Source: Roseobacter fucihabitans (GTDB lineage Bacteria; Pseudomonadota; Alphaproteobacteria; Rhodobacterales; Rhodobacteraceae). From it: a stretch of DNA of 64,000 bases. The stretch is taken from NCBI RefSeq assembly GCF_014337925.2, contig NZ_CP143423.1, positions 960,501 through 1,024,500 of the forward strand. The letters run 5' to 3'. The translations under genes and the position numbers were made by a program. This document shows positions 1-64,000 of the stretch, one piece after another (position 1 is the stretch's first letter; the number at the start of each line of letters is the position of its first letter). The notes below the pieces were generated by a model. It saw only the letters and a list, made by a program, of their open reading frames with translations. It was not told the DNA's origin and did not search any database.

Positions 1-1
1 C

Positions 2-217
2 GTGCCGCCCATCGTCGATGAGGCCTTGGCGCAGTTTCCACAGCTGCAAACCCTCTGGATGCAAATCGGGGTTGAACATCCGGAGGCCGCCAGCAAGGCC
101 GAAGCGCGCGGCGTCACCGTCATCCAGAACAGATGCCCCAAGATCGAGTATCAGCGCCTGTTCGGCGAATTGCGCATGGGTGGCTTTGCGACGGGTGTTA
201 TTTCGTCGAAACTCTAG
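2..217 (+). CDS. CoA-binding domain protein (YccU-like), C-terminal part only
   Basis: The visible 71 residues match the second half of the small Rossmann-fold CoA-binding (YccU-type) family: they contain the VEHPEAASKAEARGVTVIQNRC-like stretch around residues 24-45, where these proteins have a conserved Asn-Arg-Cys-Pro near the end, followed by the terminal GVISSKL-type tail. The upstream part, including the glycine-rich nucleotide loop, lies outside the window, so no start can be given. The molecular role of this family is poorly known; ligand binding is by homology only. The gene converges on hisE and the two stop codons overlap by four bases. Confidence 0.75.
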   Translation: MPPIVDEALAQFPQLQTLWMQIGVEHPEAASKAEARGVTVIQNRCPKIEYQRLFGELRMGGFATGVISSKL

Positions 218-522
218 GAACGCGCGGCTTTTTCCGCGATGCCGGATTGGGCCTGCCGGCTTTCAAGCTCCGCCAGAACATCCGCGAGCGTCACATCCCG
301 CGCGGCCAGCATGACCATGAGGTGGTAGAGCACATCTGCCGCTTCCGACGTCAGCCCTGCCTTGTCACCCTTCACCGCTTCGATGATGGCCTCAATGGCT
401 TCCTCACCGAATTTTTCGGCGCATTTTTCGGGACCCTTCGCCAAGAGCTGCGCGGTCCAGCTGCTTTTTGGATCCGCGACCTTGCGCGCCTGAATGGTGT
501 CGAAAAGATCGTTCAGTGTCAT
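214..522 (-). CDS. hisE: phosphoribosyl-ATP pyrophosphatase HisE
   Basis: Second step of histidine synthesis: hydrolyses phosphoribosyl-ATP to phosphoribosyl-AMP and pyrophosphate in the cytoplasm. The 102-residue length is normal for stand-alone HisE of the MazG-like all-alpha fold. The conserved metal-binding helix region [16 protein letters not shown] lies around residues 31-46, followed by the [13 protein letters not shown] helix near residues 60-72. Its ATG overlaps the hisF stop codon (ATGA), so translation is probably coupled. It is the last gene of the minus-strand his run. Confidence 0.95.
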
Positions 523-1280
523 ATCAGCCTCATCGGTATACCGGCGGCGGCCATGTGGTCCTTGGCCTGGCGGATGGTGAAGTCGCCAAAATGAAAAATC
601 GACGCGGCCAGAACCGCCGAGGCACCGCCCTCTGTCACGCCCTCGACCAGATGATCGAGCGTGCCGACCCCGCCAGAGGCGATCACCGGCACATGCACCG
701 CGTCGGAAATGGCGCGTGTGAGCGGCAGGTTGAAACCCGCGCGGGTGCCGTCGCGGTCCATGGAGGTCAGCAGGATTTCACCCGCACCTTTTGCAACGAC
801 GGTCCGCGCGAATTCGACCGCGTCAATGCCGGTGGGTTTGCGCCCGCCGTGCGTGAAGATTTCCCATTTGCCGGGGCTGACCGTCTTGGCGTCGATGGCG
901 ACCACGATGCATTGGCTGCCGAATTGATCCGCCGCTTGCGCGACAACATCCGGGTTGGCGACGGCTGCCGAGTTGAATGAGACCTTATCCGCGCCCGCCA
1001 GCAGCAAAGCGCGCACATCCGCAGGCGTGCGCACGCCACCCCCGACCGTCAGCGGGATGTAGCAATGTTCCGCCGTGCGGGTGACGACATCGAACATGGT
1101 CGCGCGGTTTTCATGCGTCGCGGTGATGTCGAGGAAACATAATTCATCCGCACCCGCGGCGTCATAGGCGATGGCGGCATCGACCGGGTCGCCCGCATCG
1201 CGCAGATCGACGAAATTCACGCCCTTGACCACGCGGCCATCGGCGACGTCAAGGCAGGGGATGATGCGGGTTTTCAGCAT
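519..1280 (-). CDS. hisF: imidazole glycerol phosphate synthase subunit HisF
   Basis: Cyclase subunit of the HisFH complex: uses ammonia from HisH to turn PRFAR into imidazole glycerol phosphate and AICAR. I chose the ATG at 1280, which gives [11 protein letters not shown] and 253 residues, the family norm; an upstream in-frame extension does not look like HisF. Both catalytic aspartates are in their usual places, Asp11 ([12 protein letters not shown]) and Asp130 (VVAIDAK). The (beta/alpha)8 phosphate-binding loops are visible as [12 protein letters not shown] and VIASGGVG. The stop overlaps the start of hisE. Confidence 0.96.
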
Positions 1281-1287
1281 GCCGGAC

Positions 1288-1776
1288 TCATTCCAGGAGA
1301 GGGAATTTCTGCCCCGGTTGCGCGCCACGTGCAACACGCCCCAACGCATTTCGCGCGATCAGGATGTGAAACGGCAGAATGACCCTGAGATAGGCGCGCC
1401 CGCCGATGTTATGGGGGCGCACCCAAGTGGCCAGATGGATGTAGTTTTGCTCTGCCAGAACGCTCACGCGGAAATCGAGGTGGCGGTCGTTGAAACCGGC
1501 AATCACCTCGGTGTCACAGGACGATTCGACCGGAAAGAGGCCCAATTTCTGTTTGGACTCGGGTCCATCCGTCCTCAGGCCAAAGGGCGCGGTGAGCAGA
1601 TTGCGCAAAGCCACAAGATTTTTCGCCCAGCCCGGAAAATCCACGATGATTTCTGCGGCCTCTGGCGCGTTCAGATCACTGGCAACCTTGTAGCAGTCCA
1701 GAAAATCCTGCGCCTTGCGCCGCGCGTGCAGCGGGCTGCTCGATGGCAATGCGCTCTTTGTGACCCGCGCGGGCAT
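1288..1776 (-). CDS. DUF2867-like protein encoded between hisA and hisF
   Basis: A 162-residue protein without signal peptide that resembles the uncharacterised DUF2867 family ([15 protein letters not shown], then [13 protein letters not shown] and a C-terminal [20 protein letters not shown] block). No catalytic role is known to me. Three candidate starts lie at its 5' end (GTG 1785, ATG 1782, ATG 1776); the AAGGAG at about 1787-1792 is eight bases from ATG 1776 but too close to the others, so I used 1776. That same AAGGAG encodes the last codons of hisA, so the two are tightly coupled. Placement inside the his run suggests co-expression, not necessarily a role in the pathway. Confidence 0.75.
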
Positions 1777-1781
1777 ATCCA

Positions 1782-2504
1782 TCACTCCTTCAGGGCTGAA
1801 AGCGCCGCTTTCAGATCAATCGCCCCATCATAGAGCGCGCGTCCCGAAATTGCGCCATTCAAATCTGCGCCACAATCGCGCAGGGCGATGAGGTCTTGCA
1901 GGGAGGAAACCCCCCCCGATGCGATCACCGGGATCGACACCGCGCGGGCAAGCACCGCCGTGGCCTCGATGTTGGGACCGCCCATCGCCCCATCACGCAG
2001 GATGTCAGTGTAAATGATTGCGGCTACGCCCGCGTCTTCAAAGGATTTCGCCAGATCGGTGACCTGCACATCGGTTTCAGTTGCCCAGCCTTTGGTGGCA
2101 ACCAACCCGTTGCGCGCATCAATACCCACCGCGACATGGCCGGGAAAGCGGCGCGCGGCCTGGCGCACCAGATCGGGGTTCTCAACGGCAACCGTACCCA
2201 GGATAACGCGGGTGATGCCTTTTTCGAGCCAGGCCTCAATGGTCGCCATATCCCGGATGCCTCCGCCCAATTGCGTCGGCACAAGGCAGGTTTTCAGAAT
2301 CGCCTCGACCGAAGCCGCATTGACCGGCGCGCCCTCGAATGCCCCGTTCAGATCAACCAGATGCAGCCACGCGCACCCCGCATCCACAAAGGCCTGCGCC
2401 TGGGCGGCGGGGTCGTCATTGAACACGGTGGATCGGTCCATATCCCCGTGCACAAGGCGCACAGCCTTGCCGTCTTTGAGGTCAATGGCAGGGTAGAGGA
2501 TCAT
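1782..2504 (-). CDS. hisA: ProFAR isomerase HisA
   Basis: Converts ProFAR to PRFAR by an Amadori rearrangement in histidine synthesis. The 240-residue protein begins [12 protein letters not shown], with the catalytic base Asp8 and the catalytic acid Asp129 (VGIDARNG) in the expected positions; glycine-rich phosphate loops QLGGGIRD and IASGGVSS are present. Two ATG codons are adjacent (2507 and 2504); AGGAG lies six bases before the second, so I used 2504. The DUF2867-like gene and hisF follow on the same strand. Confidence 0.95.
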
Positions 2505-2922
2505 CATGGGCTCCTATCTTGGCGAACATTTGACGCTACGCGCGTCATGCACGTTTCATCCATGCTTTGCAACGCGACGCGGGGTCATGATTGTATGGGG
2601 GCAAAGGCCGGAGGGGGTCGTGCATAAAGGGGAAGGTGAATAGAGGGGCCAGGTATGGTGCCCGTCCAATGACGCGGTATATCCTGGAAAGATCGCATGA
2701 AGGTGTCGGGTGGGTTGATGTATTCCAAACAGGACAGGTAGTGGATAGCGCAATAGCGGTGCCAGACTTGGGGTGCACGGTAAAAAATATCCGCGGGGTT
2801 GGTGATCGGCGTTCCGGTTCAACGCTTCATTAACAGGTCTTGTCGTACAAAAGCACTTTCGCCCCTGACCCTCTTGATAGGTGTATCAGGTCTCGTTCAT
2901 TTGTTATCGCCCTGGTGCACAT
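2505..2922. other. intergenic stretch between hisA and the opposite-strand ORF
   Basis: About 420 bases between the hisA start and a divergent ORF. Several short open frames exist, but their compositions look random (many Arg, Gly and His) and no good ribosome site precedes them. I see no tRNA, strong hairpin or long repeat. A promoter for hisA and one for the rightward ORF could both lie here, but I could not pick convincing -35/-10 boxes. Confidence 0.4.
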
Positions 2923-3426
2923 ATGTCTCATCGTCGCAAACCAGCCTCAGAAATAACACCGGAATATGAAGATAGTGGTCTGTTCAAAAGCAAGGTGGGA
3001 CAGCTCGCCGTCGAGCTGGTGCCGCAAATGTCCAGAAATTCGCGCAACGATCTGGTGGTGCGGGGTTTTGCAAATCGAACCACGGAAATCGAGGTTGCCT
3101 TTGCCGGGCGGCGCGTAAAAGAGGCAGGCCCATTGGAGGCGCGCCTCAATGCGCTCATGAATAAACGGATACGCGAGGCGAAGGCTTTGGGTGAAAAGGC
3201 ACCTGATATTGATCATGTGCGCCTGCCCGTTTTGATTGAAGGGGCCTGGCGACCCAGGTTCAGGCGCGATCAGACCGGATGGGAGACCCGCAGTTACTAT
3301 TTGTTTGCAGCACGCTGGTCGATCCTGGATAACGAAGGAAATTCAGTCTCATTCGGCTCTCCCCCCCTTGTCGTGATGTCCGGCCAGCCGAAGTCAGACG
3401 CGCCAAAGCAGAGCGGGATGCAATGA
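2923..3426 (+). CDS. hypothetical protein inserted between hisA and hisH on the opposite strand
   Basis: I do not recognise this 167-residue protein. I took ATG 2923 (MSHRRKPASEITPEYEDSG); a GTG at 2881 would add 14 residues, and neither has a clear ribosome site. It is charged and soluble, with no signal peptide or membrane segment. The central region alternates basic and acidic residues (FANRTTEIEVAFAGRRVKEAG) and the C-terminal half is rich in aromatic residues (WRPRFRRDQTGWETRSYYLFAARWSILD). Codon use is less GC-biased than the flanking his genes. It converges on hisH and splits the his gene run, which suggests later insertion. Confidence 0.55.
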   Translation: MSHRRKPASEITPEYEDSGLFKSKVGQLAVELVPQMSRNSRNDLVVRGFANRTTEIEVAFAGRRVKEAGPLEARLNALMNKRIREAKALGEKAPDIDHVRLPVLIEGAWRPRFRRDQTGWETRSYYLFAARWSILDNEGNSVSFGSPPLVVMSGQPKSDAPKQSGMQ

Positions 3427-3487
3427 CTATTTTATAGCACCCTGTTTGGCGCAACGCAGATCGCCCCCGGTGCCGTTTCGCTTGGGC

Positions 3488-4126
3488 CTAGGGGCACCAC
3501 CGCAGGAAATTGGCGATCATGTGAAGCCCGGCGGATTGGCTTTTTTCGGGATGGAATTGCAAGCCAATCATCGTGCCGGTGCCGATAATGGCCGTGACGT
3601 CACCGCCATAATCCACATGCGCCAGACGGTGCGCCGGGTTGGTGACGGCCATCTGATAGCTATGAACGAAATAGGCGTGATCGCCGCTGGCAATGCCATC
3701 AAACACCGGGTGCGCCGCGTCCAATATCAGATCGTTCCACCCCATATGCGGGACCTTGAGCCGGGGATCGTCTGGGGAAATCCGCGTTACCTCTCCCTGC
3801 ACCCAGTCCAAGCCTTGCGTGTCTTCATACTCGCGGCCCCAACTGGCCATCAGTTGCATACCAACGCAGATGCCCATGAAAGGCCGTCCCTTGGTTTCAA
3901 CCGCCTCGATCATCGCGGCATAAAGGCCGGAATGCCCCTTCAACGCCGCCATACAGGCCGGAAAAGCGCCATCGCCGGGCAGCACAATACGGTCGGCGCG
4001 CGCTACGACATCGGCGTCCCCCGTCACGATGATGTCACCGCCGCCCGTCTCGCGTGCCATGCGCTCGAACGCCTTATGTGCCGAATGCAGGTTGCCGCTC
4101 TCATAATCGATGATGGCTGTGAGCAC
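3488..4126 (-). CDS. hisH: imidazole glycerol phosphate synthase glutaminase subunit HisH
   Basis: Class I glutamine amidotransferase that feeds ammonia to HisF. The start is GTG at 4126, giving VLTAIIDYESGNLHSAHKAF as the standard N-terminus and 212 residues; the open frame continues upstream but only as the shadow of hisB. The triad is complete: Cys87 in GICVGMQL, and His192 and Glu194 in LQFHPEKS. The start lies one base after the hisB stop, so translation is probably coupled. Confidence 0.94.
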   Translation of the reverse strand: MLTAIIDYESGNLHSAHKAFERMARETGGGDIIVTGDADVVARADRIVLPGDGAFPACMAALKGHSGLYAAMIEAVETKGRPFMGICVGMQLMASWGREYEDTQGLDWVQGEVTRISPDDPRLKVPHMGWNDLILDAAHPVFDGIASGDHAYFVHSYQMAVTNPAHRLAHVDYGGDVTAIIGTGTMIGLQFHPEKSQSAGLHMIANFLRWCP

Positions 4127-4127
4127 G

Positions 4128-4715
4128 TCAGAGCGCGCCTTTGGTCGAGGGGATCGCATCCGCCTTGCGCGGGTCCACCTCAACGGCATCCCGCAGCGCG
4201 CGCGCGACCGATTTAAAGGTGGCTTCGGCGATATGATGGCTGTTGAGCCCGTGGAGCAGATCGACATGCAGGGTGATCCCGCCATGCGTGCTGAGCGCCT
4301 GAAAGAATTCGCGCACCAGTTCGGTGTCGAAATTGCCGATTTTAGCGCTCGGCACATCAACGTTCCAGATCAGGAACGGGCGGGCGGATAAATCAAGTGC
4401 TGTGCGCACCAGCGCGTCATCCATCGGCAGCAGGCACGCGCCATACCGACGGATCCCGCGTTTATCGCCAAGAGCTGCGGCCAGCGCCTGACCCAGCGCG
4501 ATGCCTGTATCCTCAACCGTGTGGTGGTCATCAATGTGCAGATCCCCCTTGGCCCGCACGCTCATGTCAATCAGCGAATGGCGCGCCAACTGGTCCAGCA
4601 TATGATCAAAGAAACCAACGCCGGTCTGGTTGTCGTAACTGCCGGTACCTTCGAGATTGACACGCACGGTGATCTCGGTTTCCGCCGTGGATCGCGTCAG
4701 GGAATGGCTGCGCAT
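4128..4715 (-). CDS. hisB: imidazoleglycerol-phosphate dehydratase HisB
   Basis: Mn-dependent dehydratase that converts imidazole glycerol phosphate to imidazole acetol phosphate. Start at ATG 4715, with AGGAG six bases upstream; 195 residues, the size of monofunctional HisB without a phosphatase domain. The two metal-binding motifs are visible: DDHHTVED (His64, His65, Glu68) and [11 protein letters not shown] near residue 165. It is the first gene of the minus-strand his run in this window. An Lrp-type gene diverges from it about 140 bases upstream. Confidence 0.95.
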
Positions 4716-4854
4716 GGGGGACTCCTGCCCAATAGAATTGCGCGCCTTTATAACAGCCACGGCGCGCAGGCCAAGATGCCACATTCGGGATTGCGGCTTG
4801 CGTGCTCTATATGTCAGCTTGGGGCAGGGCGGTTTGCCCGGTCAAGGAGACTTC

Positions 4855-5094
4855 ATGAGCACCTGCGTCTTTATCCAGATCCGCTGCACACCCGGCTCAA
4901 CTTACCGCGTAGCAGAAGAAATTGCGCTGCGCGAAATCCACTCGGAACTCTATTCCACCAGCGGCGATTTCGACCTTCTGATGAAGGTCTATATTCCCAA
5001 GGACGCCGATGTGGGCAAATATATCAATGACCGTCTGCTTGACATCAACGGGATTGAACGGTCGCTCACAACGATGACGTTCAAAGTCTTTTGA
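4855..5094 (+). CDS. stand-alone Lrp/AsnC ligand-binding (RAM) domain protein
   Basis: A 79-residue protein made only of the Lrp/AsnC effector-binding fold: beta strand (STCVFIQIRC), helix (GSTYRVAEEIALREIHSELY), then STSGDFDLLMKVYIPK, where GDFD/GDYDL is the family hallmark. There is no helix-turn-helix, so it cannot bind DNA like a full Lrp regulator. Such orphan RAM proteins may bind amino acids or pair with full-length Lrp proteins; its position beside the his genes is suggestive but proves nothing. Start ATG 4855 has AAGGAG five bases upstream. It overlaps or abuts the next small gene. Confidence 0.85.
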   Translation: MSTCVFIQIRCTPGSTYRVAEEIALREIHSELYSTSGDFDLLMKVYIPKDADVGKYINDRLLDINGIERSLTTMTFKVF

Positions 5095-5102
5095 GGGTCC
5101 TA

Positions 5103-5435
5103 TTGTGCGCCTGGATGATAGCGGCCTATGCGCTGGCAGCGCCCGTAATGGCACAAGAAAAGATTTATGAAGGCGAGGAGGCGGCTGCGCTGCGCTGTGC
5201 CAATGCGATTGCGCTCACGGCCGTTGCGCTGGAATCGACGGGCCGTATCGGGTCGACGGAAAAGCAGGTCATGCTTGATATCACCCTGCGCATTCTGGTC
5301 GAACACGTCAGTGGGACATGGGCGCAGAAGAAGGCCGCCTTGGGCGTGGTGCGAGACCGCCGTGACCTGGAGCAGACCTTTGAGGATTTCGAACGCTACG
5401 CCAATCAATGCCTGCGCCAGTTCCCGATCAATTGA
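5103..5435 (+). CDS. small exported protein of unknown function
   Basis: About 110 residues with an N-terminal signal peptide (LCAWMIAAYALAAPVMAQ, cleavage expected after the second Ala-rich box) and a mature part of about 90 residues rich in helix-forming Ala, Leu, Arg and Glu. The two cysteines in the mature protein (RCANAIAL and NQCLRQF) could pair in the periplasm. TTG 5103 is my preferred start because GAGGG lies six to seven bases upstream; TTG 5091 and ATG 5115 are alternatives. It follows the RAM-domain gene directly and ends inside the convergent gph gene with an eight-base overlap. I do not recognise the family. Confidence 0.65.
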   Translation: MCAWMIAAYALAAPVMAQEKIYEGEEAAALRCANAIALTAVALESTGRIGSTEKQVMLDITLRILVEHVSGTWAQKKAALGVVRDRRDLEQTFEDFERYANQCLRQFPIN

Positions 5436-6129
5436 CCGGCGAGTGTCCTGGTTTGTGGGTCGGCTCTTGCGTGCAAAACGCAAACAAGCGCGGATCATCC
5501 CAGTCAGAGAATTTCAGATCAGGATCCGGGACGGGCAACGGTGTATTCAGGTATCCTTCTGTGAATAAACCGAATTTTATTCCCGCCCGTGCCGCCGTTA
5601 AATGATCCACAGCACTGTCACCGATGTAAACGGCACCACTGGCCTCAACGCCCAGCATGTCACAGCACGCCTGCAACGGGGCCGGGTCAGGCTTTTTCGC
5701 CCGATCAGGTTCGGCCCCCAGGATCACATCGAAATAACCCGCAAGATCCAGTGCTGCACAGATGTCACGCGCCGGCGCAGTGGGTTTGTTGGTGCACAGC
5801 CCCATGATGATACCACGCTGTTTCAGCCCCTCCAGAAAGGCCACGACACCGGGGTAGGGGCGCGTCAAATCCACGCTATGGGTTTCGTAATACGCCAGAA
5901 AATGCACCAGCGTTTCCTGCTGTAATTCCGGGGGTGCCGAACCCGTCGCCACCAGCGCGCGCGCTACCAGTTTTTCCACACCATTGCCGATAAAGGAGAC
6001 AACAGTGCCCAGATCGAGCGGTGGTCTGCCGACAAGGCCCAGGGCGTGGTTGGTCGCCGCTTGCAGGTCAGGTGCGCTGTGGATCAGCGTGCCGTCGAGG
6101 TCGAAAATGATGGTGTTTGTTCGGGTCAT
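5428..6129 (-). CDS. gph: phosphoglycolate phosphatase, HAD superfamily
   Basis: Dephosphorylates 2-phosphoglycolate (from photorespiration or DNA repair) to glycolate. 233 residues with the full set of HAD motifs: I, FDLDGTL (Asp10 nucleophile, Asp12); II, LCTNKP; III, the Lys in KKPDPAPL; and IV, VYIGDSAVD. The helical C1 cap is in the usual place between motifs I and II. Substrate is by homology; other small phosphomonoesters remain possible. Confidence 0.88.
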   Translation of the reverse strand: MTRTNTIIFDLDGTLIHSAPDLQAATNHALGLVGRPPLDLGTVVSFIGNGVEKLVARALVATGSAPPELQQETLVHFLAYYETHSVDLTRPYPGVVAFLEGLKQRGIIMGLCTNKPTAPARDICAALDLAGYFDVILGAEPDRAKKPDPAPLQACCDMLGVEASGAVYIGDSAVDHLTAARAGIKFGLFTEGYLNTPLPVPDPDLKFSDWDDPRLFAFCTQEPTHKPGHSPVN

Positions 6130-6224
6130 ACCGGTGATTAAACCGCGCTTTGAAAAATGACCATTGCCGCTTGCGAAAAAGATCAGCCGGGGCGCGCCTT
6201 GAACACCACTGGCAATGCGTCATT

Positions 6225-6662
6225 TCAGGGCGTCGCAAAAGCCGCGTGAAGATAGGCGCGCATGAGCAAGCTGGCCTTGTCCTGCATGTCCCTGCGCCAA
6301 ACCGCATGGGTGATCACGGGGTCATGCGCCTCCATGATGGGCCGCGTGACGATGCGCAGGTCCGCACGCACCTGCGCGTTATCGGCCTGGATTGTGACGC
6401 CCATACCGCAGGCGACAAGCCCGATGATGCTGAGCGTGTCGGGGCCGGTTTGGACGACATTGGGCTCAAAACCTGCCTGGCGGCATAACCTGTTAAGATG
6501 GCGATGAAAGACCACCCAGCGATCCACCGACCCGGTCACAAAAGGCGTATCCTTGAGGGCCGAAACTGGAATCACCGCGCGCATACTCAGCGGATGGGCA
6601 CGCGGCAAGAGCACCACAAGCGGGTCGCTCTGAACGGGTATCTTCCCGCGTTCAGGATGTTG
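6225..6662 (-). pseudogene. LysR-type regulator remnant lacking the DNA-binding domain
   Basis: The readable part matches the C-terminal half of a LysR effector-binding domain: a strand-rich SDPLVVLLPRAHPLS start, then FVTGSVDRWVVFHRHLNRLC, the invariant-type turn LVACGMGVTI, and a final helix with MRAYL. A stop codon at about 6663-6665 closes the frame before the first half of the effector domain and the winged helix-turn-helix, and I find no HTH in other frames upstream. It is probably a dead gene; a truncated protein from GTG 6617 could still be made, but it could not bind DNA. Confidence 0.7.
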
Positions 6663-6975
6663 CTATCGTGATTCGATGTGCCACCAACACGATTTGCTGA
6701 CATCACCCCTGAAGAGGCGTCGTTCCATTCAGATGGGCGGTCTGCGCGGGGGAGCAACATCGGCCCCGCAAAGTAACTGCGATGATCGAAAGAAAAGGTA
6801 TTTTTCAGCGACAAACACGTCCGAAAGAGGTGACAAAATTCCATCAGAGGGGCTGCAGTATAACATCAGTGTTTGAATGCAAATAGTTAAATATGAATGA
6901 TTTGATCGCGCAACAATTCGCATTCGTTTTAGCGAAAAGTCCCCAGAAATTCCTGATACATGGAGATGCCGATCT

Positions 6976-6991
6976 GATGTCATATGACATC
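6976..6991. promoter_or_regulatory. 16-bp perfect palindrome, candidate operator
   Basis: GATGTCATATGACATC is self-complementary over all 16 bases. It lies in gene-free, AT-richer DNA about 200 bases upstream of the tRNA-Gly 3' side, and no intact regulator gene is adjacent. The shape fits a dimeric regulator site, but no binding protein can be named. Confidence 0.3.
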
Positions 6992-7022
6992 GGATTAGGT
7001 CGCTTCCCTGCTGCCTGCGCCG

Positions 7023-7036
7023 GCAGGTTAACCTGC
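7023..7036. promoter_or_regulatory. 14-bp perfect palindrome, candidate operator
   Basis: GCAGGTTAACCTGC is fully self-complementary, and its left end also pairs with an upstream CTGCC at 7011-7015 (CTGCC with GGCAG). It lies 31 bases after the 16-bp palindrome at 6976. Either two operators or nested stem-loops are possible. Confidence 0.3.
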
Positions 7037-7130
7037 ACGCGACGACATGTATCTGAAAACGAATTGGGGCGGAAGTTCATTTTCCGTCAAAATTTCAATC
7101 TTGCACCAAGCATTTCATACTGCCCACACC

Positions 7131-7162
7131 ATAAAAGCAGAAGAACCGCCCGAAGGCGGTTC
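7131..7162 (-). terminator. rho-independent terminator of tRNA-Gly
   Basis: On the minus strand the sequence reads AGAACCGCC, loop TTCG, GGCGGTTCT, then a T-containing tail ending in CTTTTAT. The nine-base-pair GC-rich stem with a UUCG-type tetraloop lies about 30 bases after the tRNA 3' end, which is the usual arrangement. Confidence 0.85.
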
Positions 7163-7192
7163 TATCTAATAAATTGGGTATTTTGGCGAATT

Positions 7193-7267
7193 TGGAGCGG
7201 GCGAGGCGATTCGAACGCCCGACCCTAACCTTGGCAAGGTTATGCTCTACCCCTGAGCTACGCCCGC
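7193..7267 (-). tRNA. tRNA-Gly (anticodon GCC), CCA encoded
   Basis: The minus strand gives an acceptor stem GCGGGCG pairing with CGCCCGC, a D-arm (TAGCTCAGGGGTAGAGC), an anticodon stem AACCT/AGGTT around TGCCA with anticodon GCC, a T-arm with GTTCGAATC, and a discriminator T followed by genomically encoded CCA at 7195-7193. Total 75 bases including CCA. A strong terminator follows. The adjacent DNA upstream carries a decayed insertion sequence. Confidence 0.96.
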
Positions 7268-7522
7268 TTCCTTGGGTGAGCCGTGAAATAGCGGTGCTGC
7301 CGGTTCCCTGCAAGGGAAAAAACCAAAAACTGCCAAAAATCTTTGCATGAGTATCTGCGCGCGCAAAGCACCGCCGCCGCCCCCGATACAGGCCTTCTCA
7401 ACCAGATCCCGTATCCTACCATGGAGATCCCACGTGGGACCGGATCCATGGCGCGTGGCGGGCACCAACGACCTTTCAGATGGCACTTTACCCAATGTTC
7501 TTGGAAGAGCCTGATCTGGTTT
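7268..7522. other. short accessory stretch between tRNA-Gly and the IS remnant
   Basis: No gene is recognisable. The stretch includes an extended inverted repeat at 7419-7451, listed separately. It probably includes the tRNA-Gly promoter on the minus strand just beyond 7267. Confidence 0.35.
7419..7451. repeat. 33-bp nested inverted repeat
   Basis: The ends are CCATGG on both sides (7419-7424 and 7446-7451), extended inward by GA/TC pairs, and the middle is the perfect 12-bp palindrome TCCCACGTGGGA (7428-7439). It lies about 70 bases outside the IS3 inverted repeat. It does not share the arms of the hairpin family found inside the IS. Function unknown. Confidence 0.45.
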
Positions 7523-7590
7523 TGGACCTGTCGCGGTTTCGTGCCGCCCCCGGTGCTCGTTTAAGCCACCTTCCGTTCGAATGCGTACCG

Positions 7591-7629
7591 CTGCCCGGCA
7601 GGCGATTGCAAAGTAATCTGCCGAGAGGG
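7591..7629 (-). repeat. hairpin element copy D (in IS3 orfB tail)
   Basis: Read on the minus strand: left arm CCCTCTC, core GGCAGATTAC-TTT-GCAATCGC, right arm CTGCCGGGCAG. The core folds with one A/C mismatch, which makes it intermediate between copies A and B. It separates codons for KSP from AFERKVA at the end of the transposase, so the empty site can be inferred from the protein. Confidence 0.8.
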
Positions 7630-7816
7630 GGGCTTTTCCAGCCCAGTGCTGAGTGGCGGCGACGCGGATTGTAGAAGCCATTGATGTATTCAAAGATGGC
7701 CATCTCCGGCCTTCCTCCGCGTCTCCCAAGTTTCCCGCCAGATCAGTTCCGCCTTGATGGTTTTGAAGAACGTCTCAACCGCCGCATTATCGTAACAATT
7801 GCCCTTTCCGCTCATG

Positions 7817-7854
7817 CACTGCCCGGCAGCACATGTTTACATGTGTGAGAGGGG
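7817..7854 (-). repeat. hairpin element copy C (in IS3 orfB, different core)
   Basis: Read on the minus strand: CCCTCTC, then a core containing the perfect inverted repeat CACATGT-AA-ACATGTG, then CTGCCGGGCAGTG. The arms match copies A, B and D but the stem sequence is unrelated to theirs. It lies between the codons for GFKAS and MSGKGN of the transposase and shifts the frame. Confidence 0.8.
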
Positions 7855-7930
7855 ACGCCTTGAAGCCATGCTGGCGCAGGATCTTCCGATAATCATGCGA
7901 ACAATATTGGCTTGCGCGTTCCGTGTGGTG

Positions 7931-7966
7931 CCCTCTCGGCAGATTACTTTGTAATCGCCTGCCGGG
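7931..7966 (+). repeat. hairpin element copy A (in IS3 orfB)
   Basis: Plus strand: CCCTCTC, core GGCAGATTAC-TTT-GTAATCGC, then CTGCCGGG; the last CAG of the right arm is replaced by TAA. The stem pairs perfectly over ATTAC/GTAAT and extends to GGCAG/CTGCC. It interrupts the transposase between the segments ending RLH and starting HHTERASQ, in the opposite orientation to copies C and D. Confidence 0.8.
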
Positions 7967-8228
7967 TAATAAATGCAGTCTTTCGGCGGTAAAACGGAAT
8001 GCGACGGCCATGTTTAACGCTCGGATTGCCAGATCGCGCTTCATGCGGTTACTCACTGCCCAGCCGATCACGCGCCTTGAGTGGAGGTCGAGGATGACAG
8101 CCAGATACAGCCAGTCCTCACGCGTCCAAACATAGCCGATGTCGCCAACCCATCTCTGGTTGGGCTGTTCAGCCGCGAAGTCCCGGTCCAGCCGGTTCGG
8201 CGCGATGTTGAACTTGTGGTCACTATCA

Positions 8229-8269
8229 CCCTCTCGGCAGATTGCCTTGCAATCGCCTGCCGGGCAGTG
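8229..8269 (+). repeat. hairpin element copy B (at the IS3 orfA/orfB deletion joint)
   Basis: Plus strand: CCCTCTC, core GGCAGATTGC-CTT-GCAATCGC, right arm CTGCCGGGCAGTG. Compared with copy A, both members of one stem pair have changed (A-T to G-C), so pairing is kept. It lies exactly where orfA after DDLGV is joined to the orfB fragment, so it marks the deletion endpoint. Confidence 0.8.
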
Positions 8270-8456
8270 AACACCCAAATCGTCAGCCACCTGCTTATGC
8301 GTCAGCCCACTGGTCAGCACAATCCGCACCGCATCCTGGCGGAATTCGTCTGTCCGTTTCAGTCCCATAGTCCGTCTCCTTTGGTGCAGTAAATGCTATC
8401 AAAGGAGCAGCAGCAAACCGCAACAGGTCCACTTCGACCCGTTACAATTCTGAAAA

Positions 8457-8672
8457 TTAGGCACCCCAGCACAAGAGGCGACAACGGATATCAGCATATT
8501 GCAAAACAAAGAATCCACTGACGTCGCTAATGTCGCGCTCCAGGCAAGGCATTTCATTGTTCCATATCAATGCATCAACCTCGGGGAGATGCATCCGGCA
8601 ATCCCAGCGTGCCAAAGCGGTGATCGCCCCGCCAGAGCGCGTGCCAAAACGCCACCCCGGTTCGGATAACAA
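8457..8672 (-). CDS. possible small hypothetical protein
   Basis: A 71-residue open frame from TTG 8672, rich in Trp and Cys (WRFGTRSGGAITALARWDCRM, then ALIWNNEMPCLERD, then DIRCRLLCWGA). I do not recognise it. It sits between the IS remnant and the 3' end of pyc with no clear ribosome site, so it may be a chance frame. No other gene candidate exists in 8432-8716. Confidence 0.25.
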   Translation of the reverse strand: MLSEPGWRFGTRSGGAITALARWDCRMHLPEVDALIWNNEMPCLERDISDVSGFFVLQYADIRCRLLCWGA

Positions 8673-8716
8673 CCAGCCCGTTCGCGCCTGTCAAAGCGGT
8701 TCTGGAGCCCCTGTCG

Positions 8717-11700
8717 CTATTCCAGCTCGACAAGCAGGTCCTTTGCATCGATCTGACCACCGGGCGTGACGTGAACCGCCTTGATCGTGGCTGCGCGCTC
8801 CGCATGGATACCGGTTTCCATCTTCATCGCTTCGATGGTCAACAACAGATCACCCGCCTTGACCTTACTCCCGACCGTTGCCACGACCGAGGCCACCACG
8901 CCGGGCATTGGTGCGCCGATGTGATTGGCATTTCCGGTCTCTGCCTTGGGGCGTTGGGCCGTGGTGGCCTTGACCAAGCGGTTGGGCACGCGGATCACAC
9001 GCGGCTGGCCGTTCAGCTCGAAAAACACTTTGACCTCGCCGTCCTCATTGGTGTCGCCAACGGCCTGAAGGCGGATTTCCAGCGTCTTGCCAGGGTCGAT
9101 TTCGGCTGAAATCTCTTCGCCGGGCTCCATGCCGTAAAAGAAGGTGCGCGTGGGGAGCGCGCGCACCGGCCCATAGGTGCGATGGCGGCCCATATAATCG
9201 AGGAAGACCTTGGGATACATCAAATATCCCGATAGATCCTCGTCATCCACCACACGCCCGTTCATCGCCTCTGATGCCTCACGGCGCAGCGCTTCGAGGT
9301 CTGCCGCGGGCAGGTGTTTACCGGGGCGATCCATGTTGGGTTTTTCACCCTTGAGGACCTTTTTTACGATTCCTTCCGGAAACCCGCCCGGCGGTTGACC
9401 CAGATTGCCGCGCATCATATCCACAACGCTGTCGGGAAAGGACACATCCGTGGCGGGATTTTCCACATCATCGCGGGTTAGACCCTGCGCCACCATCATC
9501 AGCGCCATGTCCCCCACAACCTTCGACGAGGGCGTTACCTTGACGATATCCCCAAACATCTGGTTCACATCCGCATAGGTGCGCGCCACGTCAGGCCAGC
9601 GATCCTCCAGCCCGAGCGATGCGGCCTGAGCTTTGAGGTTGGTAAATTGCCCGCCTGGCATTTCGTGCAGATATACCTCGGAGGAGGGGGCCTGCATGCC
9701 GGTTTCAAAGGCGGCGTAATGGCTGCGCACCTCTTCCCAGTAATCGGAAATCTCGCGCACGGCCCGCATGCTGAGACCGGTATCGCGATCAGTGTGGCGC
9801 AGCGCCTCGACGACCGATCCCAGCGTGGCCTGAGATGTGTTGCCCGACAGCGCATCCATGGCGCAATCCACCGCATCCACACCCGCCTCAGCAGCGGCCA
9901 GAATAGTGGCACAAGCCACCCCCGCCGTATCATGTGTATGAAAATGGATCGGCAGGCCGACCTCGGATTTCAGCGCCTTGACCAATTGGCGCGCGGCGGC
10001 GGGTTTCAACAGCCCCGCCATATCCTTGAGGCCCAAAACATGTGCGCCCGCGTCGCGCAATTCCTTGCCCATATCGACGTAATATTTGAGGTTATATTTC
10101 GCGCGATCCGGATCATTGATGTCCCCGGTGTAGCAAATCGAGCCTTCGCAAACCTTGTCATTCTCGATCACCGCGTCCATCGCGACGCGCATGTTTTCCA
10201 CCCAATTGAGACTGTCAAAGACGCGGAATACATCGACCCCGGTCCCTGCGGCGACGCGTACGAATTCCTGCACCACATTGTCGGGGTAATTGGTGTAACC
10301 AACCCCGTTGGAGGCGCGCAACAACATCTGTGTCATAACGTTCGGCATGGCCGCGCGCAGATCGCGCAGGCGCTGCCAGGGGCACTCCTGCAAGAAGCGA
10401 TAGGCCACATCAAAGGTCGCCCCGCCCCAGCATTCCATGGAAAACAGCTGCGGCAGATTGGCGGCATAAGCGGGCGCCACCTTGATCATGTCATGGCTGC
10501 GCATCCGCGTGGCCAGCAAGGATTGATGCCCATCGCGCATGGTGGTGTCCGTGATTAGCAATTGGCGTTGCTGCATCATCCAATCGGCAACCCCCTGCGG
10601 ACCCTTTTGCTCCAACAGATTGCGCGTCCCCATCATCGGCTCGCCGCGTTGCGCGGGCGGTTTGGGGTCTTTCATATGCGCGGGCGGGCGGGGGTGGTTT
10701 TTGGTTTCGGGATGCCCGTTCACCGTGATGTCGGCGATATATGTCAGCACCTTTGTACCCCGGTCGCGCCGCTTGGAGAATTGGAACAACTCCGGCGTCT
10801 GGTCGATGAATTTCGTATGATACGTGTTGTCGAGAAACGTCGGATGCTTCAGCAGGTTCTCGACAAAGGCAATATTGGTGCTGACGCCGCGAATACGGAA
10901 CTCGCGCAACGCGCGGTCCATCCGGGCAATCGCGGCCTCCGGGGTCTGCGCCTTGGCGGTCACCTTGACCAACAGGCTGTCGTAATAGCGCGTAATCACG
11001 CCGCCGGAATAGGCCGTACCCCCATCTAGGCGAATGCCCATGCCGGTGGCCTCGCGAAAGGCGGTAATGCGGCCATAATCGGGGATGAAATTGTTTTGCG
11101 GATCTTCCGTAGTGATCCGAGTTTGCAAAGCGTGGCCGTTCAAATGCACGTCTTCCTGTGTCGCTTTGCCGGTGGCTTCGGCGATGGTTTTGCCCTCGGC
11201 GATCAGGATCTGCGCCTGCACGATGTCGATGCCCGTGACCTCTTCGGTGACGGTATGTTCGACCTGAACGCGGGGGTTGACCTCAATGAAATAGAACTTA
11301 CCGTCCTCCATATCCATCAGGAATTCGACGGTGCCGGCGCATTCATAATTCACATGTTTGCAAATCTCATAGCCCAGTTTGCAAACTTCTGCGCGCTGTT
11401 CCTCGCTCAGATAAGGAGCAGGTGCGCGCTCCACGACCTTCTGGTTGCGGCGCTGCACCGAGCAGTCACGCTCAAACAGGTGATACATATTGCCATGTTT
11501 GTCGCCCAGGATCTGCACCTCAACGTGGCGCGCCCTGAGGATCATCTTTTCGAGATAGCCCTCGCCATTGCCAAAAGCGGCCTCCGCCTCGCGACGCCCT
11601 TCAAGCACCTTTTCTTCCAATTCGGATTCGGCGGCAATCGGGCGCATCCCACGCCCGCCACCGCCCCATGACGCCTTGAGCATCAGCGGATAGCCGACCT

Positions 11701-12157
11701 CCTTGGCTTCCGCCTTGATGGCCTTCATGTCATCGCCCAGAACTTCCGTTGCAGGAATAACCGGCACATTCGCCGCCATGGCAACGCGGCGCGCGGAAGC
11801 CTTGTCGCCAAGCGCGCGCATCGTTTCGGCGCGTGGCCCGATAAATGTGATCCCGTTCTGATCACAGGCATCGACGAAATCGGGGTTCTCAGACAACAAA
11901 CCATACCCAGGATGGATGGCATCTGCGCCGGAGGCCTTGGCCACCCTGATGATTTCATCGATCGACAAATATGCAGCTACCGGCCCCAACCCCTCGCCGA
12001 TGCGGTAAGCCTCATCCGCCTTGAACCGGTGCAGGCCCAATTTATCCTCTTCGGCATAAACGGCGACTGTCTTTTTGCCCATCTCATTGACCGCGCGCAT
12101 GATGCGGATGGCGATTTCACCCCGGTTGGCGATCAGGATTTTGCGGAATTCGGTCAT
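8717..12157 (-). CDS. pyc: pyruvate carboxylase, single-chain
   Basis: Biotin enzyme that carboxylates pyruvate to oxaloacetate, the main anaplerotic route in many alphaproteobacteria. 1146 residues, the normal size of the one-chain alpha4 type. Order: biotin carboxylase (about 1-455; ATP-grasp glycine loop SWGGGGRGM), carboxyltransferase TIM barrel (about 530-830; TTMRDGHQSLLATRMR), PYC/OADA tetramerisation region, and the biotinyl domain at the C-terminus with EAMKME, biotin on Lys1112. The ATG at 12157 gives the standard MTEFRKILIANRGEIAIRI start, preceded by AAAGAGG. No acetyl-CoA allosteric residues were checked. It is monocistronic as far as visible. Confidence 0.97.
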   Translation of the reverse strand: MTEFRKILIANRGEIAIRIMRAVNEMGKKTVAVYAEEDKLGLHRFKADEAYRIGEGLGPVAAYLSIDEIIRVAKASGADAIHPGYGLLSENPDFVDACDQNGITFIGPRAETMRALGDKASARRVAMAANVPVIPATEVLGDDMKAIKAEAKEVGYPLMLKASWGGGGRGMRPIAAESELEEKVLEGRREAEAAFGNGEGYLEKMILRARHVEVQILGDKHGNMYHLFERDCSVQRRNQKVVERAPAPYLSEEQRAEVCKLGYEICKHVNYECAGTVEFLMDMEDGKFYFIEVNPRVQVEHTVTEEVTGIDIVQAQILIAEGKTIAEATGKATQEDVHLNGHALQTRITTEDPQNNFIPDYGRITAFREATGMGIRLDGGTAYSGGVITRYYDSLLVKVTAKAQTPEAAIARMDRALREFRIRGVSTNIAFVENLLKHPTFLDNTYHTKFIDQTPELFQFSKRRDRGTKVLTYIADITVNGHPETKNHPRPPAHMKDPKPPAQRGEPMMGTRNLLEQKGPQGVADWMMQQRQLLITDTTMRDGHQSLLATRMRSHDMIKVAPAYAANLPQLFSMECWGGATFDVAYRFLQECPWQRLRDLRAAMPNVMTQMLLRASNGVGYTNYPDNVVQEFVRVAAGTGVDVFRVFDSLNWVENMRVAMDAVIENDKVCEGSICYTGDINDPDRAKYNLKYYVDMGKELRDAGAHVLGLKDMAGLLKPAAARQLVKALKSEVGLPIHFHTHDTAGVACATILAAAEAGVDAVDCAMDALSGNTSQATLGSVVEALRHTDRDTGLSMRAVREISDYWEEVRSHYAAFETGMQAPSSEVYLHEMPGGQFTNLKAQAASLGLEDRWPDVARTYADVNQMFGDIVKVTPSSKVVGDMALMMVAQGLTRDDVENPATDVSFPDSVVDMMRGNLGQPPGGFPEGIVKKVLKGEKPNMDRPGKHLPAADLEALRREASEAMNGRVVDDEDLSGYLMYPKVFLDYMGRHRTYGPVRALPTRTFFYGMEPGEEISAEIDPGKTLEIRLQAVGDTNEDGEVKVFFELNGQPRVIRVPNRLVKATTAQRPKAETGNANHIGAPMPGVVASVVATVGSKVKAGDLLLTIEAMKMETGIHAERAATIKAVHVTPGGQIDAKDLLVELE

Positions 12158-12290
12158 GTGTTGGCCTCTTTGATACTCGGCGAATACGCTTGTTTAGAAA
12201 GATTTCCACCTCTCGTAAACGCGTACTATCGGGTCGGGTTGCTCTTTGGTGCCGCACCGCAGCATTTTCCGGTGCAAATGTAAAGTGTCC

Positions 12291-13460
12291 TTAGGTCAAC
12301 GCAAAAGGGGGATCCCCGCCGTCCAGCCGAAACGGGGTCGGAAGGTCGCGCAGCGTTCTGGCACCGAGTTGCCCCATGTTTGCGATCAGGTCCTTGCTCA
12401 GCATGTCAACGAGATGATCGATGCCTTTGGGTCCAAGGGCCGCCAGTGCATAATGAAACGCGCGTCCCAGCATGACGAAATTAGCCCCCGACGCAAGCGC
12501 GCGCAGAATGTCCAATCCGCCCTCAATGCCGGAATCGAATATCAGCGGCAGATCGGTTGCCGCGCGCACCTTCGGCAAGGCATCAATGGACGCGGGTGCG
12601 CCGTCAAATTGTCGTCCCGCATGGTTGGAAACCCAAAGCGCATCGACCCCGGCACTCTGGGCTTTTTGCGCGTCCTGCGGGCGCAATACCCCTTTGAGAA
12701 TAAACGACCCCTCCCAGGCATCGCGCAACCAATGCACATATTCCCAATCCGGCGCGGTGCGCAGCAGATAGCCGACATGCGCGGTCGAGGAGAGCGCCGT
12801 GGCCGTCTCAGGCGCGTATTTTTCTAAGGTGCGCATGCGCGGCATACCCCGTTTTGCCATGGCCAGCGCCCAGGCGGGGCGCGTCATAACCTGCGCCATG
12901 AGCCGCGGCGTCAGGCGCGGGGGCAGGGTCAGGCCCGAGCGCGTCTGGCGTTCGCGCCGCGAAGCCACCGGCACATCGACGGTCAGAATAAGCGTAGAAA
13001 ATCCGGCGGATTTCGCCCGTGCGAGCATATCGATTCGGATCGCCTCATCACGCGGCGGATACATCTGAAACCATGCGTCGGATCCAAGGTGGGGGGCGAG
13101 GTCTTCGGGCGATTGCGTGGCCACGGTCGAGAGCGCATAGGGGATGCCCGCCCGCGCCGCCGCGCGCGCAAGGTGGCCTTCGCTGTCCGCCCACATCAGG
13201 CCGGACATGCCCAGAGGCGCGATCCCAAAGGGCAGGGGGTATACACGCCCCAAGAAAGACGTTGCTAGATCGGGGTCGAATTCACCGTGCAACACGGAAG
13301 GCATCAACCCGACCCGGTCGAGACCCGTGCGATTGCGATGTTTGGTCGCCTCGATGCCGGTCGCGGAGTCGAGGTATTCCCAAACGAAGTGGGGCATTCT
13401 TTTGCGCGCGCGCTTACGTAAATCGCTGATCGCGGGGTATTTGGCGTGTAAGTCGGTCAT
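12291..13460 (-). CDS. FMN-dependent alpha-hydroxyacid dehydrogenase (LldD family)
   Basis: Oxidises an L-2-hydroxyacid, probably L-lactate, in a TIM-barrel FMN enzyme. 389 residues, family norm. Seen: PFGIAPLGMSGLMW and STVATQSPEDLA (FMN contacts), WFQMYPP, LTVDVPVASRRERQTRSG (substrate loop), catalytic His in WVSNHAGRQFDGAPA, and the phosphate-binding block IFDSGIEGGLDILRALASGANFVMLGRA. The usual SNHGGRQ has Ala in place of the second Gly, a minor variant. L-lactate, glycolate and mandelate enzymes cannot be told apart from sequence alone. It lies just upstream of pyc on the same strand, consistent with lactate feeding into pyruvate. Confidence 0.9.
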   Translation of the reverse strand: MTDLHAKYPAISDLRKRARKRMPHFVWEYLDSATGIEATKHRNRTGLDRVGLMPSVLHGEFDPDLATSFLGRVYPLPFGIAPLGMSGLMWADSEGHLARAAARAGIPYALSTVATQSPEDLAPHLGSDAWFQMYPPRDEAIRIDMLARAKSAGFSTLILTVDVPVASRRERQTRSGLTLPPRLTPRLMAQVMTRPAWALAMAKRGMPRMRTLEKYAPETATALSSTAHVGYLLRTAPDWEYVHWLRDAWEGSFILKGVLRPQDAQKAQSAGVDALWVSNHAGRQFDGAPASIDALPKVRAATDLPLIFDSGIEGGLDILRALASGANFVMLGRAFHYALAALGPKGIDHLVDMLSKDLIANMGQLGARTLRDLPTPFRLDGGDPPFALT

Positions 13461-13767
13461 TTGCGCATTTTATGCCTAAGTTTTGCCAAAGAGGCCACGC
13501 CTTTACTTGCTGCACGGATCAGGCCAGCGCGGAAGGCCTTGGAAACTGGGCATTGTGTTGATTTAATTTGGCTCTGGCAAGGCCGCGGTGGATCGGTCCG
13601 ACGCGGTTTTCTCCGGTATATCCCGGTGCTGTCTTGCGGCTAGACATCGCAGCGCTCCTGGATCGGGGTGAAAGAATGAGCCTTAAAGCGGTTTGCGTTT
13701 AATCTGAATTGATTTGTGTTTCCCAAAGGAGTCTTTGTCTGTTTCATTTTCAGTGTGGAGGTGGATG
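13461..13767. other. intergenic stretch upstream of the IS630 remnant
   Basis: No gene, tRNA or strong hairpin is visible in these roughly 300 bases. Part of it must be the left end of the IS630-type element, whose inverted repeat I could not place. Confidence 0.35.
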
Positions 13768-14435
13768 ATGGGCAAACCTCTTTCTTTAGATTTTCGGCAC
13801 CGGATTTGCGGGTATGTTGCTGCTGGGAACTCTTGTCGTGCAGCAGGGCGCATTTTTGGTGTCAGTGCGGCAACGGCGGTGCGTTATGCTGCGGACAAAC
13901 GAGAGCGGCGCGACGTCACGCCCAGACCACAGGGCGGGCCGGTGGGCCGGATTTGGCCAGCTGGCACCGTATAAGGATTTCTTAATCGGGATTATCCGTG
14001 CCGAACCAGACATAACATTGCATGCACTATCGGGCGCGTTGGAAGACACGTCTGGCGTATCCGTTCACCTCTCATAAATTCACCGCGCCTTGGTACGCGC
14101 CGGGTTCTCATATGGAAAAAGGACTTATCGCACAGGAACGTAATCGGCCTGCCCTGCGCAAGTCAAGGCGGGGGTGGATCAACCACCGCCAGCCGCGCAT
14201 GCGCCAGGAGCCAGGAGCCAGGAGCCACACAGACTGGTCTTTATTGCTTCTGGGGACATTGCTGCGCAATACCCTGACGGCCAGTGGATGAGATGGCTTT
14301 CTCAAAGCCCATCTGAGACGGATCGGACCAAAAACGTTTGATACAAACTTCCAGGCCCTCGGCGACATTTATGATCCGTTTGATCCAAGCGAATGCTGGA
14401 ACCTCCTCAAGGCTGCCGGATATGCCTCAGATTAA
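13768..14435 (+). mobile_element. IS630-family transposase remnant, frameshifted and internally deleted
   Basis: From ATG 13768 the N-terminal HTH is clear: SLDFRHRICGYVAAGNSCRA, then RIFGVSAATAVRYAADKR and PRPQGGPVGRI, as in IS630 transposases. The frame then shifts to LAPYKDFLIGIIRAEPDITL, then to AQERNRPALRKSRRGWINH, and the C-terminal end PFDPSECWNLLKAAGYASD appears just before the TAA at 14433. The DDE catalytic part between these blocks is missing or scrambled. A 7-bp tandem triplication at 14204 adds one frameshift. Confidence 0.8.
14204..14224 (+). repeat. three tandem copies of CCAGGAG
   Basis: Three perfect head-to-tail copies of the heptamer CCAGGAG, followed by a partial fourth (CCA). 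They lie in the IS630 remnant where intact relatives encode a segment like RMRQEPHRLVFID, so the expansion adds 14 bases and breaks the frame. Slippage during replication is the simple explanation. Confidence 0.9.
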
Positions 14436-14548
14436 ATGCGAAATGTTTTAGCGTTCGCGTAACACGCCCAAATCAACGCCCGTTTCAGGGTAATCCCGGT
14501 ATTTTTTAGCCGAACCCAGAGCGCGCTGGCCAGTCGTCAAACACGACC

Positions 14549-16453
14549 TTACGTCGCCGAAGGTAACGTTCCCTCGGAGGTGTCATTCTGTGGCGGCTCT
14601 GCGTTGAGCGCGTTGTTCGGTCTGTCTTTGCACTCCAGAAACACGCGCAGTTTACAGCCCGCACATATGTCGGGATCAAGCGTCGGCACCATGGCCGCCA
14701 GCATTTCACGTTTACGACGGAACATATGGTCTTTCCCGATCATCCGCGTGACGTGGAATTGATCCATCTGCCGGCGCAGCGGCGGGTAACGGCCAATGAC
14801 ATAGAGGCTGCCACCAAGCTCCTTGCGGTTGCGGCTTTCTTCAACCAACCATTCGGCCCCCGCCAGGTCAATGCCGACGGATCCATCCACCAGCAATCCC
14901 AGGTGCTTTTGACCGGGGCGTTGTCGTTCCAGCTTGCGGAACTCTTTTTCAAGATACTCGACGGCCCCGAAATACATCGGCCCCTGCACGCGGATGAACA
15001 TCGCCTGCGGACATTCGGGCAAGCGCCAATGGATGGGGCTCATGAAGGGGCGCCCCTCCACGTCAGCATTCGGGACATTCACGGGCAGGCCGGGGCGCAT
15101 GGTTTTGCGCAAGAACAGCGACAGAGACACGATCACGCCCGCATAAATGGCAAATTCCAGATCCACCAAAAGCACCACGATGAACGTAATCAGGAAGATC
15201 ATCGTTTCAGAGCCGCTTGTCGTCAGGATGTGCCGGATTTCTTTGACATCGATCAGTTTCCACGCCACCAGCATGATCAACCCCGACATGGCCGCAATTG
15301 GAATATAGGCGATCAGCGGGCTGATCATAACGAGGATGATCAACAGGAAAAGCGCCGCCAGGATCGCGGCCAGTGGCGTTTTAGCCCCCGATTCCAGATT
15401 AAGCGAGCTGCGGGTGAAGGACCCCGAGCCCATATAAGCCGAGAAGAAAGACCCGCCGATGTTGGACAGGCCCTGTCCGATGATCTCCTGATTGGAGTTC
15501 AGGGATTGATGCGATTGCAGCGACATGGCCCGCGCGATAGAGACCGCTTCGAGCAGCCCGATCAGAGCCAGCGCAAAAGCGCCTTGGGACAGGTCGCGCA
15601 CCACCTCGAACGACATCTCGGGAACGGCAATCGGGGGTATGCCGGAATCGATCGCCTGCACAAAAGCGAGGCCGGTGTCACCCCACCCCAATAAAGATGA
15701 TGCGGTATCAAGCAGATACGCCAGCGCGCTCCCCATGATCAAAGCGATGAGATAATTCGGCCAATTTGGTTTTACTTTCTTGAGGAGGATCGCAACAAGC
15801 AAAGTTGTTACCGAGACCGCCAGGACATAGGGGCTCAGATGGGGCAGGGCGTGCCAGAGTTCGCGCGCAAAGGCGAATAACTCATCCGGTCTGGGTAGGG
15901 ATTTACCAATAAAGCCCGGTAATTGGCTCAGAAAGATCAAAATCGCGGCACCCGCAGTAAAACCGACCATCACCGAGTGCGATACCAGGCTGACCAATTG
16001 TCCGAGGTTAACGAGACCGAGACAAAGCTGGAACAGCCCGGCGAGCAAGGTGATGCTGAACACGGCGCTGATGAATTCAGGCGAGCCGGGCACGAAATTT
16101 TCAGACAACGTGGCAAAAATCACAACGGAAATTGCTGTCGTGGGGCCCGAGACGAGGTGCCACGAGCTGCCGAACAGAGCGGCGATGACCGGCGTCACCA
16201 TCGCCGTATAAAGCCCGTATTGCGGCGGCAGCCCAGCGATGGCGGCAAAGGCGATGCCTTGGGGCAGAACAATGGCGGCGTTGGTCAGGCCTGCGAAGAG
16301 ATCGGCCCGAAAGGTCGCAGGTGTGACCATCGGCAGCCAATCCAGAAACGGCATCATCATTCTCAGCCGCGCTCTGGCACCCATCTTCTGCGGCGTGGCG
16401 GATGGCGCAATATGGGGAGCCTCATCTGCGGGTTGTCCAAAACGCCATGTCAT
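14549..16453 (-). CDS. SulP-family anion transporter with STAS domain
   Basis: Inner-membrane SLC26/SulP transporter, likely for sulfate or bicarbonate. 634 residues: about 12-14 membrane segments from residue 45 to 430, including the signature region GLPPQYGLYTAMVTPVIAALFGSS and the conserved NQEIIGQGLSNIGGSFF. A cytoplasmic STAS domain follows (about 480-600; GLLVDGSVGIDLAGAEWL). After it comes a short tail with a Cys cluster (DICAGCKLRVFLECKD) that is not typical of SulP and might bind a metal or form a redox switch. Substrate cannot be read from sequence. It stands alone, with no sulfate or carbonic-anhydrase genes beside it. Confidence 0.9.
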   Translation of the reverse strand: MTWRFGQPADEAPHIAPSATPQKMGARARLRMMMPFLDWLPMVTPATFRADLFAGLTNAAIVLPQGIAFAAIAGLPPQYGLYTAMVTPVIAALFGSSWHLVSGPTTAISVVIFATLSENFVPGSPEFISAVFSITLLAGLFQLCLGLVNLGQLVSLVSHSVMVGFTAGAAILIFLSQLPGFIGKSLPRPDELFAFARELWHALPHLSPYVLAVSVTTLLVAILLKKVKPNWPNYLIALIMGSALAYLLDTASSLLGWGDTGLAFVQAIDSGIPPIAVPEMSFEVVRDLSQGAFALALIGLLEAVSIARAMSLQSHQSLNSNQEIIGQGLSNIGGSFFSAYMGSGSFTRSSLNLESGAKTPLAAILAALFLLIILVMISPLIAYIPIAAMSGLIMLVAWKLIDVKEIRHILTTSGSETMIFLITFIVVLLVDLEFAIYAGVIVSLSLFLRKTMRPGLPVNVPNADVEGRPFMSPIHWRLPECPQAMFIRVQGPMYFGAVEYLEKEFRKLERQRPGQKHLGLLVDGSVGIDLAGAEWLVEESRNRKELGGSLYVIGRYPPLRRQMDQFHVTRMIGKDHMFRRKREMLAAMVPTLDPDICAGCKLRVFLECKDRPNNALNAEPPQNDTSEGTLPSAT

Positions 16454-17929
16454 ACCGTAACTCTCTCTCGTCTCTTACAGGGTCAATCTAAAGCAAACCG
16501 AGTTTGTTTGATAGGCTTCTATCCGCTTTGGCGCAGGCCTGTGTGACATCGGATGACATGCGAAAAATCCGGGTGGCATAGATTTTGTCGATGTTTTTTA
16601 TGTGGTTATCTCGTCCTTTGGCCGGGGATATGCTGTTGGATCTGCAACTGGACCTAGGGTTTCACGCAAAGTGGCAATCATGGTTCTTGCGCCTCGCCCC
16701 GCGAAGGCCCGGTTTTCGTGAAGGCTGAAAAAACCCAATTCCGCGATGGAACGGCAATCGACCCACTTTGTACCCTGACCGATCCAACTTGCGCGCAGGG
16801 CATCATACACGCCGATCTTTGCCTGTGCACAGAGCGCAACCTGTCTGACCAAGCCTGCCAGAAATCCGGCGTGTCGGCGCAGGATGATCGCAACCCTGGC
16901 ACCCCGTTTGCAATGCATAAGCTGCCAGATGAAGGGCGGCGGCTCTAAAACAAACCAACGCGTGCGCTTCACCGTTTAGGACCGTCGGTTGAATGGCATT
17001 TGCGATCTTGGTCCGGGTGTGATCACGGTATCGTTGGGAGCTGATCATGCGCGCACCATGCCCAAAGCCGAAATAAGGCACCAGCAACGTTTCGATCACA
17101 GCAGGTTCGCGTGGAATGTGCAAAGCTACATCGCCGCGCCGGATGTCAAGAAAGCGAGCGCATCGTTGAAGAACCTGCCGGCGACCGCCGCTGCGAAACT
17201 GAGCGAGCACAATGCCATCAACGCTGTTTGCCAGCTCATCCAGCGCGCGCGGTTGCGGCGGCAGGGCCGCGCGTCGCGAGCCCATTGCGCACCAGGAGAA
17301 GCCGTAGAACCCACCCGCTGAATCAAGAACACCCCAGCGTTATCGGCCGCATGCGGAAATACGCGGGCGTTCTGTCGAGTGTCAAATCGATCTGAAAGGC
17401 CGCCAAAACGATGGGTTTCCATGACTTCTCAGTCAGGTTCTTTATTTATCAATGTAACATCATCGCAGGAAAATCTAACTGAAGGGTAAGGATGGTGGCG
17501 GTATTACGATAGATGGTACAGGCATGCAGTATCGCCGGGCGGCGTTAGGCGAATGCGAAACCAACCAAATTTAAATTCTCTGTTTGATGCCACAACTCCC
17601 ACGAATTGACCGCCTGGAATAAGCCCGTGATGTAGATCGATTTATTCTTCATGGCGCATATCATGGCACTTCGGCCGTGTTTTTTTGATTGTTTTATGTG
17701 TTACTTTTGGCAATCTTGCGTTGATTAATAATCTATACTTCGATGGTTCCTGGAAGCTGTGGTTGTCTGATCGCGCTGCGCAGATAAGCGAAAGATACGT
17801 TCGGTGTGTGGCGAAGCCATGTCGCATCGCAGGTTTGTGTTTTGGATCTTACATTTGGCTGGCTTTTTCAACGCACCCACCTGGGTGTGCGGAGGCTTGT
17901 CGGTTTGAAACGCATTAATCCGCAGTCGT
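16454..17929. other. about 1.5 kb without a recognisable gene, probably decayed
   Basis: Open frames exist on the minus strand (16598-16972, and 16803-17285 in another frame), but I recognise no family in them, they change frame against each other and lack good ribosome sites. Their order would fit one older gene broken by frameshifts (segments such as FLDIRRGDVALHIPREPAVIE and WIGQGTKWVDCRSIAELGFF), but this is inference. The part from about 17420 to 17930 is distinctly AT-rich and holds no candidate gene. Confidence 0.4.
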
Positions 17930-20047
17930 TTATTCGGCGGGGTTGCCGTGAGACGTATCTGAAAGGATGAATTTTTCATGGGCGTCGCGGATCACGCCGG
18001 TTGAAAGGTTCAGGAGTTGAATCATTGCGGGCAGATTTTTGGCCTGGACCGGTGGCGACAGAAAATACCCCTGAACCTCGTCACAGTCATGATCCCGCAG
18101 CCAGGCGAGTTGCTCACAGGATTCCACGCCTTCGGCAACAATTGTTGCCCCTATTTGCCTACCCAGGGTGAGGATCAAGCTGATGATCGGACCGGATTTG
18201 GGTAATTGTGAAATGAAGGACTGGTCAATTTTCAGACAGTGCAGCGGAAACCGGGAGATATAGGAGAGATTTGAGTAGCCGGTTCCAAAATCGTCAATCG
18301 CGATACGATACCCCAATTTTGAAATCGTTGAGAGTTTTTCGGCAATCAGATCATGATCCCCAATCAGCACATTTTCAGTGATTTCCAATTCAATTTTGTT
18401 TTCTGGAAAATCTGGATGGCGCGCGAAACGTTCCAAAGATTGCAATAGTCTCTGGTTTTCGAATTGGCGCGGCGAAATATTCAAAGAAAGATCGATATCA
18501 AGACCGGTTTGATGCCACGTAATGGCCTGTCGACACCCCAATTCCAGCACAAGTTGGCCCAGGTCCTCAATCAACCCGGTCTCTTCGCAAATTGCAATGA
18601 ATTCACTTGGCATGATCAGGCCACGCTGCGGATGATTCCACCTTACGAGGGCCTCGGCCGAGACCACCTTTCCGGTCCGCATACTGACCCGAGGCTGAAA
18701 GTGCAGGGTGAACTCCTTGTTTTCGACCGCGTGTTTCAGCTGCAATTCAACAAGATCTCGGGCTTTTGCCTCAACGCCCATTTCATCGCTGAAAAAGGTT
18801 GCACGGTTGCGACCGGCCTGTTTGGAGGCGTAGAGCGCGATATCAGCCTCGCGCATGGTGACTGCAAAATTGACCGAAGCAGGCAGGAACGTGGAAATCC
18901 CGATGCTAACGGATGTGCTGACGCGGGTCATCTCGTTGAAAATCGGCTGAGAAACCGATTCCAGAATATCATCAACCTTCTGGATCAGCTCGGTTTCACA
19001 CGCGGCATCTTGAAGGACCACGACGAATTCATCCCCGCCCAGACGGACGAGGATATTGTCACTTCCGATCACCTCTGCCGTGCGTTTCGCAATTTCCTTG
19101 AGGACGATGTCGCCCATTTCATGACCAAGCCGGTCATTGATTTGTTTGAAACGGTCCACATCAAAGCACAAAAGAGCAGCGCGGCGTGTTTCGTGCCGCC
19201 CGATTGTCGCGATATGTTGTTGCAAATAGGAGCGATTGTAACAGCCTGTCAGCTGGTCTCTTTCGGCCAGATAACGGGCCTTATCTCTTGCAATCTTGAG
19301 TTCGCTGACATCGATGGCGGTGATCAGGATGGCTGGATTCCCGGTGGCGGCATCCTTGCATGGTTTCGCCGTCAGATCATGCCAGCGCGGACCTTCGCTG
19401 GTACTGACGCGGCAAACCATCCTGTGTTCCGACGCCTTCTCAATAGATGCAATGAGTGCCTGATAATCTGCAAAGTCTATGAATTTTTCCATGATGGTTT
19501 GACCCGCATGGGTTGCCGCGTTGCGCGCGGCCGGGTTCATATAGCTGGGCGGACCATCGACGTCATGCAATGCGATCATGACGTCTGTGTGCAACAGCGC
19601 TTCGGCGCTGCGCAGGTTCTCGGGTTCGGCATCAGCACGGTCGATCACTTCACATTGCATGGCCATTCGCCCATCGGGCAGGCGGTAGCCCCTGAAAACG
19701 ATCCTCAGGCTTGTTGGTACGCCGTTTGGATAAAGCGTCCATAATTCGCTGAAGGTTGTATCCTGTTCTATGAAATCGATTTGATATTGTTTGAGGCGCT
19801 TGGCGACGGTCGGCGACATGTCTTTGGTGAAGTCGCGCAATCGCAAACTGTTTTCATCTTCGGCCTGCCAGAGCTTACAGGCGGAAGGATTGGCGAAAAT
19901 AATGCGCGAGGCGTCCACGTCATATACCCAGAAAGCCGTCTTCAACCGGTTTGCGGTGACGTTCCAGGCATCGGTTATGGCCGCAGGATCGCTTGCCTGC
20001 GCCTCATCCGGCACAGGTTTTTCGATCTTGGTATTTTCGTTGCGCAT
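17930..20047 (-). CDS. PAS-GGDEF-EAL cyclic-di-GMP turnover protein
   Basis: Predicted to make and/or break c-di-GMP, so likely to influence motility or attachment. 705 residues from ATG 20047, which has GAGAGG seven bases upstream. The N-terminal 260 residues contain two PAS-like sensor segments (TAFWVYDVDASRIIFANPSA and the region ending ITAIDVSELK) and no membrane helix. The GGDEF domain has an intact GGDEF (337-341). The EAL domain has EAL (465-467), ITENVL, IDDFGTGYSN and AEGVES, so both active sites look complete. Whether both work cannot be told. A GST gene lies upstream on the same strand, 26 bases away. Confidence 0.92.
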   Translation of the reverse strand: MRNENTKIEKPVPDEAQASDPAAITDAWNVTANRLKTAFWVYDVDASRIIFANPSACKLWQAEDENSLRLRDFTKDMSPTVAKRLKQYQIDFIEQDTTFSELWTLYPNGVPTSLRIVFRGYRLPDGRMAMQCEVIDRADAEPENLRSAEALLHTDVMIALHDVDGPPSYMNPAARNAATHAGQTIMEKFIDFADYQALIASIEKASEHRMVCRVSTSEGPRWHDLTAKPCKDAATGNPAILITAIDVSELKIARDKARYLAERDQLTGCYNRSYLQQHIATIGRHETRRAALLCFDVDRFKQINDRLGHEMGDIVLKEIAKRTAEVIGSDNILVRLGGDEFVVVLQDAACETELIQKVDDILESVSQPIFNEMTRVSTSVSIGISTFLPASVNFAVTMREADIALYASKQAGRNRATFFSDEMGVEAKARDLVELQLKHAVENKEFTLHFQPRVSMRTGKVVSAEALVRWNHPQRGLIMPSEFIAICEETGLIEDLGQLVLELGCRQAITWHQTGLDIDLSLNISPRQFENQRLLQSLERFARHPDFPENKIELEITENVLIGDHDLIAEKLSTISKLGYRIAIDDFGTGYSNLSYISRFPLHCLKIDQSFISQLPKSGPIISLILTLGRQIGATIVAEGVESCEQLAWLRDHDCDEVQGYFLSPPVQAKNLPAMIQLLNLSTGVIRDAHEKFILSDTSHGNPAE

Positions 20048-20073
20048 GGGGATACCTCTCCGGCAACGCGACG

Positions 20074-20706
20074 CTAGGCGGCTTTGATTTTGGCGGGGCT
20101 CAACTCTGCGAGAGGTCGGAACCCTTTCGTTGCTTCGACCGCTGTGATCCAACGCGATATGGCGGGATAATCCAAGAGGGACAAACCGGCTTCTGCGATC
20201 ACATGCACATACCCAAAGATCGCGATATCAGCCAGCGAATAGCCAGAGTCCAACATGAATTCGCGGCTCTCCAGATGTGCATCAAGCCTGAACAGGTTTG
20301 GCTCGGCCAGCGCCTGCCAGATTTCAATATCGCTCGCTCGCAGGTCACGCTCTTCCGGTTTGAGGGTGGTAAAAAACCGTGCGGGTGAAATGAAAGGCTC
20401 AAGTTTTGTTTGCTCGAAAAACATCCATTGCAGCGCTTGTGCGCGTTCCTCGGCGCGGGTGGGCATCAGGGGGCTATCTTCTGCGAGATACCACAGCATT
20501 GCGTTGCTCTCGCCGATGGACGCACCGGTCGATGTCACAAGAAAGGGGACCACGCCAAGAGGGTTGATCGCTAAAAAGTCAGGCGATTTTTGCTGGCCAT
20601 TCAGAACATCGACCAAACACAGCTTGAAGGGTTTGCCAAGCTGTTGCAGGGCCAACCAGGGTTTAAAACTATTCCCCGATCCTAAACACGCGAATAATTC
20701 AATCAC
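20074..20706 (-). CDS. glutathione S-transferase family protein
   Basis: Cytosolic GST of 210 residues. N-terminal thioredoxin-like half: MIELFACLGSGNSFKPWLALQQLG, NPLGVVPFL (the cis-Pro before the VPFL strand) and GESNAMLWYLAE (glutathione gamma-glutamyl contact, normally ES/DS). All-helical C-terminal half ends with the conserved GYSLADIAIFGYVH capping motif. Ser10/Ser12 could be the catalytic residue, as in beta/theta-like types. The substrate is unknown. It precedes the GGDEF-EAL gene closely, which may only reflect shared transcription. Confidence 0.87.
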   Translation of the reverse strand: MIELFACLGSGNSFKPWLALQQLGKPFKLCLVDVLNGQQKSPDFLAINPLGVVPFLVTSTGASIGESNAMLWYLAEDSPLMPTRAEERAQALQWMFFEQTKLEPFISPARFFTTLKPEERDLRASDIEIWQALAEPNLFRLDAHLESREFMLDSGYSLADIAIFGYVHVIAEAGLSLLDYPAISRWITAVEATKGFRPLAELSPAKIKAA

Positions 20707-20870
20707 AAGACACTCCTCCAGCTGGCAGATCGTATCCCTGACTAAAGAGGCGGCGTTAATTCGGTATAAATCCTTTCTTCAGATCACCTTAAAATAAGAC
20801 ATAATTTTTACGGTTGTGACGCGCGGCAGAGCGGCGAACAAGCACTGCTGCATGTCAGGGCCGGCGAAGG

Positions 20871-21188
20871 TCAGGCCTTGGCGCAGATGTGCATGGCACC
20901 GTCAATTTCCGCACCGCTTTGAGCCGTTACCGTTTGGGCGGAAATATTTGCCTCAACGTTTGCGGTCGCAGACAGGGTAAGGTCATCGCATTGCAAGGTG
21001 CCCTGATGGCGCCCCTCAAGAACTACTGTTTTCCCGGAAAGAGCCCCTTGGACGTGCCCGCCCGCGCGCACGACGGTTGAGAGCGCGGTGATATCGCCGC
21101 TGACGGAGCCCTTGATCTCAACGCTTCCTTCCGCCGATTTGATGTTGCCTTCTATGAAGAGATCTTCGGCGATGACTGAGTTCGGCAT
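20871..21188 (-). CDS. bactofilin (polymer-forming cytoskeletal protein)
   Basis: 105 residues forming the right-handed beta-helix core of bactofilins, filament-forming scaffolds involved in cell shape and wall enzyme placement. The repeated hydrophobic-Gly pattern is visible: DLFIEGNIKSAEGSVEIKG, SVSGDITALSTVVRAGG, HVQGALSGKTVVLEG and later rungs. ATG 21188 is preferred since AAGGA lies seven bases before it; ATG 21209 upstream lacks a ribosome site. No membrane anchor. The protein is short at both ends, close to a bare core domain. Confidence 0.88.
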   Translation of the reverse strand: MPNSVIAEDLFIEGNIKSAEGSVEIKGSVSGDITALSTVVRAGGHVQGALSGKTVVLEGRHQGTLQCDDLTLSATANVEANISAQTVTAQSGAEIDGAMHICAKA

Positions 21189-21663
21189 GAAAAAATCCTT
21201 TTTCGACATTTCGGGGCCATAACGAGACCTGCAAGGGCGCAGATGAAATGCCCCTGCCTGTGATTATGCGCGATTATGGTAAACAAGTTCCTACCAAGGA
21301 TTAGGATTTCCTTTTTGCGGCATCTGGAAGCCACGCGCAGCCCTCAACAAAGTGCGCAGGGCGCAGCGACCGACAGGCAAGGATATCCTGGCCAAAGTCA
21401 GGGTGTACGGGCGTCCTATAGGCCAGCCTTGTGAGGCTCGAACTCGAAGGAGGGCTTGAACTCATCACCCCGGAGTTGTCGGATAAACGGTGTCGCAGGA
21501 AGAATATCACATGGAAACTTGCAACCAAAGCATCGGGTGCGCAATTTTCTCCAATCGCGCTACACTCACCCTCGTGTTATGCAATACAAAGCACCGGATG
21601 CACTGTATGTGCCTGGCGGCTGATAGGCGTGAGTTGCAACCTGAAACAAAGGAGCTTGACCCC

Positions 21664-22518
21664 ATGCTCAGAAAAATACTCGTCCCCGTAAGAGGCGATG
21701 GTCTGGTCGAAACAGTTCTGGGTCACGCGGCAACGCTGGCGCGGCGTCACAAGGCGCATATCGTTGTTGCCCATTGCCGCCCCCAGGCGGAGGATCTGAT
21801 GCCCTATGGGATGCCCTTGCCCGCTTTTGCCCGCAAAACCATGCTCAAGCAGGCGCAGGAACTGGCCAATCAACAGGAAAATGACCTCAGGGCAGAGCTG
21901 CACCAGCTCGCTGAAAAGCTGGAGCTGCACGAAGCGCAAGCCGCACCGGGCTCTGATACCACGGTCGAGTTCGTTGAGGAAAGCGGTCGTATGGCCGATG
22001 TGATCAAACACAATGGGCGGCTTGCGGATATCATCGTGGTTGCCAAACCGAACCGGGACAGCAACCTGGGGACAAATTCGCTGAAATCCGCGCTGTTTCA
22101 AACCGGCCGCCCGGTTTTGATGTGCCCGCCGCGTGACACGGCACCACAGACTTTTTGTGAGCGGATCACGGTCGCCTGGAATGGATCGCTCGAAGCCTCC
22201 CGCATGGTCGCGCTGACGCTTGATCTGGCCGCTGGCGCGCAGAAAGTCTCTATTCTGACCGGTGGCAAGGGGGAGCCTCATGGGGCGACCGCCGAGGAAC
22301 TGGTCGAATACTATAATCTGCGCGGTGTGGCTGCCGATATTCACCGCTTTGAGGCGCGCAATCCGGGTATTACGCTGCTGAAAAAAACCGAGGAGATTGG
22401 GGCCGGTATGCTGATCATGGGGGCCTATGGGATCAGCCATGAGCGCGAAACACTGTTTGGAGGCAATACGCAAGCTGTTGTCGATTCAGCCCAAATTCCT
22501 GTCGTTCTGGCACATTAA
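21664..22518 (+). CDS. tandem universal stress protein (UspA family)
   Basis: 284 residues with two Usp folds in tandem. The first begins MLRKILVPVRGDGLVETVLGHA; the second begins near ERITVAWNGSLEASRMVAL and ends with the ATP-binding pattern MGAYGISHERETLFGGNTQ, close to the family G-x2-G-x9-G-(S/T) signature. Start ATG 21664 has AAAGGAG nine bases upstream; the open frame extends further up but without Usp similarity. Role in stress survival is inferred from the family. It is followed by the tctCBA operon after about 130 bases. Confidence 0.9.
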   Translation: MLRKILVPVRGDGLVETVLGHAATLARRHKAHIVVAHCRPQAEDLMPYGMPLPAFARKTMLKQAQELANQQENDLRAELHQLAEKLELHEAQAAPGSDTTVEFVEESGRMADVIKHNGRLADIIVVAKPNRDSNLGTNSLKSALFQTGRPVLMCPPRDTAPQTFCERITVAWNGSLEASRMVALTLDLAAGAQKVSILTGGKGEPHGATAEELVEYYNLRGVAADIHRFEARNPGITLLKKTEEIGAGMLIMGAYGISHERETLFGGNTQAVVDSAQIPVVLAH

Positions 22519-22590
22519 CGATTTCGAGGGTAATAAAATAATTCTTGAAAAGGGTTTCGCGTAATATAGTTACTGTTGGACCGAATTGGA

Positions 22591-22620
22591 TGTATCGGTG
22601 CTTTTTGGTGTATCGATACA
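22591..22620 (+). promoter_or_regulatory. palindromic operator-like site upstream of tctC
   Basis: TGTATCGATACA (22609-22620) is a perfect 12-bp palindrome, and TGTATCG occurs again 18 bases earlier at 22591. The pair lies 29 bases before the tctC ATG, where a repressor would block transcription. No tct-type regulator gene is present beside the operon. Confidence 0.45.
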
Positions 22621-22648
22621 AAAGACATAAAGTTGGAGGAGGAAGGTT

Positions 22649-23620
22649 ATGAAATTTACCAAACGCACGGTTTTGGGTGGCATGCTCGCAGGCATCGTGG
22701 CGGCAGTCCCGTCAATTTCGCTCGCAGACGGGTGGACACCGCGCAAGCCGATTGATTTTACCATCATGGCTGGTCCGGGCGGGGGCGCTGATCAGATCGC
22801 GCGCTTTATCCAATCTGTCGCTGAAAAGAAGGATCTGACGAACCGTCCGCTGGTACCCAACAACAAGGGGGGCGGCTCGGGCGCAGAGGCGCTTATTCAC
22901 GTCAGCACTGCCAATGATGCCGATCACACGATCCTTGTGACGTTGAATTCGTTTTTCACAACACCGCTGCGTCAGGCTAATCTGGGCATCGACATTCAAA
23001 CCTTCACACCGATTGCCATGATGGGGGTCGATCCCTTTGTGCTCTGGGTGCATAAAGACTCCGGCATCACGACATTTGAGGATTACATCGAGAACGTAAA
23101 ATCCATGAACGGCGAATATGTCATGGGCGGCACCGGGCAGGGGCAGGAAGATTCCATCGTGATCGCCTATATGTCGGATGCTTTTGGCCTCGACATCAAA
23201 TACATCCCCTACAGCGGTGGGGGTGCGGTGGCCAAAGACCTCGCGGGCAAGCAGATCATGGCGACGGTGAACAACCCCGCAGAGGCCAAGGGTTTCTATG
23301 AGGCGGGCGATTTCATACCGCTTCTGGCGTTCTCAGACGAGCGGATGCCGGCCTATCCGGATGTGCCCACCCTGAAGGAAAAGGGACATGACTTTTCCTA
23401 CTATAACCAGCGCGCCGTCGTGGGCGCACCGGGCATGTCTGCCGAAGCAGCGGCCTATTATCAGGACGTTTTCACCCAGATTTTCGAGAGCGAAGAGTGG
23501 CAGGGGTATCTGACCTCTGAGAGCCTCTCGCCGCTATGGATGGACGCGGCCGCGCAACAGGACTACTGGGGCTTGCAGGTTGAAAACCACAAGAAACTGC
23601 TTGCCGCTCTGGGCGAATAA
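22649..23620 (+). CDS. tctC: tripartite tricarboxylate transporter substrate-binding protein TctC
   Basis: Periplasmic receptor of a TTT (Tct) carrier. 323 residues with a signal peptide (MKFTKRTVLGGMLAGIVAAV, ending around SLA-DG), then the family start WTPRKPIDFTIMAGPGGGAD, which holds the carboxylate-binding loop, and NNPAEAKGFYEAGDFIPLLAFS. GGAGGAGG is a strong ribosome site before the ATG. First gene of tctC-tctB-tctA. The transported compound, usually a di- or tricarboxylate, cannot be deduced. Confidence 0.92.
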   Translation: MKFTKRTVLGGMLAGIVAAVPSISLADGWTPRKPIDFTIMAGPGGGADQIARFIQSVAEKKDLTNRPLVPNNKGGGSGAEALIHVSTANDADHTILVTLNSFFTTPLRQANLGIDIQTFTPIAMMGVDPFVLWVHKDSGITTFEDYIENVKSMNGEYVMGGTGQGQEDSIVIAYMSDAFGLDIKYIPYSGGGAVAKDLAGKQIMATVNNPAEAKGFYEAGDFIPLLAFSDERMPAYPDVPTLKEKGHDFSYYNQRAVVGAPGMSAEAAAYYQDVFTQIFESEEWQGYLTSESLSPLWMDAAAQQDYWGLQVENHKKLLAALGE

Positions 23621-23651
23621 GCGCAGCGTTTGAAAAAGGAACGAGGGCCGG

Positions 23652-24155
23652 ATGCGTAAAGGTGAAATTATCACGGCGGGGATTCTGGCCCTCCTCTCGA
23701 TCTATCTGATGTGGAAAAGTACCGAACTTCCCGTTGGATATATTACCGGGCAGGGGCCGGGCGGTGGTGCTTGGCCGTTCTGGCTCTCGGCGATGATGCT
23801 GATTTGCTGCGGGATGATCGCGCTGAACTGGTGGCGCGGCACCAGCCCCCCTTCACAATCGGACGAACCGGTGCTGGATGCCTATGGCTGGCGCATGTTG
23901 GTGATGGTGGGCGGGGGCATCGTCGGTTTCGTGGCGCTGGTGAACATCATATCGATGTACGGCGCGATCGCGGTTTTCCTGCTGTATTACGTCAAATACC
24001 TCGGACGCCACGGATGGGGTCTGAGCCTGGCGCTGGCGCTGATCACACCGGTCGCTTTCTTCTTTTTCTTCGAGGGGGCCATGCGTATCACCATGCCGAC
24101 GGGCATGGCCTTCACCGATCCCGTGTTCAATGTTCTCTATGAGATCATTTACTGA
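23652..24155 (+). CDS. tctB: tripartite tricarboxylate transporter small membrane subunit TctB
   Basis: 167 residues with four predicted membrane segments (ITAGILALLSIYLMW, WPFWLSAMMLICCGMIAL, MLVMVGGGIVGFVALVNI and the last WGLSLALALITPVAFFFF block). Small subunits of this carrier family vary strongly in sequence, so the call leans on its place between tctC and tctA and on the family-typical PGGGAWPFWL early loop. Spaced 31 bases from tctC. Confidence 0.88.
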   Translation: MRKGEIITAGILALLSIYLMWKSTELPVGYITGQGPGGGAWPFWLSAMMLICCGMIALNWWRGTSPPSQSDEPVLDAYGWRMLVMVGGGIVGFVALVNIISMYGAIAVFLLYYVKYLGRHGWGLSLALALITPVAFFFFFEGAMRITMPTGMAFTDPVFNVLYEIIY

Positions 24156-24191
24156 ATGCTTCTGGCACCGTTCTAAGGACCCCGGCTCAAA

Positions 24192-25697
24192 ATGGAAATC
24201 TTCGCTCTTCTGATTGACGGAATGTTGGTTGCCCTCCAGCCGCTCAATCTCACTATGATCGTGATCGGGGTCAGCGTCGGCTTGCTTATCGGCGCGATGC
24301 CGGGGCTTGGATCCGTCAATGGGGTTGCGATCCTCTTGCCGGTGACCTTCCTTGTGCCACCGGGATCGGCGATCATCTTTCTGGCCGCGATTTATTACGG
24401 AGCAATGTATGGTGGTGCCATTTCGTCAATCACATTGGGCATTCCGGGGGCCTCCACGGCGGTGGCCACCACATTTGACGGACGGCCCTTGGCCAAGCAA
24501 GGGCGCGCGAGCCTGGCATTGGTCACGGCGGCGCTGGCCTCCTTTGTGGGCGGGACGGTGGCAAATGTGCTGTTCACGCTTTTCGCGCCCGCGCTGGCCT
24601 CTGTGGCGCTGTCGTTTGGCCCGCCGGAGGTTTTTGCGCTGATGTTGCTGGCCTTTGCAACCTTCGTGGGTTTGGGCGGGGATGACATCCCCAAAACCAT
24701 CTTCTCCATCTGTTTCGGACTGGTGCTGGGCTCGGTCGGGTTCGACCAGATATCGGGTGCGCCGCGTCTGGTGCTTTTCGAGATGAACGGATTCCTGCAA
24801 GGTATCGGATTTCTGGTGCTGGCCATTGGCGTCTACGGCATCGGCGAGATGCTCTGGACCATCGAACAATCACGCGGCGAGGTCACCAAGACAACGCCCA
24901 AGATGACCGTCAAAGGCATGGCCTCGGACGCCAAGGAAGCCACCAAGCGCGGATGGAAAGGGACGATCATCGGCTCGTTCCTGGGCTTTTTTGTGGGCGT
25001 TCTGCCAGCGGCCGGTGCCACGCCGGGATCGCTCATGTCCTACGGCGTGGCCAAGATGGTGTCGCGCAAACCCGAGAGCTTCGGGCAGGGCAATCCCGAC
25101 GGTGTCGCCGCCCCCGAGGCCGCCAATAATTCTGCCTCGACGGGCTCAATGTTGCCCATGCTGACGCTGGGCATCCCCGGCTCGCCCACGACCGCAATCC
25201 TGTTGGGCGGTATGGTGATCTGGGGCCTGGTGCCGGGGCCGCGCCTGTTTGTGGATGAAACCGAATTTGTCTGGGGCCTGATCGGCTCGTTCTACGTGTC
25301 GAATATGGCGGCGGTGCTGATCAACCTGGCGTTCATTCCGCTCTTTATCTGGATGCTGCGGATGCCCTTCACGGTGCTGGCCCCGATGATTTTCGTGCTG
25401 TCAATTGTGGGGGGCTATGCGGCGACGCGGGACATGTTCGACATCTGGCTGATGGTGGTTTTTGGGATTGGAGCATTTTTCCTGCGCAAGTTCGACTACC
25501 CGCTGGCCCCGGCGGTGCTGGCCATCGTGCTTGGTCCGATTGCCGAGCCGACCTTGCGCCAATCGCTGCTCCTCTCCTCGGGCGATCCGTCGATCTTTTT
25601 TACCCGCCCCGTGGCCGGACCCATCACCGTCATCGCGCTGATCCTGATCTTCCTGCCCGCGCTTAAACTGCTGCGCCGCAAGCGTAAGGTGGCGTGA
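24192..25697 (+). CDS. tctA: tripartite tricarboxylate transporter large permease TctA
   Basis: Main channel of the sodium- or proton-driven Tct carrier. 501 residues with about 12 membrane segments. The two family hallmark loops are seen: YGGAISSITLGIPGA (about residue 75-90) and the repeat-symmetric LTLGIPGSPTTAILLGGM (about 325-342). The start MEIFALLIDGML is standard. It ends the operon; a convergent nagA gene follows 13 bases after its stop. Confidence 0.94.
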   Translation: MEIFALLIDGMLVALQPLNLTMIVIGVSVGLLIGAMPGLGSVNGVAILLPVTFLVPPGSAIIFLAAIYYGAMYGGAISSITLGIPGASTAVATTFDGRPLAKQGRASLALVTAALASFVGGTVANVLFTLFAPALASVALSFGPPEVFALMLLAFATFVGLGGDDIPKTIFSICFGLVLGSVGFDQISGAPRLVLFEMNGFLQGIGFLVLAIGVYGIGEMLWTIEQSRGEVTKTTPKMTVKGMASDAKEATKRGWKGTIIGSFLGFFVGVLPAAGATPGSLMSYGVAKMVSRKPESFGQGNPDGVAAPEAANNSASTGSMLPMLTLGIPGSPTTAILLGGMVIWGLVPGPRLFVDETEFVWGLIGSFYVSNMAAVLINLAFIPLFIWMLRMPFTVLAPMIFVLSIVGGYAATRDMFDIWLMVVFGIGAFFLRKFDYPLAPAVLAIVLGPIAEPTLRQSLLLSSGDPSIFFTRPVAGPITVIALILIFLPALKLLRRKRKVA

Positions 25698-25710
25698 CCG
25701 TGGCCAAACA

Positions 25711-26856
25711 TCACGGATCCGCGTTTAACCTCTGAGGCGATGAGAATCCGTCCTTGAAATAGAGCGGGGATTGCAGATCCCCGGTGATATGCGCCAGCCT
25801 GTCGCTTTGACGGAGCAAAGCTGCGGGGGCGGAGGTTGCGCGCGCCACGGCGGTGGAAATGTCCTGACCCACATCATCCACCAGAACGCTTAAGGCGCGT
25901 GGCATCTCCAGATCAGCCCCCGCCAGCGTCCCATCGGCCAGCGTCAGGCGGGCGTCCTTGCGAAACACCTCGCGCCCGTTGAGCATAAAGCGATCAATCT
26001 GCGATCCGGCGGTGGCCATCGCATCGGTCACCAGAAAAATCTGCCCCGGACCTGGTTTGGCCGCCAGAGCGACGCGCATCGTTGCGGGATGCACATGAAT
26101 GCCATCCGCGATTAACCCCGCGTGAACATCTTCGCGCATCAGTGTGGCACCAACCAGACCGGGTGCGCGGTTGCCCATCTGGCTCATCGCATTGAACAAA
26201 TGCGTGACGCAGCGCGCGCCCGCGTCAAAAGCGGACAGGCAAGTGTCGATATCCGCATCCGTGTGGCCCAGCGAGACAATGATGCCCGCCTCCGCCATGA
26301 TGGTAATCTGCGCATTGGTGACGTTTTCCGGGGCCACGGTGACCATCACATCCGGCAGGTTTGCGGCGGCTTGCAGCATCAAATCCAGGTCTTCATCCGT
26401 CATAACGCGGATCCGCGCCGGATCATGCGCGCCTTTTCGTGCAACCGACAGATGCGGCCCCTCAAGATGGATGCCGATGATGCCGGGTACGCTCTGCTCA
26501 ATCGCCTGCGCAATGGCGTCAATCGCGGCGCGCGTGCGTGCGGGTGTGTCGGTGATCAAGGTGGGCAAAAGCGCACAGGTGCCGCTGGCAGCATGGGCGC
26601 GCGCGATGGTGCGCAGGCCCGCGACGGATTGATCGTCGTTGAACATCACGCCGCCGCCGCCATTGACCTGCAAATCCACAAAACCCGGCGTGATCAGCCC
26701 GCCGTCCAGCATCTGCACACCACAGCCGGTCGGCAGGTCGCGGATGTGTTTGATCGCCACGTGGCCTTCTGGCGCGATGATCAGGGCGTGATCCTCATGC
26801 AGCTGCTGGCCGTCATGGATCTGAGCGCCGACGTAGGCTGTGACGTTGCGGCTCAT
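25711..26856 (-). CDS. nagA: N-acetylglucosamine-6-phosphate deacetylase
   Basis: Removes acetate from GlcNAc-6-phosphate to give glucosamine-6-phosphate. 381 residues of the amidohydrolase fold; visible: LITPGFVDLQVNGGGG (start of barrel), HLEGPHLSVARKGAH (metal Glu), VSLGHTDAD, CVTHLFNAMSQM, LIADGIHVHP and VTDAMATAGS (catalytic Asp). Its ATG overlaps the stop of the upstream SIS-domain gene, so the two are coupled. Together with SIS isomerase, kinase and GntR regulator it forms the left arm of the amino-sugar locus. Confidence 0.93.
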   Translation of the reverse strand: MSRNVTAYVGAQIHDGQQLHEDHALIIAPEGHVAIKHIRDLPTGCGVQMLDGGLITPGFVDLQVNGGGGVMFNDDQSVAGLRTIARAHAASGTCALLPTLITDTPARTRAAIDAIAQAIEQSVPGIIGIHLEGPHLSVARKGAHDPARIRVMTDEDLDLMLQAAANLPDVMVTVAPENVTNAQITIMAEAGIIVSLGHTDADIDTCLSAFDAGARCVTHLFNAMSQMGNRAPGLVGATLMREDVHAGLIADGIHVHPATMRVALAAKPGPGQIFLVTDAMATAGSQIDRFMLNGREVFRKDARLTLADGTLAGADLEMPRALSVLVDDVGQDISTAVARATSAPAALLRQSDRLAHITGDLQSPLYFKDGFSSPQRLNADP

Positions 26857-27884
26857 ATCGTTTCGGTCACTTTCTTGAGGTGGCGCGGGGCGTCGGGGTT
26901 GATGCCGCGAGAGGCCGCTGTCCGTTCAACCATGGCATAGAAACTCGCGATCAGGGTGATCGGGTCCGTCAGCGCATGGCCGGTCCGGATCGCAGGGAGT
27001 GGTGTCGCATGACGCACCGTTGGGCTGGTGGCAAACACGGTTGCGCCTTTTGCGGCCAATTCATCGGCGACGCCGGCCAGGGCGGTTTCGGCCTCATCCT
27101 GCGCAGCCAGAGCGATGACGGGAAAGCCTCCGTCTACGATGGACACAGGACCGTGCAACACTTCTGCCGAGGAATAGGATTCCGCGTGGATCTGGCAGGT
27201 TTCCTTGAATTTCAGCGCCGCCTCATTTGAGATGGCAGAGGCAGGTCCGCGCCCCAGACAGAAGATCGAATTGCGCCCCTCAAGGGCTGCCCGTGCTTCT
27301 GGCCAATCGGTGTGAACCGCGCTTTCCAGTTTTTGGGGTAGCTCATGGATGGCAGCGCGCAGCGCGTCATCTTCGGCCCATTCCGCCAACAGCCAGATGC
27401 CTGCTACGGCTGAATTCACAAATGTCTTTGTTGCCGCCACGCTGATTTCGGGCCCCGCGTGAAGGTTCAATGTATGATCGGCGACCTGTGCCAAAGGGCT
27501 GTCAGAGTGGTTCGTCATGGCGATGGACAAAGCGCCACCCGAGCGTGCCATACGCGCCATCTCGACGATATCGGGGCTTTTGCCCGACTGGGACACGGAC
27601 AGACAGACGCTACCTTCAAGGTTCAGTTTGCGTTTATAGATCGAGGCAATGGAGGGTCCGATGGAGGCAATCGGTGTTCCTGTCAGCAATTCGGACACAT
27701 ATTTGAGGTATGTCGCGACGTGATCGGATGACCCGCGGGCCACGCTAACCATATAGGCAGGGGAGCGGGCGCGGATCGCATCTGCGGCGCGGCCTATTTC
27801 GTCTGCGCCGTGGTGCAACAACCGGTCTACCGCGACCGGTATCTCAAGCACTTCACGGCGCATCTGTGTGCGTTCTATCGTCAT
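26853..27884 (-). CDS. SIS-domain sugar isomerase/deaminase (GlmS isomerase-like)
   Basis: 343 residues containing two SIS domains and no glutaminase domain, so not a full GlmS. First SIS: ARGSSDHVATYLKYVSELLTG, then SVSQSGKSPDIVEMARMAR (phosphosugar-binding Ser/Thr loop). Second SIS: FCLGRGPASAISNEAALKFKETCQIHAESYSSAEVLHGP, a GlmS-like segment with the catalytic-type Glu. Likely acts as glucosamine-6-phosphate deaminase (NagB-II type), turning the NagA product into fructose-6-phosphate. ATG 27884 was chosen; eight more codons exist upstream but would overlap the GntR stop. Precise activity is inference. Confidence 0.88.
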   Translation of the reverse strand: MTIERTQMRREVLEIPVAVDRLLHHGADEIGRAADAIRARSPAYMVSVARGSSDHVATYLKYVSELLTGTPIASIGPSIASIYKRKLNLEGSVCLSVSQSGKSPDIVEMARMARSGGALSIAMTNHSDSPLAQVADHTLNLHAGPEISVAATKTFVNSAVAGIWLLAEWAEDDALRAAIHELPQKLESAVHTDWPEARAALEGRNSIFCLGRGPASAISNEAALKFKETCQIHAESYSSAEVLHGPVSIVDGGFPVIALAAQDEAETALAGVADELAAKGATVFATSPTVRHATPLPAIRTGHALTDPITLIASFYAMVERTAASRGINPDAPRHLKKVTETI

Positions 27885-27894
27885 TTGATCAGCC

Positions 27895-28653
27895 CTATTC
27901 CTTGGCAAGGCGCAGCTCTGCTACAAAGTTGTAGGCGTCTGCGCGGTAAATGGATTGTGTGAATTCGACGATGCGCCCGTCTGTCAGATAGGAGGTGCGT
28001 TCGATCCGCAGGCCTGCCTTGCCGGGCGCAACCTCGAGAAGGTTCGCGTTTTTTTCATCGAGGTTGAGGGCGGAAATGCGTTGCAGCGCGCGCACCGGGC
28101 GCAAGCCCGTCGCCTCAAGTGCATCATAGAGAGACGTATCGACCCCCATCGGGTCGGGCAGCATTTGCGTGGAGAGTGACGCGCGCTCGATCGCCATAGG
28201 CCTGCCATCGGCTGTTCGCAGCCGCGCCAGACGCGCAACCGAGGCGTCCTGTGAGAGCGCCAGCGCAAGCACCTCATCCGGGGAGGGCATGAAGACGCCA
28301 CGTTCGAGCCAGATGCTGCTGGAGGTCATGCCACGGCGCGCCATATCCTCGCTGAACGAGGTCAGGCGCGACAGGGATTGGTCGATCTGCGGTGTGGGAT
28401 GCGCAACGAATGATCCCGAGCCTTGCCGCTGTATGATGATACCATCCTCAGCGAGGGCCTGAATGGCCTTGCGCACCGTGACGCGGGACAATTGCGTGAT
28501 GGTTGCGATCTCGCGCTCGGGCGGCAGGGAGTGGCCGGTTTTTAACACGCCTTGCGCCACACCTTCGCTCAGTCTCTGATGCAATTGCACATACCTTGGG
28601 CCGCCACCCTGCTGTAGCCATTGCTCCGGATTCAAGAACGCCGTGATGTTCAT
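27895..28653 (-). CDS. GntR-family regulator with UTRA domain
   Basis: 252-residue HutC/NagR-type repressor. N-terminal winged helix (about 20-88): LSEGVAQGVLKTGHSLPPEREI and LSRVTVRKAIQALAEDGII. C-terminal UTRA effector domain (about 100-245): LARLRTADGRPMAIERASL and a final EFTQSIYRADAYNFVAEL strand pair. It lies between genes for kinase and isomerase and most likely controls this locus, binding the GGTAT-containing sites at 29549-29676 and responding to a phosphorylated amino sugar. The kinase stop overlaps nothing here; its own start overlaps the kinase stop (ATGA). Confidence 0.92.
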   Translation of the reverse strand: MNITAFLNPEQWLQQGGGPRYVQLHQRLSEGVAQGVLKTGHSLPPEREIATITQLSRVTVRKAIQALAEDGIIIQRQGSGSFVAHPTPQIDQSLSRLTSFSEDMARRGMTSSSIWLERGVFMPSPDEVLALALSQDASVARLARLRTADGRPMAIERASLSTQMLPDPMGVDTSLYDALEATGLRPVRALQRISALNLDEKNANLLEVAPGKAGLRIERTSYLTDGRIVEFTQSIYRADAYNFVAELRLAKE

Positions 28654-29546
28654 CGGGTTTTTTCTGCCCTGTGGGCCGCGCTGATTCCGGCAAGCCGGAA
28701 AGCACCGTCCAAAGCGCTGCCGCGAGGCTCAACGCGGTTTGTCAGAAATACCGGCGGCAAGTAATCGGCGTAATGCGGACCCACGCCGCCCTTCAGGCAA
28801 AGCCTGTCGCCCGCCCGAAACCCCAATCTCGTTAAACATGCCTCAAGGTGGTCCGCGCCCTCTTGCAGGATCGTGCGGGCCGCCGGATCACCGCCCTTGC
28901 CAGCCGCGATGACATCGGGCGCGAATTTCGCAAAATCGCCCGGTCTGGCAGCACTTGCGAAGCTTGAGATCGCCCGCGGGTCATGGTCGAATTTTGCGAA
29001 GACATCGGCGCAAAGCCCGCCGGATTGCGCCAAGCCGTCATGGCAAAGTAAAACATGTTCGAGCGCCGCACGCCCCAGCCAGGCCCCGGACCCCTGATCG
29101 GCGACCTGAAAACCCCATCCGCCGACATAGTCAAACGCTCCGCCCCGACTGCATGCGGCTATGGTCCCGGTGCCGATGGCGAGAACATAGCCGTCCGCGC
29201 CGTCCAAAGCCCCGGTTACGGTGGTGCCGCGATCATCACTCACTGTGACCCGGTGATAGGGCAGGGCTGCGGCGATGCGCGCGCTGTCCTGTGTGCTCAT
29301 AACGCCCGCCAACCCCAGATAGACTTCGGCATGTTCAAGCCAGGCCGTGTCGATATCGCCGCTATTGGCGGCGGCGGCTATAGCGGCGCGGATATTCTTG
29401 ATCGCTAAACTAAAGTCGGAGGTGGCATTGGCAGGGCCACCTTCGGATTTTGTTAGAACGCCATGCGCGCCTGTGCCGATGGCAGCGCGGCACCCCGTGC
29501 CGCCGCCATCCACCCCGATCAGCCATGTGTGCGTGGAATCAGACAT
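28650..29546 (-). CDS. BadF/BadG-type N-acetylglucosamine kinase
   Basis: 298-residue ASKHA kinase: LIGVDGGGTGCRAAIGT (phosphate-1 loop with Asp), VSDDRGTTVTGALDGADGYVLAIGTGT (phosphate-2 and catalytic Asp region) and GSGAWLGRAALE (family hallmark of the BadF group), LKGGVGPHYADYLPP (adenosine loop). Members phosphorylate GlcNAc or glucosamine. It probably produces the substrate of NagA or of the downstream etherase pathway. First gene of the leftward arm; its start codon lies next to GGTAT-containing operator-like sequence. Confidence 0.88.
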   Translation of the reverse strand: MSDSTHTWLIGVDGGGTGCRAAIGTGAHGVLTKSEGGPANATSDFSLAIKNIRAAIAAAANSGDIDTAWLEHAEVYLGLAGVMSTQDSARIAAALPYHRVTVSDDRGTTVTGALDGADGYVLAIGTGTIAACSRGGAFDYVGGWGFQVADQGSGAWLGRAALEHVLLCHDGLAQSGGLCADVFAKFDHDPRAISSFASAARPGDFAKFAPDVIAAGKGGDPAARTILQEGADHLEACLTRLGFRAGDRLCLKGGVGPHYADYLPPVFLTNRVEPRGSALDGAFRLAGISAAHRAEKTR

Positions 29547-29548
29547 GC

Positions 29549-29569
29549 AATACCTTTATAATACCTATT
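29549..29569 (-). promoter_or_regulatory. operator-like site 1 of the amino-sugar intergenic region
   Basis: On the minus strand this 21-mer is AATAGGTATTAT then AAAGGTATT, i.e. two GGTAT half-sites spaced by six bases. It nearly equals, in inverted orientation, the site at 29656-29676 (about 18 of 21 bases). It lies two bases before the kinase start codon, where a bound GntR protein would block the leftward operon. Confidence 0.55.
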
Positions 29570-29576
29570 TCTGAAA

Positions 29577-29592
29577 TGATAGGTATATATCA
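29577..29592 (+). promoter_or_regulatory. operator-like site 2 (partial palindrome)
   Basis: TGATAGGTATATATCA contains one GGTAT half-site and pairs TGATA with TATCA at its ends, making a 16-bp imperfect palindrome. It lies between the two 21-mers and may be the central or highest-affinity site; a TATAAT-like leftward -10 may overlap the same region. Confidence 0.4.
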
Positions 29593-29655
29593 AAAAATTT
29601 GGCAATTGCCGCGTGAAATATGAATTTTTATTTGGTTTTGTAAAAAGTATTGGAC

Positions 29656-29676
29656 AATAGGTATCTAAAAGGTATT
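29656..29676 (+). promoter_or_regulatory. operator-like site 3 before the murQ-like gene
   Basis: AATAGGTATCT then AAAAGGTATT: two GGTAT half-sites in direct repeat, mirroring site 1 on the other strand. It ends 23 bases before the ATG of the murQ-like gene. The symmetry of sites 1 and 3 suggests one regulator controlling both divergent operons. Confidence 0.55.
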
Positions 29677-29699
29677 AGATTGAGGTGAGGGGGATTCGA

Positions 29700-30593
29700 A
29701 TGTCAACGCCAGCCACGGAACATAGATCGCAAGGTATCTCTATTGATGCGATGTCTTTGCCGGATGCCGTGTCCGCTTTTACCACGGGGCAATGTGCGGC
29801 GATCGCCGCCGTTGATCTGGCGGCTTCTGATGTTATCAGCGGCGCAGAGGCGATGGCGCGGGCGCAGCGCTGCGGCGGTTCACTGGTCTATGTGGCTGCG
29901 GGCAGTTCGGGGTTGATGGCTCTGGCGGATGCCAGCGAATTGCCCGGCACCTTTGGCGTCCCGCAAGCCTCGGTCAAAATTCACATGGCGGGTGGCGTCC
30001 CTGTCACGGGCCATATGCCCGGTGATACGGAAGATGATCACACCGCCGCGCCCGAGATCACGCGCAATCTTGGCCCCAAGGATGTGGTGATTGTTTTAAG
30101 CGCAAGCGGGTCAACACCCTATGCCGTCGCGGTGGCGCAAATGGCAAGGGCGAAGGGGTGCTGCGTCGTTGCCATCGCGAACAACCGCGATACGGTGCTC
30201 TTGGCCGCCGCAGATGTCGCGATCTGTCTGGCAACGCCGGCAGAGATCATTGCCGGTTCCACACGTCTGGGGGCGGGCACGGCGCAGAAGGTTGCACTTA
30301 ACCTGATGTCAACGCTGATGGGCGTCATGCTGGGCCATGTTTATGACGGCATGATGGTCAATGTGGTTGCGGACAACAAAAAACTGAGGGCGCGCGCCGT
30401 TGGTATGGTATGTCACATTGTTGATGTATCCACGGCCCAAGCCGAGAGCGCTTTGGAGCGCGCAGATGGGCGCGTTAAGCTGGCGGTGCTTTTGGCCGCG
30501 GGGTGCGCGCTGGCGGAGGCCGAGCGATTATTGCGCGACCACGATGGGCATCTTGGCCCTTGCCTTCAACTTCTTCGACCTAAAACGAAATAA
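29700..30593 (+). CDS. murQ: N-acetylmuramic acid 6-phosphate etherase (MurQ-like)
   Basis: Cleaves the lactyl ether of MurNAc-6-phosphate to GlcNAc-6-phosphate and lactate. 297 residues from ATG 29700 (GAGGTGAGG upstream). SIS-domain block SLVYVAAGSSGLMALADASELPGTFG carries the acid residue Glu80; a second Glu111 is in GDTEDD; ITGSTRLxAGTxQK of MurQ appears as IAGSTRLGAGTAQKVALN. The N-terminal TEHRSQGISIDAMS is also typical. The C-terminal part is shorter than in classical MurQ. Its product would feed NagA on the other arm. Confidence 0.85.
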   Translation: MSTPATEHRSQGISIDAMSLPDAVSAFTTGQCAAIAAVDLAASDVISGAEAMARAQRCGGSLVYVAAGSSGLMALADASELPGTFGVPQASVKIHMAGGVPVTGHMPGDTEDDHTAAPEITRNLGPKDVVIVLSASGSTPYAVAVAQMARAKGCCVVAIANNRDTVLLAAADVAICLATPAEIIAGSTRLGAGTAQKVALNLMSTLMGVMLGHVYDGMMVNVVADNKKLRARAVGMVCHIVDVSTAQAESALERADGRVKLAVLLAAGCALAEAERLLRDHDGHLGPCLQLLRPKTK

Positions 30594-30616
30594 AAAATTC
30601 AACACGGGAGACGATC

Positions 30617-31873
30617 ATGACAACTCAGACAAAACTCATTGCGGCCTTGATGGCAGGCACCCTTATGGCGGGCACCGCATCCGCGCAGGATGTGACCTTG
30701 ACAATTGAAAGCTGGCGCAATGATGACCTGGCCATTTGGCAGGACAAAATCATCCCCGCTTTCGAGGCGGCGCATCCGGGCATCAAGCTGAACTTCACCC
30801 CCTCTGCTCCGGCAGAATATAACGCGGTGCTGAACTCCAAACTGGACGCGGGTTCTGCCGGGGATATCATCACCTGCCGTCCCTTTGATGCCTCACAGGC
30901 ACTGTTCGAGGCGGGGCATCTGGCAGATATCAGCGATCTGGACGGCATGGCGAACTTCTCGCCCGTTGCCAAGTCAGGCTGGAGCACGGATGACGCCGCC
31001 ACGCAGTATTGCGTCCCCATGGCCTCGGTGATTCACGGTTTCATCTATAACAAAGACGCCTTTGAAGAGGTCGGTATCGAGGAACCCACAACCGAAGCGG
31101 AATTCTTCGCCGCCCTTGAGGCGATCAAGCAAGACGGCAATTACATCCCGATGGCGATGGGCACAAACGACCAGTGGGAAGCCGCCACGATGGGGTATAA
31201 CAACATCGGTCCGAACTACTGGAAGGGCGAGGAGGGGCGTCTTGCCCTGCTCGCAGGCGATCAGAAACTGACCGATGAGGCCTGGGTTGCCCCCTACCGC
31301 CAGCTTGCCAAATGGGCCCCCTATCTGGGGGATGGCTATGAGGCGCAGACCTATCCCGACAGCCAGAACATTTTTACGCTGGGACGTGCTGCGATCTATC
31401 CGGCGGGCTCCTGGGAAATTTCCGGTTTCAACGGTCTGGCCGATTTCGAAATGGGCGCGTTTTATCCACCTGTGCAGGCGGCGGGCGATACCTGCTATAT
31501 CTCGGATCACACCGACATCGGCATTGGCATGAATGCAGCCACACCGAACCCGGAAGCGGCGCAAACCTTTCTGAACTGGGTTGGATCCTCGGAATTCGCG
31601 ACAATCTTTGCCAACGCGCTGCCGGGGTTCTTCCCGTTGTCATCGGGTCCGGTGACGCTTGAGGATCCGCTGGCGCAGGAGTTCATTTCCTGGCGCGGCG
31701 AGTGCGAAAGCTCGATCCGTTCAACCTATCAGATCCTGTCGCGCGGCACTCCCAATCTTGAAAACGAGACATGGAACGCCTCCGTCGCCGTAATCAAGGG
31801 GGAGGAAACCCCCGAGGACGCGGGGGCACGCCTTCAGAACGGTCTGTCCAGCTGGTACGCACCCCACCAATAG
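30617..31873 (+). CDS. sugar ABC transporter substrate-binding protein (family 1)
   Basis: Periplasmic receptor, 418 residues. Signal peptide TTQTKLIAALMAGTLMAG with AXA-type cleavage near SAQ-D. Mature part: LTIESWRNDDLAIWQDKIIPAFEAAHPGIKLNF, then GDIITCRPFDAS and GRAAIYPAGSWEISGF, all typical of oligosaccharide-binding proteins such as MalE/ChvE-like CUT1 receptors. Located in the rightward arm of an amino-sugar locus, so an amino sugar or muropeptide-derived sugar is a reasonable but unproven ligand. A GC-rich hairpin follows its stop. Confidence 0.9.
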   Translation: MTTQTKLIAALMAGTLMAGTASAQDVTLTIESWRNDDLAIWQDKIIPAFEAAHPGIKLNFTPSAPAEYNAVLNSKLDAGSAGDIITCRPFDASQALFEAGHLADISDLDGMANFSPVAKSGWSTDDAATQYCVPMASVIHGFIYNKDAFEEVGIEEPTTEAEFFAALEAIKQDGNYIPMAMGTNDQWEAATMGYNNIGPNYWKGEEGRLALLAGDQKLTDEAWVAPYRQLAKWAPYLGDGYEAQTYPDSQNIFTLGRAAIYPAGSWEISGFNGLADFEMGAFYPPVQAAGDTCYISDHTDIGIGMNAATPNPEAAQTFLNWVGSSEFATIFANALPGFFPLSSGPVTLEDPLAQEFISWRGECESSIRSTYQILSRGTPNLENETWNASVAVIKGEETPEDAGARLQNGLSSWYAPHQ

Positions 31874-31883
31874 GGTCCAACAT

Positions 31884-31906
31884 GCCCCGGGGCTCGACCC
31901 CGGGGC
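31884..31906 (+). terminator. GC-rich hairpin between receptor and permease genes
   Basis: GCCCCGGGG, loop CTCGA, CCCCGGGGC, then CTCCTTTCCT: a nine-base-pair all-GC stem with a weak pyrimidine tail just after the receptor stop. It may act as a partial terminator or 3' stabiliser that leaves more receptor mRNA than permease mRNA, a common arrangement in ABC operons. Confidence 0.65.
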
Positions 31907-31974
31907 CTCCTTTCCTCGCAGCGGGTACGCGTTAAATACGCATTTCCACGCCCTCCGAACCCCAGGATCACCCC

Positions 31975-32901
31975 ATGTCCAAGAGCGCATCAAAACCGAA
32001 ATTCCGATGGCACATCGTGGTCTTTTTGGCCCCTGCGGTGCTGGTCTACACGGCTGTCATGATCTATCCTTTGTTCAACACGCTGCGCCTGTCGCTCTTT
32101 ACCGAGATCGATCAGGAACGCGTCTATGTGGGCTTGCAGAACTTCCGCACCCTGTTTGGGCAAAGCGTCTGGTCCGATCAATTCTGGAACGCGCTTGGGA
32201 ATAATTTCTGGTTCTTCGTGATCCACATGCTGGTACAAAACCCCATCGGTATTGCGCTGGCCGCGGTCCTGAGCCACCCGAAACTGCGCTTTGCCAGCTT
32301 TTACCGCTCCGCCATCTTCATTCCCACGATCTTGTCGTTCGTCATTGTCGGTTTCGCCTGGAAATTGATCCTCTCGCCGATCTGGGGCATCGCGCCGGGC
32401 ATGCTGGATGCGGTCGGGCTCAAATCGCTCTATGCGCCCTGGCTGGGCAAACAGGAATATGCGCTCACCACGCTGGCGCTGGTATCGGTCTGGCAGTTTG
32501 TGGGCATACCGATGATGCTGATCTATGCCGCGCTCCTGTCAATTCCCGATGAAATCCTGGAGGCCGCAGAGGTTGAAGGCATCACCGGCTGGTCCGCCTT
32601 CTGGAAAATCAAATTACCGCTCATTCTGCCCTCCATCGGGATCATCTCGATCCTGACCTTTGTGGCGAACTTCAATGCTTTTGACCTCATTTATGCCGCA
32701 CAGGGTGCGCTGGCGGGGCCGGATTTCTCTACCGATATTCTGGGTACCTTCATGTATCGCACCTTCTTTGGTTTCCAGTTGCAACTGGGCGATCCGCATA
32801 TGGGCTCGGCCATCGCCTCGGCTATGTTCGCCATCATCCTTATCGGCGTGTGCCTGTATCTCTTCGGGATCCAGTCGCGCATGCGCCGCTACCAGTTCTG
32901 A
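31975..32901 (+). CDS. sugar ABC transporter permease 1 (CUT1 type)
   Basis: 308-residue inner-membrane permease with about six membrane segments; starts MSKSASKPKFRWHIVVFLAPAVLVY. The cytoplasmic EAA loop that contacts the ATPase is EILEAAEVEGITGWSAFWKIKLPLI near residue 185-210. Pairs with the next permease and the ATPase encoded at 35030. Cognate sugar unknown. Confidence 0.92.
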   Translation: MSKSASKPKFRWHIVVFLAPAVLVYTAVMIYPLFNTLRLSLFTEIDQERVYVGLQNFRTLFGQSVWSDQFWNALGNNFWFFVIHMLVQNPIGIALAAVLSHPKLRFASFYRSAIFIPTILSFVIVGFAWKLILSPIWGIAPGMLDAVGLKSLYAPWLGKQEYALTTLALVSVWQFVGIPMMLIYAALLSIPDEILEAAEVEGITGWSAFWKIKLPLILPSIGIISILTFVANFNAFDLIYAAQGALAGPDFSTDILGTFMYRTFFGFQLQLGDPHMGSAIASAMFAIILIGVCLYLFGIQSRMRRYQF

Positions 32902-32911
32902 GGAGGACACC

Positions 32912-33751
32912 ATGAACGCTGCCCGCCAGAACCGCCTCAACACCATTGCCGCCCATGGCGCGCTGATCCTTTATGTCTTGATCGCGCTCTTCCCGGTTTT
33001 CGTGATCGTCATCAACAGCTTCAAGACGCGCAAAGCCATCTTTCGCGAACCGCTGGCGATGCCGAATGCCGACAGCTTTTCGTTGATCGGCTATGAAACT
33101 GTCCTGAAACAGGGGGATTTCTTCCTCTACTTCCAAAACTCGATGATCGTCACCGTGGGTTCGCTATTTTTCATCCTGCTATTTGGGGCGATGGCGGCCT
33201 TCGCGCTGGCCGAATATCGCTTCAAGGGTAATACCATCATGGGCCTCTACCTCGCGCTTGGCATTATGATCCCGATCCGCATCGGCACCGTCGCGATTCT
33301 GGAGATGATGGTGCAAACGGGGCTGGTCAACACGCTCTGGGCGCTGATCCTGGTCTATACCGCCCAAGGCCTGCCGCTGGCGGTGTTTATCCTGTCCGAG
33401 TTCATGCGCCAGGTCAGTGATGATCTCAAAAACGCCGGCCGCATTGATGGGCTGTCCGAATATCGTATCTTCTTCAGTCTCGTGCTGCCGCTGGTGCGCC
33501 CGGCCATGGCGACGGTAGCCGTGTTCAACATGATCCCGATCTGGAACGATCTGTGGTTCCCGCTGATCCTGGCTCCGGCCGAAGAGGTCAAAACCCTGAC
33601 ACTGGGCAGTCAGGTGTTTATCGGGCAATTTGTCACCGACTGGAACGCGGTCCTGTCAGCCCTGTCCCTGGCGATCCTGCCCGCCCTGGCGCTTTACGTC
33701 ATATTTTCGCGCCAACTCATTCGCGGCATCACATCGGGAGCGGTTAAATGA
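32912..33751 (+). CDS. sugar ABC transporter permease 2 (CUT1 type)
   Basis: 279 residues from ATG 32912, which has AGGAGG six bases upstream; the open frame continues upstream only as a shadow of permease 1. Six membrane segments; EAA loop DDLKNAGRIDGLSEYRIFF then LVLPLVRPAMA. The stop overlaps the ATG of the following small ORF (ATGA), indicating translational coupling. Confidence 0.92.
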   Translation: MNAARQNRLNTIAAHGALILYVLIALFPVFVIVINSFKTRKAIFREPLAMPNADSFSLIGYETVLKQGDFFLYFQNSMIVTVGSLFFILLFGAMAAFALAEYRFKGNTIMGLYLALGIMIPIRIGTVAILEMMVQTGLVNTLWALILVYTAQGLPLAVFILSEFMRQVSDDLKNAGRIDGLSEYRIFFSLVLPLVRPAMATVAVFNMIPIWNDLWFPLILAPAEEVKTLTLGSQVFIGQFVTDWNAVLSALSLAILPALALYVIFSRQLIRGITSGAVK

Positions 33752-34020
33752 ACACCCATGTCGTGCTTTTGCTTAACAGTGATCAATTTGCCGAAGATGT
33801 TCTTGCCAAAAGACAGGTTCTTTCGAGGTCTGGCTATGAACTGGCAGGCATTGTCGATCCATCACAAAAAGACCCTGTTGTCTCAAAAAGTGGTATCCCG
33901 GTGACCAATTCCATTCCAATGGCTGCGGAAATTTGCCGGACCGCCATCTTCTTGTATGGCGATACGATCCTTCACACCAACGCGATGGAGGTACCTAGAT
34001 GGCAAACCTCCGAACATTGA
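33748..34020 (+). CDS. unrecognised 90-residue protein inside the sugar ABC operon
   Basis: I do not recognise this protein. Its ATG overlaps the permease stop and has GGGAG seven bases upstream, and its end overlaps the start of the next gene by 22 bases, so it fits the operon spacing exactly. The N-terminal MNTHVVLLLNSDQFAEDVLAK and YELAGIVDPSQ could be the first beta-alpha-beta of a Rossmann-like fold, but no GxGxxG is present. Codon use is AT-richer than the flanking genes. It could be a partner of the following oxidoreductase, a truncated relic, or a recent insertion. Confidence 0.6.
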   Translation: MNTHVVLLLNSDQFAEDVLAKRQVLSRSGYELAGIVDPSQKDPVVSKSGIPVTNSIPMAAEICRTAIFLYGDTILHTNAMEVPRWQTSEH

Positions 34021-35033
34021 TTGTGGGCCTTGGCACCATGGGGCGCAGCCATGCGCTGGCCTATCACGCCCATCCCGGTGCCGAAATCATCGGGCTGACC
34101 AACCGCTCGGACGTTGAGTTGCCAGCCGAACTGGCGCCTTATCCGCGGTTCACCCGTTTTGAGGAAGGCTTGGCGCTCAAGCCCGATCTGGTCTGCATCG
34201 CCACCTATTCTGACAGCCATGCGGATTATGCCATTGCCGCGATGGAAGCCGGGGCGGATGTTTTCATCGAAAAACCGCTCGCCACCAGCGTGGCGGATGC
34301 CGAGCGCGTGGTGGAAACGGCGCAGCGGCTGAACCGCAAGCTCGTTGTAGGCTACATCCTGCGTCATCATCCAAGTTGGCAGCGCCTGATCACCGAGGCC
34401 CGCGCTCTGGGGGGGCCTTATGTGTTTCGCATGAACCTCAATCAACAATCCAGTGGCCCCGCCTGGGAGACGCATAAAGCACTGATGCAAACCACCTCCC
34501 CGCTGGTGGATTGCGGTGTGCATTATGTTGATGTGATGTGCCAGATCACCGATGCAAAGCCGATCCGCGTCAGTGGCATGGGCCTGCGCCTCAGCGATGA
34601 GATCGCGCCCGACATGTATAATTACGGCCAGTTGCAGGTGTGGTTCGAGGATGGATCCGTCGGTTGGTATGAGGCCGGATGGGGCCCGATGATGTCTGAG
34701 ACCGCGTTTTTCGTCAAAGACGTCGTTTCCCCCAACGGTGCCGTGTCGATTATCGAGAACAACAAGGGCGCATCGGATGATGTGGATGGCCATACCCGCG
34801 TCGGCGCGATCCGGCTGCACCGCCCCTGTGGGGACAAGCTGATCGACTTGCCGGATGAACCGGGCCATCAGGAATTATGTGATACCGAGCAAGCCTTTAT
34901 GATCGACGCCGTGAAAAGCGGTGCCGATCTGACCCGCCATATGAGCGATGCGGTGCAGTCCTTGCGGATATGTCTGGCCGCAGATGAGAGCATCCGCAAG
35001 GGCCGCCCCGTAGATCTAGGAGAGACCACATGA
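33999..35033 (+). CDS. Gfo/Idh/MocA-family oxidoreductase
   Basis: 344-residue NAD(P)-dependent sugar or inositol dehydrogenase-like protein. Rossmann start [20 protein letters not shown] (GxGxxG), [22 protein letters not shown] with the EKP catalytic-lysine motif near residue 92, and a C-terminal alpha/beta domain with [11 protein letters not shown] in place of the usual GGVxxDxGxH. GGAGG lies seven bases before the ATG. Its stop overlaps the ATPase start (ATGA). The substrate is probably a sugar derivative imported by this ABC system; not predictable further. Confidence 0.9.
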
Positions 35034-36031
35034 CCGCTTTGATACTCAACGATGTTTGTAAATCCTTCGGCGCGGTCGAGGTCCTGCGTGACATCAACCT
35101 CACCGTTGAGGAGGGCGAGTTCGTCGTCTTCGTCGGCCCGTCGGGGTGCGGCAAATCCACTCTGCTGCGCGTGATCGCGGGGCTGGAGGATGCCACCAGC
35201 GGCACGGTGAACATCGGCGGTGATGTCGTCAACGCCATCCCCCCCGCCAAACGCGGCATTGCGATGGTGTTCCAATCCTATGCGCTTTATCCGCACCTCT
35301 CTGTACGCGACAATATGGCTCTGGGGCTCAAGCAGGAAAAACAACCCAAGTCCGAGATCGACGCCCGCGTCGACAAAGCGACCAAAATGCTGGATCTGGG
35401 AAAATACATTGATCGCCGCCCCGCTGATCTGTCAGGCGGTCAACGCCAGCGTGTGGCTATCGGACGTGCGATTGTACGCGAGCCGAAGCTGTTTCTTTTT
35501 GACGAACCGCTCTCCAATCTTGATGCCGCATTGCGTATGAACACGCGTATCGAAATCGCCGAGCTGCACCGGACGCTGAGCGCCTCGATGATCTATGTGA
35601 CACATGACCAGACCGAAGCGATGACGCTGGCGGATAAAATCGTCGTGCTGCGCGATGGTCGTGTGGAACAGGTCGGCTCCCCCATGGAGCTTTATAATAA
35701 CCCGGCCAATCAATTCGTCGCCGGGTTTCTCGGCTCGCCTGCGATGAATTTCCTGCAAAGGGCACCGCTTGCCATTCCGCCCGGCGGTGCCTTGGGCGTG
35801 CGCCCCGAACATCTGCGCCTGGTGCCAGGGGGCCGCATCAAGGGCCGCGTGAGCCATGTGGAACGTCTGGGCGGGGATACCAATTTATTGGTGCATACAC
35901 AGCAGGAGGAAGCCCTGACGGTGCGCATTTTCGGGCAGGATGACACCCCAGTGGGCGCCGATATCGAGTTGGATTTTGAGGACGCTCACGCCTTTGCCTT
36001 CGATGACCAACATCAAAGGGTCAGATCCTAA
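35030..36031 (+). CDS. sugar ABC transporter ATP-binding protein (MalK/UgpC type)
   Basis: Cytoplasmic ATPase, 333 residues. Walker [14 protein letters not shown] (about 35-47), Q-loop FQSYALYPH, signature [15 protein letters not shown], Walker [13 protein letters not shown] and switch [11 protein letters not shown]-terminal TOBE/MalK-like regulatory domain (about 235-333) includes [11 protein letters not shown]. It ends the operon; no intrinsic terminator is obvious in the 167 bases after it. Confidence 0.94.
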
Positions 36032-36198
36032 CCGCCCCCCACGGCGCGCGCACTAAAGGTTTCTGGACGCACCCCTTGAGATCAGCAATTCCTTCTGTGC
36101 CCGCGCGCTCACGCTATACCGCTGACCGGGACCCTCAAGGCGCTTAAACGCGCGTTTCCATACGGGTACGTATTCAAATTGATGCCGTACCGCGCCGC

Positions 36199-36936
36199 TC
36201 AATAGGTGGCGCGTCCGCCGGACAGATCGAAGGCGGCCCCGGTGGTGAAGCTGTTCTCCCGGCTGACCAGCCAGCAGATCATCGCCGCCGCCTCGCCCAA
36301 TTCCAGAAAACGCCCCCGTGGGATTTTGGAGAGCATGAAATCAATGTGCTCTTGGGACATCTGATCAAAAATCCGCGTGCGCGCTGCGGCGGGGGTGACG
36401 CAGTTCACCGCAATATCCTTATCCGCCAATTCCTTGCCCAGCGATTTGGTCAACCCGATCACCGCCGCCTTGGAGGCAGAATAGGCGCTGGCATTGGGGT
36501 TGCCTTCCTTGCCCGCAACCGAGGCGATGTTGAGAATGCGCCCGTAGTTTTGCGCCTCCATCACGGGCACCACGGCTCTGTTGACGTGGAATGTCCCCAA
36601 AAGGTTGATCTCTGTGATCCGGCGGAACTCCTCGACCGGATATGTCAACAAAGGCGCATTCGATCCGGCGATCCCGGCGGAGTTCACACAGATATCCACG
36701 CGCCCGGCGGTCTCGAGCGTGCGCTGCATTGCGCTCTCAACGCTGTCCCAATTGGCGACATCCACGGCACAAGCAAAGGCAACCCCTCCGATGTCGCCTG
36801 CGGTTTGGACGGCGAGGTCACCTTCAAGATCCCAGATGGCAAGGCGTGCCCCCCGCTCGGCCAGACGTTGGGCGACGGCACCGCCAATCCCCTGCGCGCC
36901 TCCCGTTACGATTGCGACTTGGTCTGAAAATTCCAT
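36199..36936 (-). CDS. short-chain dehydrogenase/reductase (SDR)
   Basis: 245-residue classical SDR. TGGAQGIGGAVAQRLAERG (NAD(P) loop TGxxxGIG), DVANWDSVES, NSAGIAG, catalytic Ser in NIASVAGKEGN, Tyr and Lys in YSASKAAVIGL, and a glycine-rich C-terminus DLSGGRATY. FabG-like but in a catabolic setting, so likely to act on a sugar or hydroxyacid. It converges with the ABC ATPase gene and is divergent from the BCCT gene. Confidence 0.9.
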   Translation of the reverse strand: MEFSDQVAIVTGGAQGIGGAVAQRLAERGARLAIWDLEGDLAVQTAGDIGGVAFACAVDVANWDSVESAMQRTLETAGRVDICVNSAGIAGSNAPLLTYPVEEFRRITEINLLGTFHVNRAVVPVMEAQNYGRILNIASVAGKEGNPNASAYSASKAAVIGLTKSLGKELADKDIAVNCVTPAAARTRIFDQMSQEHIDFMLSKIPRGRFLELGEAAAMICWLVSRENSFTTGAAFDLSGGRATY

Positions 36937-37426
36937 TACTTGCGCTCTTTCATGCTCTCTTCATCAAGGTCCCGCCGTGCGCACGCTGTGTTCTGTTGGA
37001 TCGCTTATTTGTACCCCTGAACGCGGCACCCGCGGGACAAAGCGCAGTGTGGGGCGTTCTGCTTCCGGGCACAATGTCGGTGCCTGTGTTTTCTGCTCCG
37101 CGAAAGATTGCAGTGGGGCGATTGAACCGATGCAGTCAGCCGCATTCAGGCGCGCGCTTTGCGGTTATTTCAAATTGCGGCGCTTGAAATCATCGGCTAA
37201 ACTCTGCCGCCATGCGGTTCTGGTATCCACATCGCAGGCTCAAGTCCTGCGCAGGCAATCATGATGTGCCGGGGACGGGCTTTGAGGGTTGCGCAGAAGG
37301 ATTGCGGCGCGCCAAGATCAGTCAACCAGAACGCAATGTTGCGCAAGATGGATCATTATGTAAGGTTCTCGCCTGCAACGATGAAAAATTGGGCGCTGTA
37401 AGCGTCAAAAAGCAGGGAAATTCGCT
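36937..37426. other. intergenic stretch upstream of the BCCT gene
   Basis: About 490 bases between two divergent genes. Short open frames exist but have no family features. Promoters for both flanking genes should be here; I could not define them. No riboswitch motif (for instance the cobalamin box) was seen. Confidence 0.35.
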
Positions 37427-39139
37427 ATGTCTTTGAAACCTCCACTATCGGATCTACCGATAAAAACCGCTGATAGCGGTTTTTATCGTGGATTCAGCAT
37501 CAACGTCACCGTGATCAGCAAGATCATCATCAGCCTGTTGGTGGTCTGGTGTATCGTTTGGCCGATTCAGGCTGGTGCGCTGCTGGGCGACTGGAACAGC
37601 GTCATTCTGGCCAATTTTGCGGCTTGGTATATCTGGGTTGTTGCGGCCTTCGTGATCGTCTGTCTTGGCCTCGCGCTTTGGCCTGCGGCGGGCCGGCTCA
37701 ATCTGGGCACCCCCGACGAAAAGCCGGAGTTCTCGAATTTTTCGTGGTTCTCCATGATGTTCGGTGCCGGGATTGGCGTCGGCATGCTGACGTTTGCGGT
37801 GGCTGAACCGGTTGCGCACTTCGGGTCCAACCCGGAAACGATCCAAGGCATCACCACCGGTGGGGAGGCGGACAATGTGCGCATGGCCTACAAATGGTCT
37901 TTCCTGCATTGGGGGCTGGGTGCCTGGGCATGTTATGCAATCGCCGGTCTGTCCTTGGCGTTCTTTAGCTACCGCCGTGGGTTGCCCCTCACGATCCGGT
38001 CGGGTCTGACACCCTTGTTTGGCAAGGCGCTGTCGGGTCCTTTGGGTCACGTGATCGACATCGTTGCCGTTGTTGCCACGATCTTGGGTGTGGCGCAGAC
38101 ATTGGGCTTTGGTGTTGAGCAATTCGTTGCAGGTCTGACCCGGATCGGTATCGGCGGTCTGGCCTATGCGCCTGATGCGGTGAACGCCGCGGGCGAGAGC
38201 CTGAACGGCAGCGCCACCACCTTTGGTATCATTGTCGCGCTGATCGTGATCATGGGGGCATCGACGCTTTCGGCACTGTCGGGTGTGGGCAAGGGTATCA
38301 AGTGGTTGTCAAACATCAACATGGTGCTCTCGATCCTGCTGTTGGGCTTTTTCATCCTCTTTGGCGCGACATTCTTTGGCGCCTCAGCGTTCTTTCTCGG
38401 CATCTGGGACTACGTGACCGCGTTGCCATCGATGAGCTTCAATGTCTTCAAATCAGACGGTGTGGCCGATTCAGAAGCCTTCAAGCTGGCACAATGGCAG
38501 GGCTGGTGGCCCGTGTTCTATTGGGCCTGGTGGATTGCATTCGCCCCCTTCGTGGGTCTGTTCCTTGCGCGTATTTCGCGAGGTCGTTCGATCCGTGAAT
38601 TCGTGTTGGGCGCGATGATCGTTCCGTCGCTGATGTGCTTTGTCTGGTTTTCCTGGGCGGGCGGCACGGCCATTGATCTGGAATTGAATGGTGGCGCTGA
38701 TGGCGCGATCTTCGGTGTGGCCAACAGCGACAAGATCTTCGCAGTGACGAGCTTCATGTTGGAGCCCATCAGCCAGTGGCTCTCCTGGGGCATGGCTGTG
38801 ATGATCGTTGTTCTGTTGATGACGTTCCTGGTCACATCCGCTGACTCCGCGGTGCTGATCGTGAACACCATCAACGCGGCTGGTGATGAGGGTCCAAAAG
38901 CGCGTCCCCATATCCTGTTCTGGGGCGCGGCACTCGCGTTTGTCGTCGGCGGTTTGCTGATCTCCGGCGGGACGGGTGCCATTCAGACCGCGATGGTGAT
39001 CGGTGCCCTGCCGTTCTCGATCGTCATGGCATTGATGTGCATTTCGCTGATCAAGGCGATCTGGAATGATGGACGCCGCGAGGCAGCAGGTGTTGCCACG
39101 ACCATCGACCCGGATACAGCGACCATGCCTGCTGAGTAA
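37427..39139 (+). CDS. BCCT-family transporter
   Basis: Sodium- or proton-coupled carrier of quaternary ammonium or sulfonium compounds such as betaine, choline, carnitine or DMSP. 570 residues, 12 membrane segments. Family landmarks: WFSMMFGAGIGVGMLTFAVAEPV, and the aromatic-rich signature WWPVFYWAWWIAFAPFVGLFLARISRGRSIREF around residue 355-390. The C-terminal cytoplasmic tail is short (about 30 residues), so osmosensing like BetP is unlikely. Codons 11-21 contain a strong terminator-like hairpin. An intrinsic terminator follows the stop. The downstream dioxygenase and dehalogenase suggest a catabolic, not osmotic, role; substrate unknown. Confidence 0.92.
   Translation: MSLKPPLSDLPIKTADSGFYRGFSINVTVISKIIISLLVVWCIVWPIQAGALLGDWNSVILANFAAWYIWVVAAFVIVCLGLALWPAAGRLNLGTPDEKPEFSNFSWFSMMFGAGIGVGMLTFAVAEPVAHFGSNPETIQGITTGGEADNVRMAYKWSFLHWGLGAWACYAIAGLSLAFFSYRRGLPLTIRSGLTPLFGKALSGPLGHVIDIVAVVATILGVAQTLGFGVEQFVAGLTRIGIGGLAYAPDAVNAAGESLNGSATTFGIIVALIVIMGASTLSALSGVGKGIKWLSNINMVLSILLLGFFILFGATFFGASAFFLGIWDYVTALPSMSFNVFKSDGVADSEAFKLAQWQGWWPVFYWAWWIAFAPFVGLFLARISRGRSIREFVLGAMIVPSLMCFVWFSWAGGTAIDLELNGGADGAIFGVANSDKIFAVTSFMLEPISQWLSWGMAVMIVVLLMTFLVTSADSAVLIVNTINAAGDEGPKARPHILFWGAALAFVVGGLLISGGTGAIQTAMVIGALPFSIVMALMCISLIKAIWNDGRREAAGVATTIDPDTATMPAE
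37459..37487 (+). promoter_or_regulatory. terminator-like hairpin inside the start of the BCCT gene
   Basis: GATAAAAACCGC, loop TGATA, GCGGTTTTTATC: a perfect 12-bp stem whose descending arm ends in five T. It lies 32-60 bases after the start codon and codes for IKTADSGFYR-type residues. Such a structure would be expected to cause early termination unless ribosomes are translating through it. Confidence 0.55.
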
Positions 39140-39158
39140 TCCGGCAGAGGGAAACGAT

Positions 39159-39187
39159 AACGGCCCCGGATTTTTCTCGGGGCCGTT
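39159..39187 (+). terminator. rho-independent terminator after the BCCT gene
   Basis: AACGGCCCCG, loop GATTTTTCT, CGGGGCCGTT followed by T. A ten-base-pair GC-rich stem lies 20 bases after the stop. It should separate BCCT transcription from the dioxygenase gene, at least in part. Confidence 0.8.
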
Positions 39188-39340
39188 TGCATTTGAGACA
39201 GCGTTCGAAAATATCCGTTGCCCGTCACGGGACAAAAAGCGACCTCTTTCTTGGCATCCCTTCAATGGCACCGCCCCGGACATCCCTCCATGAAGGGGGT
39301 GCAACGCGCCCCCCAGCAGAGCGTCAAAGAGGAAAACGAC

Positions 39341-40138
39341 ATGACCCATCCGCTTCTGAGCCAAGAGCATATTGACACGTATCAGCGTGACGGGGTGGTT
39401 TTGATCAAGGGGCTTTTCAGCGATCATATCGCAGCGATCCGCGACGGCATTGACCGTAATATGGCGATACCAGGACCTTATGCTGCCGAAAACCTCAAGG
39501 CGGGCGAGGGCGGACGGTTCTTTGACGATTACTGCAACTGGACCCGGATTCCGGAATTTGAGCAGGTCATCCGTACCTCTCCTGCCAGCGAAGTTGCCGC
39601 AGATCTGATGCAGTCCCGGCGGGTGCAGCTGTTTCACGATCACGTCCTGGTCAAGGAGCCCGGCACCTCCAAACCCACGCCCTGGCATCAGGACGGACCT
39701 TATTACTTTGTGCAAGGCGCGCAGAACGTCAGCTTCTGGTCCCCGATGGACAAGGTGACACAGGCGAGCCTGCGCTGCGTCGCCGGAAGTCACCTTTGGC
39801 AAAAGCCGGTGGTGCCGACGCGCTGGATGTCACAGACCAATTTCTTTCCCGAGGATGACGCCTATATGCCGGTGCCTGATCCGGATGCTGAGGGCATGGA
39901 CATCCGCGAGTGGGATATGGAGCCGGGCGACGCGGTGGCCTTCAGTTTTGGCATTTTGCACGGCGCGCGGGGAAATCAAACCACCCGCCGCAGGCGTGCG
40001 TTTTCGCTGCGTCTTGTCGGGGATGATGCGCGCTATGTCACACGTCCGGGGCCGACCTCGCCGCCTTTTCCAGGGCACGGGATGCAGGCCGGGGATCGGT
40101 TGCGCGATGATTGGTTCCCGTTCGTTTTCGAAAGGTAA
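39341..40138 (+). CDS. phytanoyl-CoA dioxygenase-like non-haem Fe(II)/2-oxoglutarate enzyme
   Basis: 265-residue PhyH-family double-stranded beta-helix protein. Fe ligands: His116 and Asp118 in TPWHQDGPYYF, and His207 in FGILHGARGN; the following TTRRRRAFSLRLVGDD contains the 2-oxoglutarate-binding Arg. ATG 39341 is preceded by AGAGGA at a good distance. Relatives hydroxylate diverse small molecules, including ectoine, phytanoyl-CoA and quaternary amines. Between a BCCT transporter and a reductive dehalogenase it could hydroxylate or O-demethylate the imported compound; this is inference. Confidence 0.86.
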   Translation: MTHPLLSQEHIDTYQRDGVVLIKGLFSDHIAAIRDGIDRNMAIPGPYAAENLKAGEGGRFFDDYCNWTRIPEFEQVIRTSPASEVAADLMQSRRVQLFHDHVLVKEPGTSKPTPWHQDGPYYFVQGAQNVSFWSPMDKVTQASLRCVAGSHLWQKPVVPTRWMSQTNFFPEDDAYMPVPDPDAEGMDIREWDMEPGDAVAFSFGILHGARGNQTTRRRRAFSLRLVGDDARYVTRPGPTSPPFPGHGMQAGDRLRDDWFPFVFER

Positions 40139-40350
40139 CGTCGCGCAATGCCCGCCTGGGATGAAGGATCCGGTGGCATGGGGTGGGAGGCCCTTTGTCG
40201 CGCGTTGCCGGGTGACGCTTGGGCGTTCCTTCAGGGGCGATTGGAATGGGCGCATACCCCCGATAGATGCATAAAACTTTGACATCTCCTGCATTGCCGG
40301 GCATTCGAGGGAAATGACACCGCACCGATCCGGTGCCAAAGGAAGCTGAT

Positions 40351-43300
40351 GTGACTGCTCGGTTATTCTCCACGCGCAATCGCCCGTTTCATCTGGGTCC
40401 GTTCCCGCTCGAACGGTTGGCGCGTGATCAGGGGGACGTCGACCTGTCGCGGGTCCCTGAAAAACCACCTCTGCATTGGGATCACGCGGACACACCGCGC
40501 ACGCTGATCAGTGCGATGGGAGAATATCAGGCCATGCTGGATGCCATTCGGGACGGGCTGATCAACAGCGAAAAGTCCAAATGCCCGGATGATCTGGATG
40601 AGCGTGCGCGCCATATCAAATCCTTTGGTTATTTTCAGGATGCGCCCATGGTGGGCATCGGGCGGTTCGGTGCGGATCAGCTGCGCGCAACGCCGATCCG
40701 AAATCGCGCAATCGACCGTCTGGCCGAGGATCTGAAAACCAAGCAGACCAAGACGCTCGCCGCCGGCATCGACACCATCATGGCGGATCTCAGGGACAGC
40801 ATGAGCGCCCCGCCGCACACGTTGGAGGGTCATACACATACGGTTGTTTTTCTTTATAACTACAATCGCGACCCAATGCCCGATGAACCGGGATATGGGT
40901 GGATGGCGGGCGCAAACCCTTACCGCGCGAGCCTGCTGGCGGCGGAAACCGCGATCATTATCGCCGGCTATCTGCGCGTTTTGGGCTATGATGCCAAGGC
41001 GCATACGGCGAGCGCCTGCGAGGTTGATCTGAACAAACTGACTGTTGGGGCGGGGCTTGCGACGCTGGAAGAGGGCCGCCTGGTCAACCCCTTTGTCGGG
41101 GACCGGTTTCAGGTCGCCGCCATCACCACGAATTTCGCGATGACGCCGGATGCGCCGCTGGTGCCCCTGTGCGCGCAATCCAATTCCGTCACCAGAGGCT
41201 GGGCTTGGAATTTGGGCATGGGATCACAGAAAAACGCCCTGACACTGGACCCCTATGCGACTCGCAACTACGCGCAGGGGGCCTATCCTTTCGAGACCCT
41301 AAAACGGGTCGAAAAACCCACGACCTTTATCGACGAAGCACGCGTTGCACGTGTGCCCAAACGCACCGACATGTTCGCCCGCGCGCAGTTTGGCGACATG
41401 GGCAAGGCCAATCAGGAAGCCACCACGGGGGGTTATTTCGCACAGAAAACCCCGATCAGCCATGCGATCCGACGCCCGTCCGGGGCGTTCCTGTTGCTGC
41501 AACAGGGGCCGGTTGCCGAACGGGTTTCTGATGATGCGCTTGACGCCGCACGCAACGCCGAAGGGATCAAGGCGGCGGCCTATTTTCTGGGCGCGGATGC
41601 GGTGGGAATTTCGCGCTGCCCCGAATGGGCGTGGTATTCGCATGACGCTCTGGGCGCGCCGATCGTGCCGACGCATCAAAGCGCGATCAGCATGATCATC
41701 GATCAGGGGTTCGAGACGACCGAAGGCTCCTCTGGGGATGATTGGATCGCGGTCACACAGTCCATGCGCGCCTATCTGCGGTTTTCCCTGCTGGGCGGCA
41801 TCATCGGCAAACACATCCGCAACCTTGGCTATGAGGCGCGCGTGCATACCAATCTGGACGGCGAAGTCTTGCAGCCACCCCTGTTGTTGCTGGCCGGTCT
41901 GGGTGAGGTCAGCCGCATTGGCGAGGTCATCGTGAACCCGTTTCTGGGCCCGCGCCTGAAATCGGGCTGCATCACGACGAACATGCCGCTGGCCCATGAC
42001 AAACCGATTGATTTTGGCATGCAGGCGTTTTGCGAATCCTGCAACAAATGCGCGCGCGAATGCCCGTCGGGCGCGATCACGGCGGGCCCCAAGCTGATGT
42101 TCAACGGCTATGAAATCTGGAAATCGGACAGCCAGAAATGCACCACATATCGCCTGACGCAGATGGGCGGGGCAATGTGCGGGCGCTGCATGAAGACCTG
42201 TCCCTGGAACGTTGAAGGGCTGCAACATGAAAAGCCGCTGCGCTGGATCGCGATGAATGTGCCCGCCATGGCAGGGGTTTTGGCGAAGGCCGATGATCTG
42301 GTCGGCAATGGGCGGATCAATCCACAGAAGCGCTGGTGGTGGGATCTGAAGGTCAATGCGCGCGGTGGCTTTGATCCCGTCGAGGGCCCCTCGAACCAGC
42401 GCGATTTGCAAACCGATCTGAAGCTGAAATATGAGGATCAGACGCTGGCGGTCTACCCGGCCAATCTGGCCCCGCCGCCCTGGCCGTTTCCCTTTCCGAT
42501 GGACCGTGAAAAGGGCATCGAGGCCTATCAGGCGTTGATCACGGCCAAGGAATATCAGGCGCGGCTGGAGCGCGGCGCGCCTGAAGGGCTTGCGCATGTC
42601 TATCTGGGAGGTGGGGACGCGCCGGTCACGCGCGTACAGGTCAGCAAGGTGACACCGCTCTCAGAGCGGGTCGTGCAATATGAACTGACCTCTGTGGATG
42701 GCACGCCCTTGCCGTCCTGGGAGGCGGGGGCGCATATCGACATCGTGGTGGCCCCTGAGTTTGTGCGGCAATATTCGCTGTCGGGTGATCCGGCGGATCG
42801 CTCATGCTACAAGATTGCGGTGCTGCGCGAGGACGCGGGGCGGGGCGGCTCCAGGCTCATGCATAAGATCTTTTCTCAGGGGCGCCGCATTTTCATCTCC
42901 AACCCGATCAACCATTTCCCGCTGGCGCAGGAGGCTGGCAAGCATTTCCTGATGGGCGGGGGCATCGGGATCACCCCGATGATCGCCTTTGCGCATCAAT
43001 GCCATGCAAATGGACAAGATTTCGAGCTACACTATTGTGCGCCAAACCGGGCGGATGCAGCCTTTGCGTCTGATTTGTTGGCCCAACCTTGGGCGGATAA
43101 TGTGCACCTGCATATCTCTGAGGAGGGGACACGGGCCGCATTTGAGGATGTGCTTTGCGGGTATGAGGCGGGCTGGCACGTCTATGCCTGCGGTCCGGAT
43201 GGTTTTATGGCTGGCGTCACGCAAGCCGCCCAAACACAGGGATTCCCACCCGAGGCGTGCCATGTCGAGTATTTCTCTGTCCCGGAATTGCCAGAGTATG

Positions 43301-43572
43301 AGAACCATGCATTCAAACTGAAGATCGCGCGTTCAGGCCAGGAGATCGTCGTTCCGGCCAATAAGGCGGCGAGCGATGTCTTGATCGAAAACGGTTTCAA
43401 CATCGACGTGAAATGTTCAGACGGGATTTGCGGCGTGTGCAAATGTGGACTGGTGTCGGGGGAGGTCGAGCACCGCGACTTCGTGCTGTCGCAAAAGCAG
43501 CGACAAAACACGATGATCCTGTGCCAGAGCAGGGCGGCCAAAGCCGGAGAGATCATCGAGATCGATCTTTAA
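40351..43572 (+). CDS. rdhA: self-sufficient reductive dehalogenase fused to a PDR-type reductase
   Basis: 1073-residue cytosolic cobalamin/Fe-S enzyme like NpRdhA (Nitratireductor) and BhbA (Comamonas), which remove halogen from ortho-halophenols using NAD(P)H. No Tat signal, so not the membrane-associated respiratory type. B12-binding core about 1-555 (CPEWAWYSHDAL with Tyr429). Two [4Fe-4S] motifs: C561xxC564xxC567xxxC571P and C597x12C610xxC613xxxC617P. Then an FMN/NAD reductase module: RQYSL at 806, GGGIGITPM at 869. Last, a plant-type [2Fe-2S]: C1022x4C1027xxC1030 and C1058. GTG 40351 has AAGGA seven bases upstream; GTG 40333 is possible. The substrate is likely an aromatic halide; untested. 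Confidence 0.93.
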   Translation: MTARLFSTRNRPFHLGPFPLERLARDQGDVDLSRVPEKPPLHWDHADTPRTLISAMGEYQAMLDAIRDGLINSEKSKCPDDLDERARHIKSFGYFQDAPMVGIGRFGADQLRATPIRNRAIDRLAEDLKTKQTKTLAAGIDTIMADLRDSMSAPPHTLEGHTHTVVFLYNYNRDPMPDEPGYGWMAGANPYRASLLAAETAIIIAGYLRVLGYDAKAHTASACEVDLNKLTVGAGLATLEEGRLVNPFVGDRFQVAAITTNFAMTPDAPLVPLCAQSNSVTRGWAWNLGMGSQKNALTLDPYATRNYAQGAYPFETLKRVEKPTTFIDEARVARVPKRTDMFARAQFGDMGKANQEATTGGYFAQKTPISHAIRRPSGAFLLLQQGPVAERVSDDALDAARNAEGIKAAAYFLGADAVGISRCPEWAWYSHDALGAPIVPTHQSAISMIIDQGFETTEGSSGDDWIAVTQSMRAYLRFSLLGGIIGKHIRNLGYEARVHTNLDGEVLQPPLLLLAGLGEVSRIGEVIVNPFLGPRLKSGCITTNMPLAHDKPIDFGMQAFCESCNKCARECPSGAITAGPKLMFNGYEIWKSDSQKCTTYRLTQMGGAMCGRCMKTCPWNVEGLQHEKPLRWIAMNVPAMAGVLAKADDLVGNGRINPQKRWWWDLKVNARGGFDPVEGPSNQRDLQTDLKLKYEDQTLAVYPANLAPPPWPFPFPMDREKGIEAYQALITAKEYQARLERGAPEGLAHVYLGGGDAPVTRVQVSKVTPLSERVVQYELTSVDGTPLPSWEAGAHIDIVVAPEFVRQYSLSGDPADRSCYKIAVLREDAGRGGSRLMHKIFSQGRRIFISNPINHFPLAQEAGKHFLMGGGIGITPMIAFAHQCHANGQDFELHYCAPNRADAAFASDLLAQPWADNVHLHISEEGTRAAFEDVLCGYEAGWHVYACGPDGFMAGVTQAAQTQGFPPEACHVEYFSVPELPEYENHAFKLKIARSGQEIVVPANKAASDVLIENGFNIDVKCSDGICGVCKCGLVSGEVEHRDFVLSQKQRQNTMILCQSRAAKAGEIIEIDL

Positions 43573-43605
43573 CGCGTTTCCCGGAATAGCTGAAATACGA
43601 TCTGT

Positions 43606-43648
43606 CACTTAACCCTTTGAAATATTTGATTTCAGGCAGGGGTAAGTG
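43606..43648. terminator. interrupted dyad between rdhA and the convergent amine oxidase gene
   Basis: CACTTAACCC (43606-43615) pairs with GGGGTAAGTG (43639-43648) with small bulges, and within it GAAAT (43619-43623) pairs with ATTTC (43629-43633). It is followed on the plus strand by TGATTTAGATTTTT. Placed between convergent genes, it may serve as terminator for rdhA or in both directions; a protein-binding site is the alternative. Confidence 0.45.
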
Positions 43649-43726
43649 ATTTAGATTTTTCCGAAAGCGCGATAGGGGGAATGTTCCCTCTGAGAGGTGG
43701 ATTGTCAGCCGTGGAGGAGGCATTTG

Positions 43727-44779
43727 TCAGGATACGGTTTCTCTCAGGAGTTGCGTGAGCGTCGTCTGCGCCGCTTCCAGCGCGCCCTCCAGAAAACCAC
43801 CATCGCCCTGCGCAGTTTCCGTGCCCGCAAACAGGATATCATTGCCGCCCCAATCGGAAAGCCCGGCAGGCAGACGGTAGATCGGATGTTGTCGCGGTAG
43901 TTCACGATCCGCGGCCACCGCGGTCATCGGATCATCGGCCCAATCCTTGATCACGAGCGTTTCTGGATCACCCGCCTGTTGCCCGAAAAGCCGTGTCAGC
44001 TGCGCAAGCACGCGGGGGCGCAGGTCGCACCGGTCGCGATCCCCGACAAACCCGAAGAGCGCAGCAGCGCCGGTTGCCTCATCCATTGCATCATGGGTTT
44101 CCGCAAGCGGGCCAATATGGCTGATGGCACCGCCCGACAAGCCGGTGTCCCGCCAAAAGGGCCGCGCATAGGTTGCCACCACTTTGGCATGGCCAGCCAT
44201 CCAGGTGGGGATATCGCCAAGCGCCTGTTTCAACGGCTCTGGCAGAGCGGGTGAAAACGCGATGTGCTGTGCCCAGATGCGCGGTGGCAGCGCCAGCACC
44301 ACACGGCGGGCATGGTGGGTTTGCCCCGCTGTTGTCGTAACCCGCAGCCCCGCGGCACAGCGGGCGATATGGCTGACGTTCCGGTTGAGATGGAGCCGAT
44401 CGCGCGGCAGGGCGCAGCTCAATGCGTCGATCAAAACGCCGCTCCCGCCGCGGATGCGCAGAGCATCCCCCATGGTTGCCAGATCGAGGTCCCTGCGGAT
44501 CATGCCGCTTGCATCCTCAAACACCAGACGGCCCTGTGAGAACTGCGGGTGAGCGCGCAGATCAAGCTCCTGTATGAGGGTCAAAAGACGTTGGTTATGG
44601 GGCCAGATCCATGCCGGTCCCAGGTCGAAGCGCCCTTCGCCGGGGCCGGGGGACTTGCTGAGGATACGCCCGCCCAAGCGATCCCGCGCCTCCAAAAGCG
44701 TGAAGGGTATGGCGTGTGCGCGCAATCCCTTTGCCAGAGCGAGCCCGCTCAGACCGCCACCCACGATGATAATATCCAT
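43727..44779 (-). CDS. FAD-dependent amine oxidase/monoamine oxidase family protein
   Basis: 350-residue flavoprotein: MDIIIVGGGLSGLALAKGLR (dinucleotide loop), LLEARDRLGGRI (ribose Glu and Gly-Arg), and the C-terminal FAD block ILFAGTETAQGDGGFLEGALEAAQTT. No covalent-FAD Cys is obvious. GAGG lies nine bases before ATG 44779; ATG 44794 overlapping the cupin stop is equally possible. It would oxidise an amine or a related substrate; the adjoining cupin gene suggests a shared process. It converges on rdhA. Confidence 0.88.
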   Translation of the reverse strand: MDIIIVGGGLSGLALAKGLRAHAIPFTLLEARDRLGGRILSKSPGPGEGRFDLGPAWIWPHNQRLLTLIQELDLRAHPQFSQGRLVFEDASGMIRRDLDLATMGDALRIRGGSGVLIDALSCALPRDRLHLNRNVSHIARCAAGLRVTTTAGQTHHARRVVLALPPRIWAQHIAFSPALPEPLKQALGDIPTWMAGHAKVVATYARPFWRDTGLSGGAISHIGPLAETHDAMDEATGAAALFGFVGDRDRCDLRPRVLAQLTRLFGQQAGDPETLVIKDWADDPMTAVAADRELPRQHPIYRLPAGLSDWGGNDILFAGTETAQGDGGFLEGALEAAQTTLTQLLRETVS

Positions 44780-44790
44780 CGGATCAGGCC

Positions 44791-45432
44791 TCATGGGGCA
44801 GCGACATGTGTCAGATGCCCAGATTTGATCCAGAGTTTTGCACCCTCTGATCCGGCGCGCGCCTGTGCGCGCGTGCCTGGCGGAAGGCGCAGCCAATCCC
44901 AGGGTCCCAGGGCGTCGCCGCTCTGCGCGAAGCCGCCCTTGATCACAAAGATCTCCATACCACCGACCGCGTCCAGCGCAATCGTCTCTCCCGGTGCCCA
45001 ATGCTCGACCCGCACCTCTTCAAACGCGTCCTGATGCAGGGGCTGAACCGCTGCGACGTCCGATATATCGACCCGGATCTGCTTGCGGTCCTCGGGGTCA
45101 AACTGATGCAATTTCACCAGAATGATGGCCCCCTCCGGTGCCGAGGGCGTGTGGCTGGAGGTTGGCGGGTTGCGCACATATGTGCCGGTCGCAAAGGCCC
45201 CATCTTCATCACAGAAGGTGCCCTCCAGCACCAGATACTCCTCGCCCCCATCATGGGTATGTGGTGAAAACGCACTGTTTGGTGCATAGCGCACGAGGCT
45301 TGTGGCCCGCGCCACCTCCGCGCCGATCCGATCAAGCATCTTGCGATCCACACCAGGCATCGGGGAGGGGACCCATGCGGTGTCGTCGAACCGAACGAGC
45401 ACGCGTTTGGAAAAATCCGCATTGAGTTTCAT
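44791..45432 (-). CDS. two-cupin-domain protein (ChrR-like cupin)
   Basis: 213 residues from ATG 45432 (AAAGGA upstream). First cupin carries the metal motif HTHDGGEEYLVLEG (His, His and Glu) near residue 60-75; the second (about 130-205) includes GETIALDAVGGMEIFVIKGGF but lacks the His pair, so may be structural. The protein resembles the C-terminal cupin part of ChrR anti-sigma factors but has no zinc-binding anti-sigma domain. It might be an oxygenase/isomerase or a sensor. It is coupled to the downstream amine oxidase gene. Confidence 0.82.
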   Translation of the reverse strand: MKLNADFSKRVLVRFDDTAWVPSPMPGVDRKMLDRIGAEVARATSLVRYAPNSAFSPHTHDGGEEYLVLEGTFCDEDGAFATGTYVRNPPTSSHTPSAPEGAIILVKLHQFDPEDRKQIRVDISDVAAVQPLHQDAFEEVRVEHWAPGETIALDAVGGMEIFVIKGGFAQSGDALGPWDWLRLPPGTRAQARAGSEGAKLWIKSGHLTHVAAP

Positions 45433-45512
45433 AGCTGATGTCCTTTGCTGGCCCGGAGGGGCGGGCGTGATCAGTCGTATCTGACAGGACCATGGTATGG
45501 AACGGGCCGGTG

Positions 45513-45545
45513 TTAAAGGGAGGGACCCCTCATCAGGCCCCTCCC
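45513..45545 (-). terminator. terminator-like hairpin after the PCuAC gene
   Basis: On the minus strand, GGGAGGG pairs with CCCTCCC around an inner CCTGATGAGG hairpin, followed by TTTAAC. It begins six bases after the copper-chaperone stop. Confidence 0.6.
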
Positions 45546-45550
45546 TCGCG

Positions 45551-46036
45551 TTAGTTTGAGATCGCGTGACCGGAATGGTCCGTTTTGTTACCATGTGTGC
45601 GTTGCTCGACGCTGAAGAGCACCTCGATGTCCCCGGCTTTTTCAAACGTCAGTGTTGCGGGAATTTTCTCGCCAACTTCAAACGGGTCGCCACCAAGCCC
45701 CATGAACATGACGTGAAACCCACCCGGTTCCAATGCAACGGTCTCACCCGCGGGGATATCGATGGCGTCCACATGCATCATGCGTGCCACGCCGTCTTTT
45801 TCTTCGGTCGTGTGTAACTCTACTTTTGGGAAATCAGCCGTCACGCCGATCAGCCGGTCCGGTGTCTCGCCGGTGTTGGTCACCCTCAGATAGCCGCCAC
45901 CGGTTTGCGCGGTCGCGGCGGTATTAAAGGTCATCGGGTGGTCAATCACCAGCGCGCCGACCTTGAATTCATGGGCATAAGTGGATGTGACAAGGGTGAG
46001 GAGTACAGCGGTTGCTGCAACTGTGAGGTTTTTCAT
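45551..46036 (-). CDS. periplasmic copper chaperone PCuAC (DUF461)
   Basis: 161 residues with a signal peptide (MKNLTVAATAVLLTLVTSTYA) and the PCuAC cupredoxin-like fold. Cu(I) ligands expected from the family appear: ADFPKVELHTTEEKDGVARMMHVDAI (His and Met pair), EPGGFHVMFMGL (HxMxM-like). It delivers Cu(I) to cytochrome oxidase Cu(A). ATG 46036 fits the signal peptide. The DUF2946-like gene is encoded 54 bases upstream in the same direction. Confidence 0.9.
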   Translation of the reverse strand: MKNLTVAATAVLLTLVTSTYAHEFKVGALVIDHPMTFNTAATAQTGGGYLRVTNTGETPDRLIGVTADFPKVELHTTEEKDGVARMMHVDAIDIPAGETVALEPGGFHVMFMGLGGDPFEVGEKIPATLTFEKAGDIEVLFSVEQRTHGNKTDHSGHAISN

Positions 46037-46090
46037 AATTCCATTCCGTGATCTGCGCAAAGAATTGCGCTATTTGCAAAAAACGTTTCG

Positions 46091-46459
46091 TCAGGCCATT
46101 GCGCGAAAGGGCGGTGCCCGGGCGTGTCCTGTGCCCTTGAGTGTTGCAAAACGACCGACATAGGGCGTGGATGAAAAACGGGCGGAACGGGCCGGGGGCA
46201 GGACAAACAGGATGCCGGTGCCGGTTTCTGGTGCCAGGATTGTGCTGCTGATCAGACAGGCTTCGCAGGTCGCATTTAGGTGATGGGGGGGGGCGTTATC
46301 GCCGCAGATTTCTTCGAGCGTGCCACCCAGACTGAGGTAGCTGAGCAATTCCGCAGACTGTGCGTTGCGCTCAAAACGATGTGCGAAACCGGTTGCCGTC
46401 ATTGCGAGGGTCGCAATCAGCATCAGCAGGGTCGTGGCAAGGATCCTTTGGCGGCGCAT
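46091..46459 (-). CDS. DUF2946-like small exported protein
   Basis: 122 residues, N-terminal hydrophobic segment MRRQRILATTLLMLIATLAMTATGFAH, then NATCEACLISS with a CxxC pair and preceding His (PPHHLNAT) that could hold a metal. This arrangement fits the DUF2946 group often found with copper genes. It stands just upstream of the PCuAC gene on the same strand, supporting a copper role. The start at ATG 46459 is chosen to begin at the signal sequence; ribosome site weak. Confidence 0.68.
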   Translation of the reverse strand: MRRQRILATTLLMLIATLAMTATGFAHRFERNAQSAELLSYLSLGGTLEEICGDNAPPHHLNATCEACLISSTILAPETGTGILFVLPPARSARFSSTPYVGRFATLKGTGHARAPPFRAMA

Positions 46460-46613
46460 ACCGATAAGATGTAGGTGCAAGCGCGCGTCGGGTCCAGTGG
46501 GGAAATGCCTCTGAGGGAGCTGTGTCGTAGCTCGAAACCGCAAGCCTTCTGAACCGGCTTGACCTTGCGCGGTCAAGATGACCTGATCCGGGGTGAACAG
46601 GAAAGGGTGGGCA

Positions 46614-48068
46614 ATGACAATCGAAATTCTGGGCGTTGATCCAACCTGTTGTTTCATCGCCGGGCAGTGGCAAAAACCCGCTTTGGCGCAAAGGCTCGCA
46701 TTGCATGACCCGTCGACGGGGGGTTTTCTGTGTGAGATCGCGCGGGGCAGTTGCGAAGACATCGACCGGGCGGTAGAGGCGGCGCAAACCGCAATGTCGG
46801 GCGCTTGGGGGTGCTCTACGGCGCTGGAACGGGGGCGGGTGCTCGCGCGCGCGGGGCAATTGGTGCTGGGCCATATCGATATGCTTGCGACGCTGGAAGC
46901 CCGCGATGTCGGCAAACCGCTGGCACAGGCGCGCGCGGATGTGGTGGCCCTGGCGCGTTACATGGAGTTCTACGCCGGGGCGGTGGATAAGATCCACGGG
47001 GCGACCATCCCCTATCTGGACGGATACACCGTTTATACCCTGCGCGAGCCGCATGGGGTGACGGGGCATATCGTGCCGTGGAATTACCCGATGCAGATCA
47101 TTGGCCGCTCCGTCGGAGCGGCGCTGGCGATGGGCAATGCCGCTGTGTTGAAACCTGCCGAAGAGGCTTGTTTGACGGCGCTGGCCTTTGCCGACCTGAT
47201 GCGGCAGGCGGGTCTGCCCGATGGCGCGTTGAACGTCGTGCCGGGGCTGGGTGCGGAGGCGGGCGCGGCGCTGACGGCCCATCCGGGTGTCGCGCATCTT
47301 TCGTTCACCGGGTCGGTCGATGTCGGCAAACTGGTGCAGCAATCGGCGGCGCAGAACGTGGTGCCGGTGACGCTGGAACTGGGCGGCAAATCCCCGCAGC
47401 TGGTGTTTGAGGATGCGGACCTTGAGGCGGCGCTGCCGTTCTTGGTCAACGCAGGCATTCAGAACGCGGGCCAAACCTGCTCGGCCGCCTCGCGCATCCT
47501 GGTGCAGCGCGGTGTTTACGACCAAGTGGTCGCGCTTATGTCGCAGCGATACCGCGCCTTGACGGTCGGACCGGCAATGAGCGATCCGGACGTCGGGCCG
47601 CTGATTTCAGACCGCCAGAAAGCCGTGGTCGAGGGGTTTTTAAAGGATGGCGATGGATTGGAACGGGTCGCTGCGGCGCATCTCCCATCTGACCTGCCGT
47701 CGAGCGGGGCCTATGTGACGCCGACGCTGTTTGCGGGTGTTGATCCGGGCCATAAGCTGGCGCAGGACGAGGTTTTCGGCCCCGTGCAGGTGGTGATCCC
47801 CTTTGAGAATGAGGCCGAGGCTTTGGCGATTGCCAATGGGACAGCCTATGGGCTGGTGGCCTCTGTCTGGACCCGCGACGGTGCGCGGCAAATGCGTCTG
47901 GCCAAGGCGCTGCGCGCGGGGCAGGTGTTCATCAATAATTACGGCGCGGGGGGCGGGGTTGAACTGCCCTTTGGTGGCACCGGGCTTTCGGGTCATGGCC
48001 GCGAAAAGGGGTTTGAGGCACTTTACGGGTTCTCGGCGCTCAAAACTGTGGCCGCGCGCCACGGCTGA
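46614..48068 (+). CDS. aldehyde dehydrogenase, NAD-dependent (BetB-like)
   Basis: 484-residue ALDH superfamily enzyme. Visible: IVPWNYPMQI (NAD-binding turn), LSFTGSVDVGK, ELGGKSPQLVFEDADL with the general base Glu, NAGQTCSAASRILV with the nucleophile Cys, and EVFGPVQVVIPF. ATG 46614 has AAAGGG upstream, better than GTG 46593. Betaine aldehyde, aminobutyraldehyde and related amino-aldehydes are typical for this branch, but the substrate is not readable. It might take the aldehyde from the nearby amine oxidase. Confidence 0.9.
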   Translation: MTIEILGVDPTCCFIAGQWQKPALAQRLALHDPSTGGFLCEIARGSCEDIDRAVEAAQTAMSGAWGCSTALERGRVLARAGQLVLGHIDMLATLEARDVGKPLAQARADVVALARYMEFYAGAVDKIHGATIPYLDGYTVYTLREPHGVTGHIVPWNYPMQIIGRSVGAALAMGNAAVLKPAEEACLTALAFADLMRQAGLPDGALNVVPGLGAEAGAALTAHPGVAHLSFTGSVDVGKLVQQSAAQNVVPVTLELGGKSPQLVFEDADLEAALPFLVNAGIQNAGQTCSAASRILVQRGVYDQVVALMSQRYRALTVGPAMSDPDVGPLISDRQKAVVEGFLKDGDGLERVAAAHLPSDLPSSGAYVTPTLFAGVDPGHKLAQDEVFGPVQVVIPFENEAEALAIANGTAYGLVASVWTRDGARQMRLAKALRAGQVFINNYGAGGGVELPFGGTGLSGHGREKGFEALYGFSALKTVAARHG

Positions 48069-49004
48069 TCAGGCCCCCCCAAGCAGGATCAGCCAGACCC
48101 AGACGGAAAACACCGACAAGCCGGTCGCGATCAGCACCGAGGAGGCCGCGACCCGTTTGGCGCGCCCGTACATATTGGCAAAGATATAGGTGTTGAACCC
48201 CGGCGCCATCGCGGCCGTCAGCACCCCGGAGCGGAAGAAATCCACCGGTACATTTTGCGCAGAGCCAAAGAGCCAGAACAGCGCCGGGTGAAGCAAAAGT
48301 GTGACGCAACAGACCATGGCAATCACGCGGCTGTCGCCTTCGGGCCTATATTGCACCAACACCCCACCGAGGGCGAAAAGAGCGGCGGGAAGGGCGGCAC
48401 GCGCGATCAGCGTCAAAGCATCATCCACCACATCCGGCACCCATATGCCCGACAGATTGACGATGAACCCCAGGCCGATGGCCAGCACAAGCGCGTTGCG
48501 AAACATCGCGCGCAGGACGGCGCGGATCATGACCATCGGGGATTGCCCGCGGTTGCGGGTGATTTCCATGACCGTGATGCCAAGCCCGTAGCAAAACGGT
48601 GAATGTATCGCAGTGATGGCGAAATTCCCCACCAGCGCATCCGCGCCATAAGCCCGTTCGGTGATGGGTAGGCCGAGCAGGACCGAGTTGGAAAAGAGGC
48701 AACAAAACCCGATGGCGACGCAATCCTCCCAGTCGCGGTTGAACAGGTACCGCGCGCCGATCATGCCGAGCGTAAAGCAGATCGTGGCCGCCATGTAATA
48801 GCTGCCCAGCAGGCCGGGATCAAAGGAGCTGTTAAGGTCGAGTTTGGCGATGGCCTGGAACAACAGGCAGGGGATGGCGAAGTTTTGCGTGAACCGCATG
48901 ACACCGTCGATGCCTTCCACTGGGAAGAGCTTGCGCCAGACCGCGACATAGCCAAAACCGATGACCAGAAAGACCGGGAGGATGACGTCGAGCAGGGTTT
49001 GCAA
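48069..49004 (-). CDS. AEC-family transporter
   Basis: About 311 residues, ten predicted membrane segments; auxin-efflux-carrier type used in bacteria for malate/malonate or other acids. Begins LQTLLDVILPVFLVIGFGYVAVWRKLFP and contains NFAIPCLLFQAIAK (the conserved N-terminal Pro-containing half) and SVLLGLPITERAYG (repeat two). I chose TTG 49004, with AAGG nine bases before; an upstream ATG at 49067 adds an unlikely charged leader. It converges with the aldehyde dehydrogenase gene. Confidence 0.86.
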   Translation of the reverse strand: MQTLLDVILPVFLVIGFGYVAVWRKLFPVEGIDGVMRFTQNFAIPCLLFQAIAKLDLNSSFDPGLLGSYYMAATICFTLGMIGARYLFNRDWEDCVAIGFCCLFSNSVLLGLPITERAYGADALVGNFAITAIHSPFCYGLGITVMEITRNRGQSPMVMIRAVLRAMFRNALVLAIGLGFIVNLSGIWVPDVVDDALTLIARAALPAALFALGGVLVQYRPEGDSRVIAMVCCVTLLLHPALFWLFGSAQNVPVDFFRSGVLTAAMAPGFNTYIFANMYGRAKRVAASSVLIATGLSVFSVWVWLILLGGA

Positions 49005-49074
49005 GGCGGGCGACCTTTTTGCCAGGTATCGGGGGCGGATGCCTCCGGCGGGAGTATTTAGGGCCAAAAGAAGG

Positions 49075-49875
49075 TCAGGGCATCTTGAAGTTGAGGGTCA
49101 TCCCGTCGAAGGCCGGTTCGATATGGGGCGGTGTTTCTGCGCGCAATGTTTCGTAATCAAGATCGATGTGCATATTGGTCAGCACGGCGTGTTTGGGGCG
49201 AACCTTTTCGATCCATTCCAGCGTGCGCGCCAGATGGGCGTGCGTCGGGTGCGGGTCCCGGCGCAGCGCATCCACGATCCAGCAGTCAAGGTTATCAAGC
49301 TGCGGCCAGACCGCATCGGGGACCTGCGCGACATCCGGCAGATAAGCCAGATCGGCGATGCGAAACCCAAGCGCGTTCATGCCGCCATGGGCGACCTCAA
49401 AGGGGGTGAAACGGATGGGGCCGCCCGCGCCCTTGATGGTCACATTTCCGTCAATCAGATTCATGTCCAGAATGGGCGGATAGGTCGAGCCTTCGGCCTG
49501 CACAAAGGCGTAATCGAAACGTTGCATAAGTGCTGCGCGCGTCGGCGCGTCGGCCCAGACGGGCAAGCGCGCGCGCATGTTGAACACGATCATGCGCAGA
49601 TCATCAATGCCATGCACATGATCGGCGTGGCTGTGGGTATAGATGACCGCATCGAGCCGCCCGATATCGGCACTCAGCAGTTGATTGCGCACATCGGGCG
49701 AGGTGTCGATGAGAACCGTCGTGGTGCCATTTGCATCCTTGCGTTCCACCAAAAGGGAACATCGTTGACGCCGGTTTTTGGGGTTTTCCGGATCGCAATC
49801 TCCCCAATGCCCGCCCAAGCGTGGGACCCCGCCCGAGGAACCGCAGCCCAGAATGGTGGCACGTAACTCCGCCAT
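49075..49875 (-). CDS. MBL-fold metallohydrolase
   Basis: 266-residue metallo-beta-lactamase-fold enzyme: ILGCGSSGGVPRLGGHWGDCDPENPKNRR (typical of the PhnP-like/RNase Z-like branch), HSHADHVHGIDDLR (zinc motif HxHxDH) and later His ligands in VLTNMHIDLDY. Its ATG overlaps the tatD stop. Cyclic phosphodiester hydrolysis is plausible for this branch but unproven. Confidence 0.88.
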   Translation of the reverse strand: MAELRATILGCGSSGGVPRLGGHWGDCDPENPKNRRQRCSLLVERKDANGTTTVLIDTSPDVRNQLLSADIGRLDAVIYTHSHADHVHGIDDLRMIVFNMRARLPVWADAPTRAALMQRFDYAFVQAEGSTYPPILDMNLIDGNVTIKGAGGPIRFTPFEVAHGGMNALGFRIADLAYLPDVAQVPDAVWPQLDNLDCWIVDALRRDPHPTHAHLARTLEWIEKVRPKHAVLTNMHIDLDYETLRAETPPHIEPAFDGMTLNFKMP

Positions 49876-50681
49876 CAGGCGGCGGCCTCATATTGGGCAG
49901 CCTTGCAAAAGAGCCGCTCGAAATTGGCCTGTGTCTGGGCGGCAAAAGCCGCGTATTCGATACCAAAAGTCTTAGCTGCCCGGCGTGCGGTATGGGCTGT
50001 ATATGCGGGTTCGTTGCGCTTGCCGCGATAGGGTGGGGGCGCAAGATAGGGCGCATCGGTTTCCACCAATATGCGATCCAACGGTGCGGCGGCAAAGATG
50101 TCGCGCAGATCGGATGATTTCGGGAAGGCCGTGATCCCGGACATCGACAGGTAAAACCCCAGATCGAGAGCGGCGCGCGCCAGTTCCGGCGAGGAGGAAA
50201 AGCAATGCATCACACAGGAGAACGCACCGTTTGCATGTTCTTCGCGCAGGATTCGCACCATATCTTCATCCGCCGCGCGCGCGTGAATGATCAGCGGCAG
50301 GCCGGTTTCACGCGCTGCTGCGATATGGATGCGCAGGGATTGTTTCTGGATATCCGCGCTTTCCGCTGTGTAATGATAGTCCAGTCCGGTTTCGCCGATG
50401 CCGACGAATTTCGGATGCTGCGCCAGGGTGATCAACTCCTCCACGCTTGCCATAGGTTCGCTCGCGGCAGACATCGGGTGTGTCCCAGCGGCGTAAAATA
50501 CCGGCGCATGGGCCTCGGCTATGGCGCGCACGGCGGGCTCGGTTTTCAGCTTGGTGCAGATCGTGACCATCCGCGTCACGCCCGCCTCAACAGCGCGCGC
50601 GACGATATCGCCGTGCTGGCCGTCGAAATCGGGAAAGTCGAGGTGACAATGGCTGTCGGTGATCTGTGGTATGTCGCTCAT
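49875..50681 (-). CDS. TatD-family metal-dependent hydrolase
   Basis: 268 residues: ITDSHCHLDFPDFDGQ (first His pair), FVGIGETGLDYHYTAE (metal Glu and Asp), LPLIIHARAADEDM, MHCFSSSPELARAALD and LVETDAPYLAPPPYRG (last Asp). TatD proteins are 3'-5' exonucleases and D-Tyr-tRNA deacylase-like hydrolases. Gene order tmk-holB-(methionyl-tRNA synthetase)-tatD is common in bacteria; here metG is not between. Confidence 0.92.
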   Translation of the reverse strand: MSDIPQITDSHCHLDFPDFDGQHGDIVARAVEAGVTRMVTICTKLKTEPAVRAIAEAHAPVFYAAGTHPMSAASEPMASVEELITLAQHPKFVGIGETGLDYHYTAESADIQKQSLRIHIAAARETGLPLIIHARAADEDMVRILREEHANGAFSCVMHCFSSSPELARAALDLGFYLSMSGITAFPKSSDLRDIFAAAPLDRILVETDAPYLAPPPYRGKRNEPAYTAHTARRAAKTFGIEYAAFAAQTQANFERLFCKAAQYEAAA

Positions 50682-50713
50682 GCCGGTCCGGTGGTTCAGC
50701 GCCAGGACGGAAA

Positions 50714-51820
50714 TTACCTGCTGGCGGTTTGGCTTATCTTGATCAGGGTATCTAGGACCAGGGCGGCAGGGTCAAGGTTCACCGCGCGCCCGTGCCGCGC
50801 GCGCGCGCCGGTTTCCTGCGCAACCTCTGCCCAGGCGCGCGCCGATGCCTGGTTCGGAGCAAGGCGTTTCAAGATCGCGGTTTCACCCGGTGCGGCCTCG
50901 ATGCCCGGTGCCAGGCCCATGGCACCGGACCGGGCGAGCCGTGACAACAACAGATCAATGAGCTCGAATAGCAAATCGCGTTTCGCCTCACCGCCCCGTG
51001 CCGCCGCAGTTTCGGCCATTTTCAATGCGCTGGCGCGATCAAATTGCGGCAGGTGCTGAACAAGGGCCACAAGGTCGGCATATGTTTTCAACCCATCCAG
51101 CAGAGACAGGCGCATCGCGGCCCCCACCGAGCCGCCCGAAAGCTCCGCCAGGGCCTTTGCTTGGGAGCCCGCCGAAACGCCCGCCTGATCAAAGGCCCGC
51201 GCCATGTCATCTGCTGGCAGCGTATTGAGACGCAGCGTGCGACAACGTGATCGGATTGTGGGCAACAACCCGGAAGGGTGGTGGCTGATCAGCAGCAGCG
51301 TTGCATTTTCGGGCGGCTCTTCGAGCATTTTCAGCAGGGCATTGGCCGCGGGGGCATTCATATCATCGGCGGCATCAATGATGACAACCCGACGACCGCC
51401 ATCCGCGGCAGAGAGTTGGAAAAAACCGGCCAGCGCGCGGATGTCTTCTACGACGATCTGATCGCGCATCCTTTCGGTCTTCGGATTTGGCGTGCGGGTG
51501 ATGGATTTCAACCCCGGTTCGGCCCCCGCGGCGATCCGGTGCGATACGGGGTGATCGGGATCAATAGTGAGCGTTTTGGGCGGCACCGGCGCACCGAAAA
51601 GCCCATCTTCCTCAAGCGGCGGGGTGGCTAGTAAAAAACGCGCGATTGTCCATGCCAGCGTCGCCTTGCCGATGCCGCGCGGGCCGGTCAGCAACCAGGC
51701 ATGGTGCAAGCGCCCGGTGGCAAAGGCTTCCAGAAACGCATGTTGTGCAGCGTCCTGGCCAAAGATTTGCGCTGTGTCGCGCGGATGCGGTGCGCCCTCG
51801 ATCTGATCCGGGGTGCTCAT
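50714..51820 (-). CDS. holB: DNA polymerase III delta-prime subunit
   Basis: Clamp-loader subunit, 368 residues. Starts MSTPDQIEGAPHPRDTAQIFG; Walker A-like GPRGIGKATLAWTIARFLLA, SADGGRRVVIIDAADDMN (Walker B region with NALLKMLEEPPENATLLLISH, the sensor segment) and IRSRCRTLRL with the SRC motif. The zinc-binding cysteines of E. coli delta-prime are absent, as in other alphaproteobacteria. ATGA overlap with the tmk stop. Confidence 0.93.
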   Translation of the reverse strand: MSTPDQIEGAPHPRDTAQIFGQDAAQHAFLEAFATGRLHHAWLLTGPRGIGKATLAWTIARFLLATPPLEEDGLFGAPVPPKTLTIDPDHPVSHRIAAGAEPGLKSITRTPNPKTERMRDQIVVEDIRALAGFFQLSAADGGRRVVIIDAADDMNAPAANALLKMLEEPPENATLLLISHHPSGLLPTIRSRCRTLRLNTLPADDMARAFDQAGVSAGSQAKALAELSGGSVGAAMRLSLLDGLKTYADLVALVQHLPQFDRASALKMAETAAARGGEAKRDLLFELIDLLLSRLARSGAMGLAPGIEAAPGETAILKRLAPNQASARAWAEVAQETGARARHGRAVNLDPAALVLDTLIKISQTASR

Positions 51821-52455
51821 GCCAATTCGGCCTCCACCAGGGCGGCAATGTCGGCGGCCACGGCGTCCATGTCGCGTGCGCCGTCCACAAGGCGAAAGCG
51901 GGCGCTGAATTCCTCTGCGAGGTCCAGAAAGCCCTGACGCATGGCGCGTTGAAGATCCTCGCCAAAAGCCTCAAAACGTTCATCCGCCGTCTGGCGCGAC
52001 AAGGCGCGCGACAAGCCCACCGCCGGATCCATGTCGATGAGAATGGTCAGGTCAGGTTCCTGTGCAATCATCAGGGCGTGCAATTGATCCACCACGGCGC
52101 GCAGATCGCCGCGCGACAGCCCCTGATACATGCGCGTGCTATCGGCAAAGCGGTCACACAGGACGATTTTTCCCGCAGCCAACGCGGGCAGGATGGTGCG
52201 TTCCAGATGGTCGCGCCGCGCGGCGGTAAAGAGCAGGATTTCGGTCTCAGCCGACCACCGGTCCGGCGCGCCCTGCAACACAAGGGCGCGAATTTCTTCG
52301 GCGCCGGGCGAGCCACCGGGTTCGCGCGTTACGATAACCTCTTGCCCATGGGCGCGCAGATGTTCGGCCAACCGCTTGATTTGGGTGGACTTGCCCGACC
52401 CATCAATGCCCTCGAAGGTAATAAAGCGACCCTGCGCGGGCGGTACTGTGCTCAC
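51817..52455 (-). CDS. tmk: thymidylate kinase
   Basis: 212 residues. P-loop FEGIDGSGKSTQIKRLAEHL, DRFADSTRMYQG (the DRY/H-xx-S motif that binds dTMP) and a lid region following ADERFEAFG. Phosphorylates dTMP to dTDP. Overlaps both neighbours by four bases (dac stop and holB start), a typical coupled set. Confidence 0.95.
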   Translation of the reverse strand: MSTVPPAQGRFITFEGIDGSGKSTQIKRLAEHLRAHGQEVIVTREPGGSPGAEEIRALVLQGAPDRWSAETEILLFTAARRDHLERTILPALAAGKIVLCDRFADSTRMYQGLSRGDLRAVVDQLHALMIAQEPDLTILIDMDPAVGLSRALSRQTADERFEAFGEDLQRAMRQGFLDLAEEFSARFRLVDGARDMDAVAADIAALVEAELA

Positions 52456-53621
52456 GTAGCCCCCTCAGGGCCTTCGATGAGTTTGGTAAAGAGCACAAGC
52501 GCGGCGGTGGTGACGCGACTAAGAAATCCACCGCGTTCAATCGCACGATCCGCAACCAGCGGCAGCCGGGTTTCGGGCAGGCCTTCGAGGGTGAAGACGA
52601 ATTCTGCGATCTGATCACCCGCCGCGATGGGCGCGTTGACGGGCCCGGTATAGACGACCTCGCCCTCGATCTCATTTCCGGCCAGCGCGGGCATCAACAC
52701 AGAGATATCCTCAGCCGCCACCAGCCCGACGGTCGGTTCGCTGCCCATCCAGACCTCGGCTTGCGCGAATTGCTGGCCTTCCCTGGCCAGCGGGCGCATT
52801 GCGAATTGCCGAAACGCCCAGTTCACGATGGCCTGGGATTCCTGTGCACGCTCTGCGACCGTATCCAGCCCGGAAATGACAAAAATGACCCGACGGTCGC
52901 CCTGTTTGGCAGATCCCGTCAGCCCATATCCGGCCTCCTGCGTGTGACCTGTTTTCAACCCATCCGCGCCAATGCCCATGGTCAAAAGCGGGTTGCGGTT
53001 CAACCGGTTGCTGGGCACACGGTTGTCAAATTCAAACTCGGTTTCGGCAAAAAGCGGGTAAAATTCCGGGAAATCTTCGATCAGTCGCGCCGACAGGGTC
53101 GCCAGATCGCGCATCGACATCAGGTGTCCGGGCTGGGGCCAGCCGTTGGAATTGGTGAAGGTGGAATTGGTCATACCCATTTGCTGGGCGCGCTGCGTCA
53201 TCAGCCGGGCAAAACCGTATTCCGTGCCATCCGGCGACAGCGCCTCGGCGATCACCACGCAGGCGTCATTGCCCGAAAGCACGATGATACCGCGGATCAG
53301 GTCCTCGACGCTGACGGTTTCGCCTGAGCGCAGGAACATGCTGGATCCGCCATAGGATTGCGCATGTTCCGAGACGCGCAACTCCTCGTTCAGATCCAAC
53401 CCGCCGTCCGATTTACCGCGCCGGATCGCCTCAAACGCCATATAAAGCGTCATCAGCTTTGACATTGACGCCGGGGGCAGGGGGGCATCGGCCTCCTTGT
53501 TGAGCAAAACGGTTCCCGTGGTCTGATCAAGCACGAAAGCAGATGTGGCCTTGGTATCAAAGGCCACAGCGGTCGAGGTGGTCAAAATAAGGGCTAGGAG
53601 GGCTCCAGCTAAACGGATCAC
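52452..53621 (-). CDS. D-alanyl-D-alanine carboxypeptidase (DacC/PBP5-6 type)
   Basis: 389-residue periplasmic penicillin-binding protein. Signal peptide MIRLAGALLALILTTSTAVA. Active-site motifs: SMSK (Ser and Lys of SxxK) in LPPASMSKLMTLYMAFEAI, SGN in IIVLSGNDACVVIAEA, KTG in GADGLKTGHTQEAGYG. C-terminal all-beta PBP5_C domain and final amphipathic anchor (FLSRVTTAALVLFTKLIEG) for the inner membrane. Trims the last D-Ala from peptidoglycan stems. Confidence 0.93.
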   Translation of the reverse strand: MIRLAGALLALILTTSTAVAFDTKATSAFVLDQTTGTVLLNKEADAPLPPASMSKLMTLYMAFEAIRRGKSDGGLDLNEELRVSEHAQSYGGSSMFLRSGETVSVEDLIRGIIVLSGNDACVVIAEALSPDGTEYGFARLMTQRAQQMGMTNSTFTNSNGWPQPGHLMSMRDLATLSARLIEDFPEFYPLFAETEFEFDNRVPSNRLNRNPLLTMGIGADGLKTGHTQEAGYGLTGSAKQGDRRVIFVISGLDTVAERAQESQAIVNWAFRQFAMRPLAREGQQFAQAEVWMGSEPTVGLVAAEDISVLMPALAGNEIEGEVVYTGPVNAPIAAGDQIAEFVFTLEGLPETRLPLVADRAIERGGFLSRVTTAALVLFTKLIEGPEGAT

Positions 53622-53642
53622 GGCATCAAGCTCCTGAGTGGT

Positions 53643-54479
53643 TTAATTTGAGACAGTATAGGCATCAGTGAACCCTTCACGCCGGATGGTGTCGAGCAGT
53701 TTTTTGCGTTCAGAGGTATTGCTGGCCGGACCCACGATGACGCGCCAGAAAGCCTTGCCGTCGGTTTCCTGCGATTTGATCGTCGGGATCAGCCCTGCGC
53801 CGCGCATCTGTTTGGCCGCGCGGTTTGCGTTGGCTTCCAGACTGAAAATGCCGATCTGGATGAAGGGCTTTGTCAAGGAAGACGGCGGCCGCTCTGCGGT
53901 TTGAGCCGGCGGCGCGATGGGGGTGGATTGCAAGGCTGGTTCTGGGGGGGAGGCCAGTGAAGTTTCACCTATTCCATCCGCTTGCGCGGCTCCAACAGGT
54001 GCGGGTTCTGGCGTGCTGACAACTTCTTTGCGCAAAGCCGTCACGTCAAGTTCAACCGGTGCGCCGGGCAGCACATCCAGGGCTTGTGCTGCGTCGGAAG
54101 ACATCTGAAGCCGTGGTCCTGGGATGTCGCGTTCGCGGCGAAACAGGGCCCCCACGACGAACTGGCCGTTGGATTGATTGCGTATGATCACGCGTTCGGG
54201 TTCGGTGACATCCGGATGCGCAACCCAGACGCCGCCGAGCGAGGGTCGCCCATCCCACAACCCAGGTTCCTTGGCGGAAAAAATCTCCGGCGCTTCGATG
54301 TCGCGCTCAACGATCGTTCCGGCGTCCGCCTGCGCCGTTGCCACTGTCGTTTCCGATGGTGACGGATTGCCCAGGCTGAACGCGCCGGTGTCGTCACAGG
54401 CTGTCAGCACAGCGCAAATGCATCCTATTGAAACCAAACGAAAAGCCAAGTTCAGATGATCGGGATTTCCACCAGCCAT
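53643..54479 (-). CDS. SPOR-domain lipoprotein (RlpA-like companion)
   Basis: 278 residues. N-terminal lipoprotein signal with lipobox LTAC (Cys about residue 28). The middle is low-complexity, rich in Pro, Ala and Thr. A DPBB-type block around residues 75-150 (SLGGVWVAHPDVTEPERVII then RLQMSSDAAQALDVLPG) looks like a septal-ring double-psi barrel related to RlpA, and a C-terminal SPOR domain (about 205-278, FIQIGIFSLEANANRAAKQM) binds denuded peptidoglycan. Located directly upstream of the D-Ala-D-Ala carboxypeptidase, 21 bases apart, suggesting a wall-remodelling pair. Confidence 0.88.
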   Translation of the reverse strand: MAGGNPDHLNLAFRLVSIGCICAVLTACDDTGAFSLGNPSPSETTVATAQADAGTIVERDIEAPEIFSAKEPGLWDGRPSLGGVWVAHPDVTEPERVIIRNQSNGQFVVGALFRRERDIPGPRLQMSSDAAQALDVLPGAPVELDVTALRKEVVSTPEPAPVGAAQADGIGETSLASPPEPALQSTPIAPPAQTAERPPSSLTKPFIQIGIFSLEANANRAAKQMRGAGLIPTIKSQETDGKAFWRVIVGPASNTSERKKLLDTIRREGFTDAYTVSN

Positions 54480-54675
54480 GTTTTGCGTCCTTGCCTGTTT
54501 TCCGGTCTCCCGGCGCTCTTTTTGCCTCCTTTAGGGAGGTCTTGGGAGTTACTCTAGCTTGGCGTGTGCAGACTGGGAAGGTGCCGTGGCACAAATCGGC
54601 GATATTCCCCAGAGAGATGGAGCGTGTTTTTTTGAGGTTTCAGAATCAATGACAGATCACTAGGAGGGTGCAACC

Positions 54676-54765
54676 GGAGGAGTGGCAGAGTGGTCGAATG
54701 CACCGGTCTTGAAAACCGGCGTGCGTGAGAGCGTACCGTGGGTTCGAATCCCACCTCCTCCGCCA
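54676..54765 (+). tRNA. tRNA-Ser (anticodon UGA), CCA encoded
   Basis: Acceptor GGAGGAG pairs with CTCCTCC, then a D-arm (GGCAGAGTGGTCGAATGC), anticodon stem around CTTGAAA with anticodon TGA, a long variable arm typical of serine (CGTGCGTGAGAGCGTACCG), T-arm GGTTCGAATCC, and G followed by encoded CCA. 90 bases. Accessory DNA follows at its 3' end, but no integrase gene or duplicated tRNA end was found. Confidence 0.96.
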
Positions 54766-54807
54766 TTTATATATTGTAATTATATTTCAATGACTTAAGC
54801 TGATATA

Positions 54808-54834
54808 TTGACCATCATTGACCATCATTGACCA
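54808..54834 (+). repeat. 10-bp tandem repeat after tRNA-Ser
   Basis: ATTGACCATC occurs twice in tandem followed by ATTGACCA, about 2.7 copies, 43 bases after the tRNA. Such direct repeats next to tRNA genes can be integrase arm sites, but no integrase is present here, so it may be simple slippage. Confidence 0.7.
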
Positions 54835-54971
54835 AGATTTCTTGGCTTGACGGTTCAATACTTTTCGCGCGAGTTATCTGACCGCAAAATGACGCACAGG
54901 CCGGAACCAAGTGGACTGCCCCCGTTCAAAGTGCGAAATGCTAGTAAAAAGGTTTGACGGAGACGGCCTCA

Positions 54972-55508
54972 GTGAAGAATTACGTTATCGGCGGACTGGT
55001 ATGCCTTGTTATCGCTTTGGTTATCGGTGTTCAGCCAGTGCAAAAAGTGGTGAACGAAGCAACCAATCGAGGCACCTTGAGAGGCGTCGAGACTTGCATG
55101 TCATATTCCAGCCGTGAACTTCTCTCCGCCGAGGCATTGAGAGCGACCTGCGTAAGTGCATTTCAGAAGAGCCTTTATGGTGGAGAACATGCGGCAGGCC
55201 ATGCTGGGCCACGGGCCGATCAACGGGGTGTAAGCTGGGGCGGAGTCCTTGAGAACAAAACGCCTGACCATGTAACCACATGGGTTAGAGTTTCGGTCAG
55301 TATTTTTGATCCAGATGGCACTGAGCAGAAGGTCTTCGCGGAAACACCGATTTGGATAGACCCGTTGGATGAAGCCGAGTTCTTAGTGGAATTGCCCGAC
55401 CTTGAACCACAACAATTCGAAAACATGGAGTTTTGCGATTATGAAGTCGAAGAACCAAAGTCTTGCATGGGATGGGGTGTCACCAATGCAATGGGAGTTT
55501 CGATTTAG
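54972..55508 (+). CDS. orphan membrane-anchored protein
   Basis: 178 residues, unrecognised. One N-terminal membrane segment (NYVIGGLVCLVIALVIGVQPV) and a soluble acidic domain with five Cys (ETCMSY, RATCVS, EFCDY, KSCMGW). The C-terminal part (TTWVRVSVSIFDPDGTEQKVFAE then WIDPLDEAEFLVELPDLEPQQF) looks like a beta-sandwich that may be extracytoplasmic. GTG 54972 has GGAG nine bases before; TTG 54954 is an alternative. Lower GC than the core genes and its place after tRNA-Ser suggest acquisition. Confidence 0.65.
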   Translation: MKNYVIGGLVCLVIALVIGVQPVQKVVNEATNRGTLRGVETCMSYSSRELLSAEALRATCVSAFQKSLYGGEHAAGHAGPRADQRGVSWGGVLENKTPDHVTTWVRVSVSIFDPDGTEQKVFAETPIWIDPLDEAEFLVELPDLEPQQFENMEFCDYEVEEPKSCMGWGVTNAMGVSI

Positions 55509-55666
55509 GCCCATACCTAGGCAAAACTCAAAGCATGGTTTCTATGTCGCTGCAGAGGGCGAGCTTGACTTGCTCACATCAGACTCCATGAACGTAGGAA
55601 GCCCAGCCCATAGGTGTCTTTTTGCTGTCTGACACCTTCGTCGTGCTTGATCTTATCTAAGAGGGG

Positions 55667-55875
55667 GATCATTTTAAGCCGGTCCGCACGTTTGGCACGG
55701 AACACATAGACCGCATCGTCAAAGGGCTTCTTTTGCAAATGGCGTTGCACACGGGCAGCCAAACCATCGTGCCTTTTGCGGAAGTCCACCACTGCCCGGC
55801 AGTCGATACGCAGTATCGATGAGAGTGAGGCTTGGTCGCCACAAATATCTGCACCCCGTGCGATGGGTGGATCAC
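55667..55875 (-). pseudogene. IS66 tnpB fragment, interrupted by a hairpin element
   Basis: From GTG 55875 the frame reads IHPSHGVQIFVATKP, the normal IS66 Orf2 start. Then 38 bp of hairpin element E intervene, and VDFRKRHDGLAARVQRHLQKKP continues in another frame, followed by DDAVYVFRAKRADRLKMI. After that the similarity ends in unrelated sequence. Removing the 38 bp restores the frame (VATKP joined to VDFRKRHDGLA), which shows where the element inserted. Confidence 0.85.
55790..55827 (-). repeat. hairpin element copy E (in IS66 tnpB)
   Basis: On the minus strand: CACTCTC, core TCGATAC-TGC-GTATCGA (perfect 7-bp stem), then CTGCCGGGCAGTG. The arms are those of copies A-D 48 kb away, but the stem is again different. 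The 38-bp insert lies between the codons for VATKP and VDFRK of tnpB. Confidence 0.85.
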
Positions 55876-56258
55876 AGCGCGGCCACAATCTCGGCAATGC
55901 GCACGTCGGGCGTGGCGGCATCCAGTCGGATCGTCACATTACCCTTGAATATGTCAATCACGCCAATCTCGGCTTGCGCATCAACCCCGGCCATATCTGG
56001 CAACATGGCTGCAGGTTCCTCAAGCGCCACCGGAACGCAGGAAACGCCTTCAAGGTTTGGCAAGACCAGCTTGCCCTCCCCCGCCATGCGACGCCATACG
56101 GATACATGATTGGGCCCCCCATATCTACGCGCAACCCCGTTCATAGTCGTACCATCAACCAATGTCTCAGCCATTATCCGCACCCTCACCTCATCCGGCC
56201 AATGTCTCTGGCCCTTAGGTCTGCGCCGCGCCTCAACGAGAAACTCCTTCAAATCCAT
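55872..56258 (-). CDS. IS66 family TnpA accessory protein
   Basis: 128 residues: EFLVEARRRPKGQRHWPDEV, then RIMAETLVDGTTMNGVARRYG (HTH), HVSVWRRMAGEGKLVLPN, and the C-terminal VTIRLDAATPDVRIAEIVAAL that is characteristic of IS66 Orf1. Start ATG 56258; the open frame extends upstream without family similarity. Intact at sequence level, but orphaned because the rest of the element is missing. Confidence 0.85.
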   Translation of the reverse strand: MDLKEFLVEARRRPKGQRHWPDEVRVRIMAETLVDGTTMNGVARRYGGPNHVSVWRRMAGEGKLVLPNLEGVSCVPVALEEPAAMLPDMAGVDAQAEIGVIDIFKGNVTIRLDAATPDVRIAEIVAAL

Positions 56259-56581
56259 GGACAACGGACTCGCAGAATAAACGCCGCATCGGAAGATGGA
56301 GTCTAAACAGCGGTTACCATAAAACCAGCTTTGTTTTTTTGCAAAACCGAACCATGTTGCTGGGTGTCGACTTGCTCGATGCATCAGGGTCGCGGAAATC
56401 TGGGCCAGATAAGCCGTTGTCACTTTCATCACCAAGGCGTTCGCCTTGATCCGCAGCATGTTTTGCCGGGTAAAAACCTCTTAGAGGACAGTCGTGAACG
56501 GCTACAAAATGGTAACACGCTGGGGACGGCACAGTAGATTGCAAACGGTAAAACGATGCCGTTTTCCCACCCGGAACCAGA
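56259..56581. other. stretch between the IS66 remnant and the MscS gene
   Basis: No gene. It should contain the left end of the IS66 element. A short inverted repeat AAAACG-ATGC-CGTTTT at 56550-56565, just after the MscS stop on the minus strand, could be a weak terminator. Confidence 0.35.
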
Positions 56582-58858
56582 CTATTTCTTGGCTGCGGCC
56601 TCGGCTTCCTGCTGGGCAATTTGATGGTCGACCGCGCTTGAGGCTGCGGCCTGAACGGCGGCTTTGCCGGTCTCATCGAGCTGTTCGATATCCTCCATGC
56701 CCGGAATATCCACACGCACTTCGCGACGGGCAAATTCGATATCATTGGCTTTGAACTCATTGCGCACGCGGTTGTAGATTTCCTTGCGGATGGTGAATTG
56801 CGTCCCCGGCTTGGCCATGAATTTGCCGCGCATGACGATCCCGACGTCATCGAACTGGAACACACCCTGGCTTTTGAAGGGTTCCAGAAAATCATCCTTG
56901 AACAGCGGATCTTCGAGCATTTCGGCCCCGATCTTCTTGAAAATCTTCTTCACCCGGTTGGGGTCGGTATCAAAGGGCACTGTGAACATCAATTTCATGA
57001 TCACCCAATCGCGGCTGAAATTGGTCACTTTTTCGACGCTGCCATAAGGAATAGTGTGCACATTGCCGCGGTGGTGGCGCAGCTGCATGGAACGGATGGA
57101 GATTTTCTCGACCGCACCCATGGTCCCGCCCACATCGACATATTCGCCGACCCTAAAGGCGTCATCGATCAGGAAGAAAACACCCGAAACGATATCGGTC
57201 ACCAGCTTTTGCGCCCCAAAACCAATGGCCAGACCCAGGATCCCGGCACCGGCCAGAAGCGGCGTGATGTCGATGCCAAGGCTGCCGATGGCGAGCAGAC
57301 CAAAGATCGTCGCAATGCTGGCCTGGGCGGCCATGAGCACCAGCGGCAAGACGGTCGCCAGACGTGAACCGCCGGCACCGCCGCCTTCGCCCGCCGCCTG
57401 ATCCGCGGTCACCTCAAAGGCGGTTTCGCGCGTCAGACGACGATTGATCCACAAGGAGATCAACTCATAGACCACATATCCGATGGCGGCGATGATGATG
57501 AACTCGACGATGTTTCCGGCAAAAGCCGACCCGCCCTCGGCGCTGCCCACAGCCGTCAGATTGATATGCCAGGCCCCTGCAACGATCAGCGCGACCGCTC
57601 CCAATGCGATGACACGGCCAATCCGGATCATGCTGCGCTTGTTGGAACGATGGGCTTGCTCGGCGATGGGGCCGGTGCCGATCATGGCGGGTTGCAAGTG
57701 GCGCACAAGCCCGCGGATGGCGGTATCCACCAGCGGTGTCAGCAACAGCCAGAACATGGTCTTGAGGTGGGGTGCCGTGCTCAGGAGGCCATAGTACCCA
57801 TACCCCGCGACGATGTTGGCCACGACCCAGGTCAGGGCGGATGCGATAATCGCAAACATTGGGTAGGCATATGCCAAGCGGGCGTCAAATTCTGTGCGCT
57901 CGGGGTCAGTGCCCAGCATCATACGGGTGAGGCCCTCGCGGCCATACCAGGCGATCGCGATGATATAGGCGTGAAAGGCAAAGCCGAACCACGCCCCGAT
58001 CCGCGTTTCCGACAATGGTACGTCAAAACGGATGTTGAAGGACATCAGGAAAAACCCAAGGCCCAGCAGGAGCGACAGGTAAAAGAAATGCCGATAGAAA
58101 AACGCAGCCCATGTGTCATCCACGCTGACCAGACGGTACATGGGTTGTTTTGGCGCAAGGGCAAAGCGCAACAGAGCCGCCGCGACGCGGGGGATCAGGA
58201 CGATGTTGCGCACGGCCGGCGCGGCAACCGCGAGTTGTTCAGGCGTCAGGATCAATTGCCCCACGCTGCGCGCAACAATGTAAAAGACCACCAAACCAAA
58301 AAGCTCGCGCCACAGCCTGCCGCCCAGAAACCCCACGGTGCTGGCAAGCGAACTGGTGTCGGGATCATGTGTCGCTGTCTTGCGTTGCTTAAGGACCGCC
58401 AAGACGCCGCGTTCGGCGGCAAAGCCCGCAGCGAGTGCAACCAGCGTCAGCCCCACCAGGGTCAGAATACCGGCCCCACCAAAGGTCGCGATGAAATTGG
58501 AAACGGCCTCAACCTGTTTGCCCGGCACGCTTGGCACCAGCCACAGGACCTCCAGCACCGGGCGGTAAAAGGCTTCCCAGGTATTGGCAAGCATCTCCGT
58601 CAGGGTGGGCTGAGCGGTGCTGAGGGCGGCCTCGCTTTGCGCTACGGCATCCAGACGCTCCAGCAGCATCAGGCGGACCTGATCATCGGACATGGTCGCG
58701 ACCATCTCGCGCACGGCTTCGGGGCTGTCGAGTGTTTCGGGTGCCGGGGTGGATTGTTCGGACGTGGCGGAATTTGGCAGAGCGACCTGTGCCTGTGCGC
58801 TCAAAGCCGCAAAACAGCTCAAAATTGTCACCAAAAGAAATTGAAAAGGGTGTCTCAT
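56582..58858 (-). CDS. large MscS-family mechanosensitive channel
   Basis: 758 residues with a signal peptide (MRHPFQFLLVTILSCFAALSAQA). A periplasmic region (residues about 25-130) and about 11 membrane segments follow, then the conserved MscS pore and vestibule in the C-terminal third: TPLLAGAGILGLAIGFGAQKLVTDIVSGVFFLIDDAFRVGEYV, then HHRGNVHTIPYGSVEKVTNFSRDW. The Gly/Ala-rich pore helix is clear. Releases solutes on hypo-osmotic shock; the long N-terminus groups it with YbdG/MscK-type rather than short MscS. Confidence 0.92.
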   Translation of the reverse strand: MRHPFQFLLVTILSCFAALSAQAQVALPNSATSEQSTPAPETLDSPEAVREMVATMSDDQVRLMLLERLDAVAQSEAALSTAQPTLTEMLANTWEAFYRPVLEVLWLVPSVPGKQVEAVSNFIATFGGAGILTLVGLTLVALAAGFAAERGVLAVLKQRKTATHDPDTSSLASTVGFLGGRLWRELFGLVVFYIVARSVGQLILTPEQLAVAAPAVRNIVLIPRVAAALLRFALAPKQPMYRLVSVDDTWAAFFYRHFFYLSLLLGLGFFLMSFNIRFDVPLSETRIGAWFGFAFHAYIIAIAWYGREGLTRMMLGTDPERTEFDARLAYAYPMFAIIASALTWVVANIVAGYGYYGLLSTAPHLKTMFWLLLTPLVDTAIRGLVRHLQPAMIGTGPIAEQAHRSNKRSMIRIGRVIALGAVALIVAGAWHINLTAVGSAEGGSAFAGNIVEFIIIAAIGYVVYELISLWINRRLTRETAFEVTADQAAGEGGGAGGSRLATVLPLVLMAAQASIATIFGLLAIGSLGIDITPLLAGAGILGLAIGFGAQKLVTDIVSGVFFLIDDAFRVGEYVDVGGTMGAVEKISIRSMQLRHHRGNVHTIPYGSVEKVTNFSRDWVIMKLMFTVPFDTDPNRVKKIFKKIGAEMLEDPLFKDDFLEPFKSQGVFQFDDVGIVMRGKFMAKPGTQFTIRKEIYNRVRNEFKANDIEFARREVRVDIPGMEDIEQLDETGKAAVQAAASSAVDHQIAQQEAEAAAKK

Positions 58859-59092
58859 CTGCGTGTCCCCGCAACGTTTTATGGACCCCGTTTGTATCGG
58901 AACCCTTTTGGCATCACGGCTTGCGTGATGGTTACCCTTTGACGGATGCAGTCACCTGTGGTTGGCAGGGCTTCATCTCATTTTATATGGGCGGTTTTAA
59001 TCTGCGGGACACTGAATGGCTTTTGCAAAATACTCAAGTTCCCTGACCCTTCGGTTCCAAAATTATTTTTTATGTGGCGCCCAAGGACACGC

Positions 59093-59686
59093 TTAGTCTT
59101 CAGTGTCTTTGCCATCGGAAGGCGTGTCGAAACGGCTCAAAATTGAACAATCTGCAAACCCATATCCCCAACGCCATGGCAGGGCCGAACAAGGCCGCCC
59201 GCCCAGACGCACGGCAAGATACATCGCCTGCGCAATAGCGTCATAAATGCGATCGACGGTTTGCCCGCTGGTGGCATATGTTTGCGCAAGGGTGTCGCGA
59301 TCCCGCCGCCCTTGGGCGATGACGCAAGCGCGCAGGGTTTGATCCGCCCTGAGGCGCGCAGCGAAACTCTGTCGCGGTTCGGTGGCCCCATCCGCGTCGT
59401 GATAAATACGGTCATGGGCGATGCAACAAGCCTCCCAAGGTGGTTTTTCTCCCTGGTTTTTTGCCCATTGCGGAAATCTATTCGCGGTTGCCGTCCATAT
59501 CCCGGACATGCCGCCGCTGCACCCGTCGGTCTCAAAAGGCGCGGGATTTGCGTTGATAGTCTGCTGCATCAGGGCTTCATGCGCGGGCAGCCCGATCCGC
59601 TCGGCAAGGCCGGGCGCGCCTTGTGCCAAGGCACCCGGCACCGCGATGACCACCGCCATGACCACCAGCGCGCTAAGGGCTTTCAT
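59093..59686 (-). CDS. secreted phospholipase A2-like protein
   Basis: 197 residues with a signal peptide (MKALSALVVMAVVIAVPGALA). A PLA2-like active-site signature is present: ETDGCSGGMS (calcium-loop position) and WEACCIAHDRIYH (CCxxHD with the catalytic His-Asp pair). Three further Cys could form disulfides. Overlaps the start of the upstream GDPD gene end by 14 bases, so the two are co-expressed; together they could degrade phospholipids to glycerol-3-phosphate. Enzyme activity is inferred from the motif only. Confidence 0.72.
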   Translation of the reverse strand: MKALSALVVMAVVIAVPGALAQGAPGLAERIGLPAHEALMQQTINANPAPFETDGCSGGMSGIWTATANRFPQWAKNQGEKPPWEACCIAHDRIYHDADGATEPRQSFAARLRADQTLRACVIAQGRRDRDTLAQTYATSGQTVDRIYDAIAQAMYLAVRLGGRPCSALPWRWGYGFADCSILSRFDTPSDGKDTED

Positions 59687-61502
59687 CGCGGTACACCTGT
59701 GGTTCCTGCGTCAGCCCGAACCGCTCAGCCAATAGCACAAACAGGCGTTCCGGCGTGCTGAGACCCGCGCGCGTCTGCATGACCTGGCGCGCCAGCGCGG
59801 GCTCATCCGTAATGATCCCATCCACCCCCAAAGACATCATCGCGGACATCTCAAGCGGGTCGTTGACGGTCCAGACATATAGTTTCTTGCCCTGCCGTCG
59901 GGTTGCGCGCACAAGACGTGGTCCCACCATAGCGGTGCTCACGGCGATGAAATCTGCCTGCAGGCGCGACAGATCCCCGATTGCCGTCGCGGCCAGCACG
60001 CCTGCGGACCATTGCGGGCGCAGCGCTTTCATCTTTTCGACGGCGGGGTATTTCAACGACATTGTCGCCACCCGGTCCGCCATGCCTGCGTTTTCGACAA
60101 CGGCGATGGTGCGCTCTTCGAGGGATATGTCATGGCCATAATATTTCAACTCGATCAACAGCTTCGCCTTGTCGCGCACCGCCTCCAGAACCTGCGCGAG
60201 GCTTGGTGTGCGCTCTTGGGCAAAGGCGGGGTCAAACCAGCTGCCGATATCGATTTGTTCCAGATCCGCGCGCGTGGCGTCCCAGATTTTCAAATCCACC
60301 CCGGCGAGTTTCATGAAATCGCTGTCATGTATGACGACGATCTCGCCTTCAGCAGTTTCCTGAACGTCGATCTCGACCCAATCGGCGCCGTCCTCAACGG
60401 CCTTGCGCACAGAGGCCAATGTGTTTTCAGGGCGCAGACCAGCCGCCCCGCGGTGGGCGATGATTTCGACGCTTGGATTGGTTTGCACGCGATTGATCAA
60501 GACCCCGCCCGTCATCAGGGCCAGTGAAATCAAAACACTGCCCCCCGCCAGAATTAGTCCGGGCGAGACCATAGGGTTTTGGCCGCGCGGCGCATGGGCC
60601 AGATTGGCGGCACCACCCTGATAATAAGCCGCGAGCAGGCGCGCCAATGTACCCAGTGCAATCGCGCCAACCAGCAGATTACACAAACCCCAAAGCGCAC
60701 CGAGGCAGAGCGCTACGGTCAGTTTTGCGCGAAAAGTCGGAATAAACTGCGCAACACCTTCGCGGATCAGCCAGCCAAAAATCAAAGCGACGAAAAGGAC
60801 ACCAAGGGTGCGCAGCGCGAACCAAAGACCCAGCGCGCGCAACAGGTGCAGGCGTTTGCCCTGCATCAGCTGCGCACTTTGCGCAAAAGAGGCGCGCGGG
60901 GAGGCACCGTCAAACAGAACGCGATGGAGCGAGATCGCCCAGAGCAACACCCGGTTCAAAAGGATAACCCCCATCACGGCCAGCAAGGCAGCAATCAACG
61001 CGGCACCGGTGATGAATTCCGGCGGGCGCGCCGTGAGGTAATAATTGATGTCATATTGCCCGAACATCCGCTGTGCAATCCACAGCGACAGCAGGGCAAA
61101 GGGCGCGATGATCAGCAGGATGCGCGCGACCAGCAGCACCGCATATTGCATCAGGGCAGGCAGGCGGCGACCCAGAAGCGCGAAACTCGCCCCGATGGCG
61201 CGCAGGCTGGAAGGGTCCGCATGTCTGAGATCGACGGTCATGGTGGCCAGGCCAATCACCGAGCCGATCAGCAAAACAGCGGCAATGAACAGGAACACCG
61301 GCAGACCAAGCGGGGAGGTAAAGAAATGCGCGATCGCCTGATCCGTCAGGGCGGATTGCCCGGAGAGCGAAATGGCGAAACCTACGAGCAGGATCGTGAG
61401 AGGCACCAGAACCGCCAGGCTGATCACCCGAATGATAACGAAAATCGGAACAACCAGACCGCGTCGCGCCCAAGTGTCGAGATAGGCTTGATAAATGGAC
61501 AT
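59673..61502 (-). CDS. membrane-bound glycerophosphodiester phosphodiesterase
   Basis: 609 residues. N-terminal half (about 1-340) has eight or so membrane segments of the GPDPase_memb type (RGLVVPIFVIIRVISLAVLV, ALLSLWIAQRMFGQYDINYY). C-terminal GDPD TIM barrel (about 345-590): IIAHRGAAGLRPENTLAS with catalytic His, DWVEIDVQETAEGEIVVIHDSDFM with the metal Glu/Asp and second His, and LLIELKYYGHD. Hydrolyses glycerophosphodiesters to glycerol-3-phosphate plus alcohol. It precedes and overlaps the phospholipase-like gene. Confidence 0.92.
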   Translation of the reverse strand: MSIYQAYLDTWARRGLVVPIFVIIRVISLAVLVPLTILLVGFAISLSGQSALTDQAIAHFFTSPLGLPVFLFIAAVLLIGSVIGLATMTVDLRHADPSSLRAIGASFALLGRRLPALMQYAVLLVARILLIIAPFALLSLWIAQRMFGQYDINYYLTARPPEFITGAALIAALLAVMGVILLNRVLLWAISLHRVLFDGASPRASFAQSAQLMQGKRLHLLRALGLWFALRTLGVLFVALIFGWLIREGVAQFIPTFRAKLTVALCLGALWGLCNLLVGAIALGTLARLLAAYYQGGAANLAHAPRGQNPMVSPGLILAGGSVLISLALMTGGVLINRVQTNPSVEIIAHRGAAGLRPENTLASVRKAVEDGADWVEIDVQETAEGEIVVIHDSDFMKLAGVDLKIWDATRADLEQIDIGSWFDPAFAQERTPSLAQVLEAVRDKAKLLIELKYYGHDISLEERTIAVVENAGMADRVATMSLKYPAVEKMKALRPQWSAGVLAATAIGDLSRLQADFIAVSTAMVGPRLVRATRRQGKKLYVWTVNDPLEMSAMMSLGVDGIITDEPALARQVMQTRAGLSTPERLFVLLAERFGLTQEPQVYRDESP

Positions 61503-61891
61503 GGAGTTTCCTTGATTGCAGTGCGTTCACCTGCATCCTAACCAGCGGTCCCTCTGGCGTCATCGGTTTTGTGGCGGCCGGTCGCGTGGCTCTGGTCCCT
61601 GTCAACCCTGCCGGATTACGCGCCCTGATTGCAGGTTTCAAGAGTTGAACAACGCGACGTTGGTCTCACGCGGGCCTGCGTGCCATCATGGCGCGCGATT
61701 GCTGTTGTCTGACCTCGGATTTAAAGCCTATGTTGTCGCAAATCTGTTGCAGATTGGGGATTAGACCGATCCGCAAGCGGGTTGCGCTTTTTCAGGACCA
61801 CGCCTACCAAAGACGAGGGTTTGGCGGTTCATGCGCGGGCAGGCTGGCAACGGAAATGATAAAGACGATTTTGTACAACAAGGAGAAGACC
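61503..61891. other. intergenic stretch upstream of the polyamine-type ABC operon
   Basis: About 390 bases between divergent genes. No gene is recognisable; the open frames are short extensions. Promoters for both sides are expected, but none could be defined with confidence. Confidence 0.35.
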
Positions 61892-62953
61892 ATGAAGATG
61901 ACACTGATGCTCACGAGCGCTACGGCGATGATGCTGAGCTCTGTTGCGGTGCAGGCCGATACGTTGCGTTTGCTGACTTGGGGGGGCTATGCGCCCGATG
62001 AGGTGGTCGCGATGTTTGAGGCGGAGACCGGACATACGGTTGAGGTCACCAAATCCAACAACGAGGAAATGATTGCCAAGCTGCGCGCCACCAACGGCGG
62101 CGGCTTTGATCTGGCACAGCCGAGCCAGGACCGGGTCGCGGGGGCGCAGGCGGAATTCGGCATCTACAAGCCGATTGATCTGTCCAAGATCGACACCAGC
62201 CTTTTCATCCCCTCCATGATGCAGGCGACGCAGATCAACACCTCCTTTGAGGGCGAGGTTTACGGCGTGCCGCATGTTTGGGGCACCAGCGGTCTGGTGG
62301 TGAATACCGCCGAGGCGGGCGGCGTGCAGGATTATCTGGATCTCTGCGGGCCAGATGTTGCGGGCAAGGTTTCCTATCGCCTGAAGCGCCCAACGCTGAT
62401 CGGGTTCGCCTTTTCCATGGGTCTTGACCCCTTTGCCGCCTACGGCGATGCGGATGCCTATAAAGAGGTGCTGGATCAGGTTGAGGCCAAGCTTGTCGCG
62501 TGCAAATCCAATGTGAAAACCTATTGGGATGGTGGCGATGAGATCAAGAACCTGCTGCGCTCGGGCGAGGTCACGGCCTCCATGGCATGGGATACCGGCG
62601 GGTGGCAGCTGAATGATGACAATGCCGACATCACATTTGTGGCACCGAAATCCGGTGCTTTGGGTTGGATCGACACCTTTGTGATCCCGTCGCGGGGGCG
62701 TGCGGATGATGCGGCCTATGATTGGATCAACTTCGTCATGCGCCCGGACATCGCGGCCATGATCACCAACACGGCGGGCAATTTCACCGCATCCCAAGGC
62801 GGCGATGCCGGCGTGGATGACGCGCTTAAGTTAAAGTATCAGGCGAGCTTCCCCGCAGAAGCCATTGATAACATTAAATGGTACCCCGCTGTGCCTGCGG
62901 GTCTTGAAGCCCTCGAAGGGGCCGCATTGGACCGGATTAACGCGGCTAAATAA
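61892..62953 (+). CDS. spermidine/putrescine-type ABC substrate-binding protein (PotD-like)
   Basis: 353-residue periplasmic receptor. Signal peptide MKMTLMLTSATAMMLSSVAV, cleavage near VQA-D. Mature start TLRLLTWGGYAPDEVVAMFEAETG is typical of PotD/PotF. Contains VWGTSGLVVNTAEAG and MAWDTGGWQLNDD. AAGGAG precedes ATG 61892. A strong hairpin with T-tract follows its stop, before the ATPase gene. Ligand may be a polyamine or related compound; not certain. Confidence 0.9.
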   Translation: MKMTLMLTSATAMMLSSVAVQADTLRLLTWGGYAPDEVVAMFEAETGHTVEVTKSNNEEMIAKLRATNGGGFDLAQPSQDRVAGAQAEFGIYKPIDLSKIDTSLFIPSMMQATQINTSFEGEVYGVPHVWGTSGLVVNTAEAGGVQDYLDLCGPDVAGKVSYRLKRPTLIGFAFSMGLDPFAAYGDADAYKEVLDQVEAKLVACKSNVKTYWDGGDEIKNLLRSGEVTASMAWDTGGWQLNDDNADITFVAPKSGALGWIDTFVIPSRGRADDAAYDWINFVMRPDIAAMITNTAGNFTASQGGDAGVDDALKLKYQASFPAEAIDNIKWYPAVPAGLEALEGAALDRINAAK

Positions 62954-62971
62954 GTTCCTACACCACGACCT

Positions 62972-63004
62972 ATGGAGCGCGGATCTCGCGCTCCATTCTT
63001 TTTT
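62972..63004 (+). terminator. intrinsic terminator between receptor and ATPase genes
   Basis: ATGGAGCGCG, loop GATCT, CGCGCTCCAT, then TTCTTTTTT. A ten-base-pair stem with a good T-tract just after the receptor gene and 18 bases before the ATPase ATG. Likely gives partial termination and so more receptor than ATPase. Confidence 0.85.
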
Positions 63005-63021
63005 GCGAAAGACGATACGAT

Positions 63022-64000
63022 ATGTCCGATATCCCTGATCTCGAATGCCGCGCGCTCTGCAAGAGTTATAATGATTTTCAAGCGGTTAAGGACGTAAGTT
63101 TCAGCGTTCCCAAGGGGACGTTCTTCTCCATCCTCGGACCTTCTGGATGCGGCAAGACCACGCTGCTGCGCATGATCGCTGGGTTTCAGGAGGCGACCGG
63201 GGGGGATTTGCTGATCAAGGGCAAATCCATGCTGGATGTGCCGCCCAACAAACGCCCCGTATCCATGGTGTTTCAACATCTCGCCCTGTTCCCGATGATG
63301 AACATCGGCGCAAACGTCGGCTTTGGTCTGCGCCAACGCGGGGTGAACAAGAGTGACATCCAGGTCCAAGTCGAGCGCGTGTTGGAGCGCGTCGGGCTGG
63401 GCGGTGTCGCGGAGCGGCCTGTTGACTCCCTCTCCGGCGGGCAGAAACAGCGCGTGGCGATTGCCCGCTGTATGGTGCTGGAACCGGATGTGTTGCTACT
63501 GGATGAACCGCTGGGCGCGCTGGATCTCAAGCTGCGCGAACACATGAAGGTGGAACTGAAAAAGCTGCAATCTGAATTCAACACGACCTTTGTTTATATC
63601 ACCCATGATCAATCCGAAGCGCTGGTGATGAGCGATCAGATCGCCGTCATGAATCACGGTCGCTTTGAGCAGATCGGCACGGCCAAAGAGCTGTATTATC
63701 AACCGGATACCGCCTTTGTTGCCGGGTTCGTCGGCGAGGCGAACACGCATACCGCCAGGGTGGAAAGCGCCAATGGCGAGGCGCTGCATCTCGTGACGCC
63801 GGATGGTTTGCATCTGCGCGGTGTGGACGCGGGTGACAGGCTTGCCAAAGGCGACAGGGCCCAGATTTTCGTGCGCCCAGAAGCCATACGCCTATCGCGC
63901 AGCGTCGCGGATCTCGCAGGCCTGCAAAACACCGGCAAGGGTCGTGTGGAAAGCGTGTTGTTCAACGGGGCCAACAGCCAATTGATCCTGCGCGATGGCG
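63022..64000 (+). CDS. polyamine-type ABC transporter ATP-binding protein (PotA-like), 3' end beyond the window
   Basis: At least 326 residues; the gene runs off the right edge. MSDIPDLECRALCKSYNDFQAVKDV start, Walker A LGPSGCGKTTLLRMIAGF, Q-loop FQHLALFPMM, signature LSGGQKQRVAIARCMVLEP, Walker B LLLDEPLGALD, switch THDQSEALVMS, and the beginning of a TOBE domain. It follows the receptor gene after a terminator hairpin, so it is second in the operon; permease genes should follow outside. Confidence 0.93.
   Translation, partial: MSDIPDLECRALCKSYNDFQAVKDVSFSVPKGTFFSILGPSGCGKTTLLRMIAGFQEATGGDLLIKGKSMLDVPPNKRPVSMVFQHLALFPMMNIGANVGFGLRQRGVNKSDIQVQVERVLERVGLGGVAERPVDSLSGGQKQRVAIARCMVLEPDVLLLDEPLGALDLKLREHMKVELKKLQSEFNTTFVYITHDQSEALVMSDQIAVMNHGRFEQIGTAKELYYQPDTAFVAGFVGEANTHTARVESANGEALHLVTPDGLHLRGVDAGDRLAKGDRAQIFVRPEAIRLSRSVADLAGLQNTGKGRVESVLFNGANSQLILRDG

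Follow-up and report, generated by a model that had tools for sequence, protein, structure and literature searches.

A widespread family of small hairpin units, probably non-autonomous mobile elements, in insertion sequences of Rhodobacterales

A 64-kb stretch of the Roseobacter fucihabitans genome (hereafter the window; 64,000 nucleotides) contains members of a family of short hairpin units that reside mainly within insertion sequences (ISs). Each unit is composed of the arm CCCTCTC, a self-complementary core and a second arm, CTGCCGGGCARTG; its boundaries were set by comparison with four plasmid IS3 relatives (L097-L100). Unit length ranges from 36 to 45 bp, 41 bp being the commonest value (72 of 172 independent sites). 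The hairpins are best read as a widespread group of very small mobile palindromes that are not autonomous; in size and fold they resemble REPs, and their arms, exact boundaries, target and habitat set them apart. They probably insert at C|GATGR with no duplication and multiply mainly by riding ISs. This reading is built on the family as observed, on its boundaries and empty sites, on the preferred target, on covariation in the stem and on the finding of units in multicopy ISs. With their fixed arms, their covarying and exchangeable stem and their definite target, they would be some of the smallest mobile DNA units to have precise boundaries.

The hairpin family in the window and beyond

Four copies are borne by an IS3-family remnant on the minus strand (7523-8431), delimited by terminal inverted repeats (7523-7550 and 8404-8431). 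Comparison with empty IS3 homologues identified copy D (7589-7629, minus strand; 41 bp, core GGCAGATTACTTTGCAATCGC, end GCAGCG) and copy C (7817-7853, minus strand; 37 bp, core ACACATGTAAACATGTG) as clean insertions, the former at the end of OrfB and the latter within OrfB. In the same comparison, copy A (7931-7971, plus strand; 41 bp, core GGCAGATTACTTTGTAATCGC) showed a variant end, GTAATA, its terminus reading GGGTAATA in place of GGGCARTG. The site of copy A is also a hairpin site in a multicopy element, IS_A (see below), and the variant end recurs at this site in another IS3 copy. Copy B (8229-8269, plus strand; 41 bp, core GGCAGATTGCCTTGCAATCGC) is found, relative to the empty homologues, where a deletion has brought the beginning of OrfA up against the middle of OrfB, and is not a simple insertion. 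The preliminary description of this DNA was right about a hairpin family in the remnant, with both orientations and both core types; the boundaries of the four copies, the end of A and the nature of B are refined as given here.

A fifth copy (55790-55827, minus strand; 38 bp, core ATCGATACTGCGTATCGA) has one mismatch in the left arm, CACTCTC, and a flank that by eye resembles an IS66 accessory gene. An additional candidate at 9645-9690, obtained in a scan allowing up to four arm mismatches, was taken as a chance match; the same scan of three mononucleotide-shuffled windows gave 1, 0 and 0 matches. A tRNA-like sequence was recognized by eye at ~7194-7270, some 250 bp away from the IS3 remnant.

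A search with the pattern CCCTCTCN{15,25}CTGCCGGG returned four matches in the window, against a mean of 0.00 in 100 dinucleotide shuffles. Whether the genome holds further copies, a point raised in the preliminary description, is answered by 101 exact arm matches in its 4,854,520 bases (six contigs), where the reversed pattern has none. Units were matched in 26 of 59 genomes, R. fucihabitans included: 15 of 18 congeners, 9 of 16 other family members and 1 of 24 genomes outside the family. The reversed pattern gave 9 matches across the 59-genome set, so single matches may be due to chance; one match (L010) is not palindromic. In a one-genome-per-species collection, at least 120 stretches carry matches. 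The titles among the matches listed (80) are mostly of Rhodobacterales, the exceptions including Vreelandella neptunia, a Labrenzia and a Planctomicrobium MAG. A similar unit occurs in 77 of 72,556 plasmid records, and nine IMG/VR stretches were matched, several of which adjoin frames that look by eye like transposase genes; one of these stretches (L350) was judged a chance match. Phage records gave a single weak partial match. Altogether, 231 distinct insertion contexts were gathered (L010 excluded), of which 172 were counted as independent. These data confirmed that the hairpins form a real family, far larger than the window copies alone and spread across an ecologically important order of marine bacteria. 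No published description of it was recognized in searches of an open-access library.

Insertion sites, target and stem

The IS3 remnant was aligned with the four intact IS3 relatives (L097-L100), all of which lack the hairpin segments. In the istB gene of an IS21 element of this genome, too, the hairpins are exact insertions when set against the intact istB genes of Leisingera thetidis and Sulfitobacter indolifex. Another IS3, compared in four close plasmid copies, has 3, 1, 0 and 0 hairpins; at one site of this set the flanks, once joined, do not quite equal the empty site, reflecting either an imperfect junction or an altered site. A unit also interrupts one IS200 gene, again with a precise empty site. 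In a noncoding intergenic repeat, 5 of the 30 copies read are filled at the C|GATG position and 16 are uninterrupted, the other 9 differing at the insertion point or bearing something else. No target duplication accompanies the insertions in the IS3, noncoding repeat, istB and plasmid IS3 comparisons. The target, C|GATGR, is weak and one-sided (C 76% | G 74%, A 64%, T 55%, G 61%, R 76% at the 172 independent sites), with little information outside it. The many dispersed copies, varied cores, exact empty sites and target preference bear out the proposal, made in the preliminary description, of a very small non-autonomous mobile element; of the two outcomes that it named as refuting, segments native to full-length IS relatives and a lack of further genomic copies, neither was observed.

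The intergenic repeat itself is about 200 bp long (L236, L239-L241 and L245-L274; G059 and G061); its stems appear to covary, and it has unpaired stretches that are conserved. A pattern for it has 24 matches in one genome, 21 in another and 0 in R. fucihabitans; the stretches tested gave no Rfam match. Within it, two loci (L247 and L259) carry inverted dimers of ~66 bp that look like paired relatives of the single hairpin (CCTCTC-hairpin-TGCCGGCA-hairpin-GAGAGG), and two others (L254 and L260) carry a different inserted palindrome of ~30 bp.

The stem of the unit covaries. Among 69 distinct 41-mers, 95.7% of the cells of the nine-pair stem are paired, the shuffled value being 72.8%, and 114 cells show double-sided changes, against 37.7 in shuffles; control versions in which the stem was slid paired in 31-46% of cells. 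One stem position has no partner opposite and is an A in 63 of the 69 sequences. A shorter class is devoid of this bulge, an A often standing opposite a C at the foot of the stem. Fixity of the left arm and of most of the right arm follows from the search requirement, and relaxed searches yield arm variants. At 83 of the 231 sites, forming 31 groups, units occupy the same position in homologous sequences, and the core class often differs within a group. Even so, same-site cores are more alike than random ones (0.64 versus 0.53, a value reached in 0 of 1000 permutations), and 18% of 84 same-site pairs are at least 0.9 alike, versus 3% at random. Common descent may play a part in this recurrence, as may repeated insertion at favorable targets. 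A role of the core as guide to the target was discarded, as the longest words that cores have in common with their flanks are no longer than in shuffled pairs.

Host genes and hairpin-laden insertion sequences

A Pfam scan covered 213 of the 442 flanking fragments, which were usually taken from both strands and hence include many non-genes. In the named-locus set (148 fragments), the main models were rve (15), DDE_Tnp_1 (13), rve_3 (12) and HTH_21 (9), other transposase models having fewer fragments; families related neither to transposases nor to general DNA binding were RelE and TraG-D_C / T4SS-DNA_transf, with one member each among the best 25 of 31 families. In the second set (65 fragments, mainly from this genome) the families were much the same; RPA and Peptidase_M78 each appeared once, alongside several helix-turn-helix models of general type, again among the best 25 of 31 families. 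The counts overlap and represent fragments, not per-site fractions. Metabolic or other housekeeping families are absent from the Pfam families listed (best 25 of 31 in each scan). Most identified hosts are transposases of many unrelated IS families, and a noncoding repeat is also a host. Target preference does not explain this concentration in transposase genes. Many IS genes of these genomes are broken by units and may escape annotation.

Orientation relative to the gene is sense in 14 and antisense in 12 of 26 confident sites, every phase being present, and only 30 of the 231 units have a length divisible by three. The RNA hairpin cassette contemplated in the preliminary description is weakened by this occurrence in genes both ways and in all phases. 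The hairpins match no Rfam model, either at gathering score (eight loci) or at E<=5 (two stretches).

Some hairpin-laden ISs are multicopy. IS_A is present in five near-full copies, each with hairpins. Although multicopy, it is devoid of the segment in which the last catalytic residue would be expected; an IS3 with 19 copies, about 67% identical, might supply its transposase in trans. Deletions between hairpins were noticed at window copy B and at the fifth hairpin of IS_A (L038:1599-2884), where ~170 bp are gone. An IS1182-like element is found in seven places at 100% identity, five of them near full-length, each with its hairpins, and the genome contains no hairpin-free full copy; subtraction of two hairpins leaves an open frame of 478 codons. 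The IS21 element has three full copies and six hairpins, five in istB and one just upstream in the end of istA. Apart from the full copies, only relatives 68-80% identical were found, one or more of which have a hairpin match. Once its hairpins are left out, most of istB is an open, conserved frame, with 12 bases missing in frame; its omega is 0.055-0.057 versus intact relatives, the intact pair giving 0.047. The start of istB (L050) is broken by another insert of ~41 bases, beginning CGTCTCGCC and unlike the hairpin family. IS3 copies with common hairpin sites gave omegas of 0.061 and 0.097; all quoted omegas use reading frames taken from intact relatives, and values from frames chosen to minimize omega, which are biased low, were set aside. 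An open OrfB frame of 308 codons was likewise obtained from a four-hairpin IS3 of G031, a relative within the Roseobacteraceae. The presence of several hairpins in well conserved genes of multicopy ISs implies that the hairpins either reached these elements in a rapid burst or were tolerated, and the purifying selection may be older than the insertions. Amplified ISs of this kind point to efficient mobilization in trans or to tolerance of inserts in bacterial genes.

If the insertions were tolerated, the transposases would work on through translational skipping, for which mitochondrial byps and T4 gene 60 are precedents, through removal from the RNA or through exact excision from the DNA. The restored 478-codon frame of an IS1182-like element found only with hairpins, the low omega of an istB gene with five of them and the low omegas of the IS3 copies all agree with tolerance. 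We consider it unlikely nonetheless: orientations are balanced, phases mixed and few lengths divisible by three, IS_A is multicopy despite the loss of its presumed catalytic segment, the start frame of istB stays broken by the additional, unremoved insert, and the selection behind the omegas may predate insertion. Bypass in particular was demoted in view of the deletion in IS_A, the mixture of orientations and the lack of housekeeping families among those listed. As for excision, one hairpin is retained in every one of 36 P. pseudonitzschiae plasmid records, with no fresh insertion; the hairpin is stable there, making frequent excision unlikely. It is doubtful that the hairpins are a specialized IS hyperparasite, a sub-50-bp unit placed in transposase genes by a perhaps IS-linked enzyme and tolerated (by excision, trans-complementation or bypass) so that laden ISs amplify under purifying selection.

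The prevalence of transposases from many unrelated IS families among identified hosts would also suit a host system that plants hairpins in transposons as a form of silencing. This idea is improbable, as a noncoding repeat is hit too, no such host system was identified in this analysis, and identical IS copies carry identical hairpins, which places insertion before amplification and shows that amplification was not stopped. Constant arms, variable palindromes and a bulged base recall, in turn, folded recombination sites, and the different core classes within the 31 homologous-site groups could be seen as products of an exchangeable crossover region. Here the homologues contrast presence with absence of the unit, cores share no more with their flanks than shuffled pairs do, no cassette or gene is associated, and same-site cores are more alike than random. 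The recombinase site with variable crossover put forward in the preliminary description is not supported by these results, and a recombination site or native IS part is highly improbable; the native-part version is refuted by the empty relatives in several IS families.

Mode of movement and related elements

We return to the preferred reading, that of non-autonomous mobile units carried by ISs. An enzyme acting in trans would fold one strand of the unit, cut both junctions and join the unit beside CATC|. The bottom strand, 5'-YCATC|CAYTGCCCGGCAG-stem with bulged T-GAGAGGG, is favored: with it, the target information comes to lie 5' of the element, and it is the 3' side of the stem that bears the bulged T, presumably as in IS608-type hairpins. 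The strand choice and the IS608 likeness draw on general background and on PMC8266576. Core classes might represent sub-families in which palindromy is kept by the need to fold. Units would land in ISs and then hitch-hike on IS copying, and recombination between two hairpins in one IS could delete the intervening DNA. A trans-acting enzyme of the HUH type, handling single-stranded DNA, is the foremost, though tentative, candidate.

REP elements, as PMC3733652 describes them, are palindromes of 20-40 bp with an unpaired GTAG/CGTC tag by the stem and many sub-families, thought to be miniature mobile DNA; those of the CGTC class are mostly alphaproteobacterial and without a dedicated transposase. 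The hairpins resemble them in being short palindromes with an unpaired tag beside the stem and many sub-families. They differ from REPs in having GCAG by the stem (bottom strand) and the arms CCCTCTC and CTGCCGGGCARTG, neither GTAG nor CGTC; in their two conserved arms (7 and 13 bp), exact boundaries and target; and in lying mainly within IS genes, the noncoding repeat excepted, whereas REPs are mainly extragenic (PMC3733652). What moves REP-like palindromes lacking a dedicated transposase is a standing question that is now testable. In REPtrons/TnpA_REP and IS200/IS605 systems, according to PMC8266576, a single-strand hairpin is bulged or mismatched and has a tetranucleotide (GTAG in REPs) on the 5' side of its stem; the hairpins likewise have a bulge and, on the bottom strand, GCAG in the tetranucleotide position. 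A miniature IS200/IS605 element would share the lack of target duplication and the short one-sided target, but in the present family one hairpin is the whole unit, not two end hairpins plus an internal segment. In contrast to MITEs, the outer arms are not inverted repeats and no target duplication is seen.

Palindromes within alphaproteobacterial genes are known from the Rickettsia and Wolbachia palindromic elements (also mentioned in PMC3733652). Insertion of the Rickettsia elements is frame-preserving, unlike that of the hairpins with their few lengths divisible by three and their mainly transposase hosts. Mitochondrial byps are short hairpins present in coding sequence regardless of frame. 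The hairpins differ from byps in occurring in both orientations and being largely limited to ISs and repeats, with no visible take-off/landing match. Their arms do not seem to resemble integron attC end motifs.

Neither the collected loci nor a right-arm scan of three genomes contained a longer element with the same ends, so an autonomous parent was set aside within this material; the IS200 and IS91 ends of this genome differ from the hairpin arms. A larger intergenic element as source was also rejected, since it turned out to be a repeat in its own right, most copies of which are empty. Thirteen of the 59 genomes have Y1 transposases, among them R. fucihabitans, which is the richest in hairpins and has ten Y1 matches. 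No units flank the Y1 loci of this genome, although one IS200 type has a unit inside its gene. Y1 matches number 0 in two nearly closed genomes, G016 (22 hairpin matches on one contig) and G031 (11 on two contigs). The lack of a linked Y1 gene flanked by units, together with these two genomes, sets the family apart from REPtrons as PMC8266576 portrays them. Across 20 genomes, hairpin count correlates with Y2 count (rho 0.75, p 0.00015) and with Y1 count (rho 0.63, p 0.003), IS load being an uncorrected confounder of both. IS91-like elements (L336-L344) are present here in several near-identical copies, and Y2 counts follow hairpin counts within the genus.
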